Source: a virus. From it: DNA of 64,000 bases. The notes under the pieces were generated by a model that ran no database searches, was not told where the DNA came from, and saw nothing but the letters and a program-made list of their open reading frames with translations. Below, piece after piece: positions 1-64,000 of the stretch. Made by a program: the position numbers and the translations under genes. The stretch lies in IMG/VR virus record IMGVR_UViG_3300005289_000004, positions 1 to 64,000 of that record; one strand, given 5' to 3'. The stretch's first letter is position 1. Every line of letters begins with the position of its first letter.

Positions 1-756
1 TATTAACTGGTAGCCTCCCCTTGCATTACTTTGACCGCCCATAATGTCCGTTACGTGTGGAATTGGGTAGTATTTAATTTGACTGTCCTTATCGACTATA
101 AGCTCAACATCTCTACAGTGCGATGATAGTATGGTATGAACCTTTAAAGCTAAACTGTAATCAGCAATTGTATCATGCAAGTGTAGTACATAATCTTGAA
201 CTGACATTTTAGATTCTTCTGAACTCCTAGAAATATAATTTGCAGGGTCTATGAACAACAGTTTTATTTTACAACCGTACTCAATCTCAGCCTCTTTACA
301 AAGTCTAAAAACATCAGTTATGGTTACTGGTGCAAGTGGATTCTCTTTTGTACGTTTAGGTCTTTCTAAGAAAATAAATCGGTCTGACACCCATTGTAAA
401 GCCTCAATGAAATCTCCGTCACTAACATGATTTTTATATTGACCGTATAATGTTAAGCCTAGTTTTTGTTGTACAACAGCACTTATTAACTCCTCTCTTG
501 TTCTAAACTCAGGGCTGAATATACTGATAACTGTATCTGGCTCTCTTTCACAGATACCAACCAGTAAATCTAAAGCTAAAACACTTTTACCAGTATGCGC
601 ATAGCTAAACAGTAAACTGCTATAACCAATTTTAAAACTGATAATTTCGTCTAGCGTATGAAAACCTGTTAGTATACCCCGTTCAAAGTTCTTTTCTCTA
701 TTTTTAATAACTGAATTTATTTCGTCTTTAGCTCTATAGAACTGTTTATCGCTCAT
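1..756 (-). CDS. DnaB-like replicative helicase, partial (C-terminus off the left edge)
   Basis: RecA-fold ATPase of the DnaB C-terminal type, which unwinds DNA at the fork. I translated 252 residues from the ATG at 756; no stop is reached before base 1. Visible are a Walker A loop AHTGKS (residues 53-58), a Walker B strand LLFID (166-170), a sensor-like LSSH segment (about 210-213) and a GGQSNARGG stretch (240-248) that fits the DnaB loop before the last strands. There is no DnaB N-terminal domain: only about 45 residues precede the P-loop, so this is a short helicase as in some phages. The next gene upstream ends one base before this start. A RadA/KaiC-like RecA protein is the alternative. 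Confidence 0.8.
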   Translation of the reverse strand, partial: MSDKQFYRAKDEINSVIKNREKNFERGILTGFHTLDEIISFKIGYSSLLFSYAHTGKSVLALDLLVGICEREPDTVISIFSPEFRTREELISAVVQQKLGLTLYGQYKNHVSDGDFIEALQWVSDRFIFLERPKRTKENPLAPVTITDVFRLCKEAEIEYGCKIKLLFIDPANYISRSSEESKMSVQDYVLHLHDTIADYSLALKVHTILSSHCRDVELIVDKDSQIKYYPIPHVTDIMGGQSNARGGYQLI

Positions 757-1104
757 TTATTTTCCTTTATTTAGCATGTTAACTATACTGAATTTTTCAT
801 GGTTCTTCTGCCAGCGGGATAACCTAAGTTTAATATCAAAGGTCTTCTCGTATTGAAATCTCATCTTTCTCTTACCCTTTCCTTTTTCAAGCCAATACTT
901 ACCGAAAGAATTGCACATATCTTTACCGTAGATTTCAATGTATGGTCGTAACTCCTCTATAAACTCATTCTTAGCTTCTTCAAGGCTTTTAATCTTAGGA
1001 TGGTATATTTCCTCTATCTTATCGAGAAAGTCGCTTAGATGGTCTGTAAACTCGTGTGTTGCAAACAGAGCCTGTAGCTGTTGTTTAGTAGTGATCTCGG
1101 TCAT
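757..1104 (-). CDS. hypothetical protein upstream of helicase, possible helicase accessory factor
   Basis: A 115-residue helical, charged protein with a basic C-terminal segment (KGKGKRKMRFQYEKTFDIK). I chose the ATG at 1104, which overlaps the end of the upstream zinc-ribbon gene by 20 bases and has GGATGGAAG just ahead; an in-frame ATG at 1152 would add 16 residues but overlaps that gene more deeply. The stop directly abuts the helicase start, so the two are probably translated together. The position is typical of helicase loaders, but I see no loader motif, so that role is inference only. Confidence 0.6.
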   Translation of the reverse strand: MTEITTKQQLQALFATHEFTDHLSDFLDKIEEIYHPKIKSLEEAKNEFIEELRPYIEIYGKDMCNSFGKYWLEKGKGKRKMRFQYEKTFDIKLRLSRWQKNHEKFSIVNMLNKGK

Positions 1105-1258
1105 CTTCCATCCAATCAAGAAATCCGTCTTCGTCAATTTCATCTTCGTCACTATAGTCGGGTTCCCAATTTGCTTTACAGTTTGAGCAGAATCCCAAAC
1201 CTTCTTCTCTGTTATTTAATCCTATGCCACACTCAGGGCAGTAATCTAAATTTCTCAT
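1085..1258 (-). CDS. 57-residue zinc-ribbon protein
   Basis: Small ORF from ATG at 1258 to TAA at 1085-1087. It has two CxxC knuckles, CPEC at residues 7-10 and CSNC at 24-27, the spacing of a single zinc ribbon, followed by a very acidic tail (EPDYSDEDEIDEDGF). The fold probably binds one zinc ion; acidic-tailed zinc ribbons in phages often contact host proteins, which is inference here. It is the last of several tiny cysteine-rich ORFs in a row and overlaps the next gene's start. Confidence 0.7.
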   Translation of the reverse strand: MRNLDYCPECGIGLNNREEGLGFCSNCKANWEPDYSDEDEIDEDGFLDWMEDDRDHY

Positions 1259-1276
1259 AATTTATTATTTAAAGTT

Positions 1277-1408
1277 TTAATACTCATCAGGTTCATTACA
1301 AGTACACCAATACTCAGTCAAACCACACCACTAACACTCTCCACAGTCACAATCATCTATGTGATTACCGCATTCAGGGCAATCAAAAAGTTCTTCTATG
1401 TTAATCAT
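1277..1408 (-). CDS. cysteine-rich mini-protein with an in-frame amber codon
   Basis: From ATG at 1408 the frame reads 25 residues (CPEC, then a cluster CDCGEC) to a TAG at 1331-1333. It then continues in the same frame for 17 more residues, again rich in Cys and Trp (WCG, WCTC), to TAA at 1277-1279. TAG is a normal stop elsewhere in this genome, for example in the portal gene, so the amber is either a true stop, a read-through site, or a mutation in a 43-residue protein. A GAGGAGG site lies a few bases before the ATG, and the start overlaps the previous stop as ATGA. Confidence 0.5.
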
Positions 1409-1503
1409 AACAAATCCTCCTCATCACAAAAACAATAGAAGTAAGTCTCTCCGCAACAAGGGCAAATAATATCTCCATTTAAGTTTATTATTACATAATT
1501 CAT
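1405..1503 (-). CDS. 32-residue cysteine-rich mini-protein
   Basis: Tiny ORF with a strong GGAGG site ahead of its ATG (1503) and ATGA overlap with the next mini-gene. Residues 14-26 hold CPCCGE and CFC, a probable zinc knuckle, and the C-terminus is acidic. No known family is recognised. Reality is supported by the ribosome binding site, the translational coupling, and the shared cysteine theme with its two downstream neighbours. Confidence 0.55.
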   Translation of the reverse strand: MNYVIINLNGDIICPCCGETYFYCFCDEEDLL

Positions 1504-1504
1504 T

Positions 1505-1747
1505 TCAATCCTCCTCCAATAAATTAAATTTTAAAAATATCTCTTCGTTATCTGCAAAGTATGGTATTAAACCAATTAAAAATCCTAGCCAAGATAATAG
1601 GCTTAGCTTAATAAGGGAGGTTTTAAACTCCTCCCATTGACTGTTAAACAACCACTTGTTCTCCCTGTATGTGCAATAGTAGGAGCTAAGATTACGTCCG
1701 TAAGAAAGCACTGCACCAACTAGGTAAATCCAGATTAATAGTATCAT
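1505..1747 (-). CDS. small membrane protein
   Basis: An 80-residue protein with a hydrophobic N-terminal segment (residues 1-17) and a second one near residues 47-64 (IKLSLLSWLGFLIGLIPYF), so probably two membrane helices. The start overlaps the preceding gene's TGA as ATGA, indicating coupling. Function unknown. Confidence 0.6.
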   Translation of the reverse strand: MILLIWIYLVGAVLSYGRNLSSYYCTYRENKWLFNSQWEEFKTSLIKLSLLSWLGFLIGLIPYFADNEEIFLKFNLLEED

Positions 1748-2436
1748 TTTAAAGTTCCGTAAAAGTGATCTGTTGCTATACCTTCTTTCTCTTCTTGTTT
1801 CATAATGAGCATCACATTAAATATAACCGCTGACAAATGGTCTTCATCTTGTTCAACTCCGTTTTGTAAATTAAGCTCGAATTTAGCTAAGTGCCTATGT
1901 AAAGATTCAAGAGCAGTTTCTGTAGGTTGCAATTTTTTCCAGTTCCCTTTGTCGTACTTATTTGCTCCCTGTCTTAGTAGATAACCGAATCTTAATCTAA
2001 GGTAAGGGTCTAAGTGGTTTACTAAAGGTTTATTACTATCATCATCCCGCCTACTTCCTGTGCTAAATTCCCTTATCCCAGCAGTTTTAACAACCTCTCC
2101 AAAATTATCACTACACTCATTTACTTCCTCACTTGCACCTTCAACTTCCCCAATCAATTCTGATACCTTAACAACCGGTAGTTGGTTTTCTTCAATCTCA
2201 TAAGTATCAAAGGCGTTCCACTGTTCTTCATTTTGTTTATAAAAGTATTTAAACTCTCCCCACCCACTATTTCTGACATCATCGTCATCGTCGGGAAAAG
2301 CTAACCGTAACACTCTATCCAAGTCTTCAATAGAACCGTCCCTTTCAATGACAATCTTTCCTGCGGTTAGGTCTGCTATTGTGTAGGTAGGTTTCTCTAA
2401 AACCTGAGCTACTTTAAAACTTTGTTCTGTTTTCAT
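1744..2436 (-). CDS. dATP/dGTP diphosphohydrolase-like protein (DUF5664 / MazG-like fold)
   Basis: The last 115 residues match the phage dATP/dGTP diphosphohydrolase family. They show a FSTGSRRDDD segment with a nearby NHLDPYLRLRFGYLLRQGA helix, then KYDKGNWKK, a LESLHRHLAKF helix, and EDHLSAVIFNVM, the metal-binding helix pattern of the all-alpha NTP pyrophosphohydrolases. Relatives hydrolyse dGTP or dATP to the monophosphate, adjusting the precursor pool during phage replication. The first 85 residues form a separate, acidic, unidentified domain. It lies between a phosphoesterase gene and the mini zinc-ribbon cluster, in a leftward operon with its own promoter at 3763-3794. Confidence 0.75.
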   Translation of the reverse strand: MKTEQSFKVAQVLEKPTYTIADLTAGKIVIERDGSIEDLDRVLRLAFPDDDDDVRNSGWGEFKYFYKQNEEQWNAFDTYEIEENQLPVVKVSELIGEVEGASEEVNECSDNFGEVVKTAGIREFSTGSRRDDDSNKPLVNHLDPYLRLRFGYLLRQGANKYDKGNWKKLQPTETALESLHRHLAKFELNLQNGVEQDEDHLSAVIFNVMLIMKQEEKEGIATDHFYGTLK

Positions 2437-2448
2437 AATATGTTTTGT

Positions 2449-3735
2449 TTAAAAATAATGTGTAATACGGGCGATCTGACCGTCATTTAAACTGTGTATA
2501 AAACCTTCAACTGCTTTCTTTGCTCCAACATAGCCGTTATCTGAGTGCCACCTGTCTGATGAAGATGGGCTTCTAAGGTATTCTACTGTTACTCCAATGT
2601 AATCTTTACCAGACTGGAATTTATTTACCTGTTTGTGGTGTATGTGATGTAGGTAGGCATACCTGTACTTAGTTTCACTCCACATAATAGGACTTTCAGT
2701 TGCCATTAGCATGGGTATGTCTTGCATCTTAGCTCCATCTCCATGTGAAAAACAGATCATATTCTGACCGTATTGATAATATTTCCTATGTTGCATGTTT
2801 GTATAGCACCTAACATTACCAGAAGTTCTGTACCAAGATTCCAGTGTTCTAGCTAACATCCATCCTGAGATGTAGTCGTGGTTAGAAACAGAATGCACGA
2901 TGTCGATGTCGTACTCAGATATAACTGAATCAATTAGGGATGTATACAATTTTAAAGCTACGTTAAAGCTCTCTGATATGCTTGTTGCGCTATCTTGAAA
3001 CGTACCTGATGTTGTGGTACTCTTAGCATTATCTGTGTGAAGTATGTCATTACCTACCGCTAACAGAATCTTATTAATGTTGAAGTTTCTAGCTTTATTG
3101 AGGATACCTTGGAAACCTTCTGTAACCCTTTGAACTGCTATCTCTAAATTATAGTCTTCTCCCGTTTGATACACTAATGCCAGCTTACCTATGTGTATGT
3201 CAGCACAGTCTATAACTAACAAATTGTTATCTGCGGTCTTTTCTCGTTTGTAAGTTTTGTAGTTAGGGATGTGGGATTTCATACCCTCAAACAGTTCCTC
3301 TATAAACTCTTTAGTAAACAAGTCTTCGATACCGTCCTCTACACTTTTGGATGCTATGTTATAGTAGGCAGCTTTACCTTGATGTGTAATTAGCTTAAAT
3401 GATTTTACCTGTTCTTTAGGTATGCCATAAAAAGCACAGTACTCTTCGATTGTCATTATAGAACCATCATATTTTAAAGCCGACATAGAATATACAGGGG
3501 CATACTGGTTAGTCTCTGTACTGGTGTAATTGTCTAAGTCTGCATCAAGAGTCGCCATCCGCTCACTTCGTTGCGCCTTAGTTACCCACTTCAACATAGT
3601 TCGTCTGAATGTATCGGTGTATTCGACTTCTAACTGTTCAGCGACTTGCTTTGATTTCTCTGTGTGATTCTGGTTAGCAGGTAGGCTGGAATAGATTTCA
3701 ACAGCCTTGCTTTTGTAAGAGGTATTTTTCCCCAT
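2449..3735 (-). CDS. calcineurin-like metallophosphoesterase with N-terminal helical/HTH region
   Basis: 428 residues. The metal-binding motifs of the calcineurin-like fold appear in order: DIH in DCADIHIGK (about 175-183), GND (about 228), SNHD (about 283), SHGD (about 331) and HHIHH (about 365). Family members are DNA exonucleases or phosphodiesterases; here the likely role is in phage DNA metabolism. The N-terminal 60 residues look like a helix-turn-helix that could position it on DNA. It is the first gene of a leftward operon that continues into the dNTP pyrophosphohydrolase-like gene, and a clear promoter lies at 3763-3794. Confidence 0.8.
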   Translation of the reverse strand: MGKNTSYKSKAVEIYSSLPANQNHTEKSKQVAEQLEVEYTDTFRRTMLKWVTKAQRSERMATLDADLDNYTSTETNQYAPVYSMSALKYDGSIMTIEEYCAFYGIPKEQVKSFKLITHQGKAAYYNIASKSVEDGIEDLFTKEFIEELFEGMKSHIPNYKTYKREKTADNNLLVIDCADIHIGKLALVYQTGEDYNLEIAVQRVTEGFQGILNKARNFNINKILLAVGNDILHTDNAKSTTTSGTFQDSATSISESFNVALKLYTSLIDSVISEYDIDIVHSVSNHDYISGWMLARTLESWYRTSGNVRCYTNMQHRKYYQYGQNMICFSHGDGAKMQDIPMLMATESPIMWSETKYRYAYLHHIHHKQVNKFQSGKDYIGVTVEYLRSPSSSDRWHSDNGYVGAKKAVEGFIHSLNDGQIARITHYF

Positions 3736-3762
3736 ATCCTATAGTTGAGTTTTTATTTACAA

Positions 3763-3794
3763 CAAATATAGAACAGGGGAATTTAATATCCAAA
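3763..3794 (-). promoter_or_regulatory. Bacteroidota-type promoter, leftward
   Basis: On the minus strand a TTTG box (bases 3791-3794) is followed after exactly 20 bases by TATATTTG (3763-3770). This is the Bacteroidota housekeeping form. It sits just ahead of the phosphoesterase gene and after the holin gene. Confidence 0.75.
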
Positions 3795-3853
3795 TATTTC
3801 GACAAATTTATTTTAGAAATTCATCTTTACTCTACAATAATGTCTTTCATATT

Positions 3854-4135
3854 TTACACAGCGTCCTTAATAGTCTGCGTTGTTTGCTCAATTTTAGCTT
3901 GTTCAGGGATGGTAATTACCTTAGATGGTTCAAAGAAATTCTTAGATAAATATGCCAATGCACCTGCTATAGCAGCTATACCGATATTTTTCCAGTCAAA
4001 TGTAAGCTCTCCTGACGCTATGGAGTTTTGGATAATAACAATAACTGGCGTCAAGACTGCCATAACTAGACCTCTGGCTACATCTCTGAAACTTAGGCTA
4101 AACTGTTTTGATTCAATAACTTGTACTTCACTCAT
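3854..4135 (-). CDS. putative holin
   Basis: A 93-residue protein from ATG 4135, with two hydrophobic segments: about residues 24-43 (GLVMAVLTPVIVIIQNSIAS) and 50-68 (NIGIAAIAGALAYLSK). The tail is charged. Size, two membrane helices and position directly after the endolysin fit a class II holin that opens the inner membrane for the lysin. In-frame codons upstream of 4135 lie inside the endolysin end and were not used. Confidence 0.65.
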   Translation of the reverse strand: MSEVQVIESKQFSLSFRDVARGLVMAVLTPVIVIIQNSIASGELTFDWKNIGIAAIAGALAYLSKNFFEPSKVITIPEQAKIEQTTQTIKDAV

Positions 4136-4151
4136 AATTTTTATGTTTTTT

Positions 4152-4862
4152 TTATAGTTTATAAAATGTGTCGGTTGTATTCTTGCCGGGTATCCCGTCA
4201 ACTTTTAAGCCGTGTTTAGCTTGAAATTCTTTAATAGCTTCTTTAGTTTTATCCCCATAGATTCCATCTGCTGTGATACCTAGCTTATACTGAATCATTT
4301 TCATTTCGTTGTAAGGGTGCAGTCTTGATAGCCAAGAATTAAGGAACTGTTTTTGATTACCTTTAGCTATAGAGTTATAAAAGTCTCTTCGCAGTTTGTT
4401 AAACTCTGTGTGTAGCTGTGAAGGATTGATACTGTTAGCTTGCGTGATGGTTTGGTTTCCTATCTGACCATCCACTTTAAGACTGCCTCCTAAGTTATTA
4501 ACAGCCTCTTGTAGGTATTTAGCTGATCTACCTGTTCCACTGTTAACTCCAAAATCATAGACTGTCTCTGCTAACTGTTGATCTTTTATTTGATCTAGCT
4601 TCAATACGTCCCAAAAGTTTATTTTATAGAACTGACTGATGAGTGCCATTATAACTGGATTAGACTTCACGTACTTATTTATGACAGATGCCTTTGTACC
4701 GTACTTAGCTTTAATCTCATCTATATACTTCCAACCGCCCCATGTAGGCCAGAACTTACGTGCTATTCCAAACGCAGTTTCACCACCTTTGTCATTTGGG
4801 TTGTTAGCCCAACCACCTTCCGCTATACCAGTTTTTGTTTCTGCTATTTTAAACTCTCCCAT
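4152..4862 (-). CDS. endolysin, GH108 N-acetylmuramidase with peptidoglycan-binding C-terminus
   Basis: 236 residues. The N-terminus carries the GH108 signature EGGW (Glu15 is the expected catalytic acid) followed by NNPNDKGGETAFGI. The middle (about 95-150) resembles the peptidoglycan-binding-3 region of this family (AETVYDFGVNSGTGRSAKYL). The last 55 residues form a PG_binding_1-like repeat (QYKLGITADGIYGDKTKEA). It cleaves the MurNAc-GlcNAc backbone. There is no signal peptide, so release depends on the adjacent holin. Confidence 0.93.
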   Translation of the reverse strand: MGEFKIAETKTGIAEGGWANNPNDKGGETAFGIARKFWPTWGGWKYIDEIKAKYGTKASVINKYVKSNPVIMALISQFYKINFWDVLKLDQIKDQQLAETVYDFGVNSGTGRSAKYLQEAVNNLGGSLKVDGQIGNQTITQANSINPSQLHTEFNKLRRDFYNSIAKGNQKQFLNSWLSRLHPYNEMKMIQYKLGITADGIYGDKTKEAIKEFQAKHGLKVDGIPGKNTTDTFYKL

Positions 4863-4889
4863 AACACAAAGGTAACCATACCTAACAGC

Positions 4890-5297
4890 TTATTTTCGTT
4901 TAGGTTCTTTAGCCCACTGTACTATCATATCGAGTGTACCCCATTTAATACCATTCTTTTCACACCACATAGCATAGGTGGTTTTAGATTTTTTGGATAG
5001 CTTTTTATTTGGTTCTTGGAACACTATGCGTATGTCAATTTTAGGGTGCTGTTCTTTTATTAGCAGGTGTTTTTTCCTATCCGTTGTAGAAAATAAACCT
5101 TTGAGTTCCAAATGTATCTGATTATCAAGTATATAATCGGGGAGGTACAAATGTGATGTTGACGGTTTAATGTATCTAATCTTCTTATCCTTTGGTTCGT
5201 ATTCAAACTTAATCTTTGCTGTCTCTAGGATAACTTGTCCACTCGCTTCAAACGATGACCTATGACCTGTTGCTTTACCTCCGAATCGTCTTCTCAT
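4890..5297 (-). CDS. endonuclease I, T7 gp3-like Holliday junction resolvase
   Basis: 135 residues closely following phage T7 endonuclease I: SSFE near residue 15, IKFEYEPKD, YLPDYIL, HLELKG (the PD-(D/E)xK acidic residues), then DRKKHLLIKEQHP, DIRIVF and WCEKNGIKWG. It resolves branched DNA so that replicated DNA can be packaged, and in T7 it also breaks down host DNA. The ATG overlaps the end of the HNH endonuclease gene as ATGA, so the two are translationally linked. Confidence 0.95.
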   Translation of the reverse strand: MRRRFGGKATGHRSSFEASGQVILETAKIKFEYEPKDKKIRYIKPSTSHLYLPDYILDNQIHLELKGLFSTTDRKKHLLIKEQHPKIDIRIVFQEPNKKLSKKSKTTYAMWCEKNGIKWGTLDMIVQWAKEPKRK

Positions 5298-6271
5298 ACA
5301 AGTTCTAGATTGGTTGGGTTAGGGTTTACACCCCTTAATCTATCACCTAAAGTTTTTTCTTTGAGATTATATGCTTTACTAGCCTCCCTGATACTGTCAA
5401 AGAAAATTCCTGTAGTAACATCTACAACTTTTCTGGCTAAAGGCTGCTGTCTATCTGTCCCCGATGGTGTGGTTAATGCTTTACCAACGTCCCAACCTAA
5501 ACTCTTTATCCGAGTCTCAAAAACACTCCGTTCTATATTAAATTCTCTACACCATTGCGCGGATGTCTGTGTCTTACCCCTATAGGTGATGTACAAATTT
5601 CTTCTTGTGTTATTAGCTTGTTCGATTGCTGTAGCCCATCTGCAATTGGAAGGTTCATAATCTCCGTTAACATCTTCCCTTTCTATAGAGTGTTGTGGAG
5701 TAGGTTTATACCCCATGTCCTCAAGGAAGTTCTCAAAGGAGCTTAACCATCTGTCACATACTTTTATACCCCTACCTCCATAGTGGTTATAAGAGCTATT
5801 ATTAGGATTGTTACACCTATTGCGTAAGCTGCACCAAGTTATATATTCTGTAGTGTTATCTTTACTGTGTCCATGTGTTTTTCGAGTTTTCTTAGTATTG
5901 TGTGTACAATTGTGCTTACAAAACTTAGTATTACCTGATTTTACGTTTGAAAATAATGTTGAAAACTCATTACCACACTTACATTTAAAATGTCCGTAGC
6001 TTATATTACCTACAACATCCCCCAAATAAATACAGTTTCCAACCTCAGTGTTTTTAACTCTTTGATATTTTCTTTTAGACCTGTTTCTTAGACAACCACA
6101 GCTTTTTGTTTTGTTTTTTACCACCCTATATACGTCTGTTTCAAACAAGTTACTACAATTGCATAAAAACTGAGCCTTATGACTATCTGTTTTGGAGTCC
6201 ACATATTTTACAAAAGTACAGGAGCCTACTATATCACCCTCTTTAAAATTTAAATATTTGTTGTTTGCCAT
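5294..6271 (-). CDS. HNH homing endonuclease
   Basis: 325 residues. The N-terminal half has paired cysteine knuckles (CNC/CGC; CKCGNEF; FCKHNC). The HNH region near 140-215 reads YITWCSLRNRCNNP, YGGRGIKVCDRW, SIEREDVNGDY and NCRWA, typical of phage HNH endonucleases. The C-terminus has a NUMOD1-like helix (SIREASKAYNLKEKTLGDRL). It has its own promoter and hairpin upstream and is inserted just before the endonuclease I gene, overlapping it. It probably spreads itself between phages by cutting a related locus. Confidence 0.88.
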   Translation of the reverse strand: MANNKYLNFKEGDIVGSCTFVKYVDSKTDSHKAQFLCNCSNLFETDVYRVVKNKTKSCGCLRNRSKRKYQRVKNTEVGNCIYLGDVVGNISYGHFKCKCGNEFSTLFSNVKSGNTKFCKHNCTHNTKKTRKTHGHSKDNTTEYITWCSLRNRCNNPNNSSYNHYGGRGIKVCDRWLSSFENFLEDMGYKPTPQHSIEREDVNGDYEPSNCRWATAIEQANNTRRNLYITYRGKTQTSAQWCREFNIERSVFETRIKSLGWDVGKALTTPSGTDRQQPLARKVVDVTTGIFFDSIREASKAYNLKEKTLGDRLRGVNPNPTNLELV

Positions 6272-6272
6272 A

Positions 6273-6304
6273 TAAAAATACGGCTAACTTTTTGTGCTAG
6301 CCGT
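6273..6304 (-). terminator. rho-independent terminator, leftward
   Basis: On the minus strand ACGGCTA pairs with TAGCCGT (arms at 6298-6304 and 6280-6286), an 11-base loop, followed by a run of T (bases 6273-6279). It ends transcription from the fibre genes. A promoter -7 box lies just upstream, so RNA started there would begin inside the hairpin and lack its full left arm. Confidence 0.75.
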
Positions 6305-6306
6305 TC

Positions 6307-6337
6307 CAAAGATACTAAATAAGTTAGTAGTTACAAA
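6307..6337 (-). promoter_or_regulatory. promoter with embedded TACTAA/TTAGTA site for the HNH endonuclease gene
   Basis: Minus strand TTTG (6334-6337), a 19-base spacer, and TATCTTTG (6307-6314). The spacer carries an inverted repeat TACTAA-N5-TTAGTA (6313-6329). The same kind of repeat occurs at two other homing endonuclease leaders and in the array beside the RepL-like gene. Confidence 0.65.
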
Positions 6338-6339
6338 AT

Positions 6340-6699
6340 TTACGCTTTTAGAGCCGCAATAACTTGATTTAAGCGTACTTTTAATGCGTTTGAAAGTGCG
6401 ATAGCAGTACTTAAGTCAGATGCGTCAGCAGTAGCAACGGTAGCAAGAGCCGCTACCGCAGTTCTTGATGCTGCACTGTCCCCTACATTTTGTGCTGTTG
6501 CCCATGTACCTCCATCTGGACTGAATTTAATAGTTGCTACGTCTGCATTACTGATAAGCCTTACTGTAGAGTTCTCAGGAAGAGTCTCTGTACCTGCTAC
6601 AATTGCTGCGTAGAGTGTAGGGTCTATTGCCTCGTCTACTGTGTAGAAAGCTGATGCTTTTTTAACTACTGTCTTAGAATTAATGATTGCTGATGCCAT
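6340..6699 (-). CDS. small putative virion protein
   Basis: 119 residues, Ala- and Thr-rich, with a short beta-rich middle (FSPDGGTWATAQN) and a long C-terminal helix of heptad type (LSTAIALSNALKVRLNQVIA) that suggests a trimer stalk. It is the last gene of the appendage block, after two fibre-like genes. A head or tail decoration role is inferred from position and composition only. Confidence 0.55.
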   Translation of the reverse strand: MASAIINSKTVVKKASAFYTVDEAIDPTLYAAIVAGTETLPENSTVRLISNADVATIKFSPDGGTWATAQNVGDSAASRTAVAALATVATADASDLSTAIALSNALKVRLNQVIAALKA

Positions 6700-6731
6700 G
6701 TGTTTTTGTTTTTAAATGATAAAATGTTTTA

Positions 6732-7250
6732 TTAGTTCTTTATAACAATCCAGTCTATTGCTATATTATTAGTACCTACAACAGGTATACTGGCAAAGTT
6801 AATTGTAAATCCTGTGGTTGTTATGTTACTTATCCAACTTGGAACAGCGGCGTTAGCCGATCTTGGGTTCACAACAATGGTCAATGGGGTAAAAGGAAAT
6901 GTCTGACCAAAACTAACTGTGTAAGCAGTTTGTAAAGCTACCCCACTTAAAGTAGAACTTCCTTTAAAAGTATTACCGTTAGATATTCTCTTCCACCTTC
7001 CTGTGGTTACTCCTGTAACTTGTAAAGTTAGAAATCCGTCATCTGCATCAGTGTTGCTTTCATTAAACATGTATAGACCTCCATTACCGTCACCAATAGT
7101 AACAAGTCCATTCAATAGTACTTGTGTGTTTGGCATACCTTTTTGTAGTCTCATATCAGCACGTGTACCAAATGATACTTGAGGTACGTTAACACTTTGA
7201 GAAAAGCACTTAGCAGAGATAAATAGTAGTAAAATAATCAGTTTCTTCAT
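6732..7250 (-). CDS. fibre-like protein with Sec signal peptide
   Basis: 172 residues. It begins with a textbook Sec signal (KK, then LIILLLFISA, then a probable cleavage after CFS). The mature part is Gly/Thr-rich, and its last 70 residues (VVNPRSANAA, TTTGFTINFAS, NNIAIDWIV) look like a tail-fibre tip domain that also ends the neighbouring protein. Secretion is unexpected for a virion protein, which normally assembles in the cytoplasm. It may act at the cell envelope, or derive from a host surface protein. Confidence 0.6.
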   Translation of the reverse strand: MKKLIILLLFISAKCFSQSVNVPQVSFGTRADMRLQKGMPNTQVLLNGLVTIGDGNGGLYMFNESNTDADDGFLTLQVTGVTTGRWKRISNGNTFKGSSTLSGVALQTAYTVSFGQTFPFTPLTIVVNPRSANAAVPSWISNITTTGFTINFASIPVVGTNNIAIDWIVIKN

Positions 7251-7254
7251 TTAG

Positions 7255-8100
7255 TTACGGTTTGATTAAAATTGAATATGAGAGGTTGGACGAACCTGAG
7301 ACAGGAGCTACAGTATAGTTTATTGTGACTTGAGTTGAACTGATTGATACGTATGTTACACCTGCGCTAGCAGCATTTAAAGGCTGTACAATGACTTTAC
7401 TTGTTCCACTGATACCTGACAGTCCATGAGTAATAGTTATGGCTGTAGTACTTCCATCTCCGCTTGCAGTATAGTTGGCGAAAGAATTTAAATCAGCTAA
7501 TCTGACAATATCATTACCTGTTGAAGGAGCGGTGGTTATCTGTCCTGTGGTAGCTAGAAAAGAACCATTTACAGCAAGTTTATAGGCTGCATCACTACCA
7601 TCAGTATATCCAACATGCAAATTACCTGTAGCGCCTTTTATGTAAGCCCTCACTTGTTGTGTGGTACTTGTAGCAAAAACTATATCAGCATTAGCACTTC
7701 CTCTACTCTGAAATACTAAATTACTGTTGCTTAAAAACGGATAAGCAGCCCCCGCAGATGAAGATATAAGTATCATGCCATTAGAACCTGTTCCAAAAGC
7801 TGTACCATTCTGTATAATCATAGAACCTGCTGTAACACTGGTAGTTCCTACTAAACTTACCCATGTAGCTGTCCCACTACCTGTTGGTGAGGCTAAGGGG
7901 GCAAAGTCTGCTCTGCTCACCTTATAAACGCCACCATTTGCTTTTTTAGTTAACAAACTATCTGTAGTTGAACCCGTAGCAACGGCACCCAATTTAAACT
8001 TACTCTTTACCCTTACACTATCAAAACCTAATTGGTAATACTGTGCCTTTACACAGGTAAACGAAATAAGTAAAATGCTTAATGATATAATCTTTCTCAT
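7255..8100 (-). CDS. fibre-like protein with Sec signal peptide
   Basis: 281 residues from ATG 8100, three bases after the preceding stop. An earlier in-frame ATG would lie inside the previous gene. The first 20 residues are a Sec signal ending in a likely CVKA/Q cleavage. The mature chain is low in charge and rich in Gly, Ser and Thr. It ends with a fold similar to that of the next gene (ITHGLSG, VIVQPLNAAS, STQVTINY). It belongs to the appendage block after the SGNH fibre. Confidence 0.6.
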   Translation of the reverse strand: MRKIISLSILLISFTCVKAQYYQLGFDSVRVKSKFKLGAVATGSTTDSLLTKKANGGVYKVSRADFAPLASPTGSGTATWVSLVGTTSVTAGSMIIQNGTAFGTGSNGMILISSSAGAAYPFLSNSNLVFQSRGSANADIVFATSTTQQVRAYIKGATGNLHVGYTDGSDAAYKLAVNGSFLATTGQITTAPSTGNDIVRLADLNSFANYTASGDGSTTAITITHGLSGISGTSKVIVQPLNAASAGVTYVSISSTQVTINYTVAPVSGSSNLSYSILIKP

Positions 8101-8102
8101 AA

Positions 8103-11100
8103 TTATGTTAATTGAATTGTTGGAAATACTGACCAATTTCCTGTAGGTGAATTATCTTTTTTAATATATGTCTGATTAGCCCCATCTTGAATAACTATTG
8201 TATTTGCTCCTACATTGGGGTATGTGGCATTTATTGTTGCTTTAGTGTAGGGGGTAGATGTAGTGTCTACAATAGTCTTAGTGCTAAATAACACTACCCA
8301 CATTGACCCATCAAAATACATACTAAAAAACATATTTGGCCTTAAGGTATAAGTACTTAAAGCTACTCCATCAACACTAATAGAAGATTCTATTCCAGAA
8401 CCGGGATTACCCCCATTTATAACAAGATTAAATGAACTATTATTATATATAGTATAATTTTTGCCAAGACCTAATGAAATAATAGGGAGTGTTAGAGTTC
8501 TATTTGTAGTTGAAGCAGGACTCATGATATAAATACCAGAAGTACTCAACGTAATAGATGTAGTGAACAAAATTGGTACTTTATCTTTAAATTCAGACTC
8601 CAATGGGGTAATATCTACTAACCTAGTTACTCCTGTTGTAGGCTTCACCTCTTGAGTCATAGAAAGCACTCTATTAGGCGCATTAGTAGTGGAGTCGTCG
8701 TAACATGCAACTACATATTTCCTTACTGTAGATGCTGGGAGCCACAAACACAAACACCCCTCATATATAAATACCGACATATTGATATTCTGTCCAAATG
8801 CAGTCGCTGTAACTGATTTAATCAGATCAGCAACATTATCATTTAACCCTTGCAATGTAAGTCTTCCAACTACAGGACTCGCAGAATGAGTATGATAATA
8901 AACCTCGAAAGTAAAATAAGAGGGCGTGGTAATCAGTATTGATGTTTTAACCAAAGTCCCTAAAGCAGCAAAATTCGTTAAACTGTTCCCGATTCTATTT
9001 CCTGAAACTGGTAAAGTATTGTTCTCAGTACCATTTAATGTACCTTCAAATGCTGTAGCTAGTGTGACCGACCACCCTTTCTCTACCGTTTCTAAAGTCG
9101 CTCCTGTATGGCTTGCTTGTACGTGGGTGATTGTAAGGCTAGTGAAATACCAAGAAGAAGTAAGCTCACCAATGTAAATATATTTTTTACCTGCTGTTGA
9201 ATCAGTGTAGAACCTTACAGGATATTTAATCCCATTGCTTCCGATAAAAGTTGCACCCCTAGACGCCATATTAGAACCCTGTACAGATATATTAAAACCA
9301 ACAGGACTAGCTAGTGCAGAATCAGGATTATACATATTTATAACGCCTGTAATCAGGTACATAACGTTAGCATTGTTTGTTGGCAATGTAATTCTTATCG
9401 CACCAACATCAGCGGAAGTAGCTGCTTTCCATATCCCACCATCAGGATTTGTCATGGAAACTACTTTACCAGAAGTACCAACCGTTCCAATCTCAGCAGC
9501 GTTATGTATTAATCCTTCGTTAATTATGACACCCCGACCTACATTATATGGGAATTTCTTACCTATTGGATTCTCAACCTTAAATAAATCGAAAAAAGCG
9601 TTTCCCAATATGTTACAACCTAAAGCTGTTAAGTGAATGTAATCGTAATAAACACCCTCTCCCGCTTGTGATGGAACTGTATTGAGGGCTTTCTCAGCAT
9701 CAAAGAAGCTACAGTTTTCTTCTATAGCTAGTTCCCTCATTGCATTATTGTAATAAGGTATGTCCTCTCTGCCACTAGGTTCACCCGGCAATGCGGCAGG
9801 GTTTGTGGCTAATATTATTATACAATTTGGGCTAACAGCCCTTACTTCTTTTACTCTTACCCTAAGTAACTCCTTAAACTCGTAAGGATTTGTGTTAAGA
9901 GCCGTTCTACTATCAACAAACTGAATAATGTAGAAATTTGTGTTGAAACTTTTTGCTAGATTAAACCTCTCGTCAGTAGTGATACCCCTTGTAATATTGA
10001 AGCTGCTATTCTTTAATGACGCACTTGAAACAGCTATATTGTTTATTTTAACACCATTTCCAAAAGCAAATCCCGCTACAGCAGCAAAACCGTTTGCAGG
10101 GTCAGTGGGGCTAACTATATTGCTAATAGTAAATGAAACTTCTCTTGTTGCAGGGATATCAACAGTTGTACTCTCTAGTCTGAAAGTTACGTTTGTACTT
10201 GGCTCGACATACGTCAATGGAGCTTTGTATGTATCTATTGTAGTCGTTCCCAAAGATGTTGTTACGTCAAATGTAGGTGCGCTAGCCGAAGACCTTACAT
10301 AATAATATATAGTTAGCTTGTTTAAAAGAAATGAACCTGGCTGTTTTACTGTATAATTTAATGTTGGATTTACAGGAGTTGCTAGATAATGGTAAGGAAT
10401 TAATAGTCTGTTTTTATTTGCTGAATTAGTAACTAGGTTGTTAGAATTGTAAGCGTCAACAACAGGGTATACCGCTTTTTGTAAAGGTATGAAATTGGGG
10501 TCTGTTAGTAGCACACCCATTGCAAATATCATTTGCCCTACTGCGTTAACAAAACCTGTTGCCTCTCCGTATATACCGTCCTCTCCATATCCAACAGCGC
10601 CCGCAGAGTTAGAACTTCCCATTATAGTTATAACAACCCCCTTACCTGACATTAATAGAGATTTTAGGTTTGCTATGTCAGCTTCCCTTGCGAATGAACC
10701 ATCTCTAATAGCTCTTGGAATTACTTCAATATCTTCGTAATCAAAGTATCTGGATAAAGGCATTGATTGTTCTGCGTAACGAATCCACCTTCCTGCTCCT
10801 TTACCTGTGGCTGGGAATATAAGACCATTGTCAACAACTTCTGTCTCGCTAGTGGTGTAATTAAAAAAGCCACCCCGTACTTCATCTTTAACAAATACAT
10901 TGACACTTAACCCTGTATAACTTACTAGATCACTTATAGTGTTAACATTTGTTGTTACTTTAGAATCTAAGTATGTTAAGGTAGCATAGTCAGTTAAATC
11001 TACACTCTTCTCAATTAACCCATCATCACTTAAATCTTCCTCCTTCCACCAATATTCTTTAGTAGTCCCTCCAATTATATATCCCGTACTTAAATCTAAA

Positions 11101-11318
11101 AGCCCTGTCTCGTTGACATATATGCTAAACATCCCCCTACGGAACTCTTCATTGTTAAAATAGCTCTTGACAAAGGTTAGTGATTGAAATGGTCTCCTAA
11201 CAAAACGGTCTGTGTCAGGGTAGGTGGAACGTCCGTCTATAGCATAGTATAAAGCACCAACTGCTCTGGCTAGTACAATAGTGTCAATTGAGGGGTTATA
11301 AGTTAGTGGTGATGCCAT
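8103..11318 (-). CDS. large tail fibre with SGNH-hydrolase (esterase-like) domain
   Basis: 1071 residues. The N-terminal 200 are probably the virion-attachment part. Residues about 220-575 form an SGNH/GDSL hydrolase: block I GSSNS with the nucleophile Ser (near 233), an internal Rossmann-like core (IIILATNPAALPGE), and block V DYIHLTALG with the Asp/His pair (near 557). Such domains deacetylate surface polysaccharide. The remainder is beta-rich, low-charge fibre. It is the largest gene of the appendage block and a good candidate for receptor or capsule recognition. The block III Asn expected in the family is not obvious. Confidence 0.75.
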   Translation of the reverse strand: MASPLTYNPSIDTIVLARAVGALYYAIDGRSTYPDTDRFVRRPFQSLTFVKSYFNNEEFRRGMFSIYVNETGLLDLSTGYIIGGTTKEYWWKEEDLSDDGLIEKSVDLTDYATLTYLDSKVTTNVNTISDLVSYTGLSVNVFVKDEVRGGFFNYTTSETEVVDNGLIFPATGKGAGRWIRYAEQSMPLSRYFDYEDIEVIPRAIRDGSFAREADIANLKSLLMSGKGVVITIMGSSNSAGAVGYGEDGIYGEATGFVNAVGQMIFAMGVLLTDPNFIPLQKAVYPVVDAYNSNNLVTNSANKNRLLIPYHYLATPVNPTLNYTVKQPGSFLLNKLTIYYYVRSSASAPTFDVTTSLGTTTIDTYKAPLTYVEPSTNVTFRLESTTVDIPATREVSFTISNIVSPTDPANGFAAVAGFAFGNGVKINNIAVSSASLKNSSFNITRGITTDERFNLAKSFNTNFYIIQFVDSRTALNTNPYEFKELLRVRVKEVRAVSPNCIIILATNPAALPGEPSGREDIPYYNNAMRELAIEENCSFFDAEKALNTVPSQAGEGVYYDYIHLTALGCNILGNAFFDLFKVENPIGKKFPYNVGRGVIINEGLIHNAAEIGTVGTSGKVVSMTNPDGGIWKAATSADVGAIRITLPTNNANVMYLITGVINMYNPDSALASPVGFNISVQGSNMASRGATFIGSNGIKYPVRFYTDSTAGKKYIYIGELTSSWYFTSLTITHVQASHTGATLETVEKGWSVTLATAFEGTLNGTENNTLPVSGNRIGNSLTNFAALGTLVKTSILITTPSYFTFEVYYHTHSASPVVGRLTLQGLNDNVADLIKSVTATAFGQNINMSVFIYEGCLCLWLPASTVRKYVVACYDDSTTNAPNRVLSMTQEVKPTTGVTRLVDITPLESEFKDKVPILFTTSITLSTSGIYIMSPASTTNRTLTLPIISLGLGKNYTIYNNSSFNLVINGGNPGSGIESSISVDGVALSTYTLRPNMFFSMYFDGSMWVVLFSTKTIVDTTSTPYTKATINATYPNVGANTIVIQDGANQTYIKKDNSPTGNWSVFPTIQLT

Positions 11319-12146
11319 TTATGCAGTTTTGAATTGAATTGTGTTAATGCCTGAATATAATGGGAATAATACCCGTGTGTAATAATACCTGTAAGTGCCT
11401 GACTCTACATAAGCCCTGTATTTAGAATCTGGTATCACTCCATAGTTGTAGTCAATCTGGTTAATCCAAACTGTTTTAACTGGTTCCGATATAGGTTCTC
11501 TGTGTACTAGGTATTTTAAGTTAGCTGATACTGTGAAGTTTATTGTATACTGACTGACTCCTGATGATATAGTTAGCGAGCTAGGTAGAGAAACTGCTGT
11601 TACATTTCCATCTGGATTAGTATCTGTAAACCCAAAGTTAACAACTACGTTATTTGCAACTGTTAAACTTCTACCAACTGGCGAGGCTGCATTGTATGTA
11701 CCATCCCCCGCTTGTGTAGCTGTAATAGTTGTACTTCCAACTCCGACAATATGAATCAAGCCACTTACTATAGTTGCTACTGCTGTATTAGAACTGGAAT
11801 AAGAAACTGGTAATCCTGAGCTAGCTGTTGCGTTAGGTGAGAAGTCTACATCCCCCACTTGTTTGTTAGTTGGTAGTGTTGGGAAAGTAATCGTCTGGTC
11901 TAATTTAATAATTTCTCCACCCCCTATAATCCAGTACAAAATTCTTAGGTTAGCTAATACTGAGTCATCAAATTCATCAAGCTCAACTTTACCATCAAGT
12001 GCAACAAGTACTCTTTCCAGTATCTTTTGATTTTCAGATTTACAAGCACAACCACGTAAGAAGTCTTCCCGTAGGTCTTCATTCATATTTGACAGGTATT
12101 CTTTCCCATCGGCTATAGCTTCTAAAACATAGGTAGGTAATGCCAT
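11319..12146 (-). CDS. virion protein with bacterial Ig-like domain
   Basis: 275 residues. The first 90 are helical. Residues about 93-170 form a Big_2/MBG-type Ig-like domain (ITFPTLPTNKQVGD, SYSSSNTAVATI, GVGSTTITATQAGDG). A beta-rich C-terminus follows. It abuts the fibre gene downstream with no gap. Ig-like domains on phage virions typically bind host surface sugars weakly. Confidence 0.65.
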   Translation of the reverse strand: MALPTYVLEAIADGKEYLSNMNEDLREDFLRGCACKSENQKILERVLVALDGKVELDEFDDSVLANLRILYWIIGGGEIIKLDQTITFPTLPTNKQVGDVDFSPNATASSGLPVSYSSSNTAVATIVSGLIHIVGVGSTTITATQAGDGTYNAASPVGRSLTVANNVVVNFGFTDTNPDGNVTAVSLPSSLTISSGVSQYTINFTVSANLKYLVHREPISEPVKTVWINQIDYNYGVIPDSKYRAYVESGTYRYYYTRVLFPLYSGINTIQFKTA

Positions 12147-12392
12147 TTATGCGTAGTAATTATAAAGTAACTGGTAAGCTATTGCTAGGTCTTTCTTCCA
12201 CTTCTCAGGGTAAGCAGTTTTATCATACAACCTATTAATCATCTGAGCATTGATTATGTCCATAGGAAGTTCTAGTGGATGACGTGTACCAAGATCGGCA
12301 CTTACATCTGAGTACAGCCGAAGTAGCTCTGTCTCTACAGTGGTATAATTAAGCCCTGAATCAGAAAAATTGAACTGAGTGTATGTTGCCAT
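12147..12392 (-). CDS. hypothetical protein in appendage block
   Basis: 81 residues, no recognised domain, mostly helical in the C-terminal half (MINRLYDKTAYPEKWKKDL). Its stop abuts the next gene's start, so it is translated with the Ig-like protein. A structural or assembly role is inferred from position. Confidence 0.55.
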   Translation of the reverse strand: MATYTQFNFSDSGLNYTTVETELLRLYSDVSADLGTRHPLELPMDIINAQMINRLYDKTAYPEKWKKDLAIAYQLLYNYYA

Positions 12393-12454
12393 TCTTTGCT
12401 TTTTATATAATCACAAAAGTAGGCAAATATAAAAGAGGTATTTTATGAGGCTCG

Positions 12455-13129
12455 CTACTTATTTATGCGAGGGTTCTTAATGAAGTACAATACTGCACCA
12501 ACTATTGCAAGAACTGCAACAATTGCAATAACAGCCCACATCCCTTTAGAAGTAGGTTCTGATTTTTTATCCAATACTACGTGTTTGTCTTCTGATTTAC
12601 CCTTACCTGCGCTATCTAATGTCAACTTATAATTACTGGAATCTTTTTTAGAGGTGTCTATTTTACTGGACGTATTTGAATAATTCTTTTTAATCCTTAG
12701 TTCTTCAAAGGGTATATTCTGACTCTTACCGTTACTGGTAATTTTAGCGGTTAGCTCGTTCCTTTTCTTGTCCTGATAGATTACTACGCTTACCCCATTG
12801 TTGTTTATGTCTACCAGTTTTAATGCTGTGTCTCCTTTTAAAGTAGAAGCTGTGTCTAATCTAAAGGTTGCTGTTAATTCGATAGGAGTTGGGTTAGGAT
12901 TCCCTTTCCTGTACGTTATATCCTCACTTGTTACTGTTGAAGTGTTTTCACTGACGCCTTTGGCTTCTGTAACCTTCACATCATCGACAGTCTTTTTAAC
13001 ATCTGTGTTACTTTCAGTTTTGGTGTAGTCTGACAGTTTATTCTTAGAAGTCGCTTTAAACAAACCGCAACTCCCGTATATAAAGATAACTGCTATTGAT
13101 GCTAAGATTATTAGTAATGTGCGCTTCAT
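12455..13129 (-). CDS. spanin-like lipoprotein with C-terminal membrane anchor
   Basis: 224 residues. The N-terminus is a lipoprotein signal: KR, a hydrophobic stretch, and a lipobox-like YGSC (Cys near residue 21). A polar, Ser/Thr/Lys-rich periplasmic region follows. The C-terminus has a membrane helix (MWAVIAIVAVLAIVGAVLYF) and a basic tail. Lipoprotein at one end and inner-membrane anchor at the other is the layout of unimolecular spanins such as T1 gp11, which fuse inner and outer membranes at lysis. The gene overlaps an i-spanin-like gene upstream. Confidence 0.65.
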   Translation of the reverse strand: MKRTLLIILASIAVIFIYGSCGLFKATSKNKLSDYTKTESNTDVKKTVDDVKVTEAKGVSENTSTVTSEDITYRKGNPNPTPIELTATFRLDTASTLKGDTALKLVDINNNGVSVVIYQDKKRNELTAKITSNGKSQNIPFEELRIKKNYSNTSSKIDTSKKDSSNYKLTLDSAGKGKSEDKHVVLDKKSEPTSKGMWAVIAIVAVLAIVGAVLYFIKNPRINK

Positions 13130-13431
13130 TTCTTTGGGGTTATTGTAATAGTGCTATTTTTATTTTTAATGTCCAGTAAATCTTTTATCTCCTTATAACT
13201 TGCATCAGTTCTATTTACGATCACTGCTTGCAGACTGTCTTTTTCTTTTCTCTCTTTAACTATCATATTATCTCTAATATTAATTTGTGTTTTGAGATAG
13301 TCTATATCTTTTTTGACATCCTCTAACCTACTTTTGTTTATGACCGCAACATATGACGCAATACTTGATATACATCCCATCATCCATAGGGCTACTTTTT
13401 TATAACTGTCGTTTGTATTTGTATTCGGCAT
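13126..13431 (-). CDS. i-spanin-like protein
   Basis: 101 residues: one hydrophobic segment near residues 13-31 (VALWMMGCISSIASYVAVI), then a charged coiled-coil region (LEDVKKDIDYLKTQINIRDN). This is the Rz-type layout of an inner-membrane spanin. Its end overlaps the start of the lipoprotein gene as ATGA, as Rz and Rz1 genes commonly overlap. Alternatively it is an unrelated small membrane protein. Confidence 0.5.
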   Translation of the reverse strand: MPNTNTNDSYKKVALWMMGCISSIASYVAVINKSRLEDVKKDIDYLKTQINIRDNMIVKERKEKDSLQAVIVNRTDASYKEIKDLLDIKNKNSTITITPKK

Positions 13432-13512
13432 TAAATATTTCCCCGTTTATTTGATGTCTTACAAAACTAGGAAAAATATGTCGTGCTATTATATAGTGGT
13501 GCAAACATCATG

Positions 13513-13788
13513 CTACTTCTTAGTACTCTTTCCGTCCTTGCCATTACGGCCTCTGTTGACCTTGCTACTCTCTAAAACGAGTTTTCCTGACTTAGTGTGC
13601 GACCGATCTTTTCCCATAGCAGTCATCTTTCCGTATGTTCCGGCTTTTCTATTAGCACGATTGGTTTCTGCCCTATTACGTTTCTGTTCTGGTTTTGCAG
13701 AGAACTTTGCATCGTAAGCTAATTTCTTTTTCCTTGCTTCTGGACTAAGCGTACTTTTTCCTTTTCCGGCTAGTTTGTTTCTTGGCAT
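13513..13788 (-). CDS. highly basic small protein
   Basis: 91 residues, about a third Lys or Arg, with low-complexity segments (KKKLAYDAKFSAKPEQKRNR). It lies directly after the giant internal virion protein gene. Small basic proteins at this position in podoviruses are often packaged and bind DNA; that role is inference. Confidence 0.6.
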   Translation of the reverse strand: MPRNKLAGKGKSTLSPEARKKKLAYDAKFSAKPEQKRNRAETNRANRKAGTYGKMTAMGKDRSHTKSGKLVLESSKVNRGRNGKDGKSTKK

Positions 13789-13792
13789 ATCT

Positions 13793-16700
13793 TTATATTT
13801 TTATTTTTCTACGGAATTTAGATTTTGCAATAGCTGCTCCTCTTGAATAAGCTGATTTCAATCTAGGTATCATTCTTTCAGGGTCAGTTTTATCAGTATA
13901 GTTTTTAAGTATTCTTTCCACTAACTTTCTTCTTTCCTGTCCTACCATCTTAGTCAACTCTGACTTTTGCTCCTTATCTAACTTGACTTTAAAATCCTTT
14001 TTAGTGAAGGTGTCGTCTATTGAATTAGGTATAGCTCCGTCATCCCTTGTCTTACGTTGTATGTCAAACACCGCATAAGTAATAGGGTCTTGCAAAATCT
14101 TTTGACTCCTGAATATATCAATTATCTGGTACACGTAAGGATTAGAACCATCTGGTGTTTGTTTAATAGGTTTACCCCACATATCATATTTAATAGGCAA
14201 GTCTTCAACATTACCGACCTTTTCTTTTATGATATTAGCAAATGTTTGTAACTGATCGTCTGTGTACAAATCTCTCATATAATCGTTAGAGGCTCTGAAT
14301 GTCTGAGAAACTGTATTTGGAATCCCCATTGTAACAAAAGTCTTTCCTAGCTGGGGTATTATATTTTTAGCTCCATCAGGTGTAGAGACTGCACTTAGAA
14401 TTGTTTCTGCCCCTTGTACGAATGATTGGTTAAAGAAGTAGCGCATAGCAGCAGGAGCATTTGTTGCAAAATTACCTATGAAATTAAGTGGATTTAAACC
14501 TGCTTCTGGGTAGTACGCTTCTCCTTTAGTGTTAACTACATCTGCTTTCTTCTTTTGTTCCCTTAACTGTTCTCCTTTTGTTGAAGAAACTATACCTATC
14601 TGTGCGCCAATCAATCCTAGTGGTACATAAGATACTACTCTATCTCCTTGTTTATAAGCGAAATCTTCTCCATTTAACAACCTTTTAACTCCATCTACAT
14701 TTATTGTGTTTGGCGGTTGGGTAGCAAACATAAAATCTTTTTGTTTCTTTTGAAACTTGTCTTCTGGTAAATCTCCTGTTGCTAGTCCATTGGCTACTAA
14801 GATTGTTGCTGCACCTAATACTGCTCCACTTACTATAGCTTGACCCATGTGTTCAGAGAAGTCTTTTTGATGCCTACGTATAAGAGTCTCTTTAAGCTTG
14901 CTATCTTTCATCTTATAAGCCTTGGTTAGCTGAGTAGCATCATAAATAGCTTGACTAAAGGGTATGGCAGGAACAGCAAACTTAACTGTCTTTAATGCAA
15001 TAGAGGACGGAGTATTTACAAATGGTAAGATACCTTTCATTATGAACCTGTAACTGGCACTGGCAGTTGTGCCTCCTATTTCCTCTATTCGTTTAGCTCC
15101 GTCCCCGATTAAGCGGTTTATGTTACGGGATATTACGTTCTCCTCTTGGAAAGTAGCTTCTTTACCATAGTTTGTGGCTTCTTCTAAGGATTTGGCATCT
15201 GGTTTTAAAACAAATCGTTCTAGTGCATCTCCCTCTAAACCCTTATCATTCTTACCGATCTCAACAAGTCTTTGTGTTTTAGCTTGCTCAAAGAATGGAT
15301 CATCCCCAAAAGGAAGTAACCTGAACATTAAGTTAGCAGGAACACCAATAGTAGACTCTGTAAAATCTGATAATCCTTGTGACCATCCATACTGATTCTC
15401 CTCACGGGTAGCTGAACTTTTAAGGTTTTCAAACAACCTGTTAAATGCTACTCTGGGTTTTAATCTACCACCTACATCATATTTTGCCAGCTCTGCATTA
15501 GCAGTACCTCTGACAGCTTTACGTGTAGCCCTTTTAGAGCCTTGTACAACAGCTCTACTTCCTAACCTAATGTTATCCGCACTAAGGGTAGGAGACTTCG
15601 TTCTACGGCTTGTAATTAGCCCCACTAGGGCATCAACTGCTGTAGCTACATCGTTCTCTGTACCTCTTAAACCGAATTGCATTAAGTTGGCAAATGGGTT
15701 GATAACAACAGATTTAAAACTAAGTAGGTTTCCCTGTAGTATTTTAGCTAAAGTGTCTGGTAAGTTCTTTCCTCTTATATTGTCAATGTAATCCTCTAAA
15801 TCTCTGATTGCATCTTCGTAAGCTATTTCATTTGCATAGTAATCTTTGTAGTCAGCATCATCTAAAGTTTCAGTTACTTTATTTAATGCTTCCTCTACTC
15901 TTGCAGCCGCTTGCTGTTGATTAGCAAACAGTTCTTTTATTTTAGTCTTTTGAGGTTCGGTTAGCTTCTTATTAACTTTATCTAACCACTTTTCAACAAG
16001 CTGTATGTATCCGTCTGGTGTAGATGATTTAAACTCTCCGTATTGACGTAATGTTTGTGCAGCAACTGTAGCAGACTTAGAGAGGGTTTCAATTATCTTA
16101 CTTGCTTCGTCAAAGTTTCCTTCTGAATTGTACTTGTTAATTAACTCAATACCTGCTAGCACACCAATATTTTGTTCGGATGTTAGTTGAGATGTTACAG
16201 CAGAAAGTTCTCCCACTAACCGTTGTTTCTCTAAATCGTCCATTGTAGACAACCTACTCCTTATTTCCGCATAATCCTGTGTTTGATAAAGCTGTTCTGT
16301 ATTATCTAAAAGTTCTGCTGTCTCTGTAGGTGTTGTTTCATCGGTTCTAACTCTTTCGCCAAATCCACGTACACCGTATCCTAACTGTTCTGCTGACTGT
16401 CTGTAAATATCCCGTAACTGTTCATCAGGAATAGTCTTACCTAAGTCCTGTCTCATCCGATCTGCAAAGTCTTTAAAGCGTATTACTCCTTCTTCTACAT
16501 ACGTAACACCAAGTTCTACTAAATCTTTAATAGCATCCGGGTTTATTCCTGTATTTATGTTAGAGAGTTTATCACTTAGTCTTTTGGTTATCTCTGCTCG
16601 TCTGGCTTGTATTTCGGTTAGCTTCTGTTCTGTAACTGTAAGTCGCTGTTCTGGTACAATTATTTCAGACTCTATATTTGAAGTGTTTTTTGATCTTTCA

Positions 16701-18688
16701 TACTCTTTAAACGATTCAACATCGGCCTCAGACCCCAACTCATGTATTTGCTCAGGATTAAATACCAACACCTCAGGGAACTTTAAGTCATCAGCATAAT
16801 CTTTAGGGTCTAGTCCATTATCTTTAATTCTCTGCTCGTAAATTTCTGGTGTAGCGATTAAACCGTCATAACCCTGATCTTCATACTCCTTAACAAGCTC
16901 TTTACTTGTTTTACGTGTTATCTCGTTAGCATCAACATATTTAGGGTTCTTCAAGTTAACGACAACAGATATTGTTTTACCATCTTCTGAGAAATGACCT
17001 TGTTTAGAGGATGTAAAGTACATTGTTCTACTCTTATCGAAGCTCTTTAAGTCAAAGTCTTTAGTAGTTTGGTGGTACATAACAGCATTAACCTTAGACT
17101 CAGGGAATATGTTCTGAACATACGTTTCATATTGTTTTTCATCCCCAATAGTCTTTATCTCATCTTTACTCCCATAAACATCAGATACACCTGTTATAGG
17201 TTCAGTAGTTGTATTTTCTGCAACAGGTGTAATAATGGAGTCTAACTCTGCCTCAACTTGATTTAACTCTTCTTGTAAGGTAGTTTTAGTTACCTCAGAT
17301 AAAGTTTTATCTTTAAGTATATCGGTTATAGCATCTGCACGTTGTACAAGAATGTCTGTATCGGCTCTCTGCTCTGGGGTTAGTTTTTGCTCTGTTGTAA
17401 CTGCCCCTTCAACTAAGTTAGATAACTCTTCTGTCTTTTGCTCTAATACGTCACTAACAGCATCGCTACCTGTTTTATCTAAGTCAGCTTTAAGTTCGTT
17501 GATTTCAGTGGTTAGCTGCTCTACTCTCTCACGCCCTTGTTTATTTTTAACTGAACCTAGTATATTTCCTGCACCTTGAATACCACTATCCATTACACCA
17601 CCAACTATAATAGCATCAGCCACACCTTGCATCAAATCTAAGTCAGGATTTAAACCGCTATATTTATCAAGCATGTTTTGAGTGAACTGTGTAAGCCCCT
17701 CAGAAGCTCCACCTTTACCAAAAGCTACAGGAATACCGTTCTTAGCGAATATCTTTTTCAAATAACCTTCTGCAAACTCTGTTGCTTTACGTTTGGCTAC
17801 GTCTATTCCATCCCTACCCAAGTCCCGTACAATATCATCTATAATTGCTTTAGAGCCGAATGCTTGTTCAAACACAACTTCACTTAAACCGTTAAAAGCA
17901 GCAACGATTGGTTTTTGATAGTTCTTAATGTCAGGGTTGTCTTCAATCTCTGCTAATTTGTTTGAAGCAAATGGTAGCGCATTTAAAGCTGTTTTGCTGA
18001 TCGTAGAGAGGTTTGCTGCTTGTCCTAGACCTGCTGTAGCATATAGCTGTAGTAAAGACGGTACAGAGCCTGTAATAGCGTTAGCTACCTGTCTTCCTGC
18101 ATCACCTAGTTTACCGTTCTTAATTGAGTTATAAATATCACCTTCAAACTTAGTTACCTCTTTATTGTAAGCCTCTGACTCTCCCCTGTAATGTTGAGAC
18201 ACTTGGTCTAACAGTTTTAATGGGGTGCTTGCTTTTCCTGTTTCGTTTAACAGTTCTGCGTAGGAGGTAGATAGCGTATTCTTTAACTCCCCTTCTGGCA
18301 ATTGGTCTGCTATAAAATTTTGAGGAATAGCTGCTAACTCGTAAACTATTTTTGGAATATCTGCAACACCTGCATAAGCCTTGTTAAGGGAAGATGCAAA
18401 CGTGTTCCAAGTATCTGACCAAAAACCATCATCTTTTTTGGGGGCTGTTATAGCAACTTCTTCTAATTGCTTTGTTCCGTAAGTTGGTTCAGGTTCAACA
18501 GGTGCAGGTGGGGCGATCTTAGTTTCAAAATCTTCGTAACTTCCTAGATCGTACTCTTTACCCACTCCATCATAAAATGCTTTACGTTTTGTTGAGTCTC
18601 CCATCTTACCAGAGAACTCTTCGTAACTGCCAACACTATAATCTTTGGATACGGCTTCATACAGTAATTTTAATTTCTCCTCATCCAT
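13793..18688 (-). CDS. giant internal virion protein with ADP-ribosyltransferase-like (ART-PolyVal) domain
   Basis: 1631 residues. Two copies of a short motif open it (KDYSVGSYEEF and KEYDLGSYEDF, residues 13-60). Residues about 515-655 resemble the ADP-ribosyltransferase domain of polyvalent proteins: MYHQTTKDFD, MYFTSS, EDQGYDGLI, PEVLVFNPEQIHELG. Hydrophobic segments occur near residue 1280 (AIVSGAVLGAATILV), and the C-terminus is strongly basic. Very long multi-domain proteins of this kind are packed in the head and injected with the DNA, like T7 gp16, delivering enzymes early in infection. That it is injected is inferred from size, position between other internal proteins, and membrane segments. 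Confidence 0.7.
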   Translation of the reverse strand: MDEEKLKLLYEAVSKDYSVGSYEEFSGKMGDSTKRKAFYDGVGKEYDLGSYEDFETKIAPPAPVEPEPTYGTKQLEEVAITAPKKDDGFWSDTWNTFASSLNKAYAGVADIPKIVYELAAIPQNFIADQLPEGELKNTLSTSYAELLNETGKASTPLKLLDQVSQHYRGESEAYNKEVTKFEGDIYNSIKNGKLGDAGRQVANAITGSVPSLLQLYATAGLGQAANLSTISKTALNALPFASNKLAEIEDNPDIKNYQKPIVAAFNGLSEVVFEQAFGSKAIIDDIVRDLGRDGIDVAKRKATEFAEGYLKKIFAKNGIPVAFGKGGASEGLTQFTQNMLDKYSGLNPDLDLMQGVADAIIVGGVMDSGIQGAGNILGSVKNKQGRERVEQLTTEINELKADLDKTGSDAVSDVLEQKTEELSNLVEGAVTTEQKLTPEQRADTDILVQRADAITDILKDKTLSEVTKTTLQEELNQVEAELDSIITPVAENTTTEPITGVSDVYGSKDEIKTIGDEKQYETYVQNIFPESKVNAVMYHQTTKDFDLKSFDKSRTMYFTSSKQGHFSEDGKTISVVVNLKNPKYVDANEITRKTSKELVKEYEDQGYDGLIATPEIYEQRIKDNGLDPKDYADDLKFPEVLVFNPEQIHELGSEADVESFKEYERSKNTSNIESEIIVPEQRLTVTEQKLTEIQARRAEITKRLSDKLSNINTGINPDAIKDLVELGVTYVEEGVIRFKDFADRMRQDLGKTIPDEQLRDIYRQSAEQLGYGVRGFGERVRTDETTPTETAELLDNTEQLYQTQDYAEIRSRLSTMDDLEKQRLVGELSAVTSQLTSEQNIGVLAGIELINKYNSEGNFDEASKIIETLSKSATVAAQTLRQYGEFKSSTPDGYIQLVEKWLDKVNKKLTEPQKTKIKELFANQQQAAARVEEALNKVTETLDDADYKDYYANEIAYEDAIRDLEDYIDNIRGKNLPDTLAKILQGNLLSFKSVVINPFANLMQFGLRGTENDVATAVDALVGLITSRRTKSPTLSADNIRLGSRAVVQGSKRATRKAVRGTANAELAKYDVGGRLKPRVAFNRLFENLKSSATREENQYGWSQGLSDFTESTIGVPANLMFRLLPFGDDPFFEQAKTQRLVEIGKNDKGLEGDALERFVLKPDAKSLEEATNYGKEATFQEENVISRNINRLIGDGAKRIEEIGGTTASASYRFIMKGILPFVNTPSSIALKTVKFAVPAIPFSQAIYDATQLTKAYKMKDSKLKETLIRRHQKDFSEHMGQAIVSGAVLGAATILVANGLATGDLPEDKFQKKQKDFMFATQPPNTINVDGVKRLLNGEDFAYKQGDRVVSYVPLGLIGAQIGIVSSTKGEQLREQKKKADVVNTKGEAYYPEAGLNPLNFIGNFATNAPAAMRYFFNQSFVQGAETILSAVSTPDGAKNIIPQLGKTFVTMGIPNTVSQTFRASNDYMRDLYTDDQLQTFANIIKEKVGNVEDLPIKYDMWGKPIKQTPDGSNPYVYQIIDIFRSQKILQDPITYAVFDIQRKTRDDGAIPNSIDDTFTKKDFKVKLDKEQKSELTKMVGQERRKLVERILKNYTDKTDPERMIPRLKSAYSRGAAIAKSKFRRKIKI

Positions 18689-18690
18689 CT

Positions 18691-20073
18691 TTAAAATCCT
18701 TGTATTGTTTTCTTACCTGTTGACTTAGGGGCTGTTTGTTTTGGTGTTGATTTGGCAGTTGTACTTCCTGCTGTTGCTGGTTTAAAAGTTGACAATGCTT
18801 GCGCTATAGATTTAGAGTTTTTAACGTTAGCTGGTAATCTATCATAAGGAATGAAATAATCATTAGCCACACCATCCTCTGCTAGCCTAACATGTATAAC
18901 TGGTTTCCTAACCACATTATTAGGATTGTTTCTAGCAAAATTAGGTTGTGCTATAGCTCCTGCAAGTGGATTTTTCCCTTGACCTTTTGCTGGTTTAATA
19001 AATGGTGCGTTAGTTATACCCACTACTTCATATCTGCCAGAAGAAGGTAACGGCTCATTCAAAGGTTTACCTGTTGCTAGGTCTATTGACTGACTACCTG
19101 CAAAATTCTTATTAGGGATAGATAGCGGTACATATTCATCTAACTGTACACTTCCTTTACCGTCTGCAAATGGAAGATTAACTGAGGTAAGACTGCCAAC
19201 TGCTGCGTTACTTCCTGAACCAGATTTAGCTACAGCAGGGATAACATCTCTGAACCTGTCTTTAACTTCGCCCGGTTTAAACGCACTATATAACTCTTGA
19301 GTTTTCTGTACAAGCAATTGATCTGGCGTAACACCTAGTTGTGCAGCTTGCGTATCAAAAATATTACGGTACTTACTATCATTATTATACTGCCAGCTAA
19401 GTGCTGTCCCTACAGTTTCTGGTGTTAAATTAGTTGTGGTTATTTTATCTCCTGTCAAAACACGACCGTCCATACTACCTTTACCGTACGATGTAGTTTT
19501 ACCTGCTTTGTTAACAAGAGTATTCATCAGTTGTGACTCTTCGTTATTTAGGTAGCTGGTATCAGGTTGAGTGTAGTTGGCAAGGTTGTATGCTCCCAAG
19601 TCTATTTCATCAGTTGGTGTTTTATCCAGTTTTTGAAGTCTAGCTTTAGCATCAGAAGAAACTAATCCTGTACTTCTTGGGTCTGCTATAAAGTCGTATG
19701 CTTTGGTGGCAATTTTACCTCTTTCTTTACTGGTAGTTATAAACTGTTTAGTCTCGTTAATGTCTTTCTCCAACTGCATTCTTAGCTTTAACCGTTCTTC
19801 CCTACTTGACGCTTTGTTAGCTTGATAGTAAGTGTCGTAAACTTTAGTGAGTCTGCTGTTTAATTTATTTACATCTACCTGTTGTATGCCATTAGGGTTG
19901 ATGTTTTTAATTAAAGTAGACAGTTCTTTTTGGTCGGCTGCTTGTTGTTTAGCTAATGCTTGCTGTTGTGATACTATTCTCTCTTGGTTAGCTTGCCACG
20001 CTTTACCTATTGTTCCGAAGAACGCACCCAACACGGCATCTCCTCCTCCATTATAATCTTGTGGTGTTGCCAT
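18691..20073 (-). CDS. putative internal virion (cargo) protein
   Basis: 460 residues. The N-terminal 150 are helical and Gln/Lys-rich (QQALAKQQAADQKELS). A mixed region follows, with a Lys/Pro/Thr-rich end (TPKQTAPKSTGKK). It sits two bases from the giant protein gene and three bases from the Gln-rich protein gene, the same triplet arrangement as internal core proteins gp14-15-16 of T7-like phages. No enzymatic motif seen. Confidence 0.6.
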   Translation of the reverse strand: MATPQDYNGGGDAVLGAFFGTIGKAWQANQERIVSQQQALAKQQAADQKELSTLIKNINPNGIQQVDVNKLNSRLTKVYDTYYQANKASSREERLKLRMQLEKDINETKQFITTSKERGKIATKAYDFIADPRSTGLVSSDAKARLQKLDKTPTDEIDLGAYNLANYTQPDTSYLNNEESQLMNTLVNKAGKTTSYGKGSMDGRVLTGDKITTTNLTPETVGTALSWQYNNDSKYRNIFDTQAAQLGVTPDQLLVQKTQELYSAFKPGEVKDRFRDVIPAVAKSGSGSNAAVGSLTSVNLPFADGKGSVQLDEYVPLSIPNKNFAGSQSIDLATGKPLNEPLPSSGRYEVVGITNAPFIKPAKGQGKNPLAGAIAQPNFARNNPNNVVRKPVIHVRLAEDGVANDYFIPYDRLPANVKNSKSIAQALSTFKPATAGSTTAKSTPKQTAPKSTGKKTIQGF

Positions 20074-20076
20074 AGT

Positions 20077-20703
20077 TTATGCGTAAAGTCCTTGTTGTCT
20101 GCCGTTAATTGGTGCAAACGGGTTGTATTGTAGTCCTGCTTGTCCTTGCGTTGATTGTTGTTGTCCTCCTAAACCACCTCCCATAGCAATTGCCGTTGCG
20201 CCACCGATGCCATTAAAGATATTTTGTACACCTGCATTTCTCATAGATGCCACTTGCTGTGCTGTCCTTAGGTACGGTTGTGCTTTATTCCAGTTCCAAA
20301 CTCTTTGCTGTTCTTGAGCTAAAGTTTGATTCTGTTGCATTGAAAGTATTTGATTCTGTCTACGTGCCTGTTCGTCCTGTATATTCAGATTTGTGGTGGC
20401 TTGGTTAGCTTGCCTAAGTAAACCAGCAACTGGTATATTTCTTCCTGAACGTGATGCCGAGGCCAGTATAGTAGAGAGGTTGTTCTGATTCTGTTGTAAG
20501 GCGTTATTATACTGAGTATTTGATAACCCAATTTGTGCCATATTTCTAGCTTGTGCTGCGTTTTGAGCCAAAAGTGAGTTAACTTGTGCTACAGGTAATT
20601 GATTATTCCTTTCCAACGCGTTTGCCCTCGCCCCCTGAAACAATCCGTATGCGGAGCCGAGTAGGTTTGCGCCAATTCCGAGTGCAGCTAAAGGTAATGC
20701 CAT
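20077..20703 (-). CDS. Gln/Ala-rich internal virion protein
   Basis: 208 residues. It has a hydrophobic start (LPLAALGIGANLLGSAYGL), a long Gln/Asn/Ala helix, and a Gly-rich segment (GIGGATAIAMGGGLGG). The layout resembles T7 gp14-like internal proteins that form a channel in the host envelope. Family assignment is by architecture and neighbourhood, not by clear sequence identity. Confidence 0.6.
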   Translation of the reverse strand: MALPLAALGIGANLLGSAYGLFQGARANALERNNQLPVAQVNSLLAQNAAQARNMAQIGLSNTQYNNALQQNQNNLSTILASASRSGRNIPVAGLLRQANQATTNLNIQDEQARRQNQILSMQQNQTLAQEQQRVWNWNKAQPYLRTAQQVASMRNAGVQNIFNGIGGATAIAMGGGLGGQQQSTQGQAGLQYNPFAPINGRQQGLYA

Positions 20704-20764
20704 ATTCTATGTTTTAAAGTATAAGGCAAAGATAGGCTTTAAGTTAACTGTATTTTAAATAGGG

Positions 20765-21637
20765 TCACTCGTTGACCGTAGATACGTTTCCTTTTGTCAC
20801 AATTTTAAATAACTGTAGAGCTTGCGAACCATCTATTGTTGTTAATTCCATGCTGAGGTAGCGACCTTTGAGTCTATCTCCGTCAACAAGTCCTGTTATC
20901 TTATCCCTCAGAAACTCTGCATAATGTATACCCTCTTTACTGGTAAAATCTGCTTCTATTAAATCCGATACATGACCTAACTGAGTGGTAATACCGTCTG
21001 TTGTAGTTGCCATTATTATGTTGGAGTGGATAGCTACTGAACTCCAAGTCTTAACGTAGCCTGAACCCATAGGAAACTTAACGGTTGTTTGAAACTGTTC
21101 TCCGTAGAAGTTGTTGTAGTTACTGTTGTTCTTGTGAATCCATAACTGACCGTTCTTCCAAGTAAACAAATCTGTGAACATGCTAAAACCGTTCTCTGGT
21201 CTGTAGCTTCTAAAGTCAACCCACCTGTTTCTGTCCTCACTCCATATCACATTGAACTTACTGCCTGTGCTTACTTCTTCTCCTTCTTTCTGAATATTTA
21301 GCACCTCTATTTCGAGATAACCTGTTCCCCAGAATGTCAGTTTCTGGTTAGCTTCTGTTGTGGAGATTTCTACTGTTACATCTTGTACAGTTGTGTACGT
21401 AAACAAAGGTGTATCAAATCCTAAGCTAAGGCTTGGTGAGTTAGAAGCTGCTATAATTCTAAAACTTATAGTATAGTTGGTATCCTCATCAAAAGGATAA
21501 GTAAGCAGTTTTAACGGTGTATTGTTATTACACGGATAATGAATAGCTTTAGTACCATTAAGCTCCCATGATCTGTCATTTAACAGTTCTTGAAAGTTTA
21601 TAAGTACTGGTTGATCTTCTACAGTTTTAATATTCAT
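20765..21637 (-). CDS. tail or muzzle-associated virion protein
   Basis: 290 residues, beta-rich. A central Trp/Tyr/Asn-rich section (WSEDRNRWVDFRS, FTWKNGQLWIHKNN, FYGEQFQTTVKFPM) resembles part of the stabilisation/muzzle proteins of Bacteroidota podoviruses. Start and stop overlap or abut neighbours. Structural role inferred. Confidence 0.55.
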   Translation of the reverse strand: MNIKTVEDQPVLINFQELLNDRSWELNGTKAIHYPCNNNTPLKLLTYPFDEDTNYTISFRIIAASNSPSLSLGFDTPLFTYTTVQDVTVEISTTEANQKLTFWGTGYLEIEVLNIQKEGEEVSTGSKFNVIWSEDRNRWVDFRSYRPENGFSMFTDLFTWKNGQLWIHKNNSNYNNFYGEQFQTTVKFPMGSGYVKTWSSVAIHSNIIMATTTDGITTQLGHVSDLIEADFTSKEGIHYAEFLRDKITGLVDGDRLKGRYLSMELTTIDGSQALQLFKIVTKGNVSTVNE

Positions 21638-21837
21638 TACTTGCTCCTTTTGCTTTTTGGTACGTATCTCTTATAAATACCGTCTACTATTTCTATAACC
21701 CGATATATAGCACCTGAATCGTATGGCACTAAGTTATTCAAATTTTCCTGTCTTTTAGCACAAGGGTTGCAGTCTTTTTCTATTCCAACTGCTCTAAGCC
21801 CTGCCTTAACTGTATCTCCTAATCCTCTCTGTTTCAT
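21637..21837 (-). CDS. small conserved-type hypothetical protein
   Basis: 66 residues with a CNPC pair (residues 23-26) and a basic end. One-base overlaps on both sides (TAATG-type junctions) show that it belongs to the virion operon. Function unknown. Confidence 0.55.
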   Translation of the reverse strand: MKQRGLGDTVKAGLRAVGIEKDCNPCAKRQENLNNLVPYDSGAIYRVIEIVDGIYKRYVPKSKRSK

Positions 21838-23189
21838 TAGGGATCTACTCTATTAAATACAAAACTATAATATGAACCTACGTGATAAAGTGGGTCATTG
21901 GTTGAAGCGTTTATAGTTATAGTGTGATCTCCAATTGTTAATGGGTAACCGCTTGGATATAAGTTTGTTGACACCACAGGCCCCATCTCACAACCAAGAC
22001 TTCCACCAGGACTCGTTGCTGAACCTATTTCCACCCCATCTATAAATATAGTCATTTGTTCAAAAGTACTAGCTTGTTTCTCGGCTAAACCTTCCCAAAT
22101 AGCCTGTATCGCTTGCGCAGTCGTTACGTTAATACTTACTGTTGCTGTTGCACTTTGAGTTTTATCATTTGTTCCTCCCGGACAATTGGCACTATCCTCC
22201 CAATTCACCCTTAGTCCATAACCACCTGCTGAAACGCTCCAAAATGCAGGGGTAGGTATTGAAGGGAAAGATGTTTGATCATACGTTCTTGTAGCAAGTA
22301 TACTTCCTGCACCTGTGTCAGTGAAACTCCACGGGGTATTAAAAGTGAATGACGGTAACGGTTCTTCTTCTGTACAGTTTCTATGTTCTTCTGAATCTGC
22401 GTAAGCCTGTCCGTTATCTTCTATATCCTGTAGTGCGTCTGCGTTAGCTTCTTCTTTAGTCGCTGCTGTATAAGTATCTGCTGGCACAGTGTACGTTACA
22501 GTTCCCCCTACAAATCCTTCTGGACAGTTACTAACGAAATCTTGACTTTGTAAATCATTACCTATTACTGGCGCAGCACCATGTTCTAATCGTATTATAT
22601 CACCATCAAGAACATTTTCCGCTAAAGCTGTGTCTTTATTTAAAGCGAACTGAGCATTCGTTATATACGCTGGGAAAGAAGTGCTACTAGACCCTAAAAG
22701 CGTACCGTTGCGGTATATTCTTGACTGTTTACTAGCAGCCGAAGTGATACTATTTGCGGTCAAATACGATTCTATCCTTGATATATAGCTATCAGCAGGT
22801 ATTGTTATGGATGTTGAATAAACTCCTCCTCCTCTAGTAACAGTTGATGGAAACCATAAACCACCTAACACATCCGAAACCTGTAAGATGCGTACACTCA
22901 TTCCTCTGCTATCCATAGCTTGATACCTTGCGTCTATAAAATCGGGGTAAATCACGACTTCAAATATAAAGGTTACTGTATCTGTTGGAGTGGCGGGTTT
23001 AGTGGTTATATTAAAATCAGTGCTATACCCTCCTACTGTTAAGGTAGCAGTAGTGGTTGTGCTGTTGACGGCTGAACTATCTCTTCTTACCTTTACAACG
23101 TCTCCGTTTACCACAGTTCCTGCAACTGATGTGTACGCATCTGTATTCTTTTTATACTCTCCGTTAACTATACTTATTGGTGTTGCCAT
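21837..23189 (-). CDS. virion protein beginning with an interrupted Ig-like repeat
   Basis: 450 residues. The first 65 (ATPISIVNGEY, VVNGDVVKVRRDSSA, STDFNITTK) are the second half of the repeat whose first half ends the upstream 1258-residue protein. The remainder is beta-rich with a Cys/Glu segment near 250-280 and no recognised enzyme. The two genes are therefore either one gene broken by a stop, or two products that exchange a domain. ATG at 23189 follows a run of nine A on the coding strand. Confidence 0.65.
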   Translation of the reverse strand: MATPISIVNGEYKKNTDAYTSVAGTVVNGDVVKVRRDSSAVNSTTTTATLTVGGYSTDFNITTKPATPTDTVTFIFEVVIYPDFIDARYQAMDSRGMSVRILQVSDVLGGLWFPSTVTRGGGVYSTSITIPADSYISRIESYLTANSITSAASKQSRIYRNGTLLGSSSTSFPAYITNAQFALNKDTALAENVLDGDIIRLEHGAAPVIGNDLQSQDFVSNCPEGFVGGTVTYTVPADTYTAATKEEANADALQDIEDNGQAYADSEEHRNCTEEEPLPSFTFNTPWSFTDTGAGSILATRTYDQTSFPSIPTPAFWSVSAGGYGLRVNWEDSANCPGGTNDKTQSATATVSINVTTAQAIQAIWEGLAEKQASTFEQMTIFIDGVEIGSATSPGGSLGCEMGPVVSTNLYPSGYPLTIGDHTITINASTNDPLYHVGSYYSFVFNRVDP

Positions 23190-23227
23190 AAACTTCGTTT
23201 TTTTTTACAAGGTGACCATCTTTAAAA

Positions 23228-26200
23228 TTATATTACTAAGGTAACTGCATTAGATTCATACGTTGTACTTAACTCTGCGTTAGTGACTGCTGTGAATGTA
23301 AATGGATTAGGGTCTATACTGTCTTTTGTAGTTATTGTAAAACTTGTTGTGTAGCTGCTTACTGTTACATCAACCGTCACTGCTGTGCTATAAGCTGTAG
23401 AACTGTTTCTTCTTAGTTTTAAAACATCTCCTACGTTTATTGTACCTGTTGTAGATACCCAACCGCCTCCGTTTATTTGGTATTGTCCTCCAACTACCGA
23501 AATAGATACTGGTACGTTAATTCCGGCTATAGTAGCCCCATTCGACGTTTGAAGGGTATTAAGATTAGCATTAGTAACAGGAGTAAATGTAAACGGAGTT
23601 GGCGTTGTAACTGGTATTTTAGTTACGGTTGTAAAAGTACCTGTTTCTGTTGCGATAGTTAGTGTGGAATATGCCGAATCCCCAGCAGTTGCAGAAGTCA
23701 GGTGTCTTACTTTAACCACATCTCCTGCACTTACTAATCCTGCTGATGAAGTCCAAGCTCCGCCGTTTATCTGGTACTCACCTCCTGCTGAAATACTTAT
23801 AGGTGCTGGAACATTATTTCCTGCTACTACTATTTCATTTGATTCCACTAAGACTCCGCCTGTTTGATCGGTTAGGGTTATGAAAGAAAATGGATTTACT
23901 TCACCGTCACCCTCCTCTACCTCTATACAAGCAATTTTGGTAATTAGGGTAGCACCATCCATAAAAGTAATACTTACTGCATCGTCTCCAAAGTAACCTG
24001 AATCTGGTGTGTAAAGTATATCTCCTGACTCATTTGTAGCTGTTCCGTTGTCTGGTTGCACTAAGGTTACGTCTGCTAAAGTTTTAACATAACTGTCTCT
24101 GTATTCCCATTGCTGTGAAGTAAAGCTAATTACTTTGATTTCTCCATCGTTGTTGGTTATAACAAAGTTTAGCTCGTTGTTAAAGTCGTCAAATATCAGT
24201 ATAATTTCTTTAGGTTCTACACTTTTTATCAGATCATGGAAATACTTAGACATCTTAGTGTCAATAATGGTTAGCCCATTTCTTCCAAACTTACAAGGAT
24301 AGCCGTTGTTGTGGTCTACGAAATAAATATCCCCCTTGTTTGAAACTGTTATTGCACGTTTAGCAAGTCCTGTTCCTATATTTCCTACGCTGTACCTTAC
24401 ATTATTTAACAGTTTATCACTGATAGTTAGCTGATCTTGTTCGGCTTGTGTAGTTATGATTGCCATGTTAACTGGAATAGAAGCCACTTTAAGCTCCTGT
24501 AAAGCTACCAGTATGTTATCACTCATTACCAGTTTAGTAATAGCTCCATATATGGAAGTAGTCTCTCCCGGCTCATCTCCGTAGATTCTAGCTCCGTAAA
24601 ACTTATTGATGGTATTAGTCAAGCTACCGATAGAAGATGGCTCTGAGTACCTTATACTGGCCTTACGTCTAACCTTTCCTACTTCATCGTTGTAAGTACG
24701 ACCTCTTCCTGCACTCCAATACCTACTCGCATACTCATCAGAGAAGTTAAAGTCTTCTACAGGGAAAGCAAACACATCATTTGAACCTTCTACATTTGAT
24801 CTAAACTTGCGGGGTTTAAGGTAAGCATCAACTGCGTTTATAGTCCCTGCTGTTACTGAGTATTCTCCATCTATAATATCAAACTGCTCACCTATTTCAT
24901 AAAATATTTTAGTCTCTACAGATTCAAAGTTGTTTTTAGGTGTGTATATCTCGATTAGTATTTCATTCTCTAAATCCGACACATCTATGATGTCTGACTT
25001 TTTAATCTTCAACAGATATTTAATAGGGTCTGCTTCTACTTCGGGAGCTTTAATCTCAAAACCCGCCACAGGTAAATCGATAGCTGGCGTATTAAACCAT
25101 TTAACTACCTCCCCTGAACTATCAAAACTATTTATTAAAATAACCCTGTCTGTTGGTGTGTAATCGTAAGCTACTGCACTATTGGCCAGAAAAGCCATGT
25201 TAAGGTAAATAAACTCATCGTCACTTTCATCAACATCATACAGAGCTGTAGCATATAACGTGTTTAAGTACTTAGTGTTTTCAGATATACCCCACTGATA
25301 ACTTACTGCACCTTCTGGCGGCGTTCCTTCTATACTCCATCCAATCTGCGGTACTTTACCTTCACTTACTGCATAAGACGGTGTGTTGGCTACGTAGTTG
25401 CTTCCTGTAATAATTGGGAAATACCTGCCCTTGTCATCAAAGTGGAATAGGGTTAGCTGATAACTTGTGTTAGATTTAACTATGTTTTTAGTCAACCCAT
25501 TTACATCCCCCACATCTCCCCATACTACATCTACACCTTTACCTTCAAAATACGGTTTGGTTATGTAGAATACTGATATACTGCCATCTGAGTTATACAC
25601 CTTTCTTTTATAAGGAATACCTCCACCACTTGTGGGGACAAATGAATAGTTAGGTAGTGTGTTTAAGAAGTTAGTTGTAAACGAGTCTAAGTCATTATTA
25701 TCTCCCGAATTTGCTGTATAAGGAAAATCTTCTGGTGTAGAAGGTCTGCCCCATAACTGATCTGTACGGAGGGTAACTTTGTCCCCTGCTCTTGGGTCTC
25801 CCCTAAAAATAACTTCTACTTGCCTACGATGCCCCCAACCTCTAGGAGCAGTATTAATCATACTAGCAGTAAAGTCTCTAGGGTCGGTTACTGATATGCC
25901 TAAATCTAACTGGGTAGTTCCAACTGATACTTGTACATTAGGGTCTTCTGGTCTGTCATAACCTTCATCTAAATCTGCAATAGCAAGTACATTACCATCA
26001 ATTACTTCTAAAGTCCCTGCGTTACGTGGTATAGCGTCATAAGGTTCATCTGTCTCTAAGGGAGGTATCGGTTCGTAGGCTCCATCGTTGTAGAATATAA
26101 AGGTGTATATTCCTGTTGTTGGGTCATATGCCTCTCTGACCTCATCCTCTAAATCTATTTCAGTAGGCAACGTGGTGAGATATTCTTTAGTAACTGTTTT

Positions 26201-27004
26201 TAAGATAAACCAATCACCTAAATTATACCTGCCAGCTATACTTACCTTTTGTACCCTATCTGAGTCAATAAAGGTTTCCAGTTGGATACCGTTTACTTTT
26301 CTTGGGTCATCTCCAATTTCATCTGTAGACTCTAATTCAGGAACTGTTCTTTTAGATATTGTTCCCCAACTCGATCTCATCAAATCGAAGTACTCATTTA
26401 AATACCTGAACTGAAATAGCTTTCCTTTAATTAGGTTAGCTGTTTTTACCTCATCATTTATGTAGGTGGCTTTGATCGGCTTTAAAGGTTGAGCTTTAAG
26501 TAAGTTGAAGTCATCTGCTGTAATGGGGTCTGGGTATTCTCCTGCTTTTAGTCTGGCAATATTGATACAGTAAATCATACCGCTTATACCATCAGTCATA
26601 ACAATGTACTCTTCCCTGTAAAGTTTAACGTCTAAGAAGAAGTGGTCAGGTTGTATGTTGAATAGTTGTACTCCACCTGTATCATCCAAATCAGTAAAGA
26701 TTGTCGAAAGTTGCAGAGTATCATAGTCAAATTCCAACAAAGTATGTTTTCCTGTTGAACTGTAATCTATCCCGTATGCTTTACGAATATTTTTAAATAC
26801 TCCTACACCGATATTAGCTGATAGCCCCTCTGGTAGTTCGTGTGCAATTAGGGTATTGCCCTGAATGTTCACACCAAATCCTTCGTCGCTTCCAGATGTT
26901 CCAGTTATCCTGTAGTTATGGCTTTCCTCATACTCTGTATTATTTAGGTAGTCTGGTGCATCCTCTGTATTTAAACCTCCGTTGGGTATCTTTATCTCTT
27001 GCAT
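23228..27004 (-). CDS. large stabilisation/muzzle-like tail protein with C-terminal repeats
   Basis: 1258 residues. The first 1030 are beta-rich, with features of podoviral stabilisation or muzzle proteins: an N-terminal IPNGGLNTEDAPDYL, many Asp/Tyr segments, and GRNGLTIIDTKMSKYFHDLI near 910-930. From about residue 1035 there are two full repeats of about 85 residues (each NPFxF...SISxxGxYQINGG...GDVVKxR) and the first quarter of a third, which stops at TAA 23228-23230. It follows the ring-like connector genes, as expected for the bottom of a short tail. Confidence 0.65.
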   Translation of the reverse strand: MQEIKIPNGGLNTEDAPDYLNNTEYEESHNYRITGTSGSDEGFGVNIQGNTLIAHELPEGLSANIGVGVFKNIRKAYGIDYSSTGKHTLLEFDYDTLQLSTIFTDLDDTGGVQLFNIQPDHFFLDVKLYREEYIVMTDGISGMIYCINIARLKAGEYPDPITADDFNLLKAQPLKPIKATYINDEVKTANLIKGKLFQFRYLNEYFDLMRSSWGTISKRTVPELESTDEIGDDPRKVNGIQLETFIDSDRVQKVSIAGRYNLGDWFILKTVTKEYLTTLPTEIDLEDEVREAYDPTTGIYTFIFYNDGAYEPIPPLETDEPYDAIPRNAGTLEVIDGNVLAIADLDEGYDRPEDPNVQVSVGTTQLDLGISVTDPRDFTASMINTAPRGWGHRRQVEVIFRGDPRAGDKVTLRTDQLWGRPSTPEDFPYTANSGDNNDLDSFTTNFLNTLPNYSFVPTSGGGIPYKRKVYNSDGSISVFYITKPYFEGKGVDVVWGDVGDVNGLTKNIVKSNTSYQLTLFHFDDKGRYFPIITGSNYVANTPSYAVSEGKVPQIGWSIEGTPPEGAVSYQWGISENTKYLNTLYATALYDVDESDDEFIYLNMAFLANSAVAYDYTPTDRVILINSFDSSGEVVKWFNTPAIDLPVAGFEIKAPEVEADPIKYLLKIKKSDIIDVSDLENEILIEIYTPKNNFESVETKIFYEIGEQFDIIDGEYSVTAGTINAVDAYLKPRKFRSNVEGSNDVFAFPVEDFNFSDEYASRYWSAGRGRTYNDEVGKVRRKASIRYSEPSSIGSLTNTINKFYGARIYGDEPGETTSIYGAITKLVMSDNILVALQELKVASIPVNMAIITTQAEQDQLTISDKLLNNVRYSVGNIGTGLAKRAITVSNKGDIYFVDHNNGYPCKFGRNGLTIIDTKMSKYFHDLIKSVEPKEIILIFDDFNNELNFVITNNDGEIKVISFTSQQWEYRDSYVKTLADVTLVQPDNGTATNESGDILYTPDSGYFGDDAVSITFMDGATLITKIACIEVEEGDGEVNPFSFITLTDQTGGVLVESNEIVVAGNNVPAPISISAGGEYQINGGAWTSSAGLVSAGDVVKVRHLTSATAGDSAYSTLTIATETGTFTTVTKIPVTTPTPFTFTPVTNANLNTLQTSNGATIAGINVPVSISVVGGQYQINGGGWVSTTGTINVGDVLKLRRNSSTAYSTAVTVDVTVSSYTTSFTITTKDSIDPNPFTFTAVTNAELSTTYESNAVTLVI

Positions 27005-27010
27005 TGTATC

Positions 27011-27715
27011 TTAGCTTTTAAGGGACATTTTAACCGCCTCACGGGAGTTTTTATTCATCTGTGACTTAGTGATCTTCTTAATACGTAAACGTGCCTTAGA
27101 CTTCTCGTTATAGAACTGTCTCTCTTTATCTCGTTTCTCATTTATACCCATACGTCTGTCTCCTTTACTCCATTGCCAATCTATCCAAGTAAGTAGTGCT
27201 TCTTGTGCCAGTTCGTTTATTTCGTAGTCATCGCAGTTACCTGCTCCATTACTGATATATTTTAGCACAAAAGTTCCTGTGTATGTGTTATCAGGACTTA
27301 GTATAATCCTTCTCTCTTTTAGGTTGATGTTGTAGTAGCCTATGTTGTTGTAGCTTCCTATACCATAACTGTAACCTCCGTTTGGATAAATGTCTTTTGT
27401 GTTGCTAACCTTATTGCTAGGGTCGCTTGTAATCAATCTGTCAAGTGAGGTAAAGTTAGTTGATCTGGTGTAGCTTTGTATTCCCCCGTTACCGTTATCT
27501 ATACCGAAATCTGCAATATTTAAAAAATCCTCTGGTAAGAAAATGGTCTTGTCGCTGTTAACCTCTAACCGTATTGTTTTAACCTGACCTGTAATATCCC
27601 AATTCAACTGTCTCCAACCTCTTACAGCTATCCTTAAAGCACGTGCATACTCAGATTTCCCGAGATTTGTTAAATCCAAAAATTGTCCTACTACTTCTGA
27701 AACAAGTATGTTCAT
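27011..27715 (-). CDS. head-tail connector / ring-like protein
   Basis: 234 residues. It has a helical N-terminus (SEYARALRIAVRGWRQLNWD), a beta-rich centre (IRLEVNSDKTIFLPEDFLNI) and a basic C-terminus. Size and position between capsid and large tail gene match the tubular or ring proteins of short-tailed phages. Assigned by context. Confidence 0.6.
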   Translation of the reverse strand: MNILVSEVVGQFLDLTNLGKSEYARALRIAVRGWRQLNWDITGQVKTIRLEVNSDKTIFLPEDFLNIADFGIDNGNGGIQSYTRSTNFTSLDRLITSDPSNKVSNTKDIYPNGGYSYGIGSYNNIGYYNINLKERRIILSPDNTYTGTFVLKYISNGAGNCDDYEINELAQEALLTWIDWQWSKGDRRMGINEKRDKERQFYNEKSKARLRIKKITKSQMNKNSREAVKMSLKS

Positions 27716-27724
27716 AATTTAATT

Positions 27725-28336
27725 TTAAAGGTGTACACCGTCATTTGCACGGTCTGCTGGTAATAATGGTACAAGTAATCTGTAAGCTGCTTCAAAAGCC
27801 ATATTTTCTACTTCACTTGGTAAGGTTAGGTCTGCATCGTCGTCAGCAGGTATACTGTACTTCTCTGTTACTAATACTTGAGCTTCTGTTACTTTCTTAC
27901 CGATGAAGTACGCTTTGTTATTTTCTTTATAAAAATAGTTGATACAAGGCAAGCTAGTTTGCAGTTTATTAATGAACACTTCTTCTGTTCTTAACGGTAT
28001 GTACATTGTAGCTACCCCTGATGCAGGGTTAACTGAGTTTATGTCCAAGAACCTGTTACCTGCTATGCTAATTGATTTACCTGTAACCGTTACATACTGT
28101 AACCCTTTGGTTGCGTCTGTTGATACTGTAGCTAGATATGAGTAGGCTATACTATCATCTCCGTACTTGAAGTCTTCTAAATTACGCTGTGCAAAATAGC
28201 TGTCTCTCATTGCTTGAGCTATCCCTGCTACTACGTAACCTTTAAGTTCCCGATATGTAAAACGACTATCGTCGCCTAAATTTCCTCCATCAACTTTACG
28301 CCAAACGCGATAAACAATTTCTTTTATTGAGGACAT
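27725..28336 (-). CDS. head-tail connector / ring-like protein
   Basis: 203 residues from ATG 28336, chosen because AGGAGG lies five bases before it; an ATG five codons earlier has no such site. A helical start (IKEIVYRVWRKV) and a beta-rich middle resemble tail-tube or gateway proteins. The start overlaps the end of the GIY-YIG gene by 13 bases, so that endonuclease inserted exactly between two structural genes. Confidence 0.6.
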   Translation of the reverse strand: MSSIKEIVYRVWRKVDGGNLGDDSRFTYRELKGYVVAGIAQAMRDSYFAQRNLEDFKYGDDSIAYSYLATVSTDATKGLQYVTVTGKSISIAGNRFLDINSVNPASGVATMYIPLRTEEVFINKLQTSLPCINYFYKENNKAYFIGKKVTEAQVLVTEKYSIPADDDADLTLPSEVENMAFEAAYRLLVPLLPADRANDGVHL

Positions 28337-29232
28337 AACTCCTCCTTCCATATAAAACCGTACGAAAACTCTCTTTTGCCTGTTGTTGCCTTGCTTATGA
28401 ACGAGGGGTCGAAGTTTAGTACCCTTCCTATTTCTGCTTTATTTTTAAAACTACCTATTAAATTCATATCTTTATCATACTGATTAATTCTAATTTTAGC
28501 TAGCACAGGGCGTTCAAAACTTTCCCCCTTAAAACGCCAAACATACCCTGAACAACCTTTAAATTTTCTTGCTGCACTTAAAATTTTCCAACTTCCCACA
28601 CCTACACTTTGTGCTGCCTTCTCCGCACTTCTAAAACTTTGTACATAAACACCTTCTTGGGTGTATTGGTCAACAGCTTTATACCTGTATAGGTTTCCCT
28701 CCACAACTTTATCTATATACTCTTGAGATAATATTCTGCCTTTACGTTTTTCAGAAGCACGTTTATGAACTTCTGGGTCTCTTTTCTTCATAGCATCAGA
28801 TATTTTAGCTTTAGTCTCAGGGGAAGCCTTTCTACCAATAGCTTTTTGTCTTAATTTTTCTTTTGTTTCTTCTGAGTGCTGTTTATTATTACCTGCTGGT
28901 TTTATATTGTATCCTATTTTTTTATCTAGTGACTTGTACTTTTCTACACAAGCTATTTCAATGGCATCTAGTAGCCCTATGTTAAATGTGCTATCTTTAT
29001 GAGGTTTAAAGTACATCAACGCTTCTACTTTAAAATTATCAAACCCATATTTTCTAATAGCGTTACTAATGCTCATAGTAGGATTATTCTTAGAAGCAGT
29101 TTTATGAGTGTTTAATCGTTTTCTTAAATTTAAAGATTGTCCTATATATATCTTACCATTAGGTGCAGTTAGCTTATATACTCCGCAAACTCCAAAAGGT
29201 ATATGACTTAATCTCTTATCAATCGGACTCAT
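28324..29232 (-). CDS. GIY-YIG homing endonuclease with NUMOD domains
   Basis: 302 residues from ATG 29232. The GIY-YIG core is at residues 17-33 (GVYKL, KIYIGQS) with catalytic Arg in NLRKRL. A NUMOD3-like region (SEETKEKLRQKAIGRK, SPETKAKISDAM) and two NUMOD1-like helices (SFRSAEKAAQSVGV; SFKNKAEIGRVLNF) follow for DNA contact. It starts one base after the upstream structural gene and overlaps the downstream one. It lacks an independent promoter, so it is expressed with the virion operon. Confidence 0.93.
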   Translation of the reverse strand: MSPIDKRLSHIPFGVCGVYKLTAPNGKIYIGQSLNLRKRLNTHKTASKNNPTMSISNAIRKYGFDNFKVEALMYFKPHKDSTFNIGLLDAIEIACVEKYKSLDKKIGYNIKPAGNNKQHSEETKEKLRQKAIGRKASPETKAKISDAMKKRDPEVHKRASEKRKGRILSQEYIDKVVEGNLYRYKAVDQYTQEGVYVQSFRSAEKAAQSVGVGSWKILSAARKFKGCSGYVWRFKGESFERPVLAKIRINQYDKDMNLIGSFKNKAEIGRVLNFDPSFISKATTGKREFSYGFIWKEELCPQ

Positions 29233-29233
29233 A

Positions 29234-29881
29234 TTACTCTTGATTAATTTTATTATTAGCTGTCTGTAATTGTAAAACATCCCTCATCGACAACGAAGCC
29301 TTCTCTAAAATACGCGATGTCAACTCACTTTCTTCTGATTTATCCCATTGGTAGTAAGTAGAACCTGCATCATTATATACTGGTCTTCCTGATACTTCTG
29401 TGTAAGCGTATACCATAGGAGTAGGTCTTTCGTAGTATTCGACTGTTACTGCCAGTGAATCTTCTCCTAATAGGGTAAGCTCTTCGTAACCTTCTACATA
29501 ATACTTATCTTCATCGTTAGGGCTTGCTAGTGGGTCTTCAAAGATTCTTGCTTGTCTGTCGTCATCTAAGGGTTTAACTGGTATTTTACCTGATGTAGTA
29601 TAAACAGCCGATATGTAGGCACAGTTCTCTGGTTTGGTTAGCACCTCTCCTGAAAATGACAGATTAACTTTCTTTTTAAAGGGTAGCAGTCTTGTATCAA
29701 CTAACCTGTTCTTACCAACTACAATTCTCGGATTAGTCTTTCTTCCTAAGAAGTCGTCAAACATCTCATTGGAAGCAATATTACCGTACCGTTCGTATTC
29801 TTTAGGGGCTACGTAAGCACCGCTATTTTTACTGAGCAGGTCTTTTAAGTATAAGTAGTTATCACCGGGTGAAATAGGCAT
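29234..29881 (-). CDS. head completion / connector protein
   Basis: 215 residues. The N-terminal part is helical (YLYLKDLLSKNSGAY, NEMFDDFLGR), then beta-rich (LPFKKKVNLSFSGEV), with a helical end. It is the first gene after a strong terminator that separates it from the capsid block. Context suggests an adaptor that binds the portal. No domain recognised with confidence. Confidence 0.55.
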   Translation of the reverse strand: MPISPGDNYLYLKDLLSKNSGAYVAPKEYERYGNIASNEMFDDFLGRKTNPRIVVGKNRLVDTRLLPFKKKVNLSFSGEVLTKPENCAYISAVYTTSGKIPVKPLDDDRQARIFEDPLASPNDEDKYYVEGYEELTLLGEDSLAVTVEYYERPTPMVYAYTEVSGRPVYNDAGSTYYQWDKSEESELTSRILEKASLSMRDVLQLQTANNKINQE

Positions 29882-29952
29882 GATCTGTTATTTTGTACAG
29901 TGGCAAATTTACGCCTTATCTACTAGGTATTTTACTGTAGCTTGTTAAACAT

Positions 29953-29979
29953 AAAAAGCCGAAGGGGTTAGCTCCGGCT
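29953..29979 (-). terminator. rho-independent terminator, leftward
   Basis: Minus strand AGCCGGAG pairs with CTTCGGCT (one G-T pair, 7-base loop), followed by TTTT. It separates the capsid-proximal genes from the connector genes. Confidence 0.85.
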
Positions 29980-30043
29980 AGTTGGACAAAGAGAGAAAAG
30001 AAGGTCGTTCAAGTTTTCTTAAAGGGTGTCCCCCAGAAAATAG

Positions 30044-30976
30044 TTATTTTAGTTCACCCTCTAGCAGAGAGTAAAACTCTTTTGCTTCCTTGTCACCACC
30101 TAACACCCAACGTGCTAAGGCTTCGTCGTAGGAATGACGAGATTGGTCAAAATCTTTAATTACTGTACCTGACTTCACATACTTGATCTGATTACCGTCT
30201 ACTGCTAAGAACTGATCTTCATGTGCTTTTTGGATAGCAGCTTTGATTTTGTGCTTAGGATTGGTAAAGTCAGTTACAAATAATGCGGGGTTGGCTTGTG
30301 CTTTCTTGTAAGCTATCTTAATGATCTCCTCATCTCTTTCAGAAGTTTCACCGAAGCGACTTCTCATAAAGTTACGGATGTCTCCAATCTTAGCTTCTTC
30401 GATAATTGCACCTGCTTTAACTACCTGTTTGTAGTATTCAATTTCTGCATTGTCAGCAGCAGTTGTGTCACGTAGCTTATATAGATTCTTAATAGGGTTG
30501 TTTGCAGGAAGAATTTTCTTTTTATCTCCATTAGCATCGTAAGCAAGCAAGTAACGTATTTTAGCTTTTTCGTGTCCTGAAACAATCAGTTCTTTTGAGT
30601 TAAACTTGATCTGTTCCCGCTCTACTTTGGCTGTTGGTTCTTGCTCATCTACATAAGGAGATTCTTCTGTTTTAACGTACCGTATGTCCCGTATAGATTG
30701 GGTAGCTTCACACCACACGCTAGCTGTTGTAGGGATGTTGTGCCTAGCTTCTTTCCTACGTTGTAAGTCAAAACTGTATTCTTTATTTTGGTCAATTTCA
30801 AAATCCATTACAGGGTCTTTAACCTCTGACTGTTCTTTTTTAGCTTTAGGTTCTTCAACCTCTCCATCAAAATTATCAATCAGTTCTTGGAGCTTTTCTT
30901 CGTCCCAACCGTGATATGCTTTCTTCTGGTAAAGTTCTTCGTATTGTTTTTTTAATTCTTCTTTATCTTGTGCCAT
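30044..30976 (-). CDS. hypothetical capsid-proximal protein
   Basis: 310 residues, Lys/Glu-rich, helical, with an acidic first 60 residues and a middle beta region (YSFDLQRRKEARHN). It stands alone between the capsid terminator and another terminator, right after the major capsid gene. This could be a minor or auxiliary capsid component, but no family is recognised. Confidence 0.55.
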   Translation of the reverse strand: MAQDKEELKKQYEELYQKKAYHGWDEEKLQELIDNFDGEVEEPKAKKEQSEVKDPVMDFEIDQNKEYSFDLQRRKEARHNIPTTASVWCEATQSIRDIRYVKTEESPYVDEQEPTAKVEREQIKFNSKELIVSGHEKAKIRYLLAYDANGDKKKILPANNPIKNLYKLRDTTAADNAEIEYYKQVVKAGAIIEEAKIGDIRNFMRSRFGETSERDEEIIKIAYKKAQANPALFVTDFTNPKHKIKAAIQKAHEDQFLAVDGNQIKYVKSGTVIKDFDQSRHSYDEALARWVLGGDKEAKEFYSLLEGELK

Positions 30977-31039
30977 AACGCTTTGCTTTTCGTCCTAAGC
31001 GGACTTAATTTTATATTTTCTTCTCTTTTTAAATTAAAT

Positions 31040-31064
31040 AGGGGAGAGCGATTAACCCTCCCCT
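31040..31064 (-). terminator. terminator after the capsid gene
   Basis: Minus strand AGGGGAG (31058-31064) pairs with CTCCCCT (31040-31046) around an 11-base loop, followed by ATTTAATTT. The stem is strong, the T-run modest. Partial termination here would raise capsid RNA relative to the genes behind it. Confidence 0.7.
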
Positions 31065-31079
31065 TTATTGTGTAATTGC

Positions 31080-32435
31080 TTACGGAGCGATCTTAGCGAT
31101 TTTGTAACCGTGGATGTTATAAGTTTCCAAACCTTTGTAAGATATGATTGATACTTGACCGTTAGCTTTAGTGTTTTTGTCAAACATTCCACCATCAGTA
31201 AGTACTTTGTTAATCCAACCTTCGTTAGGTCTAGTCATGTAACGGATACGGAACATTGGAAGGTTTCCTTGGAAGTCATCTCCGTTGATGAACACGTCAC
31301 CTTGTGGGATAAATACTGCCATACCTTTCAAGTAAGAAGCTGTTGCGTCTGAACCGTGAGTCCTAGCTGTGTTGAACAAAGCGTAGTTTTTAAATCCTAA
31401 CTCCATTCCGTAGATTTTGAAATCGCTGAAATCAAAGTTAACCCTTAAATCTTCCTGACCAGTAGTGTTGATAACTACAGTACGGCTACCAGAAGTCAAC
31501 TTAGTATCCAACCAGTCCTCAGTCTCATACCAGAACTCATTCTCCACAAGAACATCGTATTTCTTAGTGTAACCGTCAGCATCAGCAGAACGTGCCATAG
31601 CTTTCCAGAATGCGTCTCCGATTGTAACTGATTGTCCTAAGTCTTCACCCCACTCACGGATTTGTTCTACCAGACCCATTGAGTTAGAGTTACGTGTACC
31701 CGGAGCAGCAGTACCTAAGTTTGTTCTTGCCCTACCTAGCATCAACTGATCTTCTGTTGAATAAAGGTGACGGTCGTTCATATCGGTTTTATCCAAATCA
31801 TAATACGTCTGTCCTTCATACTCCAACTCTTCCAACATAGCAAGATCGGTGTAGTTCTTATCAGTTCTGATGATTGATAGCTCTCTACGTCTCTTAGCCC
31901 AAGTTTTGTACATTCCGTCTTGTTGATCGCTAGCTTCCTCAGCTGATTGACGACCTTTCCATAAGAATACAGAAGAAGTAGTAATAGCAGCAGACTCAGT
32001 TGAATCAGTTGGCCTTAGCGTGATTGTGTGTGCGCCAGCAGATGTTTTATTTACTGCAACACCTACGTACTCGATACCAGTAGTATCATCTACAAAGAAG
32101 TGCCCAACAACAGCAGGAGACAAGCTAGTAGCACCAGCTACGTGAGAGTCAGCAGTAAGTGTAACTGTTACGTTAGCACCAGCAGCGCCCGAAGCAGCAC
32201 CTGTTACTTTAAAATTCTCAAACGGTTTAGAGTCCTGAACCCACTGGTCAAAAAATGTGTTACCTGTACGCTCAATCTTCCCTGCGGCTTCCTGAGATAC
32301 GATATAATAGTCTTTAAATAATCCGGGATACTTATCAATGTAAGCCCCCAAATTGTCTGGTTTAAGTAATCCAAGTGTGCTGATTACACCTTGTGATAAC
32401 ATCGGATGTGCAAATCCATTCGGTCTTGATGCCAT
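31080..32435 (-). CDS. major capsid protein
   Basis: 451 residues, of HK97-fold size. Identified by position (terminase, portal, scaffold-like, capsid) and by a sequence pattern typical of phage capsids: an N-terminal arm, a Gly/Thr/Ala-rich insertion at about 78-165 (VTLTADSHVAGATSLS), a helical spine (TEDQLMLGRARTNL) and a Gly-rich end. The insertion could be a surface I-domain as described for crAss-like capsids. It has its own terminator and codon use suited to high expression. Confidence 0.82.
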   Translation of the reverse strand: MASRPNGFAHPMLSQGVISTLGLLKPDNLGAYIDKYPGLFKDYYIVSQEAAGKIERTGNTFFDQWVQDSKPFENFKVTGAASGAAGANVTVTLTADSHVAGATSLSPAVVGHFFVDDTTGIEYVGVAVNKTSAGAHTITLRPTDSTESAAITTSSVFLWKGRQSAEEASDQQDGMYKTWAKRRRELSIIRTDKNYTDLAMLEELEYEGQTYYDLDKTDMNDRHLYSTEDQLMLGRARTNLGTAAPGTRNSNSMGLVEQIREWGEDLGQSVTIGDAFWKAMARSADADGYTKKYDVLVENEFWYETEDWLDTKLTSGSRTVVINTTGQEDLRVNFDFSDFKIYGMELGFKNYALFNTARTHGSDATASYLKGMAVFIPQGDVFINGDDFQGNLPMFRIRYMTRPNEGWINKVLTDGGMFDKNTKANGQVSIISYKGLETYNIHGYKIAKIAP

Positions 32436-32455
32436 AATTCTTTAAGTTTTGTTTT

Positions 32456-33535
32456 TTAACGTTTTAACATGAAATTTTCAAAGTCATTATCTGACGAGTG
32501 GGCTGATGGAGTGTGATTCCTAGCTTCCTCTGAATAGTTAACAACTTTATTTTTAATCAAATCCTCCCTTGCTTTCGCAGCCGCTTCTTTCGCAATAGTC
32601 TTGTATATCTTTTTTCTCAGTAACTCTTCGGATTTTTCTTGTACAAACCTCTGTACGTCTACTCCTGTTGTGTTACCCTCTCCATCCTTAATGAAGTATT
32701 TCTCATCACTAGGTTGGCTAATATAGTCTGACAACTGTCCAAGAACCTCTGTTTTCTCTTGCTCGGAAAGTTTGTAGTTAACGTTTAAAACAACCTCGTT
32801 TTCGCCATCAACGTACTTAACCTCTTCCTTAATTGAATCTACAGATGTAAATGCCTCTTTAAGTTGGGGAATCCATTGTTCTTCTTTTTGTTTTTGAGCT
32901 TGCTCTGTTAACTGTTGGGTATACTGTTGTAGTATTTCCTCTGGTTTAGCTTGCTCTTGTGAGCCTTCATCTTCAAACTGATATTCAAACTTCGGTAATT
33001 CTAGGTCTGTATACTGAGAAGACAAATAACTCACTGCTTCCTTACCGTCTTTTTTAAGTGATCGGATAGATGCGTCAATTTTCTTGTTGTGTAGCTTGGC
33101 TTCTTTAATTTCATCATCGGTCATACTGTCCTGATCGATTTCTATCTTTTGAAGTCCCACTGCATATTTATCTTGTAGCTCTGCTTCTACATCAGATGAG
33201 TCCCATTCAGGATTATCTTTTTGTAGCTTAATTCGCAAAGCATCTTCGTTACTCAAAGAACTGTAGTCTTTTCCTTTTTCGGTTAGGACTTTTAATACTG
33301 TATCCTGATTAGTCTTTAGAAATTCGTAAATGTCAATCTCTACTTTCTTAGGTTCAGGTGTAGTTACAGGTTCAGGTTCAACAACTGGTTCTGCAACTGG
33401 TTCTGCAACTGGTACTACGGGTTCAGGCACTATCGGCTCTTCTGGCGTAATAGCTGGTTCAGGTGCAATTACAGGTTCTTCTTTACCTGCCATCTTATCC
33501 AATTCACTCATTCTAAAATCTTGTACTTCACTCAT
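32456..33535 (-). CDS. putative scaffolding protein
   Basis: 359 residues, strongly acidic. Residues 20-65 are repeats of Pro-Glu-Pro-Val. The rest is a long helix rich in Glu, Lys and Gln, including a coiled-coil segment near 200-235 (QQYTQQLTEQAQKQKEEQ). Location between portal and capsid, acidity and low complexity are typical of scaffolds. No protease domain visible. Confidence 0.7.
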   Translation of the reverse strand: MSEVQDFRMSELDKMAGKEEPVIAPEPAITPEEPIVPEPVVPVAEPVAEPVVEPEPVTTPEPKKVEIDIYEFLKTNQDTVLKVLTEKGKDYSSLSNEDALRIKLQKDNPEWDSSDVEAELQDKYAVGLQKIEIDQDSMTDDEIKEAKLHNKKIDASIRSLKKDGKEAVSYLSSQYTDLELPKFEYQFEDEGSQEQAKPEEILQQYTQQLTEQAQKQKEEQWIPQLKEAFTSVDSIKEEVKYVDGENEVVLNVNYKLSEQEKTEVLGQLSDYISQPSDEKYFIKDGEGNTTGVDVQRFVQEKSEELLRKKIYKTIAKEAAAKAREDLIKNKVVNYSEEARNHTPSAHSSDNDFENFMLKR

Positions 33536-33597
33536 ATAATTTCTTCTTTTCTTCCGTTTACAAAGCTACAACGCTTGTTTGGCATTTTTTACGTATG

Positions 33598-36042
33598 CTA
33601 AGCGAGTCCGTTTTGTTGGGCTATACTTAGTGCCTCCTCCTCGGTCATCTCTCCACTATCTACTGCTGCCTGTAACTCTTGTCCCATTTGTTGTTGAGCT
33701 TGTTGCTGTTCTAACTGCTGTTGTTCTTGTTCTGCTTGCTGAGAACTGCTACTTGTCTTGACTGCTGCATTTTGAAGTGCCAGTGAAACTAACGGCTCGT
33801 ACATTGGTGGAATTGGCGTGCCTGTTTTAAATGATTCGGTTATCATGTCCATAGCTCCTTTTAACAATACCTGTATTTGGTCGTTATCTCCTTTGGCTTT
33901 TTCTTTCGCTTGTTCGTACTGTAGTTGGAGTTGAATGTTCTGTCCTCTGGCTTGTTCAGTTGCTTGGGCTGCTTGTGCGTTATATTCAGCAGCACTTCTC
34001 TGGGCTACGTCTGCATCTGCTACACGTTCTTTACGTCTTTTCTCAGTCAGGTAACTAAGCATTCTTTCAGCTAGCGCATATCCTGCATCCATTGTACGTC
34101 TTATACGCATTACGTCTTCCATGTATAGAGTTCCTGATGCTAAGGCTCTTTCTATGTTCTGTTCAAGATAAGCCCTTTCATCTGAACTGATGCCTAACTC
34201 ATATTTAAAATCGTAAATAGACTGTACTACTTCATCTTTAGCTTGGATAAGTTTAGCATTCTTTTCTCCTAGCAGTTTTAAGTACCCTTTATTTGGATTA
34301 CCGTATTTTAAAGCATCCCATATTCTAATACCCATTTGTCGGGTTAGCTTGGTTGTTGCTTTAACGTAAGCCATGTAATTAGACACCGTTGCTGTATTTG
34401 ATGCTTGTGCTTGTGACTGAGCGAACTTAAAACCAATTCTGGCTGCTGATGCTGAACCATCCCTAAACTCATTAATACCTAAAGTCTCCCTTACATTTTG
34501 TTGGGCTAGGTTATAAGCTACAATAAATCCGTTTATACTTGCACCGATGTCAACTGCTTCATTAACTACAGGGGGTTTGTAATCTATGTTACCTTCTTCA
34601 TCTTTACTGTTGTAATAAAGATCACCTGTTTGTCTTCGGATGGTTAGCACTTCTATCGGTTCTATCTCTCCATCTCCCAAGTCAATGTTCATCAAAGAGC
34701 GTATGTCAATAGAAAGTCCCGGAGGCGGTGTCTTGGCAATTACCTGTTTTATCTTTAACCAGTTCAAATCCATGATCTGAAAGTAATCCTTGACGTTCTC
34801 TATAGGACTAGGACTTAGCATACCTCCATGATTATCTACCATGTGGAATATGAAAGGACAGATCAACTCTTGCTTGTAATTACCATCTCTTAACTGGTTA
34901 GTTTGTTCAGCCCATTCAAGACAATAACAACCGCCACCCAAGAAATAACCTTCGTATGCTGTAAGTGGATAAACTCTTCCTGTATTCTTTCTGCCATCTG
35001 AGGATTTTCCTGTTGGGGTTAGCTTATCTGATACGTCAAACACTGATCTACCATATCTATCTTTACCCTCTGTGTATTCTAACACTTGGTTACAAGACCA
35101 CCAGACGTGCAATACCTCAACCATGAAGTTATCATACGGTCTTACGTCCCTAAACCGATAATCTTCTGTCCATCTTGGAAGTGAAGCGTTACCAAACCTA
35201 CCTGCAAACTTTTTAAGATAACCATGTAGTTCTTTCTCGTCTAATCCTTTAAGTGCAAACCTAGCTCTAAGTTTAGCTAGTGGCATTCTTATTAACCGTC
35301 CTGCATAACCGCCCTCTGGTATCTCACTGAAATCATCTGTAAAACAGTTTGAATAAATACAGTCTTCTCCTTGGATGTAGTCTACAACTTCCCGACCGTT
35401 ATTGTCTATGTATTCGTAAAGACCAAACAGATTGACTTGAAACTGATCGGTTAGGATTCTACGTTTAAGTTTTTCAATGTCTATGTCGTTAAAAGCAAAG
35501 GTTAAGGTTTCCTGTAGAAGTAACTCTTCTTTCTCTTTGTCGTTAATATCGTAGTACAGTTCTAAATCTTCCTTAGATTCTGGGGTATATTCTGATGGGT
35601 CTGTAAGAGGAACACCTGCTTCTTGTGATAGTTCACCTAACACCCCGCCGTACTCCATCCTAAATTGAGCGTCTGATTTACGTTTTTCTTTTCGTTCTTG
35701 TATGTGTGCTGATAATGCAGTTACTCTTGGGAACTCCTGTCTTGATTCCATGTAGCCGTCTACTACAATCTTTTCAAATTTCTTAGCGTATGCTCCCGGT
35801 TTAATCGATATATTTGTATAGGTTGACTTACCATCAATTTCCACCATATCCAAGATAGGCTTCATATCCTGCTTTCCCTCAGCGTAAGCCCTGTTGCTTG
35901 AAAATATCTTATTACGCTTTTCCCGGTAATCGTATGTGGATGCTAATATTGCCTTTGCTACAGAAGTACCAAATGCTTTGGTATCTTTATCTACCTTTGC
36001 CGACAATGGATTAGGAAAGTTGTCATTTATAATTAACTGCAT
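33598..36042 (-). CDS. portal protein
   Basis: 814 residues, the dodecameric gate through which DNA enters the head. Support: position after the large terminase, size in the podovirus range, a helical and acidic middle, a stem-like segment near 480-560 (NLAQQNVRETLGINEFRDGSASAARIGF region), and a Gln-rich C-terminal barrel-like helix (QQAEQEQQQLEQQQAQQQMG). It ends in TAG, showing that TAG is a stop in this genome. Confidence 0.85.
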   Translation of the reverse strand: MQLIINDNFPNPLSAKVDKDTKAFGTSVAKAILASTYDYREKRNKIFSSNRAYAEGKQDMKPILDMVEIDGKSTYTNISIKPGAYAKKFEKIVVDGYMESRQEFPRVTALSAHIQERKEKRKSDAQFRMEYGGVLGELSQEAGVPLTDPSEYTPESKEDLELYYDINDKEKEELLLQETLTFAFNDIDIEKLKRRILTDQFQVNLFGLYEYIDNNGREVVDYIQGEDCIYSNCFTDDFSEIPEGGYAGRLIRMPLAKLRARFALKGLDEKELHGYLKKFAGRFGNASLPRWTEDYRFRDVRPYDNFMVEVLHVWWSCNQVLEYTEGKDRYGRSVFDVSDKLTPTGKSSDGRKNTGRVYPLTAYEGYFLGGGCYCLEWAEQTNQLRDGNYKQELICPFIFHMVDNHGGMLSPSPIENVKDYFQIMDLNWLKIKQVIAKTPPPGLSIDIRSLMNIDLGDGEIEPIEVLTIRRQTGDLYYNSKDEEGNIDYKPPVVNEAVDIGASINGFIVAYNLAQQNVRETLGINEFRDGSASAARIGFKFAQSQAQASNTATVSNYMAYVKATTKLTRQMGIRIWDALKYGNPNKGYLKLLGEKNAKLIQAKDEVVQSIYDFKYELGISSDERAYLEQNIERALASGTLYMEDVMRIRRTMDAGYALAERMLSYLTEKRRKERVADADVAQRSAAEYNAQAAQATEQARGQNIQLQLQYEQAKEKAKGDNDQIQVLLKGAMDMITESFKTGTPIPPMYEPLVSLALQNAAVKTSSSSQQAEQEQQQLEQQQAQQQMGQELQAAVDSGEMTEEEALSIAQQNGLA

Positions 36043-36113
36043 GTTATCGATTTATGTTTGCAAAATTAGTTTAAATACTTGTGGTGTTTTGCTTAGGCTG
36101 AGAACTGTTACTT

Positions 36114-38168
36114 TTAGCGATAAGTTGTTATACGACCATGTTTGACAAATTTCTTTCCTTTTGGCTTATCTTTGACTTGTTTTAGGGGTTCTTTGATTGT
36201 TATGAGAGAATTTCCGTCACTTATGGCGGTATCATAATCGGTTCGGTCATTTACATCGAAGTCTAAACGGTCTTTAATTAGGCGTTTAAAGAATATTTTT
36301 TCCACATCATTGTAAGAACTCTCTACCATTTCTGTAAGATGTTCTTCTATGTACTCTTTGTTTTGTGGGGCTGCACCATACACCCAAGTCCCATCTGATC
36401 TTTGAGTTCCAAGTAAAAACTGTTCGTACCCATTTTCCTTAGCCCAATCAACCCAGTCAGTTGGCGAACGTTCTCCGAGCATTCTAACACCGTAAAACTT
36501 TAACCCCCAGTAGGTTTGCTTATGAAAATCTGGCTTATTATCCATACGACCAAGAAACATAGCTACAGGGCATCCGCTTTTTTCAGGGTCAATAATAGTG
36601 TACCTTCTTCTTATCATTATTGAGGCATCACTGCCCTTTTCTACAGTAGCATCGCTGTGTGCTATAGCATCAAGACCAGCACCGCCATAAGCAGTTCCTG
36701 TAGGTTTATACTTAGGTTTACCACCAATCTCACTTTTTTCAAACTGGTTAGGTTTATCGGGGAATTGTAGTATGTACCACAACCCTTTGGGGTCGTCTTC
36801 AAAAAATACAGTGCCATCAAACTTCTCCCTAAACCAACCTCTTCTTCCAAGTTCATCTTTTTCAGGGTCTTTACCTTCGGCTACCAATTGATCTTTTATA
36901 ACTTGTAATTGTGCTTCATGCCTTTTCCTGTCGAAGTGTATCTTCTTATTGGCACTCTCAAATACTTCTTTATCGTTCCAAGGATTCTGTCTTATCTCCT
37001 CTTCTAAGGCTTCAAGATCATTCTCCAATGCCTTTCTTGTATTAGCTTGATACTGTTTAGCACCTATAGTTGGGTCGAGGCAACCAATGGTTTCAAGATA
37101 TTTTGTCTGTTCAGGTGTTGGTGTGTCCCACACAGATTCCCCAAATGCGCCAATCCAACCGTCATACCCGAAATAAGCGGGCAACATTATACGATAAAGT
37201 CCTGTTTTTGTTTCCCCTAAGTAGTTAGCTTTAGATTGATCGCTTGACTGCCACGTAATTTGATACTCAGCTCCACCAGATTTTTTATCATTCACAGTGG
37301 TAGGCATAAATATCTTTCCAGTTATTCTAGCCCCTTTCTTGACGCACTTTGCAGCAATTGATAAGTATTTGTTGATCGGAGTTTCAGTTGGGAACTTACC
37401 CCCTTCATCGATAAGTAAGTAAGCAAGAGCATATCCATCATAAGAGTTAAGGTCTGTATTTTCCCAAGATAGTTCATTATTAAGACCCTCCCCTTTAGTG
37501 GCAGACTTTTTTGTTTTAGTTATTCTGTCTGCTTGCTTCTTTAAAGAGAGAACCTGTTTTGGTGCAGTGTTACCCTCTTGTATGGGTTTTAAAAACTCCG
37601 GTAAATTTCCCAAAGCCTTAACAGCATATTGAAAAGCCTTACCAGCATCCTTTCCCTTTTTAGATACAATACCTAAGTTAGCGTTTCTTAGGGTTAGCAT
37701 CTTTAATAGTAAGGCAGACATAATCATTGAGGTAGCCCCCAACCTACGGGCTTTTAGTAACGTATGCCCCAGACAAGTCTTTGTATTATCACATATTTCT
37801 AAAAACCTGTAATAGTAAAGGGACGTGTCTCTATATTCTGGGTACACTCCTTCGGGTAATAAAAACCAGTTGAGGAAAAAGTAAAAATAGCTGTTTATGT
37901 AGGTTGGTTCTCCGTTTACATATAACCACATTCCTGAGTTTAGTCTCTCTACCTCTTCTACCAAATAATTTACTTGATCGGGATTATCATTTAACCTATC
38001 TTCCCAACCGCCTGACCAATCAAACTTCTCGTAATCAACTACCCTTGACCATTTCTGTTTTGACTTAGGTATCCCATAGCCTCTAATATCTTTAAGAGGC
38101 GGTCTTTTAGGGAACTCGTATTTTAACCCTTCTACATAATATTCTCCATCTACCCAGATTCCTAACAT
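36114..38168 (-). CDS. terL: terminase large subunit
   Basis: 684 residues. The ATPase part has a Walker A variant KARRLGATS (about 139-147) and a Walker B LLIDEGG (about 253-259). The C-terminal nuclease part begins near 497 (GLDAIAHSDATVEKG, first Asp of the RNase H-like site), with further Asp residues towards 620-660. It drives DNA packaging and cuts the genome. The start abuts the stop of the small upstream gene by one base. Confidence 0.9.
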   Translation of the reverse strand: MLGIWVDGEYYVEGLKYEFPKRPPLKDIRGYGIPKSKQKWSRVVDYEKFDWSGGWEDRLNDNPDQVNYLVEEVERLNSGMWLYVNGEPTYINSYFYFFLNWFLLPEGVYPEYRDTSLYYYRFLEICDNTKTCLGHTLLKARRLGATSMIMSALLLKMLTLRNANLGIVSKKGKDAGKAFQYAVKALGNLPEFLKPIQEGNTAPKQVLSLKKQADRITKTKKSATKGEGLNNELSWENTDLNSYDGYALAYLLIDEGGKFPTETPINKYLSIAAKCVKKGARITGKIFMPTTVNDKKSGGAEYQITWQSSDQSKANYLGETKTGLYRIMLPAYFGYDGWIGAFGESVWDTPTPEQTKYLETIGCLDPTIGAKQYQANTRKALENDLEALEEEIRQNPWNDKEVFESANKKIHFDRKRHEAQLQVIKDQLVAEGKDPEKDELGRRGWFREKFDGTVFFEDDPKGLWYILQFPDKPNQFEKSEIGGKPKYKPTGTAYGGAGLDAIAHSDATVEKGSDASIMIRRRYTIIDPEKSGCPVAMFLGRMDNKPDFHKQTYWGLKFYGVRMLGERSPTDWVDWAKENGYEQFLLGTQRSDGTWVYGAAPQNKEYIEEHLTEMVESSYNDVEKIFFKRLIKDRLDFDVNDRTDYDTAISDGNSLITIKEPLKQVKDKPKGKKFVKHGRITTYR

Positions 38169-38584
38169 TATATCTTACCCTCAAGTCTTTGCTTCTGTAA
38201 CTGCTCAAACGGATTAGAGGTTGGGTCAATTTTTATTTGTGATTTTTTAGTTTCACCCTTTTTTGCAATATCAGGCCTGAGTGCCTCGGCCATATCCGAT
38301 ACTTTTTTAAATGAATCTATCTTCTCCACCAGCTTCATTACACGGTCGAAGGTTTTATCTTGAGCATCGTTTGATAATATAGTCAACTTTTCTAACTCTC
38401 CGTTGGTAACATGATTAATATCGTCAGTTAGTTTTACAGACAGCTCGTCAAGCGAAATCAATAGTTGTTTGATACTACTAGTTTCGAAATTTACGAGGTA
38501 GTTATGCAATTCATACAAGTAAAGGTTTATCTCTTCACTTTCAGACACTAGGTCTAATCTCAATTCAAATTTCTCTTCGTTCAT
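38168..38584 (-). CDS. hypothetical protein at the small-terminase position
   Basis: 138 residues from ATG 38584, helical and acidic, with the conserved-looking end TSNPFEQLQKQRLEGKI. It directly precedes terL and shares one base with its start, which suggests a packaging partner such as the small terminase, but no DNA-binding helix-turn-helix is obvious. Function inferred from location only. Confidence 0.5.
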   Translation of the reverse strand: MNEEKFELRLDLVSESEEINLYLYELHNYLVNFETSSIKQLLISLDELSVKLTDDINHVTNGELEKLTILSNDAQDKTFDRVMKLVEKIDSFKKVSDMAEALRPDIAKKGETKKSQIKIDPTSNPFEQLQKQRLEGKI

Positions 38585-38589
38585 AATTT

Positions 38590-39402
38590 TTATATTCTTT
38601 TCCAAACATACCCCCAAGCCTTGAGTGGCTCTTTGTCTTTCCTAAATTTGTCTATAACATCATCTAAATAGCACACTCCATGTTTACCCTTACCAAAATA
38701 TCTACATGCTTCTATTTTAGATGGGAAAGTTTTATACAGCTCACCTGTTAAATCGTAACATGCTATCTCTACACAATCTGGATGATTATTAAAAGTTTTT
38801 GCTTTCTGCTTTAATAGAATATCCTCCCGCTCTTTTTTCCAGTTGTGTGGTTCTCTGCTGAAAAATAAGTGTTTCCACCCTCTGGCTTCTCCCCTTAGAG
38901 TTCCGCTTACTCTGGCTTGGTTAGCGCCTAACATACGCCTAACTTCGCAAGCACTTTCAAACTCCCCCAAGATTTGATCTGTATTCATATCTATTGCATA
39001 TATCAAACCTCGAAATTTATGGTTGTCTTTACCCCAATTAGCTGGCCCTCTCCTTCCACCTAAACATAAGTTATAGTTAAAATCTGCGTCTACCCACGCT
39101 TGATCTACCATATTTTCCTCCGCTAAGTAGGCTTCATCTTCGGTATCAAATAATTGTAGGTTTTCTCTTTTAAAATTTTTATAACCGTATTTAAGGACAG
39201 CATTTATAAAACAGGTTTTACCTTTTCTTTCTATAATTCTAACTTTTTCTCTTATAGCATCTGCGTCTGAGGTTACTCCATCTCCAATATACTTGTCGTG
39301 TAATTTGTTTGAAGCATGTACTCCTACGTAAATTTTTCCGTTGATTAAATTTGTCGTTTTATAAAGTATGTTATATTTCTTATCTTGTTTTGATGCCCCC
39401 AT
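38590..39402 (-). CDS. GIY-YIG homing endonuclease
   Basis: 270 residues from ATG 39402. The core reads YNILYKTTNLINGKIYVGVHAS, a GIY-YIG variant. Two helical DNA-contact repeats follow (SACEVRRMLGANQARVSGTL; SKIEACRYFGKGKHG), and the C-terminus is AWGYVWK. It sits between the GroES-like gene and the terminase block, behind a hairpin with a palindromic TAGTA-TTT-TACTA site, so it is probably an inserted free-standing mobile gene with its own regulation. Confidence 0.88.
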   Translation of the reverse strand: MGASKQDKKYNILYKTTNLINGKIYVGVHASNKLHDKYIGDGVTSDADAIREKVRIIERKGKTCFINAVLKYGYKNFKRENLQLFDTEDEAYLAEENMVDQAWVDADFNYNLCLGGRRGPANWGKDNHKFRGLIYAIDMNTDQILGEFESACEVRRMLGANQARVSGTLRGEARGWKHLFFSREPHNWKKEREDILLKQKAKTFNNHPDCVEIACYDLTGELYKTFPSKIEACRYFGKGKHGVCYLDDVIDKFRKDKEPLKAWGYVWKRI

Positions 39403-39413
39403 ATAAATAAAAA

Positions 39414-39474
39414 TGCACACTAGTGGTTTAAACTGTGTGCAAATATAATCAATAAAGGGGGTAGTATTTTACTA
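39414..39474 (-). promoter_or_regulatory. leader of the GIY-YIG gene: palindromic site, -7 box and hairpin
   Basis: In leftward order: the 13-base palindrome TAGTATTTTACTA (39462-39474); a TATATTTG box (39440-39447) without a clear -33 partner at N20; and a hairpin TGCACAC/GTGTGCA (39414-39441, 14-base loop) followed by ATTTTT. The hairpin is also a plausible terminator for the GroES-like genes. Confidence 0.55.
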
Positions 39475-39482
39475 GGCTATCA

Positions 39483-39809
39483 CTACGCTTCTATAATCCC
39501 TAAAACGTTCTTCTCTTCAATCAGTATGTACTTCTCTCCGTTGTGTTCGATACGAGTTCCCCTGTTGTCAAATATTACAGTATCTCCTTCTACTACTTCT
39601 TCACAGTCTTTTCCTACTCTTAGTATGTCTAGTCGGTTTGTGGGGGTTAGCTTGTCTGTTTTAGCTACTAGGTTTTTTACCAGTTCGTGATCTTCATCAC
39701 CTATCCCTAGGATAAGCCCTGATGCTGATTCTACAGGTTTTACTTCTTCAAATATCTGTTTAGCTAGTATCCTATTCTTAATAGGTCTGAAATTTACTCG
39801 TTGTTCCAT
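39483..39809 (-). CDS. GroES-like co-chaperonin
   Basis: 108 residues with the GroES layout: a start strand (FRPIKNRILAKQ), the mobile-loop region ESASGLILGIGDE whose ASGLIL contacts GroEL, then ILRVGKDCEEVVEGDTVIF, GTRIEHNGEKYILIEEKNVLGIIE. It would cap host GroEL to fold phage proteins, as gp31 does in T4; the large capsid and tail proteins are likely clients. Adjacent to a second, tandem GroES-like gene. Confidence 0.85.
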   Translation of the reverse strand: MEQRVNFRPIKNRILAKQIFEEVKPVESASGLILGIGDEDHELVKNLVAKTDKLTPTNRLDILRVGKDCEEVVEGDTVIFDNRGTRIEHNGEKYILIEEKNVLGIIEA

Positions 39810-39818
39810 TTTATAGTT

Positions 39819-40502
39819 TTATGTTGTTTTATCAGTTACAGTAGAGTGGTCACGCTGGTGGATTAACAGTTCTTCTGCTCTCCAATCTTTACTGTCTACT
39901 ACGGCTGCTATATCATCAAAGTAGTCGTCTGATTTAACGTAGTCTGTGCCGTTGAAGTTAAAGTGGTAATCACCTCCTTTTTCTAGGAAAATGTAATCCC
40001 CCGGTTTGTAGTCTGTACAACCTATCCATACTTTCAATACCTTTGCTACATCTCTGCGGTAATCTTCTAAGTTGCCAGCTAAGTCTAAGAATGTACTGGT
40101 TAGCTTATCATATATAGGTTCGGATAGCACTATCCCTTCTCGTGGTATAAGTTCTTCTCCATCTACCTTAAACATTATCTCTGCGTTGTATACCTTGTAG
40201 TACTTAATACCGTCCTGTTCAAAGAAATGATTAGAAGTCTTGTTCTCTTTTTCAAATGCAAAGTGCTTACACAGTAACTGATCTCCTACATTAAAATCAC
40301 AGTTACCTATTACCTGTACTACTGTTCCCACGTTAGGGTGAGCAGTTCTGTGGTTATTGTTGTACTTTTGTGGGGTGTATAAGGTTAGCTGACCATCTAC
40401 AGTTTCTATCTGCTTAGATTCCTTCTGTTCAAGATCGCACGTCATTATGTAGCATCCTGAAAAATTATAATCGTCTTTATCTAATTCTGCTTTAAACTGC
40501 AT
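39819..40502 (-). CDS. tandem GroES-fold protein
   Basis: 227 residues that read as two GroES-like units. The first has VGTVVQVIGNCDFNVGDQLLC and DGIKYYKVYNAEIM. The second has EGIVLSEPIYD, VAKVLKVWIGCTDYKPGDYIFL and FNGTDYVKSDDYFDDIAAVV, the same strand order as GroES. Neither has a clear GroEL-binding mobile loop, so it may partner the neighbouring GroES in a mixed ring or have another role. Confidence 0.65.
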   Translation of the reverse strand: MQFKAELDKDDYNFSGCYIMTCDLEQKESKQIETVDGQLTLYTPQKYNNNHRTAHPNVGTVVQVIGNCDFNVGDQLLCKHFAFEKENKTSNHFFEQDGIKYYKVYNAEIMFKVDGEELIPREGIVLSEPIYDKLTSTFLDLAGNLEDYRRDVAKVLKVWIGCTDYKPGDYIFLEKGGDYHFNFNGTDYVKSDDYFDDIAAVVDSKDWRAEELLIHQRDHSTVTDKTT

Positions 40503-40710
40503 CTAACCATCTAATTAAAAGTTGTGCGGGCATTTCGTCCTGAAAAGTGTCAGAGTTCCATTCTGAATCTGGTATAGAGAATTTTACGTCTGTTCCATCT
40601 GCTAGTGTCGTTCTGTACACATTGGTATTGTAAACAACAGAAGATACTATTCCACGTTTAGCTGTTGGTTTTTCTTTATAAAGAGCTTTCTTTATTTCTG
40701 TCTTGGTCAT
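40492..40710 (-). CDS. small hypothetical protein
   Basis: 72 residues, beta-rich in the middle (GIVSSVVYNTNVYRTTLADGTDV). Overlaps genes on both sides (4 and 11 bases). Function unknown. Confidence 0.55.
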   Translation of the reverse strand: MTKTEIKKALYKEKPTAKRGIVSSVVYNTNVYRTTLADGTDVKFSIPDSEWNSDTFQDEMPAQLLIRWLDAV

Positions 40711-41525
40711 TGTGTTAATATTGATTTTCCAAATGATAATGCGTTCTTGTGATCTTTAATTAATTGTTTACCTTCCATGCTTACAAACCAGTACTTCTTA
40801 GCTCCTACAGCATTGTTAGACTGTAAGTATCCTTTTTCGGTTAGTTGAGTAAGTATGCTGTACGATGTAGTCAGTAAATCACTTTTTTTAATGCTACCCA
40901 GAACTTCCGCTTGCATAACTGTTGTAAACTGGTCAAAGGTAAGTCCTTTCTTTTTAAGAAACTTGTGTGTCCTTGTTAAATACTCTAGGTTGTTAAGAGT
41001 CTTCTCGTCCACCCCACCATCTGCTATTTTCTGTAACCTCTGTGCCTCTCTACTCAATTTCTCTTTTACAGTTCTGGTGTATCCTCTCTTCTTCTGACTC
41101 CTAACTTCCTGTAGTATATCATGTGACTTGTCCAATTCACGATTAAGTTTAGCTATCTCCCTGTCTTTTGCTTTTGATTCCAGTTCCAGTTGCTCTACTT
41201 CTGAATCCAGTTTCTCTATGCGATCTTCCCTCCTGTAAACTTTATCACGCATTAGTTCTTTCGCATGAATCTGTTTTTGTACTTTCTCTTTAGTTTTTAT
41301 CAGTTTGTCTGTGACATCCTTGGCTTTGTAAAGTTCTAGTACGTATTTAATCTTTTTAATTCTGACTAGCTGGTGTGTAATACAATTTCGCAAGTCTTCG
41401 ATATACAGTTTAAGTTCTTTGCTACTCTTCCCCCTAACATCCCACCTAGCGTAATTAGCATAGAACCCCCCGAAAGTTTTCTTCTTTGTCTTGTGAGTAG
41501 CTTTTACTCTTGGTTCTGTTTCCAT
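40707..41525 (-). CDS. coiled-coil protein with C-terminal winged-helix-like region
   Basis: 272 residues. Residues 45-150 are a long charged coiled coil (EDRIEKLDSEVEQLELESKA). The C-terminal 90 look like a winged helix (SILTQLTEKGYLQSNNAVG, KKYWFVSMEGKQLI), suggesting DNA or RNA binding. A role as regulator or packaging factor is possible; no family recognised. Confidence 0.6.
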   Translation of the reverse strand: METEPRVKATHKTKKKTFGGFYANYARWDVRGKSSKELKLYIEDLRNCITHQLVRIKKIKYVLELYKAKDVTDKLIKTKEKVQKQIHAKELMRDKVYRREDRIEKLDSEVEQLELESKAKDREIAKLNRELDKSHDILQEVRSQKKRGYTRTVKEKLSREAQRLQKIADGGVDEKTLNNLEYLTRTHKFLKKKGLTFDQFTTVMQAEVLGSIKKSDLLTTSYSILTQLTEKGYLQSNNAVGAKKYWFVSMEGKQLIKDHKNALSFGKSILTQ

Positions 41526-41608
41526 ACAATCTTTAAATAAGAGGAGTGATACATGAGGGCTTAAACCGACCTGTTCGTAGATTTCCTAACGACTTCACAT
41601 CTCCTCAA

Positions 41609-41815
41609 TTAGTTTACTATTGCTTTTGAAAATCCAAACATTGCAGGATACTTTGCTACTTGAAAACCGCCATTTACAAATGCTTGTAGAACATCTATGT
41701 GGAACTCATCTTCTGGGTTGTACTTCTCTTCGTAAAAGTCTTCTATGTACTTCTGACCCATTTCAATTAGCAATTCTTCTAGGGTGTGTTGCTCAGTTGC
41801 CTTGCGATGTTTCAT
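41609..41815 (-). CDS. small hypothetical protein
   Basis: 68 residues, acidic helical first half (TLEELLIEMGQKYIEDFYEE). Starts four bases after the preceding stop. Function unknown. Confidence 0.55.
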   Translation of the reverse strand: MKHRKATEQHTLEELLIEMGQKYIEDFYEEKYNPEDEFHIDVLQAFVNGGFQVAKYPAMFGFSKAIVN

Positions 41816-41818
41816 AGT

Positions 41819-42097
41819 TTACTGTTTACCAAATACATCCTCTAAAGACACTCCAACTAGCTCAGCTACTTTTTTAAGTAGAGCTACCTTATCTTCTACC
41901 TCGCATTCAGGTTCATTGTTCTGTTCGTCGTAAAGTTTAGCTTTGATAAGTAGTTTTTTCATCTCTTCAACCTCAGCCTTTAATTTATCGAACTCTTGTC
42001 TGCTTACCTGTATAGGGTTTACAAGGGGGTTTTTAAACTGTCCCAAATCTTTCCACTTGTCTGAATAGTGGTCGCCAATCATTGATACTACGCACAT
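41819..42097 (-). CDS. small hypothetical protein with helical middle
   Basis: 92 residues. A Met at residue 6 (MIGDHYSDKW) is an equally plausible start. The middle is a charged helix (EFDKLKAEVEEMKKLLIKAK). It lies in a tight leftward cluster of early-type genes. Confidence 0.55.
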   Translation of the reverse strand: MCVVSMIGDHYSDKWKDLGQFKNPLVNPIQVSRQEFDKLKAEVEEMKKLLIKAKLYDEQNNEPECEVEDKVALLKKVAELVGVSLEDVFGKQ

Positions 42098-42100
42098 AAC

Positions 42101-42349
42101 TTAAAACGGTAAATCTGACGAATCTCCGTTAGTTTGTCCTGTTGGTTTGAAATCGTTAAGCACCGCATATTTCTTACCCCCTTCTTTAGCGTTTAAAATA
42201 TCAACGTTACAATACCCTTTTTCGTTGGTGTGATCTTGCAGGAACTGTGCGAAGTCTGCTGTTTTGAAGGATAGCTTTGTGATCTCTCCGAAGGTAGTGT
42301 TTTTAACGTCTACGAATAAGCCGTTTGCATAAATTTTCTCGTTTGCCAT
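42101..42349 (-). CDS. small protein ending in an SSB-like acidic tip
   Basis: 82 residues. The body is beta-rich (IYANGLFVDVKNTTFGEI, KYAVLNDFKP) and the end is GQTNGDSSDLPF, very like the DDIPF-type C-terminal tip by which single-strand DNA binding proteins recruit partners. At 82 residues it is too short for a full OB-fold SSB, so it may be a reduced SSB or an SSB-partner mimic. Confidence 0.55.
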   Translation of the reverse strand: MANEKIYANGLFVDVKNTTFGEITKLSFKTADFAQFLQDHTNEKGYCNVDILNAKEGGKKYAVLNDFKPTGQTNGDSSDLPF

Positions 42350-42370
42350 TTTTACTTTTGTTTAAGTTTA

Positions 42371-42682
42371 CTATTTAATTTGTTTTCCTTCAACATTACG
42401 TTTCACTCTATCAGCAGTTCTTTTATTTAACCACATAAGAGACTCTTCCAATTTGGTTATTACCAATGCGTTCTCTCTACACGGAAACTTAGATTGCAAA
42501 TAGTTCATCCTTGCAATAAGGACTTCTAAAACCTCCTCATTAGTTGTACCATCACTTACAGTCATCAACTCAACCGAACCCTCTTCTTTTGGTTCTTTTT
42601 GAATAAACTGGATTGTCTGTCCGTTCCTTGACTCTTCAAAGTTTGAAGCAACGTACCTGTGTCCTTCTACTAGTTCTTGCAT
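42371..42682 (-). CDS. Tad1/Acb2-like cyclic-nucleotide sponge (anti-Thoeris / anti-CBASS)
   Basis: 103 residues. The C-terminal half (about 46-95) carries the hallmark helical hairpin of Tad1 and Acb2 proteins: VLIARMNYLQSKFPCREN, then ALVITKLEESLMWLNKRTAD. Known members bind cyclic oligonucleotide or cyclic ADP-ribose signals and so block CBASS and Thoeris immunity. The first 45 residues are a beta-rich extension. It is expressed early, just behind the leftward promoter at 43032-43063, as expected for an anti-defence gene. Match is by motif recall, not by search. Confidence 0.72.
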   Translation of the reverse strand: MQELVEGHRYVASNFEESRNGQTIQFIQKEPKEEGSVELMTVSDGTTNEEVLEVLIARMNYLQSKFPCRENALVITKLEESLMWLNKRTADRVKRNVEGKQIK

Positions 42683-42810
42683 GTTTTTAATTCTAATTTA
42701 TATTGTTTCTTTAATCTTTTATACAATGTCCGTTTTGGTATGTCGCTGTTACTCTCAGCTAGTAGTACACCAGCTAACCCTCTTAATTCTCGTGCTTTAT
42801 TTCCGGTCAT
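42670..42810 (-). CDS. 46-residue basic protein
   Basis: ATG 42810 to TAG 42670-42672. Basic helical sequence containing IPKRTLYKRLKKQYKLELK, a short nucleic-acid-binding-like pattern seen in small Bacteroidota phage proteins. Overlaps the sponge gene by 13 bases and abuts the previous stop. Confidence 0.55.
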   Translation of the reverse strand: MTGNKARELRGLAGVLLAESNSDIPKRTLYKRLKKQYKLELKTCKN

Positions 42811-43005
42811 TTACAGTAGAATTAGTTTTTCATCATTTATAAGTTCAGACTGCCAATCTCTTAAAAGATTTATTGCATGTTTTAATTCTTTCGCTCTAAC
42901 CTGATCTGTTAGAACTTCTTCTGGTTTAATGTAACCACCATCTGAAATGTCATACCAAAAACCATCTGTTGTGACAATTTCTTGTTCGTCTTTGTACTTA
43001 CTCAT
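42811..43005 (-). CDS. small hypothetical protein, first gene of the leftward operon
   Basis: 64 residues, acidic, with a Trp-Tyr segment (DGFWYDISDGGYIKPEEV) and a helical end. It is the first gene behind the promoter at 43032-43063 and therefore likely early. Function unknown; an antidefence or host takeover role is only inferred. Confidence 0.55.
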   Translation of the reverse strand: MSKYKDEQEIVTTDGFWYDISDGGYIKPEEVLTDQVRAKELKHAINLLRDWQSELINDEKLILL

Positions 43006-43031
43006 CTTCTTTAATGTTTAACTTAACAATT

Positions 43032-43063
43032 CAAATATACGACTACTATATGACATTACCAAA
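43032..43063 (-). promoter_or_regulatory. Bacteroidota-type promoter, leftward
   Basis: Minus strand TTTG (43060-43063), exactly 20 bases, TATATTTG (43032-43039). It fires leftward into the early cluster and diverges from the promoter at 43166-43197. Confidence 0.78.
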
Positions 43064-43165
43064 TTTATTTTTATAAAGGGATAGCTTTACTTTTTCGTAT
43101 AGGATGTTAAGTTATAACTGTACTTGTGTCACCCTGTTAAAATAGGTATACTATTTCTGTATATA

Positions 43166-43197
43166 TTTGCAATTGTAAAAGTAAAGTAGTACCTTTG
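43166..43197 (+). promoter_or_regulatory. Bacteroidota-type promoter, rightward
   Basis: TTTG (43166-43169), 20-base spacer, TACCTTTG (43190-43197). It lies about 500 bases ahead of the first rightward gene, so its transcript has a very long leader. Confidence 0.78.
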
Positions 43198-43199
43198 CA

Positions 43200-43706
43200 T
43201 GTATAAGTAGTTGTTATATCAGGAGTGTAACATACCGCAGCTTAAAAGATATTAGAAAGGCCGATAAGTCGTCAAATAGGAACTCCTGATTCCTGATGTA
43301 CTTTGAAGCCTTTTCTGTTTTAAATATTTTATTTAAGCTGTTGTATGTAGTCGTTGAACAGCTTGGGATATAAGAAGCCCTTAAACAAAAACAACCGTTA
43401 AGAAAATAGGCTAAGAAATAAAGAGTTAGCAATGCTTACGCCAGCAACTAACGACCTGAATGACAGAAATGTTCAAACACTTAGACCGCCATTGAGAATA
43501 AGATTTAGCTTTGATTGAGATTTACGAGCTATTTGGGAGGGGTGATGGGTAGTTTTCTTATAGATTGTAACCTTTAGAACTTAGATCAGCTATAATGCTA
43601 GATTATTAATAAGGGTTAACTCAGGAAGGTTGGGATCAAGTATCTCTACATTCAGGGGTATAAGGCGGGAACTGTCTAATCAGCAACTAACGATCATATA
43701 TAGGTT
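43200..43706 (+). ncRNA. candidate structured non-coding RNA or long leader
   Basis: 500 bases without a convincing gene directly behind a promoter. Two perfect stems are visible: ATCAGGAGT (43218-43226) with ACTCCTGAT (43282-43290), and AAGCTGTT (43335-43342) with AACAGCTT (43357-43364). A 13-base direct repeat CAGCAACTAACGA occurs at 43442-43454 and 43681-43693. A 28-codon ORF at 43432-43518 could be a leader peptide. It could be a regulatory leader, an unknown ncRNA, or part of a replication origin. Confidence 0.4.
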
Positions 43707-43925
43707 ATGTCAAGAAGTTATAAAAAGAGTGCAGTAATAAAAGATGGTGGGCATGAAGGTAAGAAACGCTTCAACCAAAACTTTAGGAGTAAAAATAAAA
43801 TACACATAAGGTTAGGTCTTGAACCCAAGTTGCCCAATGAAGTAGAAAATCAATACAATTTATGTGATTGGGGGTGCAGGTTTGAGAAGAGTCATCCCGA
43901 CTATAAAGTAAGAAAAAGAAAATAA
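43707..43925 (+). CDS. small basic protein
   Basis: 72 residues opening with MSRSYKKSAV, a start shared by a widespread family of tiny basic proteins of unknown role. It has a CDWGC pair (residues 53-57) and a basic tail (DYKVRKRK). First gene of the rightward unit. Confidence 0.6.
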   Translation: MSRSYKKSAVIKDGGHEGKKRFNQNFRSKNKIHIRLGLEPKLPNEVENQYNLCDWGCRFEKSHPDYKVRKRK

Positions 43926-43927
43926 TA

Positions 43928-43959
43928 CTTGCACATATAAAAATAAAACACTTACTTTG
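43928..43959 (+). promoter_or_regulatory. promoter, rightward
   Basis: CTTG (43928-43931), 20 bases, TTACTTTG (43952-43959), one mismatch from TAnnTTTG. Lies between two genes, just ahead of 43982. Confidence 0.6.
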
Positions 43960-43981
43960 ACTTATATTAAAAAACAAAATT

Positions 43982-44437
43982 ATGGAAGACCTAAGAATTA
44001 GAGAGCTTGACTTTTTCAAGCACAGAACAATCACTTATATGTGTAAAGCAAGAGTGGGTGAAATGGTAATATTTAATAATGAGATGGTTCACGAATCGGA
44101 ATGTGAAAGAGTCACGGAACCCTTCAAGCTTTCGTATAATCTTATGAAGTCAGGCGCTCAATTAATATCAACAGAGAGGCGTGAACAAATGTCTAAGCAC
44201 AAATACAATGATTCTAACGATGACGAGTACGTAAACGGAGAGTTGAAACAGGCTGCAATATATGCCTTAACGTGTAATGATGATGTAGTTTCCAATTACC
44301 CTAAGGACTGGCATCCTATTTTTGGTGATAAATGTGCTACCAAAGATGAGATAGGATTATTGACTGTAGCTGGAGCTTTAATTGCGGCTGAAATAGACAG
44401 AATTAGAAGGCTGGAAGAAAAGGAAAACAATTTTTAA
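43982..44437 (+). CDS. conserved phage protein of unknown function
   Basis: 151 residues. The C-terminal 85 follow a pattern common in phage proteins of unknown role: STERREQMSKHKY, DEYVNGELKQAAIYAL, YPKDWHPIFGDK, LLTVAGALIAAEIDRIRR. The first 60 residues are a separate segment. Ahead of the HD hydrolase gene. Confidence 0.65.
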   Translation: MEDLRIRELDFFKHRTITYMCKARVGEMVIFNNEMVHESECERVTEPFKLSYNLMKSGAQLISTERREQMSKHKYNDSNDDEYVNGELKQAAIYALTCNDDVVSNYPKDWHPIFGDKCATKDEIGLLTVAGALIAAEIDRIRRLEEKENNF

Positions 44438-44454
44438 CAACTCCACTTTAATAT

Positions 44455-44883
44455 ATGAAAAATCAATTAGCAATAGCAATTAGTTTAACCGCACAGGTTT
44501 TTGAAACTAAAACTGATAAGGCAGGACAACCTTACATCCTACATTGTTTAAGAGTAATGAACGCTGTAGCAGGAGATGACGAGTTAATGCAGATAGCAGT
44601 TCTTCACGATGTTGTTGAAGACACTAACATGACTTTAGAGGACTTGAAAGGTTTAGGATTCACAGACAGGGTTATAACAGCAGTTAGTAGGCTGACACAC
44701 AATTCAGGTGAAAACTACGACGAGTATATTAAATGGATTTCATTTAGCCCTGATGCCACAAAAGTAAAGCTAGCAGACTTAAAAGATAACAGTGATATTA
44801 CAAGACTAAAAGGGCTGACTAAAAAAGACTTTGACAGGATGGAGAAATACCATAAATCCTATGTCTACTTATCTTCCATATAA
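44455..44883 (+). CDS. MESH1-like HD hydrolase, putative alarmone (ppGpp) hydrolase
   Basis: 142 residues with the metal-binding set of RelA/SpoT-type HD hydrolases: PYILHCLRV (His at residue 30), VLHDVVEDT (HD near 50), KLADLKDNSD (Asp near 105). Size matches the single-domain MESH1 group. The enzyme would remove 3'-pyrophosphate from ppGpp, lifting the host stringent response so replication and translation continue. NADPH or another nucleotide could be the substrate. Not a DatZ-like dATPase, which has a different HD arrangement, as far as I can judge. Confidence 0.75.
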   Translation: MKNQLAIAISLTAQVFETKTDKAGQPYILHCLRVMNAVAGDDELMQIAVLHDVVEDTNMTLEDLKGLGFTDRVITAVSRLTHNSGENYDEYIKWISFSPDATKVKLADLKDNSDITRLKGLTKKDFDRMEKYHKSYVYLSSI

Positions 44884-44887
44884 ACTT

Positions 44888-45487
44888 ATGATGACGCCAT
44901 CCCAGATAAGACGATGTGAACGATTAAAACAGGAGACTAAAGCTAGGAGAACGTTACGGTTAGCTGAGAAAGCTAAAGAGAAGCAAAGACAGTTAGTTTT
45001 AAAGGCTAAACAGAAAGCAGACCGTAAATTAGCAAAGGCTGTACCAGTTAAACCTGAACAAGAGAAGCTACCCAACAGACAGATAAATTTAGACAAGTGT
45101 GTAAGAGTACAGCTAGACGATAACACTGAAGTCTACGTAAAAGAAGGAACGGATATTAACACACTTAAAGCTAGACATAAAAAGGCACGTAAAGTAGGTT
45201 CAATAGGTAAGGTTAGAGAGTGGAGTAACAAGCAGGAGCGTTGGTTAGCAGATAATTATAAAGAACTTACAGATGCCGAGATGTCCAAACATTTAGGAAG
45301 AACGCCTCATGCTATCAAAGAGAGAAGATGCCAGTTAAGGTTACTGAGAAACTGCGGGGACACTTTGTCCTTAAAAGCCAAAATAAAGCGCATGAAGGAA
45401 CTAATAACTTTATGTGAAGCTAATCCTTCACCACCTATAAAAGATGGCTATAAACTAGAGCTAATGAAGTTAAGCGGATTATGGTAA
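44888..45487 (+). CDS. basic coiled protein with Myb/SANT-like helix-turn-helix
   Basis: 199 residues from ATG 44888, four bases after the previous stop; an in-frame ATG at 44861 is the alternative. The first 65 residues are an Arg/Lys/Ala-rich helix. Residues about 120-165 form a tri-helical DNA-binding pattern (REWSNKQERWLADNYKELTD, SKHLGRTPHAIKERRCQL) as in GcrA or Myb-like phage proteins. Probably a DNA-binding regulator. Confidence 0.6.
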   Translation: MMTPSQIRRCERLKQETKARRTLRLAEKAKEKQRQLVLKAKQKADRKLAKAVPVKPEQEKLPNRQINLDKCVRVQLDDNTEVYVKEGTDINTLKARHKKARKVGSIGKVREWSNKQERWLADNYKELTDAEMSKHLGRTPHAIKERRCQLRLLRNCGDTLSLKAKIKRMKELITLCEANPSPPIKDGYKLELMKLSGLW

Positions 45488-45843
45488 GAACGAAAACAAT
45501 AGACATTCCAATTTACTTTGGATATTTCAGAATTATAGTGGCTGATGATTTTTCTGATGTTCATTTAGGAGGAGCTACGCACCTAAAGGATGTCAAATAT
45601 TATTCAGCTTTCGTATTTACAGACTACACTCCGAAAGACATACAGCGTTTTACAATAGTGGTAAAGCCTAAGACAACACATAGTATTATTGCTCATGAAG
45701 TAGTACACTTAGTCAATTCCCTGTTTGTAGGTAGGGGTATAACCTTAGATGCACACAACGACGAGCCACAAGCCTACCTTACGGGTTGGTTTACAAAAGA
45801 GATATACAAGTTTATTAAGCCTGAGAATGTTAGTTTGTATTAG
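45481..45843 (+). CDS. putative zinc metallopeptidase-like protein (HExxH)
   Basis: 120 residues. HEVVH within IIAHEVVHLVNSL (near 72-84) is a zincin motif, followed by DEPQAYLTGW whose Glu could be the third ligand. A related protein is encoded at 55387-55854. The substrate is unknown; host protein cleavage or an SprT-like role are options. Overlaps the reversed gene's end by 14 bases. Confidence 0.55.
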   Translation: MVRTKTIDIPIYFGYFRIIVADDFSDVHLGGATHLKDVKYYSAFVFTDYTPKDIQRFTIVVKPKTTHSIIAHEVVHLVNSLFVGRGITLDAHNDEPQAYLTGWFTKEIYKFIKPENVSLY

Positions 45844-46225
45844 GTGAGGATTGCATGAATTTTTCCTTAACTCGTGTAAGTAGCTGTTCTCTTTCTTCTG
45901 GGCTAAGTGTTCCTTTAATGTCGCCTAAATATAAGTCTCGCTCTACCTCTGATAACCCAAACCATAAATTGTACGTATCAAACTCATCTGTTGCACGTAG
46001 GAAGGGTATCATTTCGAAGGCCGAAAGCGATGAATGTTGTGCGTACCTCTTTATAAGCGTAGATTTCGTAACATTAGTACATTCCCATAACAGTTCTATT
46101 AGCATAGCTCGCATAAAAGACTTATCTGTATGAAAATAATCAACAGCAATCCTCCACCTCACACTGTCCAGCATTTCCTCGATTGTAAAACTCGCAGTAC
46201 GACCTTTCCTTTTCACTTTACCCAT
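45830..46225 (-). CDS. hypothetical protein, reversed inside the rightward block
   Basis: 131 residues from ATG 46225. Sequence FTIEEMLDSVRWRIAVDYFH, SFMRAMLIELLWECTNV, ending SPEEREQLLTRVKEKF. No family recognised. It is the only leftward gene in this section, has its own promoter at 46246-46277, and its 3' end overlaps the convergent zincin-like gene, so antisense transcription could regulate that neighbour. A regulator is likely, but inferred. Confidence 0.6.
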   Translation of the reverse strand: MGKVKRKGRTASFTIEEMLDSVRWRIAVDYFHTDKSFMRAMLIELLWECTNVTKSTLIKRYAQHSSLSAFEMIPFLRATDEFDTYNLWFGLSEVERDLYLGDIKGTLSPEEREQLLTRVKEKFMQSSPNTN

Positions 46226-46245
46226 AACACTATTTATATTTAGGT

Positions 46246-46277
46246 CAAAGATAACTATTTTAAAATAAATTTGCAAG
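46246..46277 (-). promoter_or_regulatory. promoter for the reversed gene
   Basis: Minus strand CTTG (46274-46277), 20 bases, TATCTTTG (46246-46253). Its -33 box abuts that of the rightward promoter through a shared TTGCAA palindrome (46271-46276). Confidence 0.72.
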
Positions 46278-46301
46278 TCTGACAAATAGCACATATCTTA
46301 G
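46270..46301 (+). promoter_or_regulatory. promoter, rightward, TTAG variant
   Basis: TTTG (46270-46273), 20 bases, TATCTTAG (46294-46301). Divergent from the promoter at 46246-46277 and overlapping it, so polymerase can probably occupy only one at a time. Confidence 0.68.
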
Positions 46302-46323
46302 CGTTATATTAAAAATCAAAAAT

Positions 46324-46737
46324 ATGGAATTAGAGAACTTGACTAGATCACAAAAAGAGTTAGTAAGCTATAAAATGAAAATAGCTTCAAATGTAAACTC
46401 TCTTTCAACACTTTGCAATGGTTTATCTACTGATGCTGGTTGGTGGAAGGGTAATGAAGAACCAAGTATTGAGTGTTTAGCTGTGAAGTTATGTTTAGTA
46501 CATAGTGAAGTATCTGAGGCTTTAGAAGGTTTAAGAAAAGGGCTACAAGACGATCATCTACCAGAAAGAAAGATGTTTGAGGTTGAACTAGCTGATGTGC
46601 TTATCAGAGTTTTTGATTTAGCAGGACAACTTGATATGGATTTAGGTGGTGCTATGGTTGACAAACTGTTATACAACCAACAAAGAGCAGATCATAAGCT
46701 AGAGAACAGGGAAAAAGAAAACGGTAAGAAATTTTAA
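46324..46737 (+). CDS. MazG-like nucleotide pyrophosphohydrolase
   Basis: 137 residues with the all-alpha NTP pyrophosphohydrolase layout: LVHSEVSEALEGLRKG (ExxE region, about 60-75) and FEVELADVLIRVFDLAGQL (ExxD region, about 88-106). Acts on (d)NTPs; in phages these enzymes can balance precursors or act against alarmone or modified nucleotides. It is the second such enzyme in the window. Confidence 0.75.
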   Translation: MELENLTRSQKELVSYKMKIASNVNSLSTLCNGLSTDAGWWKGNEEPSIECLAVKLCLVHSEVSEALEGLRKGLQDDHLPERKMFEVELADVLIRVFDLAGQLDMDLGGAMVDKLLYNQQRADHKLENREKENGKKF

Positions 46738-46740
46738 CAT

Positions 46741-46980
46741 ATGAGACAAATATTTACAGTAGAAGAGCTAATCAATTTAGGATTTGAAAAGGTAGAGGAC
46801 AGCCCAACATACCTACAATATATACTCAACAAAAACGATTATTTCTCATCAAACTTCATTGCGAGCGAGGACGTATGGAATTTAGAGAGCGGTATGGAGC
46901 TTAGAGTATCAGCTAGCGGAGATGAAAACTGGTTAGGTGAAGAAGAGTTATTAGCAATCATTAAAAGAGGGTATTTATAA
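46741..46980 (+). CDS. small hypothetical protein
   Basis: 79 residues, acidic, beginning MRQIFTVEELINLGFEKVED, a form seen in many small phage proteins. Overlaps the next start by one base. Confidence 0.6.
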   Translation: MRQIFTVEELINLGFEKVEDSPTYLQYILNKNDYFSSNFIASEDVWNLESGMELRVSASGDENWLGEEELLAIIKRGYL

Positions 46981-47204
46981 TGGAAGAAACAGCAGAACTA
47001 ACGCTAGAGGACAAGCTAACCGCATTCTCCCAACAGGTTAACGAAGATTATCAAAAGATAGACTCTGAACAGAACTTAGAACTGGTACTTGACAAAGAGC
47101 ATTTAGATTTAATCTTAACAGTAGGATTTGGAATACCTTATCACAAGGTTAGCTTGATACGTACAGACGGAAAGTATTTAAAACTTAAACTAGAGAAGAT
47201 ATGA
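46980..47204 (+). CDS. small hypothetical protein
   Basis: 74 residues, acidic helical start, no domain recognised. One- and four-base overlaps with neighbours mark an operon. Confidence 0.55.
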   Translation: MEETAELTLEDKLTAFSQQVNEDYQKIDSEQNLELVLDKEHLDLILTVGFGIPYHKVSLIRTDGKYLKLKLEKI

Positions 47205-47440
47205 AAAATTCAATATTAATTGCAATACTAGCTTTTACATGTGTATCAGCATCGGTAGTGTCAAGTAGCATTATTACTACACCCGCTAAACCAAAGGAAG
47301 TGTTTACTGATTGGTACGGTATATCTTCATCCTTAACGTCAGATATTAAAAGATACCACGCAAAAGGATTTATTGTTAAAACAGTTACTTCTGGGGGTGG
47401 TGAAGGTAGTAAATACATTCTTGTAATGGAAAAATATTAA
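47201..47440 (+). CDS. small exported protein
   Basis: 79 residues with an N-terminal Sec-like signal (MKNSILIAILAFTCVSASVV) and a short, Lys/Tyr-rich mature part. Could act in the periplasm, for example in superinfection exclusion; function unknown. Confidence 0.55.
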   Translation: MKNSILIAILAFTCVSASVVSSSIITTPAKPKEVFTDWYGISSSLTSDIKRYHAKGFIVKTVTSGGGEGSKYILVMEKY

Positions 47441-47444
47441 TAGT

Positions 47445-47696
47445 ATGACTAGGCAAGAAGTAAGAAACTACATATTCAACTTTCCCACTAAGTACGAACA
47501 GGGATTTACAAATTCGGAGATATACACTGTGATTGAAGATTTCCCACCTATTACTCACAACGAGTTCTTTAGAGTGCTTGGAGTTAACACAGTAATGGTG
47601 ATTGGAGGAGAGACGGTGACCTATGCGTGCGATATAGAGAAAACGCTGATGGCTTGTTTAGAAGGTCGGGAACTTAACTGGTGGGAGGTAGACTGA
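47445..47696 (+). CDS. small hypothetical protein
   Basis: 83 residues, Glu/Tyr/Phe-rich. Overlaps the next ATG (TGATG). No domain recognised. Confidence 0.55.
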   Translation: MTRQEVRNYIFNFPTKYEQGFTNSEIYTVIEDFPPITHNEFFRVLGVNTVMVIGGETVTYACDIEKTLMACLEGRELNWWEVD

Positions 47697-47953
47697 TGGA
47701 CTTTAATACGAGGTTTAGGATTAAACGTAGGGTTATCAAAAGCAACAGAGTAACTAACCAAAGAGATTACGGTGATGTTGGGTTGTTTTTAAAATTTGGT
47801 GTAGAAACTTTTAAGCGGTACAACGTCAAAGAGTACTTTACGGGCAGACCTTCTGGTGAGGTAGGAGAAATATGGACGTTCGATTTAAAAGCTAGAAAGT
47901 TTGTTAAGCAGGATATTGATTTTATTGAGCGTGAATTAAATATTGAATTATGA
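47696..47953 (+). CDS. small hypothetical protein
   Basis: 85 residues from ATG 47696, basic start and aromatic-rich (YGDVGLFLKFGVETFKRY). Function unknown; coupled to both neighbours. Confidence 0.55.
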   Translation: MDFNTRFRIKRRVIKSNRVTNQRDYGDVGLFLKFGVETFKRYNVKEYFTGRPSGEVGEIWTFDLKARKFVKQDIDFIERELNIEL

Positions 47954-48282
47954 GTGACGTATTTATATCAGTTACAATACAAGATAGCACTACACCTGTA
48001 TGGAAATTATCAGCTTTGTTTTTAGACGGCAAGTATACAATGGTGGGGTTAGAAACTCCATTTGAAGACATGTCGTATTGGGACAATCCAATCTACCTGT
48101 ATGGCACACTTTATCCTCTACTTAGGAGATTTATAGATCACACATTGACTGAAGAAGATGTGTATGAACTGCACGACAATAAATTAGCAACAGTTTTTAA
48201 AGAAGATAACAACTTACCACAAGTGCTATTTGATATGCTTGATAAGGGTAAAGAGTTGGGTTGGCATCTGGTAAAGTTGTAA
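47950..48282 (+). CDS. hypothetical protein
   Basis: 110 residues, acidic, no domain recognised. Last gene before the DNA polymerase promoter. Confidence 0.55.
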   Translation: MSDVFISVTIQDSTTPVWKLSALFLDGKYTMVGLETPFEDMSYWDNPIYLYGTLYPLLRRFIDHTLTEEDVYELHDNKLATVFKEDNNLPQVLFDMLDKGKELGWHLVKL

Positions 48283-48347
48283 CTGTTAAATTGAGACAAG
48301 TTAAACGGTAATAATTAGGTTATCTTAAAAATAAATTGCAGATAACT

Positions 48348-48379
48348 CTTGACATTGTAAATTTAAGATTGTAGATTAG
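48348..48379 (+). promoter_or_regulatory. promoter of the DNA polymerase gene, TTAG variant
   Basis: CTTG (48348-48351), 20 bases, TAGATTAG (48372-48379). ATG follows at 48384, only five bases after the last G of the box, so the transcript is probably leaderless. Confidence 0.65.
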
Positions 48380-48383
48380 CAGG

Positions 48384-50741
48384 ATGAAAAAAAGATGTTT
48401 AGTCGATTTAGAGTCGAGTGCGCTACTATCTCAAATGTTAGATTACAGAACTCTACCATACAAACTACGAAAGGATGCGAAACTATGGTGTGTTGTTGTC
48501 ACAGACTTAGAAACTAAAGAATCTAATGTAGCTGTTGGTAATCAGATCACTAAGCAGTGGATGCAAGATGCTCTCAAAGACTACGACTTCATAATACTTC
48601 ACAACGGGCATAAGTTTGACTTAATAGTTTTATGGTTGTTTGGAGTTCTTGAATACTCAATCGGCTATTTAAATGAAAGTGACACCTGTTTTGGGAGAGA
48701 GGTTCAGTTTGTTGACACCCTCATATTATCTCGTATAGCAAACCCAGATAGATTTGGAGGACACTCTTTACATGCTTGGGGCGTACGCTTAGGAAACTAT
48801 AAAACTGATTTTAGACAACAATGTATAGAAACTGGAGTTATTGAGAAAGGCTCACCTAAAGCATCAGAATTTTTACAGTACACCCCTTTGATGACTGAGT
48901 ACTGCATTCAAGATACCCTAGTTACGGGTGACACCTACGAAGAGTTGGTTAAAGAACTTAGTGGTTGGGATGGATGGAAGCAAGCTATCAAATTAGAACA
49001 TAAACTGGCAGACCTATCAGTAAGAAGAGAGACGTTCGGTTTTTGGTTTGACAAAGAATCAGCTTTAAAATGCCTTGAAGATTTAACTGTTAAGATGCAG
49101 GAACTGACTGATAAGGTTAACCCACTGCTACCCGAAATACCTTTAAGTAAAGGAAAGCTAGACGACTACACCCCACCTAAGAATCAGTTTAAGGCAGACG
49201 GAACACCAACTGTTCACATGGTAAGATTTGTTCAGAGACTAGGTGCTAAGGTAGAAGACAACCAACTGTTCTACGAAGGTAATTGGTATACACTCCCACT
49301 AACTGAACCACTGAAGACTACAGCCAAAGCTACTATAGATGATATGGATGCGGTGAAGATGCATCTTATTGACTTGGGATGGGAACCGACAGAATGGAAA
49401 GAGCGGGATTTAACAAAAGATTCTAAGAAGCAAAACTTGTCTATAGAGAAAAGAGTTAAAGCCTTAGATCGGTGGTATTCTGAAACTATGGCAGGTAAGT
49501 ATAAAAAAGCTAGACTGGCAATTGTTGGTGATAAAGACACGTACAACAAACTAAGAAGACGGCTTAACGAAAATAAACCTGTTAGAGTACCGACCTCTCC
49601 TGCTGTAAGGGTTGGGGTTGAGAAAGAACTTTGCCCCCACTTACTAGAACTAGGCGATAAGGTGGCATTTGCTAGAGACTTTGCTGACTACCTAACCTAC
49701 CGTCACAGAAAAAGCAGTATTGCTGGTGGAGATATAGAGGAAATGGATTTTGACGAGGATATACCAAACACAGGATTCTTGTCGATGTATAGGGAAGAGG
49801 ACGGAAGAATACCAACACCTGCAATAGAGATCGGTGCAGCCACGAACAGATATAGACACATAGGGGTTGCAAACATACCAAGAGCTTCATCAACTTATGG
49901 TAAAGAGATGCGAAGCCTTTTCGGATGTGGAGAAGGATACGTACAGTTAGGATTTGATTTTTCTTCATTAGAAAATAGGGTTCAAGGGTCGTATGTTTTT
50001 AACGGCACAGACGGTCAACTCTTAGCTAAACAACTGATAGCTGACAAGCCTGACGATTTGCACACCATTAATGGGCAGAAGCTAGGTATATCAAGAACAG
50101 ATGCCAAGTCTTTTACTTATGCTATTCTTTACGGTGCGTCTGCTAAGAAAGTTTCAAAGATGCTTAGTTGTACAATGGAGCGAGCAGAACAATTAGTTAC
50201 AGAGTTTTGGGAAGCTGTACCAGCGCTAAATGAACTGAAGCAACAGAAAGAACAGGAATGGTTACAAACAGGTAAAAAATATATTCGGGGCGTAGATGGT
50301 AGGAAGATCAACATCAGAAGTCAGCATAGCATATTAAATGCTTTATTTCAAAGTGGCGGTGTTATCTGTACAAAGTACACCACAGTATTTTTACTAGAAC
50401 AGTTGGAGAAACAAGGTTACTGTATTGATTGTTTTAAAGGAGTACCTGATGTAGCAGAGATGATTTCTTATCATGACGAAAGCCAACTAGCTGTTAGACA
50501 AGCACTTACACAATTTATACCATTTGAAACTGAGGGCGAAGGAAAAGAATTTATCAGTAGTGTTTCGTTAGATTACCAGTTGTCTGCTTTATCCGAAGGA
50601 AAGAGTTGGTATATCACACTTCCTAATGTCGTATCCCAAGCTATTGAAGACAGCATTAAAAAGACAGGAGAGCTAGTTGGATTGAATGTTCCGCTAGGTT
50701 ACGAATGGATAGTTAATAAGACTTGGTACGGATGCCATTAG
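48384..50741 (+). CDS. family A DNA polymerase with 3'-5' exonuclease
   Basis: 785 residues, T7 gp5-like. Exonuclease motifs: DLE (residues 8-10), ILHNGHKFDL (about 71-80) and YCIQD (about 173). Polymerase motifs: A, GFDFSSLENR (about 522-531); B, DAKSFTYAILYGAS (about 573-586); C, YHDES (about 695-699). It replicates the phage genome. Ends in WYGCH with no sign of an intein or intron. Confidence 0.95.
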   Translation: MKKRCLVDLESSALLSQMLDYRTLPYKLRKDAKLWCVVVTDLETKESNVAVGNQITKQWMQDALKDYDFIILHNGHKFDLIVLWLFGVLEYSIGYLNESDTCFGREVQFVDTLILSRIANPDRFGGHSLHAWGVRLGNYKTDFRQQCIETGVIEKGSPKASEFLQYTPLMTEYCIQDTLVTGDTYEELVKELSGWDGWKQAIKLEHKLADLSVRRETFGFWFDKESALKCLEDLTVKMQELTDKVNPLLPEIPLSKGKLDDYTPPKNQFKADGTPTVHMVRFVQRLGAKVEDNQLFYEGNWYTLPLTEPLKTTAKATIDDMDAVKMHLIDLGWEPTEWKERDLTKDSKKQNLSIEKRVKALDRWYSETMAGKYKKARLAIVGDKDTYNKLRRRLNENKPVRVPTSPAVRVGVEKELCPHLLELGDKVAFARDFADYLTYRHRKSSIAGGDIEEMDFDEDIPNTGFLSMYREEDGRIPTPAIEIGAATNRYRHIGVANIPRASSTYGKEMRSLFGCGEGYVQLGFDFSSLENRVQGSYVFNGTDGQLLAKQLIADKPDDLHTINGQKLGISRTDAKSFTYAILYGASAKKVSKMLSCTMERAEQLVTEFWEAVPALNELKQQKEQEWLQTGKKYIRGVDGRKINIRSQHSILNALFQSGGVICTKYTTVFLLEQLEKQGYCIDCFKGVPDVAEMISYHDESQLAVRQALTQFIPFETEGEGKEFISSVSLDYQLSALSEGKSWYITLPNVVSQAIEDSIKKTGELVGLNVPLGYEWIVNKTWYGCH

Positions 50742-50769
50742 GAAATTACTAAAAATTTTAGTATCTTTG
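50738..50769 (+). promoter_or_regulatory. promoter with overlapping TACTAAAA/TTTTAGTA palindrome
   Basis: TTAG (50738-50741), 20 bases, TATCTTTG (50762-50769). The 17-base palindrome TACTAAAAATTTTAGTA (50747-50763) overlaps spacer and box. Fires into the homing endonuclease gene behind the polymerase. Confidence 0.65.
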
Positions 50770-50771
50770 TG

Positions 50772-50844
50772 CTGTTACAGTATCTCAATTTAAGTAACAG
50801 TAAGAAATTTAACACCCATTGCACCTAAAAGTGAGTTGAGATAC
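50772..50844 (+). promoter_or_regulatory. predicted H-type pseudoknot in the endonuclease leader
   Basis: CTGTTAC (50772-50778) pairs with GTAACAG (50794-50800). Nine bases in that loop, GTATCTCAA (50780-50788), pair with TTGAGATAC (50836-50844) downstream, giving a pseudoknot. A further 5-base stem ACCCA (50814-50818)/TGGGT (50859-50863) is possible. Confidence 0.5.
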
Positions 50845-50873
50845 ACTGGCGGGAGTAGTGGGTTTATTATTTT

Positions 50874-51803
50874 ATGACACGCTCAGAAGAAATTTTAAAT
50901 GGGTTCAACGAAACTCATAACTACAAATACACCTATCCTAATTACGGTGCTAAGAACCTTCAAGAAAAAGTTACAATCGTCTGTCCTGAACACGGAGAGT
51001 TTGTTAAGTTCGGATATTGCCATTTGAGAAGAAAGCAAGGATGCCCCAAGTGTTCGCACATTGGTTTGTCAAGGTATACAGAAGAGGAGTTCATGGATAG
51101 CCTAATTAAAACTCACGGTTATCCGTTACCTTTTGAAATTTTGTCTCCGTATGTGGGTAATAAGGATGACATTATGATTAAGGATAAGTATGGTATTTGC
51201 AAAACTAAACCCTATAACCTTACACGAACCTCTTATGGTTCCTTACGAACTGCCGTAGATAAAACTGCGTACATGATTGCCAAGTTTAATGAAAAACACA
51301 ACTTCAAATACACTTACGACAATTTTGTGTACAAAGGTAATAGGGTACTAGGTACAGTCACTTGCCCTGAGCATGGGGATTTTGAACAGTTGGTGGATGT
51401 ACACTTAATGGGTTGTGGATGCCCTAAATGTGCAGACTCTAATAAGGTAAGCGGCTACGGGAGAAATGATTACATAAGGGTTTGTAAAGAAAGGGAGGCA
51501 AGTTTATACATCATATGCTGTTACAGCGAGGATGAGTTCTTTGTTAAAGTGGGTATTACATCTACAGGAGTGAATAAAAGATTTAGAGACAGAAGTGCGA
51601 TGCCCTATGAATTTTCTTCATTATTTGAAACTATAGGTGATCCTGCTGAAATTTGGGATTTAGAACTGAGCTTGAAAAGAAAATATAAAGGCAATACATA
51701 CCTGCCACAAGTTTATTTCAAAGGACAGACAGAATGCTTTACTTTTGAGACAGCAGAAAAAATGATTGAAGAAATTAAAAATAAATTTGTAAATGCGACA
51801 TAG
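50874..51803 (+). CDS. free-standing homing endonuclease (GIY-YIG-like, zinc repeats)
   Basis: 309 residues. Two zinc-binding units precede a nuclease-like part: unit one near 1-60 (CPEHGEF, GCPKC) and unit two near 140-190 (CPEHGDF, GCPKC). Residues about 208-260 (ASLYIICCYSEDEFFVKVGI, then NKRFRDRS) resemble a degenerate GIY-YIG core. It is a mobile gene next to the polymerase, with a leader of its own. Confidence 0.75.
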   Translation: MTRSEEILNGFNETHNYKYTYPNYGAKNLQEKVTIVCPEHGEFVKFGYCHLRRKQGCPKCSHIGLSRYTEEEFMDSLIKTHGYPLPFEILSPYVGNKDDIMIKDKYGICKTKPYNLTRTSYGSLRTAVDKTAYMIAKFNEKHNFKYTYDNFVYKGNRVLGTVTCPEHGDFEQLVDVHLMGCGCPKCADSNKVSGYGRNDYIRVCKEREASLYIICCYSEDEFFVKVGITSTGVNKRFRDRSAMPYEFSSLFETIGDPAEIWDLELSLKRKYKGNTYLPQVYFKGQTECFTFETAEKMIEEIKNKFVNAT

Positions 51804-51817
51804 ACAAGTTACATTTG
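51786..51817 (+). promoter_or_regulatory. Bacteroidota-type promoter, rightward
   Basis: TTTG (51786-51789), 20 bases, TACATTTG (51810-51817), overlapping the end of the endonuclease gene; restarts transcription for the primase cluster. Confidence 0.75.
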
Positions 51818-51845
51818 ATAAACACAACATCCAAAACAATTGAAA

Positions 51846-52064
51846 ATGGATAAAATAATAACCAACATGAAATACACACGATACGAAATACAAGAACGCA
51901 AGCATAGCTCGAATGTAGTCTTAGGAATATACGAGATTTTTAACAATCACAAAGGTGAATACGAAGAGCATTCTCAGATTATAGCTATACCTGTTGAACG
52001 TAAAGCAGAAGGAGATAAGTTAGCGATATTAATTTGCGATATGTTAAATGGTCAGTTGAAATGA
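51846..52064 (+). CDS. small hypothetical protein
   Basis: About 72 residues from ATG 51846; ATG 51867 (MKYTRYEIQ) is an alternative. Last four bases overlap the primase-like start as ATGA. Function unknown. Confidence 0.5.
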   Translation: MDKIITNMKYTRYEIQERKHSSNVVLGIYEIFNNHKGEYEEHSQIIAIPVERKAEGDKLAILICDMLNGQLK

Positions 52065-52993
52065 ATTACCTAGATACCCAGATTCAATATTACGAAAACG
52101 ATATACGCAAAACCAAGCCCATCGGAGTTTGTACACTAGGGCAGTTATTAGCCAGCATACGTAACCCTAAACAGGAAGTCTTAGAAAGGTTCAAGGAGAT
52201 TGCTAAAGCCAGTTCAGACGGAGATAAGAAGTTGAAAGACGAACTTAAATCTAAACTGTGGTATTTTACACCTTGTATATACAGCAAAGGAAACAACAGA
52301 ACCTACGAAGACATAGATCACTGGACAGCTGTTATGGTTTTAGATTTTGATAATCTGGAACAAGAGTTAGCGGTTGAATTAAGAGATTGGCTGTTTGAAA
52401 ATTATTCCTGTGTTGTAGCTAGTATGTTATCTAGTTCCCGTAAGGGTGTTAAATGTTTTGTGAGGATTCCAGAGGTTATCAGTGTGGAAGAGTTTAAACT
52501 GTATTTTTATGGGATAGCTTCTGAGATGCAGTATATTGTCGGGTTCGACCATACTACTCAAAATAGCGCATTGGCTTTCTACCTCACCTACGACTATGAC
52601 ATAAAGGTTCGGGAAGACGCAACTGAATGGACACAGACAGGTTATAAGCTAGACGAGTTTAAGCAGTGGGAAGGTGGAGAGATTATACCAATTGACGATG
52701 TAACAGAACAAGACAGGGAAGAAATAATAAAACAGCTAACCTGTATGTACGCAAATATAACTGATAATGGGCATATTCCAAATCGAAGCGCAGGACTCCT
52801 CATGGGGGGTTATATCGGTTCGGGGTACTTTACTTATGACGAAGCAGTTGACATACTAGATGAGCTAATTGACAATACAAGCTATCTACAAGCTAAACCA
52901 AGAACGTACAAGACCACTACACGACAGATGTTAAAAATTGGCAGTAAGTCCCCCCTATACCTAACCCGACACGAACACTTATATGAAGCCTAA
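52061..52993 (+). CDS. primase-like protein with BT4734/VirE N-terminal domain
   Basis: 310 residues from ATG 52061. The core (FTPCIYSKGNNRTYEDIDHW, VMVLDFDNLE with a DxD pair, SSSRKGVKCFVRIP) is the BT4734/VirE-N fold, related to archaeo-eukaryotic primases and common in Bacteroidota mobile elements. A helical C-terminus (RSAGLLMGGYIGSGYFTYDE) may be the helicase-contact part. It likely makes primers for replication with the DnaB-like helicase. Confidence 0.72.
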   Translation: MNYLDTQIQYYENDIRKTKPIGVCTLGQLLASIRNPKQEVLERFKEIAKASSDGDKKLKDELKSKLWYFTPCIYSKGNNRTYEDIDHWTAVMVLDFDNLEQELAVELRDWLFENYSCVVASMLSSSRKGVKCFVRIPEVISVEEFKLYFYGIASEMQYIVGFDHTTQNSALAFYLTYDYDIKVREDATEWTQTGYKLDEFKQWEGGEIIPIDDVTEQDREEIIKQLTCMYANITDNGHIPNRSAGLLMGGYIGSGYFTYDEAVDILDELIDNTSYLQAKPRTYKTTTRQMLKIGSKSPLYLTRHEHLYEA

Positions 52994-53351
52994 CAGATTA
53001 AAAGTATACAACAAATACGGAGGAAAGTGCGCTTACTGTGGTACAGATATACAGTTTAAAGATATGCAGGTTGACCACGTTATACCTCAATGGAGAGGTG
53101 GTAGCCATAGCAGAGCAATTCCTGTAGACGAAATACACTGTGAAGACAACTACATGCCTAGCTGTAGATCGTGTAACAACTACAAATCAGGGAATCCGTT
53201 AGAAGTTTTTAGAAAATCTATAGAGAACCAGATTGAAATATTAAGAAGAGACAGGCCAACTTTCAGACTAGCTGAGAGATATGGACTAATTGAATGCAAA
53301 CCTAAACCTGTAATATTTTACTATGAAGGATATACCACAACAATTCCTTAA
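52983..53351 (+). CDS. HNH endonuclease
   Basis: 122 residues. CAYC and MPSCRSCNN zinc pairs frame DHVIPQWRGG, the core HNH residues, with NYKSGNP after. A compact HNH nuclease without DNA-recognition repeats, overlapping the primase-like gene; could be a packaging or recombination nuclease rather than a homing enzyme. Confidence 0.85.
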   Translation: MKPNRLKVYNKYGGKCAYCGTDIQFKDMQVDHVIPQWRGGSHSRAIPVDEIHCEDNYMPSCRSCNNYKSGNPLEVFRKSIENQIEILRRDRPTFRLAERYGLIECKPKPVIFYYEGYTTTIP

Positions 53352-53396
53352 AAAGGATGTAAAGATTAAATTTAAACCTTACTGTAACAAAACGAC

Positions 53397-53627
53397 ATGG
53401 AACATAATTATCACGAACAGGAAAATGAATGGGTCAGAGATAGCTTCGACCTAGAGAAGTTAATAGAATTTACTTCAAAGCATAAAGTAGAGGTACTTAT
53501 GGGGGCTAGCTTTCAATATGAAGCCTACGTAGATTACAAAGAGGGGGACGGTTGTTATGGAACAGGGCTTACAATTCTAGGTGCAATAGTCACAGCTATA
53601 AAGACTTTTGAAAATAAATATCAGTAA
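53397..53627 (+). CDS. small hypothetical protein
   Basis: 76 residues, acidic, with EGDGCYGTGLTILGA; function unknown. Confidence 0.55.
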   Translation: MEHNYHEQENEWVRDSFDLEKLIEFTSKHKVEVLMGASFQYEAYVDYKEGDGCYGTGLTILGAIVTAIKTFENKYQ

Positions 53628-53630
53628 TTA

Positions 53631-53662
53631 TTTGGAAGTTAAAAAATAAGTATATACCTTAG
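53631..53662 (+). promoter_or_regulatory. promoter, TTAG variant, leaderless start
   Basis: TTTG (53631-53634), 20 bases, TACCTTAG (53655-53662). ATG at 53667, five bases after the box. Confidence 0.68.
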
Positions 53663-53666
53663 ACTT

Positions 53667-54029
53667 ATGAAGAGCAACACAAACGAAAAGGCACAGAGTG
53701 CTGAGGAAATACTTAAATCATTCATGGCTGAATGCGATACTTACTATGCAGACAGTAATGGTAATGGTTATGTAGACGCATCAAATCACTCTGTATTAAA
53801 AGCTATGGAGAACTACGCTCAATCCAGCATCTCCCAACTCGAAACCGACCTTGCTAAATCGCAGGAACGCATAGCACAACTGGAAGCTAAGTGCCAAAGG
53901 TATGAGGAGGCTTTTAATAGGATAAACAACATGAAGTCAGATAATAGTAGATCAACAGGTAATCGTTTTTTAATAGCAACCGAATTATCAGAACAAGCAC
54001 TAAAAACAACAAGAGATGAGCAAATTTAA
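53667..54029 (+). CDS. coiled-coil hypothetical protein
   Basis: 120 residues. Residues 48-80 are a coiled coil (SQLETDLAKSQERIAQLEAK). Ends overlapping the next gene by 14 bases. Function unknown. Confidence 0.6.
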   Translation: MKSNTNEKAQSAEEILKSFMAECDTYYADSNGNGYVDASNHSVLKAMENYAQSSISQLETDLAKSQERIAQLEAKCQRYEEAFNRINNMKSDNSRSTGNRFLIATELSEQALKTTRDEQI

Positions 54030-54405
54030 AATAGTAACCCTAAAAGGCAATATTGAAAATATACCAGCTAAAAGTATAATTGATGCGGTGAATAGGTTCT
54101 ACAAAGACCCAAGCACATCTGAACAGACAATAAAATCAGTCACGTTAATTGAAGAGGCTAAAAAAGAAAAGTCCACTTTGATATTAAAATTCGGTGGTAT
54201 TAAGGGTGGAGATTATACAGGTAGCCCAGAAGCACTTAAATTAAGTGATGAGCTAAACACCATCTATGACGATTTGGAACGAAAGAGAAAAGAGTGTGAA
54301 ATTATAGACGTATATAACGGCAACTTTCTAATTTGGTGGGGACAAGTAAAGGCCTCTAAAGAACAAGCAAAAGAGTACATCATGAATTATGAAAGTAAAG
54401 TTTAA
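54016..54405 (+). CDS. hypothetical protein
   Basis: 129 residues, Lys/Glu-rich, no domain recognised. Confidence 0.55.
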   Translation: MSKFKIVTLKGNIENIPAKSIIDAVNRFYKDPSTSEQTIKSVTLIEEAKKEKSTLILKFGGIKGGDYTGSPEALKLSDELNTIYDDLERKRKECEIIDVYNGNFLIWWGQVKASKEQAKEYIMNYESKV

Positions 54406-54422
54406 CCCCAAAAGACTGAAAG

Positions 54423-54689
54423 ATGAAAACAATTAGAAGTTACTTAGCAGAACTTACTCAGGCGTATAGCGGAGTAGATGCAATCACAAAGAACATACTT
54501 GATGTATGTGAAGAACAGGCAAAGTACGGTCACAAGTACCACAGGCACTCTGTACACAAATCCCGTACAGAAGAAGTAGTCAGTTATTTAGTTACAGTAG
54601 GTAAGCTGGACGTAGAGGTTTTACATAATAACGATAACTCAGACTGCGACCTAATTGAGGTGAGTTGGGACGGAGGTAGTGATGTATAA
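54423..54689 (+). CDS. hypothetical protein
   Basis: 88 residues, His-rich patch near residue 40 (HKYHRHSVH), acidic end. Function unknown; overlaps the next start. Confidence 0.55.
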   Translation: MKTIRSYLAELTQAYSGVDAITKNILDVCEEQAKYGHKYHRHSVHKSRTEEVVSYLVTVGKLDVEVLHNNDNSDCDLIEVSWDGGSDV

Positions 54690-54948
54690 CAGCGAGAAAC
54701 TTACAAAGATACTGTTGGAATGCTATATTGAAGCCTATAAATTTATTGGAGTAAACTTCCATGAGATAGATAAAAAGGAAGACTTCTTTCTTGACTACGA
54801 GTTGTGTGATTCAGAGCAAGAGAAGATCATCAACAGGGTTATTAACAAACACAAGCTAAAGTCTTACGAGAGACAGTGTATTAAAAATAGTTATTGGCTC
54901 GGCTGTTCACCAGCTAGCACTAAGATGACAAGAAATGAAAAAGAGTAG
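54682..54948 (+). CDS. hypothetical protein
   Basis: 88 residues from ATG 54682, chosen over an earlier in-frame GTG because GGAGG lies seven bases before it. Charged and helical, with a short Cys/Trp patch (NSYWLGCSP). Function unknown. Confidence 0.55.
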   Translation: MYNSEKLTKILLECYIEAYKFIGVNFHEIDKKEDFFLDYELCDSEQEKIINRVINKHKLKSYERQCIKNSYWLGCSPASTKMTRNEKE

Positions 54949-55390
54949 TAGAGATAGAAGAGTTCAACTAAGAGCTAAGAAACGTTATGGCTTAAAAGAT
55001 GGAGTCAAAATGTATAGGTATGGATATAAGAACAAAAAAGGTAATAAGTATGATGGGTCTAAAATTCCTAACCTGTTTATTATACTGCAAGAGCAGCAGA
55101 TGTGGGATGACATCGATAGGACGAGGATAGAAAATCCTTGGTTAGCACAGTTAGCAACAAAAGGAAGTGGGGTTATAGGTAAGTCCATGTTTACATCAAC
55201 TGTAGAAGAAGGGGTAAGTTGTTACAGAACCGTTTGGGAAGATGGCGATGATAATAAAGAAAATGGTTTGTATCGTTATTTTATCCCACACAGCGAACTG
55301 TATAGTAGAGAGTACATTGTAAGTTTAAGGGAAGAATTTAAAGATAAGGATTGTGAACCAGCGCCAGAACGTAGAAAATCACCAAGATGA
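54935..55390 (+). CDS. basic hypothetical protein
   Basis: 151 residues, strongly basic start (KKSSRDRRVQLRAKKRY), later acidic. No domain recognised. Coupled by ATGA to the zincin-like gene. Confidence 0.55.
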   Translation: MKKSSRDRRVQLRAKKRYGLKDGVKMYRYGYKNKKGNKYDGSKIPNLFIILQEQQMWDDIDRTRIENPWLAQLATKGSGVIGKSMFTSTVEEGVSCYRTVWEDGDDNKENGLYRYFIPHSELYSREYIVSLREEFKDKDCEPAPERRKSPR

Positions 55391-55854
55391 AAAAGAGTAA
55401 GCCACAACTTATAAACCAGTTTCACCACACTGAGAATATTGTAATCGATACGTGGGGAGGAGACTGTATAGCAGTACACGTAGGAGAAGACATCAAAGAA
55501 CTTTGCGATCATTTCTGTGATTTTTACAAGTTACCAGATAATTACCGTATTACTTCTCACACTGTGCAAGGTACGTTTGTGTGGGTTGAAGAGAAACATC
55601 ATCAGTCTTATAACCTTTTTGTGCAGTTTAATTTTTCATCAGATAGAGTTTTAATCCACGAGTGTCTACATATCGTCCATAGGATACTAAAGAATAAAGG
55701 TATGAAGCTAACTGATTCGTCTGAGGAGGCTTACTGTTATCTGCTGGACTATTTGTTCAATGAAGTACAAAGTATCGTTAAACGGGCTAAAATTGAGTTT
55801 AAAAAGTATAAGAAGAATGAGAGTACCAAGAAAGCTAAAGAAGAAAATACCTAA
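55387..55854 (+). CDS. putative zinc metallopeptidase-like protein (HExxH), paralogue of 45481-45843
   Basis: 155 residues. IHECLHIVHRIL (near 95-106) holds HECLH, and EEAYCYLLDYL follows as a possible third ligand, the same spacing as in 45481-45843. The rest is unrelated. Substrate unknown. It overlaps the next start. Confidence 0.55.
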   Translation: MKKSKPQLINQFHHTENIVIDTWGGDCIAVHVGEDIKELCDHFCDFYKLPDNYRITSHTVQGTFVWVEEKHHQSYNLFVQFNFSSDRVLIHECLHIVHRILKNKGMKLTDSSEEAYCYLLDYLFNEVQSIVKRAKIEFKKYKKNESTKKAKEENT

Positions 55855-56047
55855 TGGTATGTATTGTTACACAGGTATAGGTTGGAAAGGCAACTACTAT
55901 CTAGTTAAACCTTGTCCACTGTTTAATCGTGCTAATAATGGTGAATGGTACTGCAAACTATTCAACAAAGCTACGGATAATGTAGAGTGGGATATATTGT
56001 TAAGTGACCAATGTAAGGTTTGTGGAATTAAAAATAATTGGAAATGA
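55817..56047 (+). CDS. cysteine-containing small protein
   Basis: 76 residues from ATG 55817. Conserved-looking KKKIPNGMYCYTGIGWKGNY, KPCPLF and CKVCG segments, probable zinc site. Overlaps both neighbours. Confidence 0.6.
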   Translation: MRVPRKLKKKIPNGMYCYTGIGWKGNYYLVKPCPLFNRANNGEWYCKLFNKATDNVEWDILLSDQCKVCGIKNNWK

Positions 56048-56253
56048 AAGATCAAGAAATAGTAATAGAGCTAAACGACTACCATTATACTTGTGGAGAT
56101 GGCTGTTGTGATAATTATGGTACAGTTATTAAAGTGGACGGTGAAGAGTTAGAAGGTAGAAATACTGATGCAGGAGCTATTCTAAAAGAAGTGCTAACCC
56201 ACTTAGGTTATACAAAAGTTAAAGTAATTATAGATGGAGAAGGATACTACTAA
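56044..56253 (+). CDS. small cysteine-rich protein
   Basis: 69 residues from ATG 56044. A CGDGCC motif (residues 17-22) followed by DNYGT recalls a family of phage proteins of unknown role. Ends overlapping the next gene by 20 bases. Confidence 0.6.
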   Translation: MKDQEIVIELNDYHYTCGDGCCDNYGTVIKVDGEELEGRNTDAGAILKEVLTHLGYTKVKVIIDGEGYY

Positions 56254-56590
56254 GATTGAAGAGATTAAGCAGTTTCTTTACGAAGAGATTATACATCGAA
56301 GACAATACAGCGCATCCAAGTCATTTGAAGTTGTTCTGCAATTTATAGAAGAGTTGGAACAAGGTAAAACCTGTAAGAAGGTAAGGACACCCGTTCAAAT
56401 TGTAACGGACAGGATAAATGCTATCCAGAGTAAAATATCCACTTACAGAAGTCACTTGTTGAAACTTGGTGCGCAAGGTCAGTTTTATCAATATACGTAC
56501 TCTCAGATTATAGCTTTGAACTGTGCTAAACTAGAAGAATTAAGAATTGTAAAAAATAAATTGCATAATACTTGCAAGTCTGAAAAATAA
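56234..56590 (+). CDS. hypothetical helical protein
   Basis: 118 residues, all helical, with two Cys. No family recognised. Its end contains the promoter of the next gene. Confidence 0.55.
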   Translation: MEKDTTKIEEIKQFLYEEIIHRRQYSASKSFEVVLQFIEELEQGKTCKKVRTPVQIVTDRINAIQSKISTYRSHLLKLGAQGQFYQYTYSQIIALNCAKLEELRIVKNKLHNTCKSEK

Positions 56591-56602
56591 TACTGTACTT
56601 AG
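56571..56602 (+). promoter_or_regulatory. promoter, TTAG variant, leaderless start
   Basis: CTTG (56571-56574), 20 bases, GTACTTAG (56595-56602), one mismatch from the box. ATG at 56607, five bases after the box; TTAGCAGAATG closely repeats TTAGCAGGATG at the polymerase gene. Confidence 0.6.
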
Positions 56603-56606
56603 CAGA

Positions 56607-56780
56607 ATGAAAAAGACAACAAGCATGGAAGGAGTTACGACTCTTTATATAACCAGAGATGAATGGCACTTTGGTTACAAGACAATTATTTCAGAGTTAA
56701 ATGTAGATGATATTGTAATATTTACAGACAGTAAGGAGATAATGGTTGTGGAGCAAGTAAAACAACTAAAGAGGATATGA
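56607..56780 (+). CDS. 57-residue hypothetical protein
   Basis: ATG 56607 to TGA 56778-56780, overlapping the next start as ATGA. Two beta-alpha like segments (TTLYITRDEWHFGYKTIIS, DIVIFTDSKEIMVVEQ). Reality supported by its promoter and coupling. Confidence 0.6.
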   Translation: MKKTTSMEGVTTLYITRDEWHFGYKTIISELNVDDIVIFTDSKEIMVVEQVKQLKRI

Positions 56781-57124
56781 GTAAGTTACGAAGACAACCA
56801 TTAACTAAAGAGCGTGCTAGGAAGATAGGAATGTCATTTAGACATATGTATGTACTAAGTGTGCTAATGGAGTTAGAATATATGGAACATTGTGATGTCA
56901 ACCTGAAACATCCTACGATACATCAGAAGCTAAGTCGCATTAAAAGCGATTTACAGGACGTACAGAAGCATCACGCATTAGTGTTGGATGGAAAGGATGT
57001 TGAAACTATTTTAGAGCCTATACACCATCTAAATGAGGTTATAAAAGTTCTGTTGGAATTAGAGCCAAATCAGATCGAAGCATTCAGTCAAGGTTTAAGT
57101 AAAATGATAAACGATGGAAAATAA
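56777..57124 (+). CDS. hypothetical protein
   Basis: 115 residues, helical, basic start. Function unknown. Confidence 0.55.
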   Translation: MSKLRRQPLTKERARKIGMSFRHMYVLSVLMELEYMEHCDVNLKHPTIHQKLSRIKSDLQDVQKHHALVLDGKDVETILEPIHHLNEVIKVLLELEPNQIEAFSQGLSKMINDGK

Positions 57125-57389
57125 AAAAGGGAGAATTGATGCAGGTGGAATAGCAGTCCTTCTGCTGTGTCTAGGATTAGTTGTAATTATGGTATGGCAG
57201 TTCTTTTTAACAGCAATTAAAGAAAAAACAGCTCTTTGTAAGTGCAAGACAAGTCAAGAGATAATTTTGTTACACGAAAAAAGAAGTCGGTTTATTGACG
57301 CACTCGAATATCCGAACCACCAGCTAACCAAGAAAGAGAAGGATAGCATTATTGATTCAGTTACACACTATACAAATTTACTAAGATGA
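57114..57389 (+). CDS. small membrane protein
   Basis: 91 residues with one membrane helix (about 12-31, GIAVLLLCLGLVVIMVWQFF) followed by a charged helical domain. Resembles spanin- or holin-like layouts only loosely; function unknown. Confidence 0.55.
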   Translation: MENKKGRIDAGGIAVLLLCLGLVVIMVWQFFLTAIKEKTALCKCKTSQEIILLHEKRSRFIDALEYPNHQLTKKEKDSIIDSVTHYTNLLR

Positions 57390-57586
57390 AAGACAAGCTA
57401 ATTATAGGTAAGACTTATCAGATAGACGAAACCTACACTGGCGTACTTAAAGAAATTGACAGCCGCGGTTATCCACTGTTCGATATGATTAGGAACCCAT
57501 ATTACAAAGTAAACGAGAATGGTTTGACTCCGTTCGGAACTAAGAACTTTAAACTTGTAAATGATGAACCGAGAACTACATCCTAA
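57386..57586 (+). CDS. hypothetical protein
   Basis: 66 residues, SH3/KOW-like strand pattern (GKTYQIDETYTGVLKEID). Overlaps both neighbours. Confidence 0.5.
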   Translation: MKDKLIIGKTYQIDETYTGVLKEIDSRGYPLFDMIRNPYYKVNENGLTPFGTKNFKLVNDEPRTTS

Positions 57587-57857
57587 GCTAACCGCAGAAC
57601 AAACAGGTAAGACAGTAACCTATTTCCTAAAAGATGGAGCAACTTGGAACTGCACTGAGAACGACCTGATTGAATACATAGAAAAGAACAACTTAAATGT
57701 AGATGAGATATTCAGTCATAACGAAGACCCAGAGGGACAAGCTAACCCTGCATACGATGTAATGGCCATAGTAACGAAAGACCCACAGGATATTCTTACG
57801 GATGATTGGGAAATGATAACAATTCAATATTACAAAGATAAATTTAGATTGAGATGA
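57561..57857 (+). CDS. hypothetical protein
   Basis: 98 residues, or 97 from the adjacent ATG 57564. Acidic, no domain recognised. Confidence 0.5.
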   Translation: MMNRELHPKLTAEQTGKTVTYFLKDGATWNCTENDLIEYIEKNNLNVDEIFSHNEDPEGQANPAYDVMAIVTKDPQDILTDDWEMITIQYYKDKFRLR

Positions 57858-58072
57858 AAATACAACTTGAACAAATAGGAGATCAGTTCTGTATATCAAT
57901 TAAGGACGGTTGGTTTGGCGATAAGAAATATATAGATATACGAGACCCTCAATATAAATGGTATAGAACAGACACGTATTTTAAACATTGCTTATCAACA
58001 AAAGATAAAGTAGAAGAATTATATAATCTTATAACTTCAAAAGGAAAAGTTATTAAATCAACAACATTATGA
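57854..58072 (+). CDS. hypothetical protein
   Basis: 72 residues, basic, beta-rich start (KIQLEQIGDQFCISIKD). Function unknown. Confidence 0.5.
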   Translation: MKIQLEQIGDQFCISIKDGWFGDKKYIDIRDPQYKWYRTDTYFKHCLSTKDKVEELYNLITSKGKVIKSTTL

Positions 58073-58088
58073 AAATTAAATTAGAACT

Positions 58089-58532
58089 ATGGAACCAATA
58101 AGATTACCACAAGGAACATACTCTCAATACTATGTAACAAATAACGGAAGTGTAGTAAAAAGATACGGAGAACAATTTGTATTCGTAACTAACACAATTG
58201 ACGATGAGAGAATAGGTAGTTACGTTTACTACAATAAACGGTTAAAGCACATATCAGGTAATCATATAGAGCAAAACTCTGGGTACAACATAAACTACCC
58301 ATGTGATTATCTATCAGATAGAATACTACAACCCTACTGTAACATTAAAATAGGACAAGAGTTTACTATAGATGAATATGTACCTAGAACTACGTTAGGA
58401 GAGACTTACTATGTAGAATCAATAAAGATAACAAAAGATTACTATGAAATAGAGTTTTATAATGATCGAGGGCAAATATCTGCTATATACGATTTAAGTA
58501 TAGTTACCCTAAGGCAACAGGAGGAAAAATAA
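58089..58532 (+). CDS. hypothetical protein, last gene of the block
   Basis: 147 residues. C-terminal half has an SH3-like pattern (GQEFTIDEYVPRTTLGETYYV). Ends 250 bases before the convergent RepL-like gene. Confidence 0.55.
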   Translation: MEPIRLPQGTYSQYYVTNNGSVVKRYGEQFVFVTNTIDDERIGSYVYYNKRLKHISGNHIEQNSGYNINYPCDYLSDRILQPYCNIKIGQEFTIDEYVPRTTLGETYYVESIKITKDYYEIEFYNDRGQISAIYDLSIVTLRQQEEK

Positions 58533-58783
58533 TTCCAAAAAAATTTTATATAAGTGTCTGTTGGGGACTATCCCATATATTAAGCGACTCCCGTATCAAT
58601 GGGGGCAAGTAGGGGCGGCCTCTTCAATCTCAATCTCAAGTCGGATAAACATTACCTAAGCTACCCGTATCAAGCTATATAAGGGCAATGGCAAGTCTAA
58701 AGCTATCCAGATAATACATTATACATCTGATCTTAGATCGTTGCGTGTTGGCTTTCTTATTGTGCTGTATTGAGGGGGAAATG
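58533..58783. other. convergent intergenic region
   Basis: 250 bases between two converging genes. No ORF. Short C-run/G-run inverted segments and the G-runs near 58601-58616 are visible; no clear terminator with T-run. Confidence 0.4.
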
Positions 58784-59242
58784 TTATTCGTTCTCACCTT
58801 GCAGTTTGATTAACAATGCTAATCCATCAGTCTTTAATACTTGCGCTCTAGTCTTTCTATCTCCTTTCCAAAATACATGCGGATTGATCGTATAGTTCCC
58901 AAAGCTACCAGTAATTAAACCTTTCTTAATAAGGCTCTTTATATTCTTACTGATGTTGGTCAACCCTATATTCAACTCTTTACATATCTCTATACGTGAT
59001 GCTGTGGTTAGCTGTACAACTCCTGTATTGTACTCAGCTACTTCGCAGAACTTTACCAATAACTTTAAGTCGGATAGCTTAGTAAGTCCGTACAATGAAC
59101 TGATAAACTTTGTGTACGTCATAAAGAACTCCTCTGTTTCTATCTTAACATTAAACTGTTTGGTTGTTTCGATCAACCTTACTTCTCCTGTTTCGTAATC
59201 TACTGTTTCTGTGGTCTGTGATTGTGTTGTGAACTTTGCCAT
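58784..59242 (-). CDS. RepL-like winged-helix replication initiator or regulator
   Basis: 152 residues. The helix-turn-helix near 75-120 (SRIEICKELNIGLTNISKNI, KSLIKKGLITGSFGNYTINP) and the closing NPHVFWKGDRKTR fit the RepL wHTH family. It is transcribed against its neighbours and faces a TACTA/TAGTA site array at 59261-59388, so it probably binds there, either to initiate replication or to control transcription. Confidence 0.7.
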   Translation of the reverse strand: MAKFTTQSQTTETVDYETGEVRLIETTKQFNVKIETEEFFMTYTKFISSLYGLTKLSDLKLLVKFCEVAEYNTGVVQLTTASRIEICKELNIGLTNISKNIKSLIKKGLITGSFGNYTINPHVFWKGDRKTRAQVLKTDGLALLIKLQGENE

Positions 59243-59260
59243 AATGCTTTGCTAATTTAT

Positions 59261-59388
59261 TTAGTAACAAAGATACTACTAAATAGTACGTGTATTTACT
59301 AAGGGTTAGTAAGCGGTTTACTATTCTCTAGTATTTAAATACTAATAATTCGGTGTAGAATACTAATCTCTAGTACTACGTTACTAAT
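59261..59388. repeat. TACTA/TAGTA site array (putative iterons or operators)
   Basis: In 128 bases at least nine TACTA or TAGTA units: TTAGTAAC (59261), TACTAAATAGTA (59277-59288), TTACTAA-GGG-TTAGTAA (59296-59312), TTTACTA (59317-59323), the perfect palindrome TAGTATTTAAATACTA (59329-59344), TACTAAT (59361), CTAGTA (59370), TTACTAAT (59381). A TATCTTTG box (minus, 59268-59275) for the RepL-like gene lies within it. Confidence 0.7.
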
Positions 59389-59389
59389 G

Positions 59390-60461
59390 GGTATCATTCA
59401 TTTAGTTGTAATACAGGCAGTTATAAAACCTCTCTATCTTATCTAATTAGGTATTATTTATTAATGCTAGGTTGTTGGTTCACTTTTCTGAACCTGTTGA
59501 AATCCTTACTGTACACTAAGCTACTAACAGTTTCTTTTATTCATGCGGTGTAGCATACGTACTCACGATAGTTTAAATGCGGTTTATGAAAAGCTGTGAA
59601 GAGGTCAGTTTTAGCTAGTAATTTACACTAAGTAGGGTATTTTAGCTGTTTTATAGTGGGATTTGGGGAAATTTGATGTGTAATGTGTGCATGAGAGACG
59701 AATAGTGCCTTTGTCCTTATCTCCCTTATCACTATTTGAAGCTATCCTAATCTATTGTATTACCTATTTAAACCCCCACATCGTCACTTTGTCCATGCAT
59801 TTGTCTATGCTCCCACTTTAAACCGTCCTCTTTACCTATCTGTATTCATGCTGGCTGTCTTACTTACGTATGTTAGGCTTATCCCCTTTTATTCTCTGGT
59901 TAGCTTAGCACGTGTAATTATAGAAGATTCGTTCTAATTTCGGGATTATAGTCTGTTTGTTCTATATTATGTTGAGGTGTACTATTCAGCTAGTACAGTT
60001 AGTAGTCATTCTGTTTAAACATGTAATCATTTGGTTACCTATTCCTTAACTGTTATGTTGTATACATAGGTTATTACTATTATCAGTTGGTTAGCTTATA
60101 AGGTGCAATGTTATTCGGTTAGCTATTCACTTAAAATTATTATCTCTCATTTTCAGACAGTTACATTTTATTTGAAAATATTTATTGCTATTTGTTTGGT
60201 TTGCCTAATAATCCTTTGTATGTTTGTTATGTCGTTAGTGATTAACGCAATCAGATAGGCAACTGTAAAGGTCATTCCGCAAAGCTAGGGTAATAATATA
60301 GCATAAGGTAAAGCATACCGACTGTACAAATGCATCTTCGTGTAATGTAGCTTAGTTAACTAATATGGTTAGCTGATCAGTTCAAAGCCTGAGAAAGTAA
60401 TTACAGTTTTGTAATGAACAAATACAGATGACACAAACAGAAACTTTTAAACTTAAATATT
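59390..60461. other. gene-free stretch with four GGTTAGCT copies
   Basis: 1.07 kb without a convincing gene on either strand (a 60-codon ORF at 59755 lacks support). It contains four plus-strand GGTTAGCT copies (59898, 60089, 60117, 60367). With the adjacent RepL-like gene and site array it is the best candidate for a replication origin or control region. Confidence 0.55.
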
Positions 60462-60593
60462 ATGAGAGAATTAACAGTAACACAACAGTCTTTTAACAGT
60501 ATGTTATTAGGCTTGATACAATCAGGTGTAACATTTGAAGCTACTGAACAACCAAACGGTACAATATTAATCACATTCACAGGAGGGTATTAA
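60462..60593 (+). CDS. 43-residue hypothetical protein
   Basis: ATG 60462 to TAA 60591-60593, two bases before the next ATG. Reality rests on clean coupling; function unknown. Confidence 0.5.
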   Translation: MRELTVTQQSFNSMLLGLIQSGVTFEATEQPNGTILITFTGGY

Positions 60594-60594
60594 A

Positions 60595-60669
60595 ATGCAA
60601 GACAAATGGTTTTTATACGCACTCGTTGCTATGGGTGTTATAGCTTTAATAATATTATCCACACTTTAA
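60595..60669 (+). CDS. 24-residue membrane microprotein
   Basis: One hydrophobic helix (WFLYALVAMGVIALIILSTL). AGGAGG eight bases ahead of the ATG (60595) supports translation. Confidence 0.5.
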   Translation: MQDKWFLYALVAMGVIALIILSTL

Positions 60670-60680
60670 ATTATACAGTT

Positions 60681-60863
60681 ATGAATACACTGGAATTTTT
60701 ATCTAAGGCAGAATCGATGTACTTAGACTACGTTAACAACTTCATTACACTTGAAGGATTTGCAAGTCACTACGCAATTAGTATCGGGTTAGCTATTGAA
60801 CTAATAAACTTTGGCAGAGTAGTATTTGAATCAAGTGAATACGAACGTAACACAGACCTTTAA
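60681..60863 (+). CDS. 60-residue hypothetical protein
   Basis: ATG 60681 follows the previous stop by 11 bases. Helical, acidic start, no family recognised. Confidence 0.55.
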   Translation: MNTLEFLSKAESMYLDYVNNFITLEGFASHYAISIGLAIELINFGRVVFESSEYERNTDL

Positions 60864-60873
60864 TTTTAAAACT

Positions 60874-61158
60874 ATGAATACTCAAATTGAATTTACCCGC
60901 ATTAACAACGACACAAACGGCAATCCTAGGTATGTGTGTCACTTCTTAAATCTGTTAAATAGTAAAGAGCAGGTTGTAATAGCTGCTAAAGCTAAACCAT
61001 TTCAATCTATACCTGATATGTACAGGGAGGCAGTTAACAAAGCACGTGCAATAGGTGGTAAGAAATTCCACAACAAACAATACGGAGGTGGTATAGTATT
61101 TCAGTCTTACAGCATTCAACAAACAGAGAAAGATATTTTAAACCTTGTAAATAGCTAG
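60874..61158 (+). CDS. hypothetical protein
   Basis: 94 residues from ATG 60874. Central basic helix (MYREAVNKARAIGGKKFHNK). Function unknown. Confidence 0.55.
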   Translation: MNTQIEFTRINNDTNGNPRYVCHFLNLLNSKEQVVIAAKAKPFQSIPDMYREAVNKARAIGGKKFHNKQYGGGIVFQSYSIQQTEKDILNLVNS

Positions 61159-61161
61159 AAA

Positions 61162-61302
61162 ATGGAAGTAGTTTATATAGCAACCTACAAAAAAGATAAC
61201 GGATATATCAACACTGTACAGTTTGCAGACTTCAATGAAATGGTTGAATACCTAGAGACGTACAGAGACTGTAAAGTAATAATAACCACTATTTACATTT
61301 AA
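61162..61302 (+). CDS. 46-residue hypothetical protein
   Basis: ATG 61162 to TAA 61300-61302. Beta-alpha pattern (MEVVYIATYKKDNGYI). Spacing to neighbours fits an operon. Confidence 0.55.
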   Translation: MEVVYIATYKKDNGYINTVQFADFNEMVEYLETYRDCKVIITTIYI

Positions 61303-61313
61303 CAATTACAAAC

Positions 61314-61739
61314 ATGAAAACTACAGCAATACAACAACAGTTAATTAACCATCTTGAAGCAGGATTTTTAGTTAGCAAAAAAGAACAAGATAATTTGTTC
61401 AAAATACTAAACGGCTCTAACACTGAACTAATAGACAAATTAAAAGAACTGTTAAATGAAAGTGAGGGTATTAGTTTATCTGATGAACATAGCAATCAGG
61501 GCAAAGACTGGCTTTTAAATCTTTGGAAGTCACTAACAGGTAAAGAGCGTAAAAACAATCCATTTGGGTACAGAGAGCAGGAAATATTGACAGATTTTAG
61601 TCACTGCGAATTGGCAGGTTATTATAACGGTGGTAATAGGTATATGAACTACTACATTCCTTTGTATGACGTTGTAAGTAATGACGGCAGTAGTTTTCAA
61701 TACTACATGCAAGGTGGTGAAATTAGTATAGTAGGGTAA
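61314..61739 (+). CDS. hypothetical protein
   Basis: 141 residues, acidic helical first half, aromatic second half (YYNGGNRYMNYYIPLYDVV). Function unknown. Confidence 0.6.
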   Translation: MKTTAIQQQLINHLEAGFLVSKKEQDNLFKILNGSNTELIDKLKELLNESEGISLSDEHSNQGKDWLLNLWKSLTGKERKNNPFGYREQEILTDFSHCELAGYYNGGNRYMNYYIPLYDVVSNDGSSFQYYMQGGEISIVG

Positions 61740-61799
61740 CATACCAAAACAAATAGAAAGTGTCTAAAATCGGCTAATAATAACCTTAAATCAAAGAAT

Positions 61800-61982
61800 A
61801 TGAAAACTAAAGAACAAAAAATAGCAGAACTATATAGTAACATTGAATTGAACTATAAATTAATAGATGCTATTGTTGACTTGCAAGATGCGGGTTTTGG
61901 TAGTAGTGCATTATCACTAGCTCAAGACGAGGCAAATATGAGAGTTTCAATTAATCAAGAATGCTTAAAAGAACACGAATAA
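61800..61982 (+). CDS. 60-residue hypothetical protein
   Basis: Helical, acidic; no domain recognised. Confidence 0.55.
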   Translation: MKTKEQKIAELYSNIELNYKLIDAIVDLQDAGFGSSALSLAQDEANMRVSINQECLKEHE

Positions 61983-61989
61983 CAATCCC

Positions 61990-62032
61990 TTCCCTGTCTA
62001 CAGATTTAAATAGCTTGTAACTATTCAGGGAA
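61990..62032. repeat. inverted repeat, possible hairpin
   Basis: TTCCCTG (61990-61996) pairs with CAGGGAA (62026-62032); inside it ATAG (62010-62013) can pair with CTAT (62021-62024). No T-run follows. Could regulate the membrane microprotein genes behind it. Confidence 0.5.
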
Positions 62033-62055
62033 CTAAACTTAAACAAAATAACATC

Positions 62056-62178
62056 ATGTATTTAACAGAAAAACAAATCAATAGAGTTGCTATAGTGGGT
62101 AGCTTTATTATAATCTCTCTAGTAGTATACGCCTTAACAAAAGGTAATGTGTCTAATCTTTCAACTATAGGATATTAG
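62056..62178 (+). CDS. 40-residue membrane microprotein
   Basis: ATG 62056. One hydrophobic helix (VAIVGSFIIISLVVYAL) and a polar tail. Function unknown. Confidence 0.5.
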   Translation: MYLTEKQINRVAIVGSFIIISLVVYALTKGNVSNLSTIGY

Positions 62179-62181
62179 GTT

Positions 62182-62274
62182 ATGACAAACAGCCAATTTA
62201 CTATTACCTTAGCATTAGGTCTCTTGCTAGGTATTCTAATAACAGTATTAACTTATTCATTATTTAATGTATGA
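62182..62274 (+). CDS. 30-residue membrane microprotein
   Basis: Almost entirely one membrane helix (TITLALGLLLGILITVLTYS). Its TGA overlaps the next ATG as ATGA. Confidence 0.5.
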   Translation: MTNSQFTITLALGLLLGILITVLTYSLFNV

Positions 62275-62477
62275 AAACATTAACATTAAACCCTAAAAAC
62301 TATAAGGTAGGTGATACCATTAAGTTTAGTACAATTACTAGGTCAGGAAAAGAGACTGTTAAACGGAAGATTGTTTCTATTGATAGCTTTGGTTTAGGTG
62401 TAAGATACAACGGTTGGAATCCCTATTACTTAAATAACCCGATGTTAGATAAAATTATTGAACATATAAAATTATAA
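62271..62477 (+). CDS. SH3-like small protein
   Basis: 68 residues. KVGDTIKFSTITRSGK and KRKIVSIDSFGLGVRY suggest a small beta-barrel. Function unknown. Confidence 0.55.
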   Translation: MKTLTLNPKNYKVGDTIKFSTITRSGKETVKRKIVSIDSFGLGVRYNGWNPYYLNNPMLDKIIEHIKL

Positions 62478-62482
62478 TTGTT

Positions 62483-62704
62483 ATGAAAACAAACAACAAG
62501 AAAGAGGTGATAGCTACGGCCATAGCGTTTGTAGTTATCATGAACATGTGTATAGGGTTTACAATAGTAATAGCCCTAACTGATGTGTACACAGTAGAAT
62601 GCTGGTTAGCTTTGGTATTCAGTGTAGGTATTCTTATACTGGTAGGTCTTAAACTGGTAGCTGATATGGTAGAATATGAAATAAATAAACAACTTGAATT
62701 ATAA
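62483..62704 (+). CDS. small membrane protein
   Basis: 73 residues with two hydrophobic helices (about 10-31 and 40-60). Function unknown. Confidence 0.55.
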   Translation: MKTNNKKEVIATAIAFVVIMNMCIGFTIVIALTDVYTVECWLALVFSVGILILVGLKLVADMVEYEINKQLEL

Positions 62705-62731
62705 TTGGTAAATTCAAAAGGAGAATTAACT

Positions 62732-63013
62732 ATGAAAAAGAAAACAATTATACTACAGCTACTGACTGTAGATTTTGAGAATCCTAATTATGGCAGCAAT
62801 TGTGACTGTCCTGTAGGTAAAGCATGTGCTAGGCAATTAGGGCTTAACAGGGACGATATTATAGAGTGTGTTGATTGGGTTTATCTAGGTTACGATTTAG
62901 ACCGATACGACCACGAAGTTTACGGTTTAGATAAGTTTAATGCAGACGTTAAGCTAGCCGAACAAAAAGAACCAAACACAGTAATTAGAACACTTACCTT
63001 AACTAAAGCATAA
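62732..63013 (+). CDS. cysteine-containing hypothetical protein
   Basis: 93 residues from ATG 62732 behind AAAGGAG. CDCPVGKAC segment (about 23-31) and a Tyr/Asp-rich middle. Function unknown. Confidence 0.6.
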   Translation: MKKKTIILQLLTVDFENPNYGSNCDCPVGKACARQLGLNRDDIIECVDWVYLGYDLDRYDHEVYGLDKFNADVKLAEQKEPNTVIRTLTLTKA

Positions 63014-63014
63014 C

Positions 63015-63227
63015 ATGTATTTACAAACAGAAATACCGACACGTGGTAGCTGGGTAGCTTGGTTAGCCACGATGATAGTTGGAGAGGTTAAAGTAGCTGA
63101 CCCAAAAGACAGGAATAGAATAGCCACAAGTATTAGCAGTGCTTTTCATAAAAAGAAGCTGGCTAGGTTTACTATTAAAATTAACAAAAACGACCGTTCA
63201 GAATTACATATTACGAGAATCGCATGA
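63015..63227 (+). CDS. small basic protein
   Basis: 70 residues, basic C-terminal half (HKKKLARFTIKINKNDRSEL). Overlaps the next gene as ATGA. Confidence 0.55.
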   Translation: MYLQTEIPTRGSWVAWLATMIVGEVKVADPKDRNRIATSISSAFHKKKLARFTIKINKNDRSELHITRIA

Positions 63228-63418
63228 GACTGCCTGAAATGGTTGCATTAGCGCAACAAGGGGTAAAAATGACCCATAGATATTTTAGTGAAAATGAGTG
63301 GTTAGTTATGCAGGGCAACTTAGTTGTGTTTGAAGATGGAGTTAAGATATTCCTGTCTGAATGGATAACTAATAAAGAGTGGTTAAACGATGGTTGGTCT
63401 AAATTTGAAGAGTTATGA
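63224..63418 (+). CDS. small hypothetical protein
   Basis: 64 residues with Trp-rich end (WITNKEWLNDGWSKFEEL). Coupled on both sides. Confidence 0.55.
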   Translation: MRLPEMVALAQQGVKMTHRYFSENEWLVMQGNLVVFEDGVKIFLSEWITNKEWLNDGWSKFEEL

Positions 63419-63666
63419 AAAGTGTAAATTTCAAAGTAGTTAACAGTGACGGTTTATTTGACAAAGGAGAAGTGTTAGCAATCATAGTGCAGCCTTCCGA
63501 ACAACTCGAAGCTTACCAGCTATTTAAAAAAGACAGTAAAGTGTTATCTAAGCAGTTTATCAGAACCAATACAAGGAATGCTAAACCAAAGGAGATCATA
63601 TCGTTAGCTTCTCACTTAACTAAATTAGGAATACAGTATAAACAAATTAACAGTTTGAAGGGATGA
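63415..63666 (+). CDS. small hypothetical protein
   Basis: 83 residues, basic. Coupled on both sides. Confidence 0.55.
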   Translation: MKSVNFKVVNSDGLFDKGEVLAIIVQPSEQLEAYQLFKKDSKVLSKQFIRTNTRNAKPKEIISLASHLTKLGIQYKQINSLKG

Positions 63667-64000
63667 AAAACATTGATACTACAAAACCAAATTGGTTTAC
63701 AAAAGAGGTTAAAGAGTCTTGGTTAGCTGACCTTAAATCTGGCAAGTTTATACAAGGGTACGGAGCTTTAAGATATGAAAAAACCTACTGTTGTCTTGGG
63801 GTACTTTGTGTAACATTAGATAAAGAATACGAGTTAATCAGTGAATGTGGTATGAGTAATGGGGATAGCATCTATAACTTACTAGGCCGGGAAATAGGCG
63901 ACATGAGGGTAGATCATCTGTTTAGGGCTAATGACAGGGACTATAACAATAAACACCACAAACATGACTACTCAAACGTAATACCATTAATTGAACAGTT
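63663..64000 (+). CDS. conserved phage protein, partial (runs off the right edge)
   Basis: ATG 63663; 112 codons visible. SWLADLKSGKFIQGYGALRY and YCCLGVLC match a common phage protein of unknown role whose Cys residues may bind zinc. His-rich end near residue 100. Confidence 0.6.
   Translation, partial: MKNIDTTKPNWFTKEVKESWLADLKSGKFIQGYGALRYEKTYCCLGVLCVTLDKEYELISECGMSNGDSIYNLLGREIGDMRVDHLFRANDRDYNNKHHKHDYSNVIPLIEQ

Follow-up and report, generated by a model that had tools for sequence, protein, structure and literature searches.

A TACTA/TAGTA half-site array over the promoter of a RepL-like gene in a Bacteroidota phage: a candidate autoregulatory operator and its relation to three homing endonuclease leaders

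RepL-family proteins are plasmid replication proteins whose origins and control are poorly understood, and their genes serve as a marker of putative phage-plasmids. In the phage genome considered here, a RepL-like gene diverges from a dense array of TACTA and TAGTA pentamers, and dyads of the same two pentamers are found in the leaders of three free-standing homing endonuclease genes. The locus raises the question of what the array controls, and of whether a single winged-helix protein could govern both the start of replication and the timing of mobile-gene expression, as was proposed in a first-pass annotation. The array and the three leader sequences quoted in that annotation are all present where it had placed them.

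The window, that is the whole stretch of DNA that was analysed, comprises bases 1–64000 of a 75,640-base viral record (IMGVR_UViG_3300005289_000004). A direct terminal repeat of ~130 bases (contig positions 1–129 and 75512–75640) indicates that the genome is probably complete in this record. Portal and terminase share 21–29% identity with those of podoviruses of Cellulophaga, Flavobacterium, Maribacter and Tenacibaculum (Pachyviridae/Pervagoviridae relatives), and judged by these two proteins the phage is a Bacteroidota phage that is placed with this group. The nearest relative found was IMGVR_UViG_3300013102_000007 (hereafter G001), which has a terminase identity of 46%, is largely collinear with this phage and ends in a terminal repeat of 123 bases. 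Rfam gave no match in the window.

The array and the repL promoter

The array (59262–59386) contains 13 TACTA/TAGTA half-sites of alternating orientation at a mean pitch of ~10.75–11 bp. Between 0.40 and 0.57 half-sites would be expected in its 125 bp (Poisson P ~1e-13 or less), a density that rules out a chance cluster and bears out the earlier description of a dense array of inverted sites beside the RepL-like gene. A terminator was also considered and rejected. The unit of the array is TACTA-N5-TAGTA, of which there are four exact copies 21–42 bp apart (59274–59288, 59297–59311, 59319–59333 and 59361–59375), together with a half unit TACTA at 59340–59344, where the partner position reads TCGGT, and another at 59382–59386 that forms the outer end of the array. 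When exact and half copies are taken together there is one unit per 21–23 bp, equivalent to two helical turns, and the gaps across unit boundaries range between 11 and 13 bp. No exact TACTA-N5-TAGTA occurs outside the array in the whole 75.6-kb contig, and a search of IMG/VR with the array pattern returned eight unrelated matches, none of which had a RepL match that exceeded the cut-off.

The repL promoter (59268–59306, minus strand) lies wholly within the array: the first exact unit overlaps its -7 box, TATCTTTG (59275–59268), and the second overlaps its upstream (-33) element, ACCCTTAGTAAATACA. The usual upstream element is a -33 TTG, in place of which stands A(G/C)CCTAnnTAAAATAC, the approximate consensus of a matrix trained on five other promoters of the phage with repL left out; the -7 box TAnnTTTG lies 31 bases from the start of this consensus. 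With the five-promoter matrix the repL promoter was the best held-out site in the contig (22.0 bits). TAnnTTTG is the -7 box reported for Bacteroidota sigma-A promoters (PMC9723704). Promoters that combine A(G/C)CCTAnnTAAAATAC with TAnnTTTG form a phage-specific class that precedes structural genes and repL (sites at 36099, 33599, 20765, 13500, 12452, 39478 and 59306, all on the minus strand), and this class may be transcribed with the help of a phage activator.

The RepL-like protein and its proposed operator

The gene divergent from the array (58784–59242, minus strand) encodes a protein of 152 amino acids with a putative winged-helix region at about residues 67–111. The translation matched PF05732 over residues 9–137 (E=2e-6; 27.9 bits against a cut-off of 20.3) and has in its HTH region the sequence INPHVFWKG, a form of the ΦNPX5G motif that has been reported for RepL plasmids (PMC5779722). 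HTH_27 and other HTH profiles fell just below cut-off, and an AlphaFold2 single-sequence model was poor (pLDDT 47.5). By its Pfam match and motif, the product is a genuine RepL-family protein, as had first been surmised. A Pfam match over most of its length, the ΦNPX5G motif and its setting in a Bacteroidota phage are features in common with the family; it differs in being very divergent, with no close RepL relatives recovered, at the sensitivity of the searches, from IMG/VR, GTDB contigs, phages or plasmids, and in having its own promoter covered by a dense inverted array, a feature that we did not find described in the literature searched. Within the terminase group of this phage, six phage records and 16 viral contigs, many of which are fragments, gave no PF05732 match, and RepL was undetected in G001. 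Given this distribution, repL is an accessory gene in this phage, outside the core of its phage relatives. A repL gene is also present in p-crAssphage, a putative phage-plasmid (PMC11652158, PMC10136315).

The array adjoins a noncoding region of ~1.1 kb (59390–60461), which is a possible origin region. Degenerate GGTTAGCT repeats lie at 59898, 60089, 60117 and 60367 of the window and could be a second set of origin sites. A 1.4-kb noncoding stretch likewise precedes the homologous downstream gene in G001, and words common to the noncoding regions of the two phages were no more numerous than expected by chance. GC skew showed a single local dip at 58–60 kb; it tracks gene direction and is therefore uninformative on the origin. 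A further noncoding stretch of 250 bases, with repeated CCCGTATCAA, is found at 58533–58783 of the window, downstream of repL and of the preceding gene alike.

We propose that the array is an operator array through which the RepL-like protein controls its own gene, and that it possibly doubles as an initiator site; this is the reading that we favour and consider fairly probable. As the repL promoter is inside the array, binding of RepL should block transcription, which makes autorepression the economical inference. RepL dimers would sit on the TACTA-N5-TAGTA units, one per two helical turns, and occupancy of the array would cover the -33 and -7 elements and shut off repL, resulting in autoregulation of the replication protein. 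The complex of RepL with the array might also be the initiator assembly, placed next to the noncoding region. The searches recovered no relative in which repL and the array occur together, so that it is adjacency that pairs the array with the protein. Iteron-controlled origins have self-repressing Rep proteins, for example RepE of the F plasmid, and the locus resembles these in having repeated sites that adjoin and cover the rep promoter and, on our proposal, autorepression. It differs from them in that its half-sites are inverted and alternate in orientation, whereas iterons are tandem direct repeats of one size and orientation, and in that its role as an origin is putative.

Endonuclease genes and their leaders

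The number of free-standing endonuclease genes (HNH or GIY-YIG) in this one 75-kb genome is at least seven, and three of them have a TACTA/TAGTA dyad in the leader. The first, an HNH endonuclease gene (5294–6271, minus strand; phrog_374, E=2.5e-58), sits between its leader and the endonuclease I gene (4890–5297; PF05367). Its TACTA-N7-TAGTA dyad (6313–6329, minus strand) overlaps the -7 box TATCTTTG (6314–6307), and a 9-bp RNA hairpin (6280–6304, minus strand; -13.8 kcal/mol, z=-5.3) followed by a T run lies between promoter and start codon. The second gene (38590–39420, minus strand) encodes a GIY-YIG/NUMOD-type homing endonuclease (phrog_314, E=9e-25; TIGR01453 below cut-off), the true start of which may be the ATG at 39402. 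It is preceded by a promoter of the structural-gene type, AGCCTAGTAAAATAC-31-TATATTTG (39440–39478, minus strand), and its dyad is everted, TAGTA-N3-TACTA (39462–39474), and located within the upstream element of that promoter. The third gene, behind the DNA polymerase gene (50874–51803, plus strand; phrog_681, E=5e-39), has a structured leader (z=-3.4) and a TACTA-N7-TAGTA dyad (50747–50763, plus strand) that overlaps the -7 box TATCTTTG (50762–50769). The leaders of the first and third genes were the most structured among those folded in the genome. Each of the three endonucleases falls in a PHROG family of its own, and the two that were compared showed no similarity. No dyad was found at the start of at least four further endonuclease genes: a GIY-YIG gene without a leader of its own (28324–29231, minus strand; phrog_314, E=5e-27; TIGR01453 above cut-off), an HNH gene (52983–53351, plus strand; phrog_2118, E=2e-36) and those at contig positions 67253–67708 and 71503–72390. 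These four also have no recognisable TAnnTTTG promoter of their own.

In T4, free-standing homing endonucleases are inserted behind resident promoters, with a hairpin between promoter and start codon (PMC2988022). Comparison with G001 points to similar events here. At the corresponding positions G001 has neither repL nor the array, nor counterparts of the endonucleases at 5294 and 38590, and it keeps promoter–hairpin leaders before its endonuclease I gene and before the small gene adjoining terminase. In front of the G001 endonuclease I gene stand TTAGTAACTTTG, a hairpin and a T run, and this leader is best matched by the one before the HNH endonuclease gene that begins at 6271 (score 59.0, with 43.5 as the highest score among shuffles); by eye, four of the nine hairpin pairs at 6280–6304 are changed on both sides relative to G001 with pairing kept. 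At the second locus, the GroES gene of G001 is followed by a promoter, a hairpin, a T run and then the counterpart of 38168–38617, with no endonuclease. Alignment of the 39447 leader with this G001 counterpart did not rise above shuffles, and homology is mainly a matter of synteny and layout. A counterpart of the 50747 leader was not found in G001. Since the leaders exist in G001 without the endonucleases, two endonucleases would have captured resident leaders by inserting behind them; read from the sequences, leader capture of the T4 type is seen in two of the three cases, with clear sequence homology for the 6314 leader only. The likeness to T4 lies in the insertion behind resident promoters and in the hairpin between promoter and start; the differences are that the promoters here are Bacteroidota TAnnTTTG promoters and that the hairpin is at the 5' end of the transcript and leaves the start codon uncovered. 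In the window at 6280–6304 and 39415–39440, and in G001 at 26358 and 54424 (minus strand), a promoter is directly followed by a stable hairpin, then by a T run and the start codon; this hairpin type is shared with G001 genes other than homing endonucleases.

Alternative readings of the dyads

The first-pass annotation took the array and the three leaders to share one motif and proposed that the RepL-like protein controls the endonucleases. A scan of the genome gave a divided answer: outside the array, dyads were at chance level genome-wide (7 against 7.05 expected; an N7 dyad at 29064, within a coding region, is one such chance occurrence), whereas noncoding DNA contained four against 0.58 expected (p=0.005). 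Three of the 21 non-repL promoters have a dyad and all three are endonuclease promoters (p ~8e-5 against shuffled windows, each of which had a dyad in 0.4% of cases; Fisher 7.5e-4), in a test that was post hoc, with n=3 and with sites that the annotation had chosen beforehand. Among all 512 pentamer classes, TACTA was the sole G/C-containing class that recurred in three promoters. The clustering of dyads at the three endonuclease promoters is more than noise, and its improbability by chance counts against the operator reading that we favour.

One explanation, which we put forward tentatively and think unlikely, is that the RepL-like protein binds half-sites singly and with variable spacing, and represses the three endonuclease promoters as well as that of repL, the endonucleases being released once RepL drops or once replicating origins titrate it. 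These four promoters are the only ones among 22 with TACTA dyads. The repL, 6314 and 50762 promoters have TAGTA at position -3 from the -7 box, and the latter two have TACTA at -15 from it, while the gaps of 11–13 bp between units show that spacing varies in the array itself. The motif also appears to be genome-specific, as the endonuclease families differ and the dyad was found in 0 of 82 leaders of endonuclease relatives. Carriage of the dyad by endonuclease-borne cassettes was rejected on the result for these 82 leaders. Among the IMG/VR matches listed for TACTA-N-TAGTATCTTTG, most were coding, and of the few promoter-like ones examined none was seen to precede an endonuclease.

Several observations argue against such a regulon. 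No one operator unit is common to all its target promoters: the spacing is N5 in the array, N7 at 6313 and 50747 and an everted N3 at 39462, and N7 in the TACTA to TAGTA polarity never occurs within the array. The 39462–39474 dyad is the middle of AGCCTAGTAAAATACTACC, in a promoter to which a matrix trained without this site gave 17.5 bits, and we judge it a by-product of the promoter element common to structural genes. In the G001 endonuclease I leader, TAGTA is already present at the -7 box, and since G001 has no repL this pentamer is either older than repL in the lineage or unconnected with it; the G001 leader does not have the TACTA half of the 6313 dyad (at -15), which counts against the operator reading that we favour. 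The four motif-free endonuclease genes and the post hoc sample of three promoters weigh further against the regulon. The earlier proposal thus holds as to which promoters have dyads and does not hold as to their geometry, and it is doubtful that a RepL-family initiator also represses the promoters of resident homing endonucleases and so couples mobile-gene expression to the replication programme. If the array is the operator of repL as we propose, the endonuclease dyads would fall outside the operator unit, two of them within captured resident promoter–hairpin leaders in which half-sites coincide with promoter boxes. The Omega repressor of pSM19035, a ribbon-helix-helix protein associated with heptad repeats, is comparable in that arrays of short sites lie over promoters and one protein serves copy number and other genes; its fold and its heptad repeats set it apart.

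Another possibility is that the array is the operator of a regulator other than RepL, either a host protein or another phage protein, and that RepL is merely regulated. The searches gave no homolog pair in which co-evolution could be followed, and P1 RepL uses an origin believed to be internal to the repL gene itself (PMC9948254), so that binding to upstream DNA is not a requirement for RepL. A small winged-helix protein encoded next to sites that overlap its promoter is, however, the usual signature of an autoregulator, and the unit is found nowhere else in the genome; we consider this possibility quite improbable. It is very improbable that the endonuclease dyads are self-operators in the manner of I-TevI, which binds an operator overlapping its own late promoter (PMC2988022), as endonucleases of different families would need one common pentamer and the leaders of their relatives are without the dyad.

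The regulon, if true, would to our knowledge be the first case in which the timing of endonuclease expression is tied to a replication initiator. Should RepL bind the array, the locus would provide a model of how a Bacteroidota phage restrains an initiator of the RepL type. The comparison of leaders points to capture of resident promoter–hairpin leaders by homing endonucleases in these phages, as in T4.
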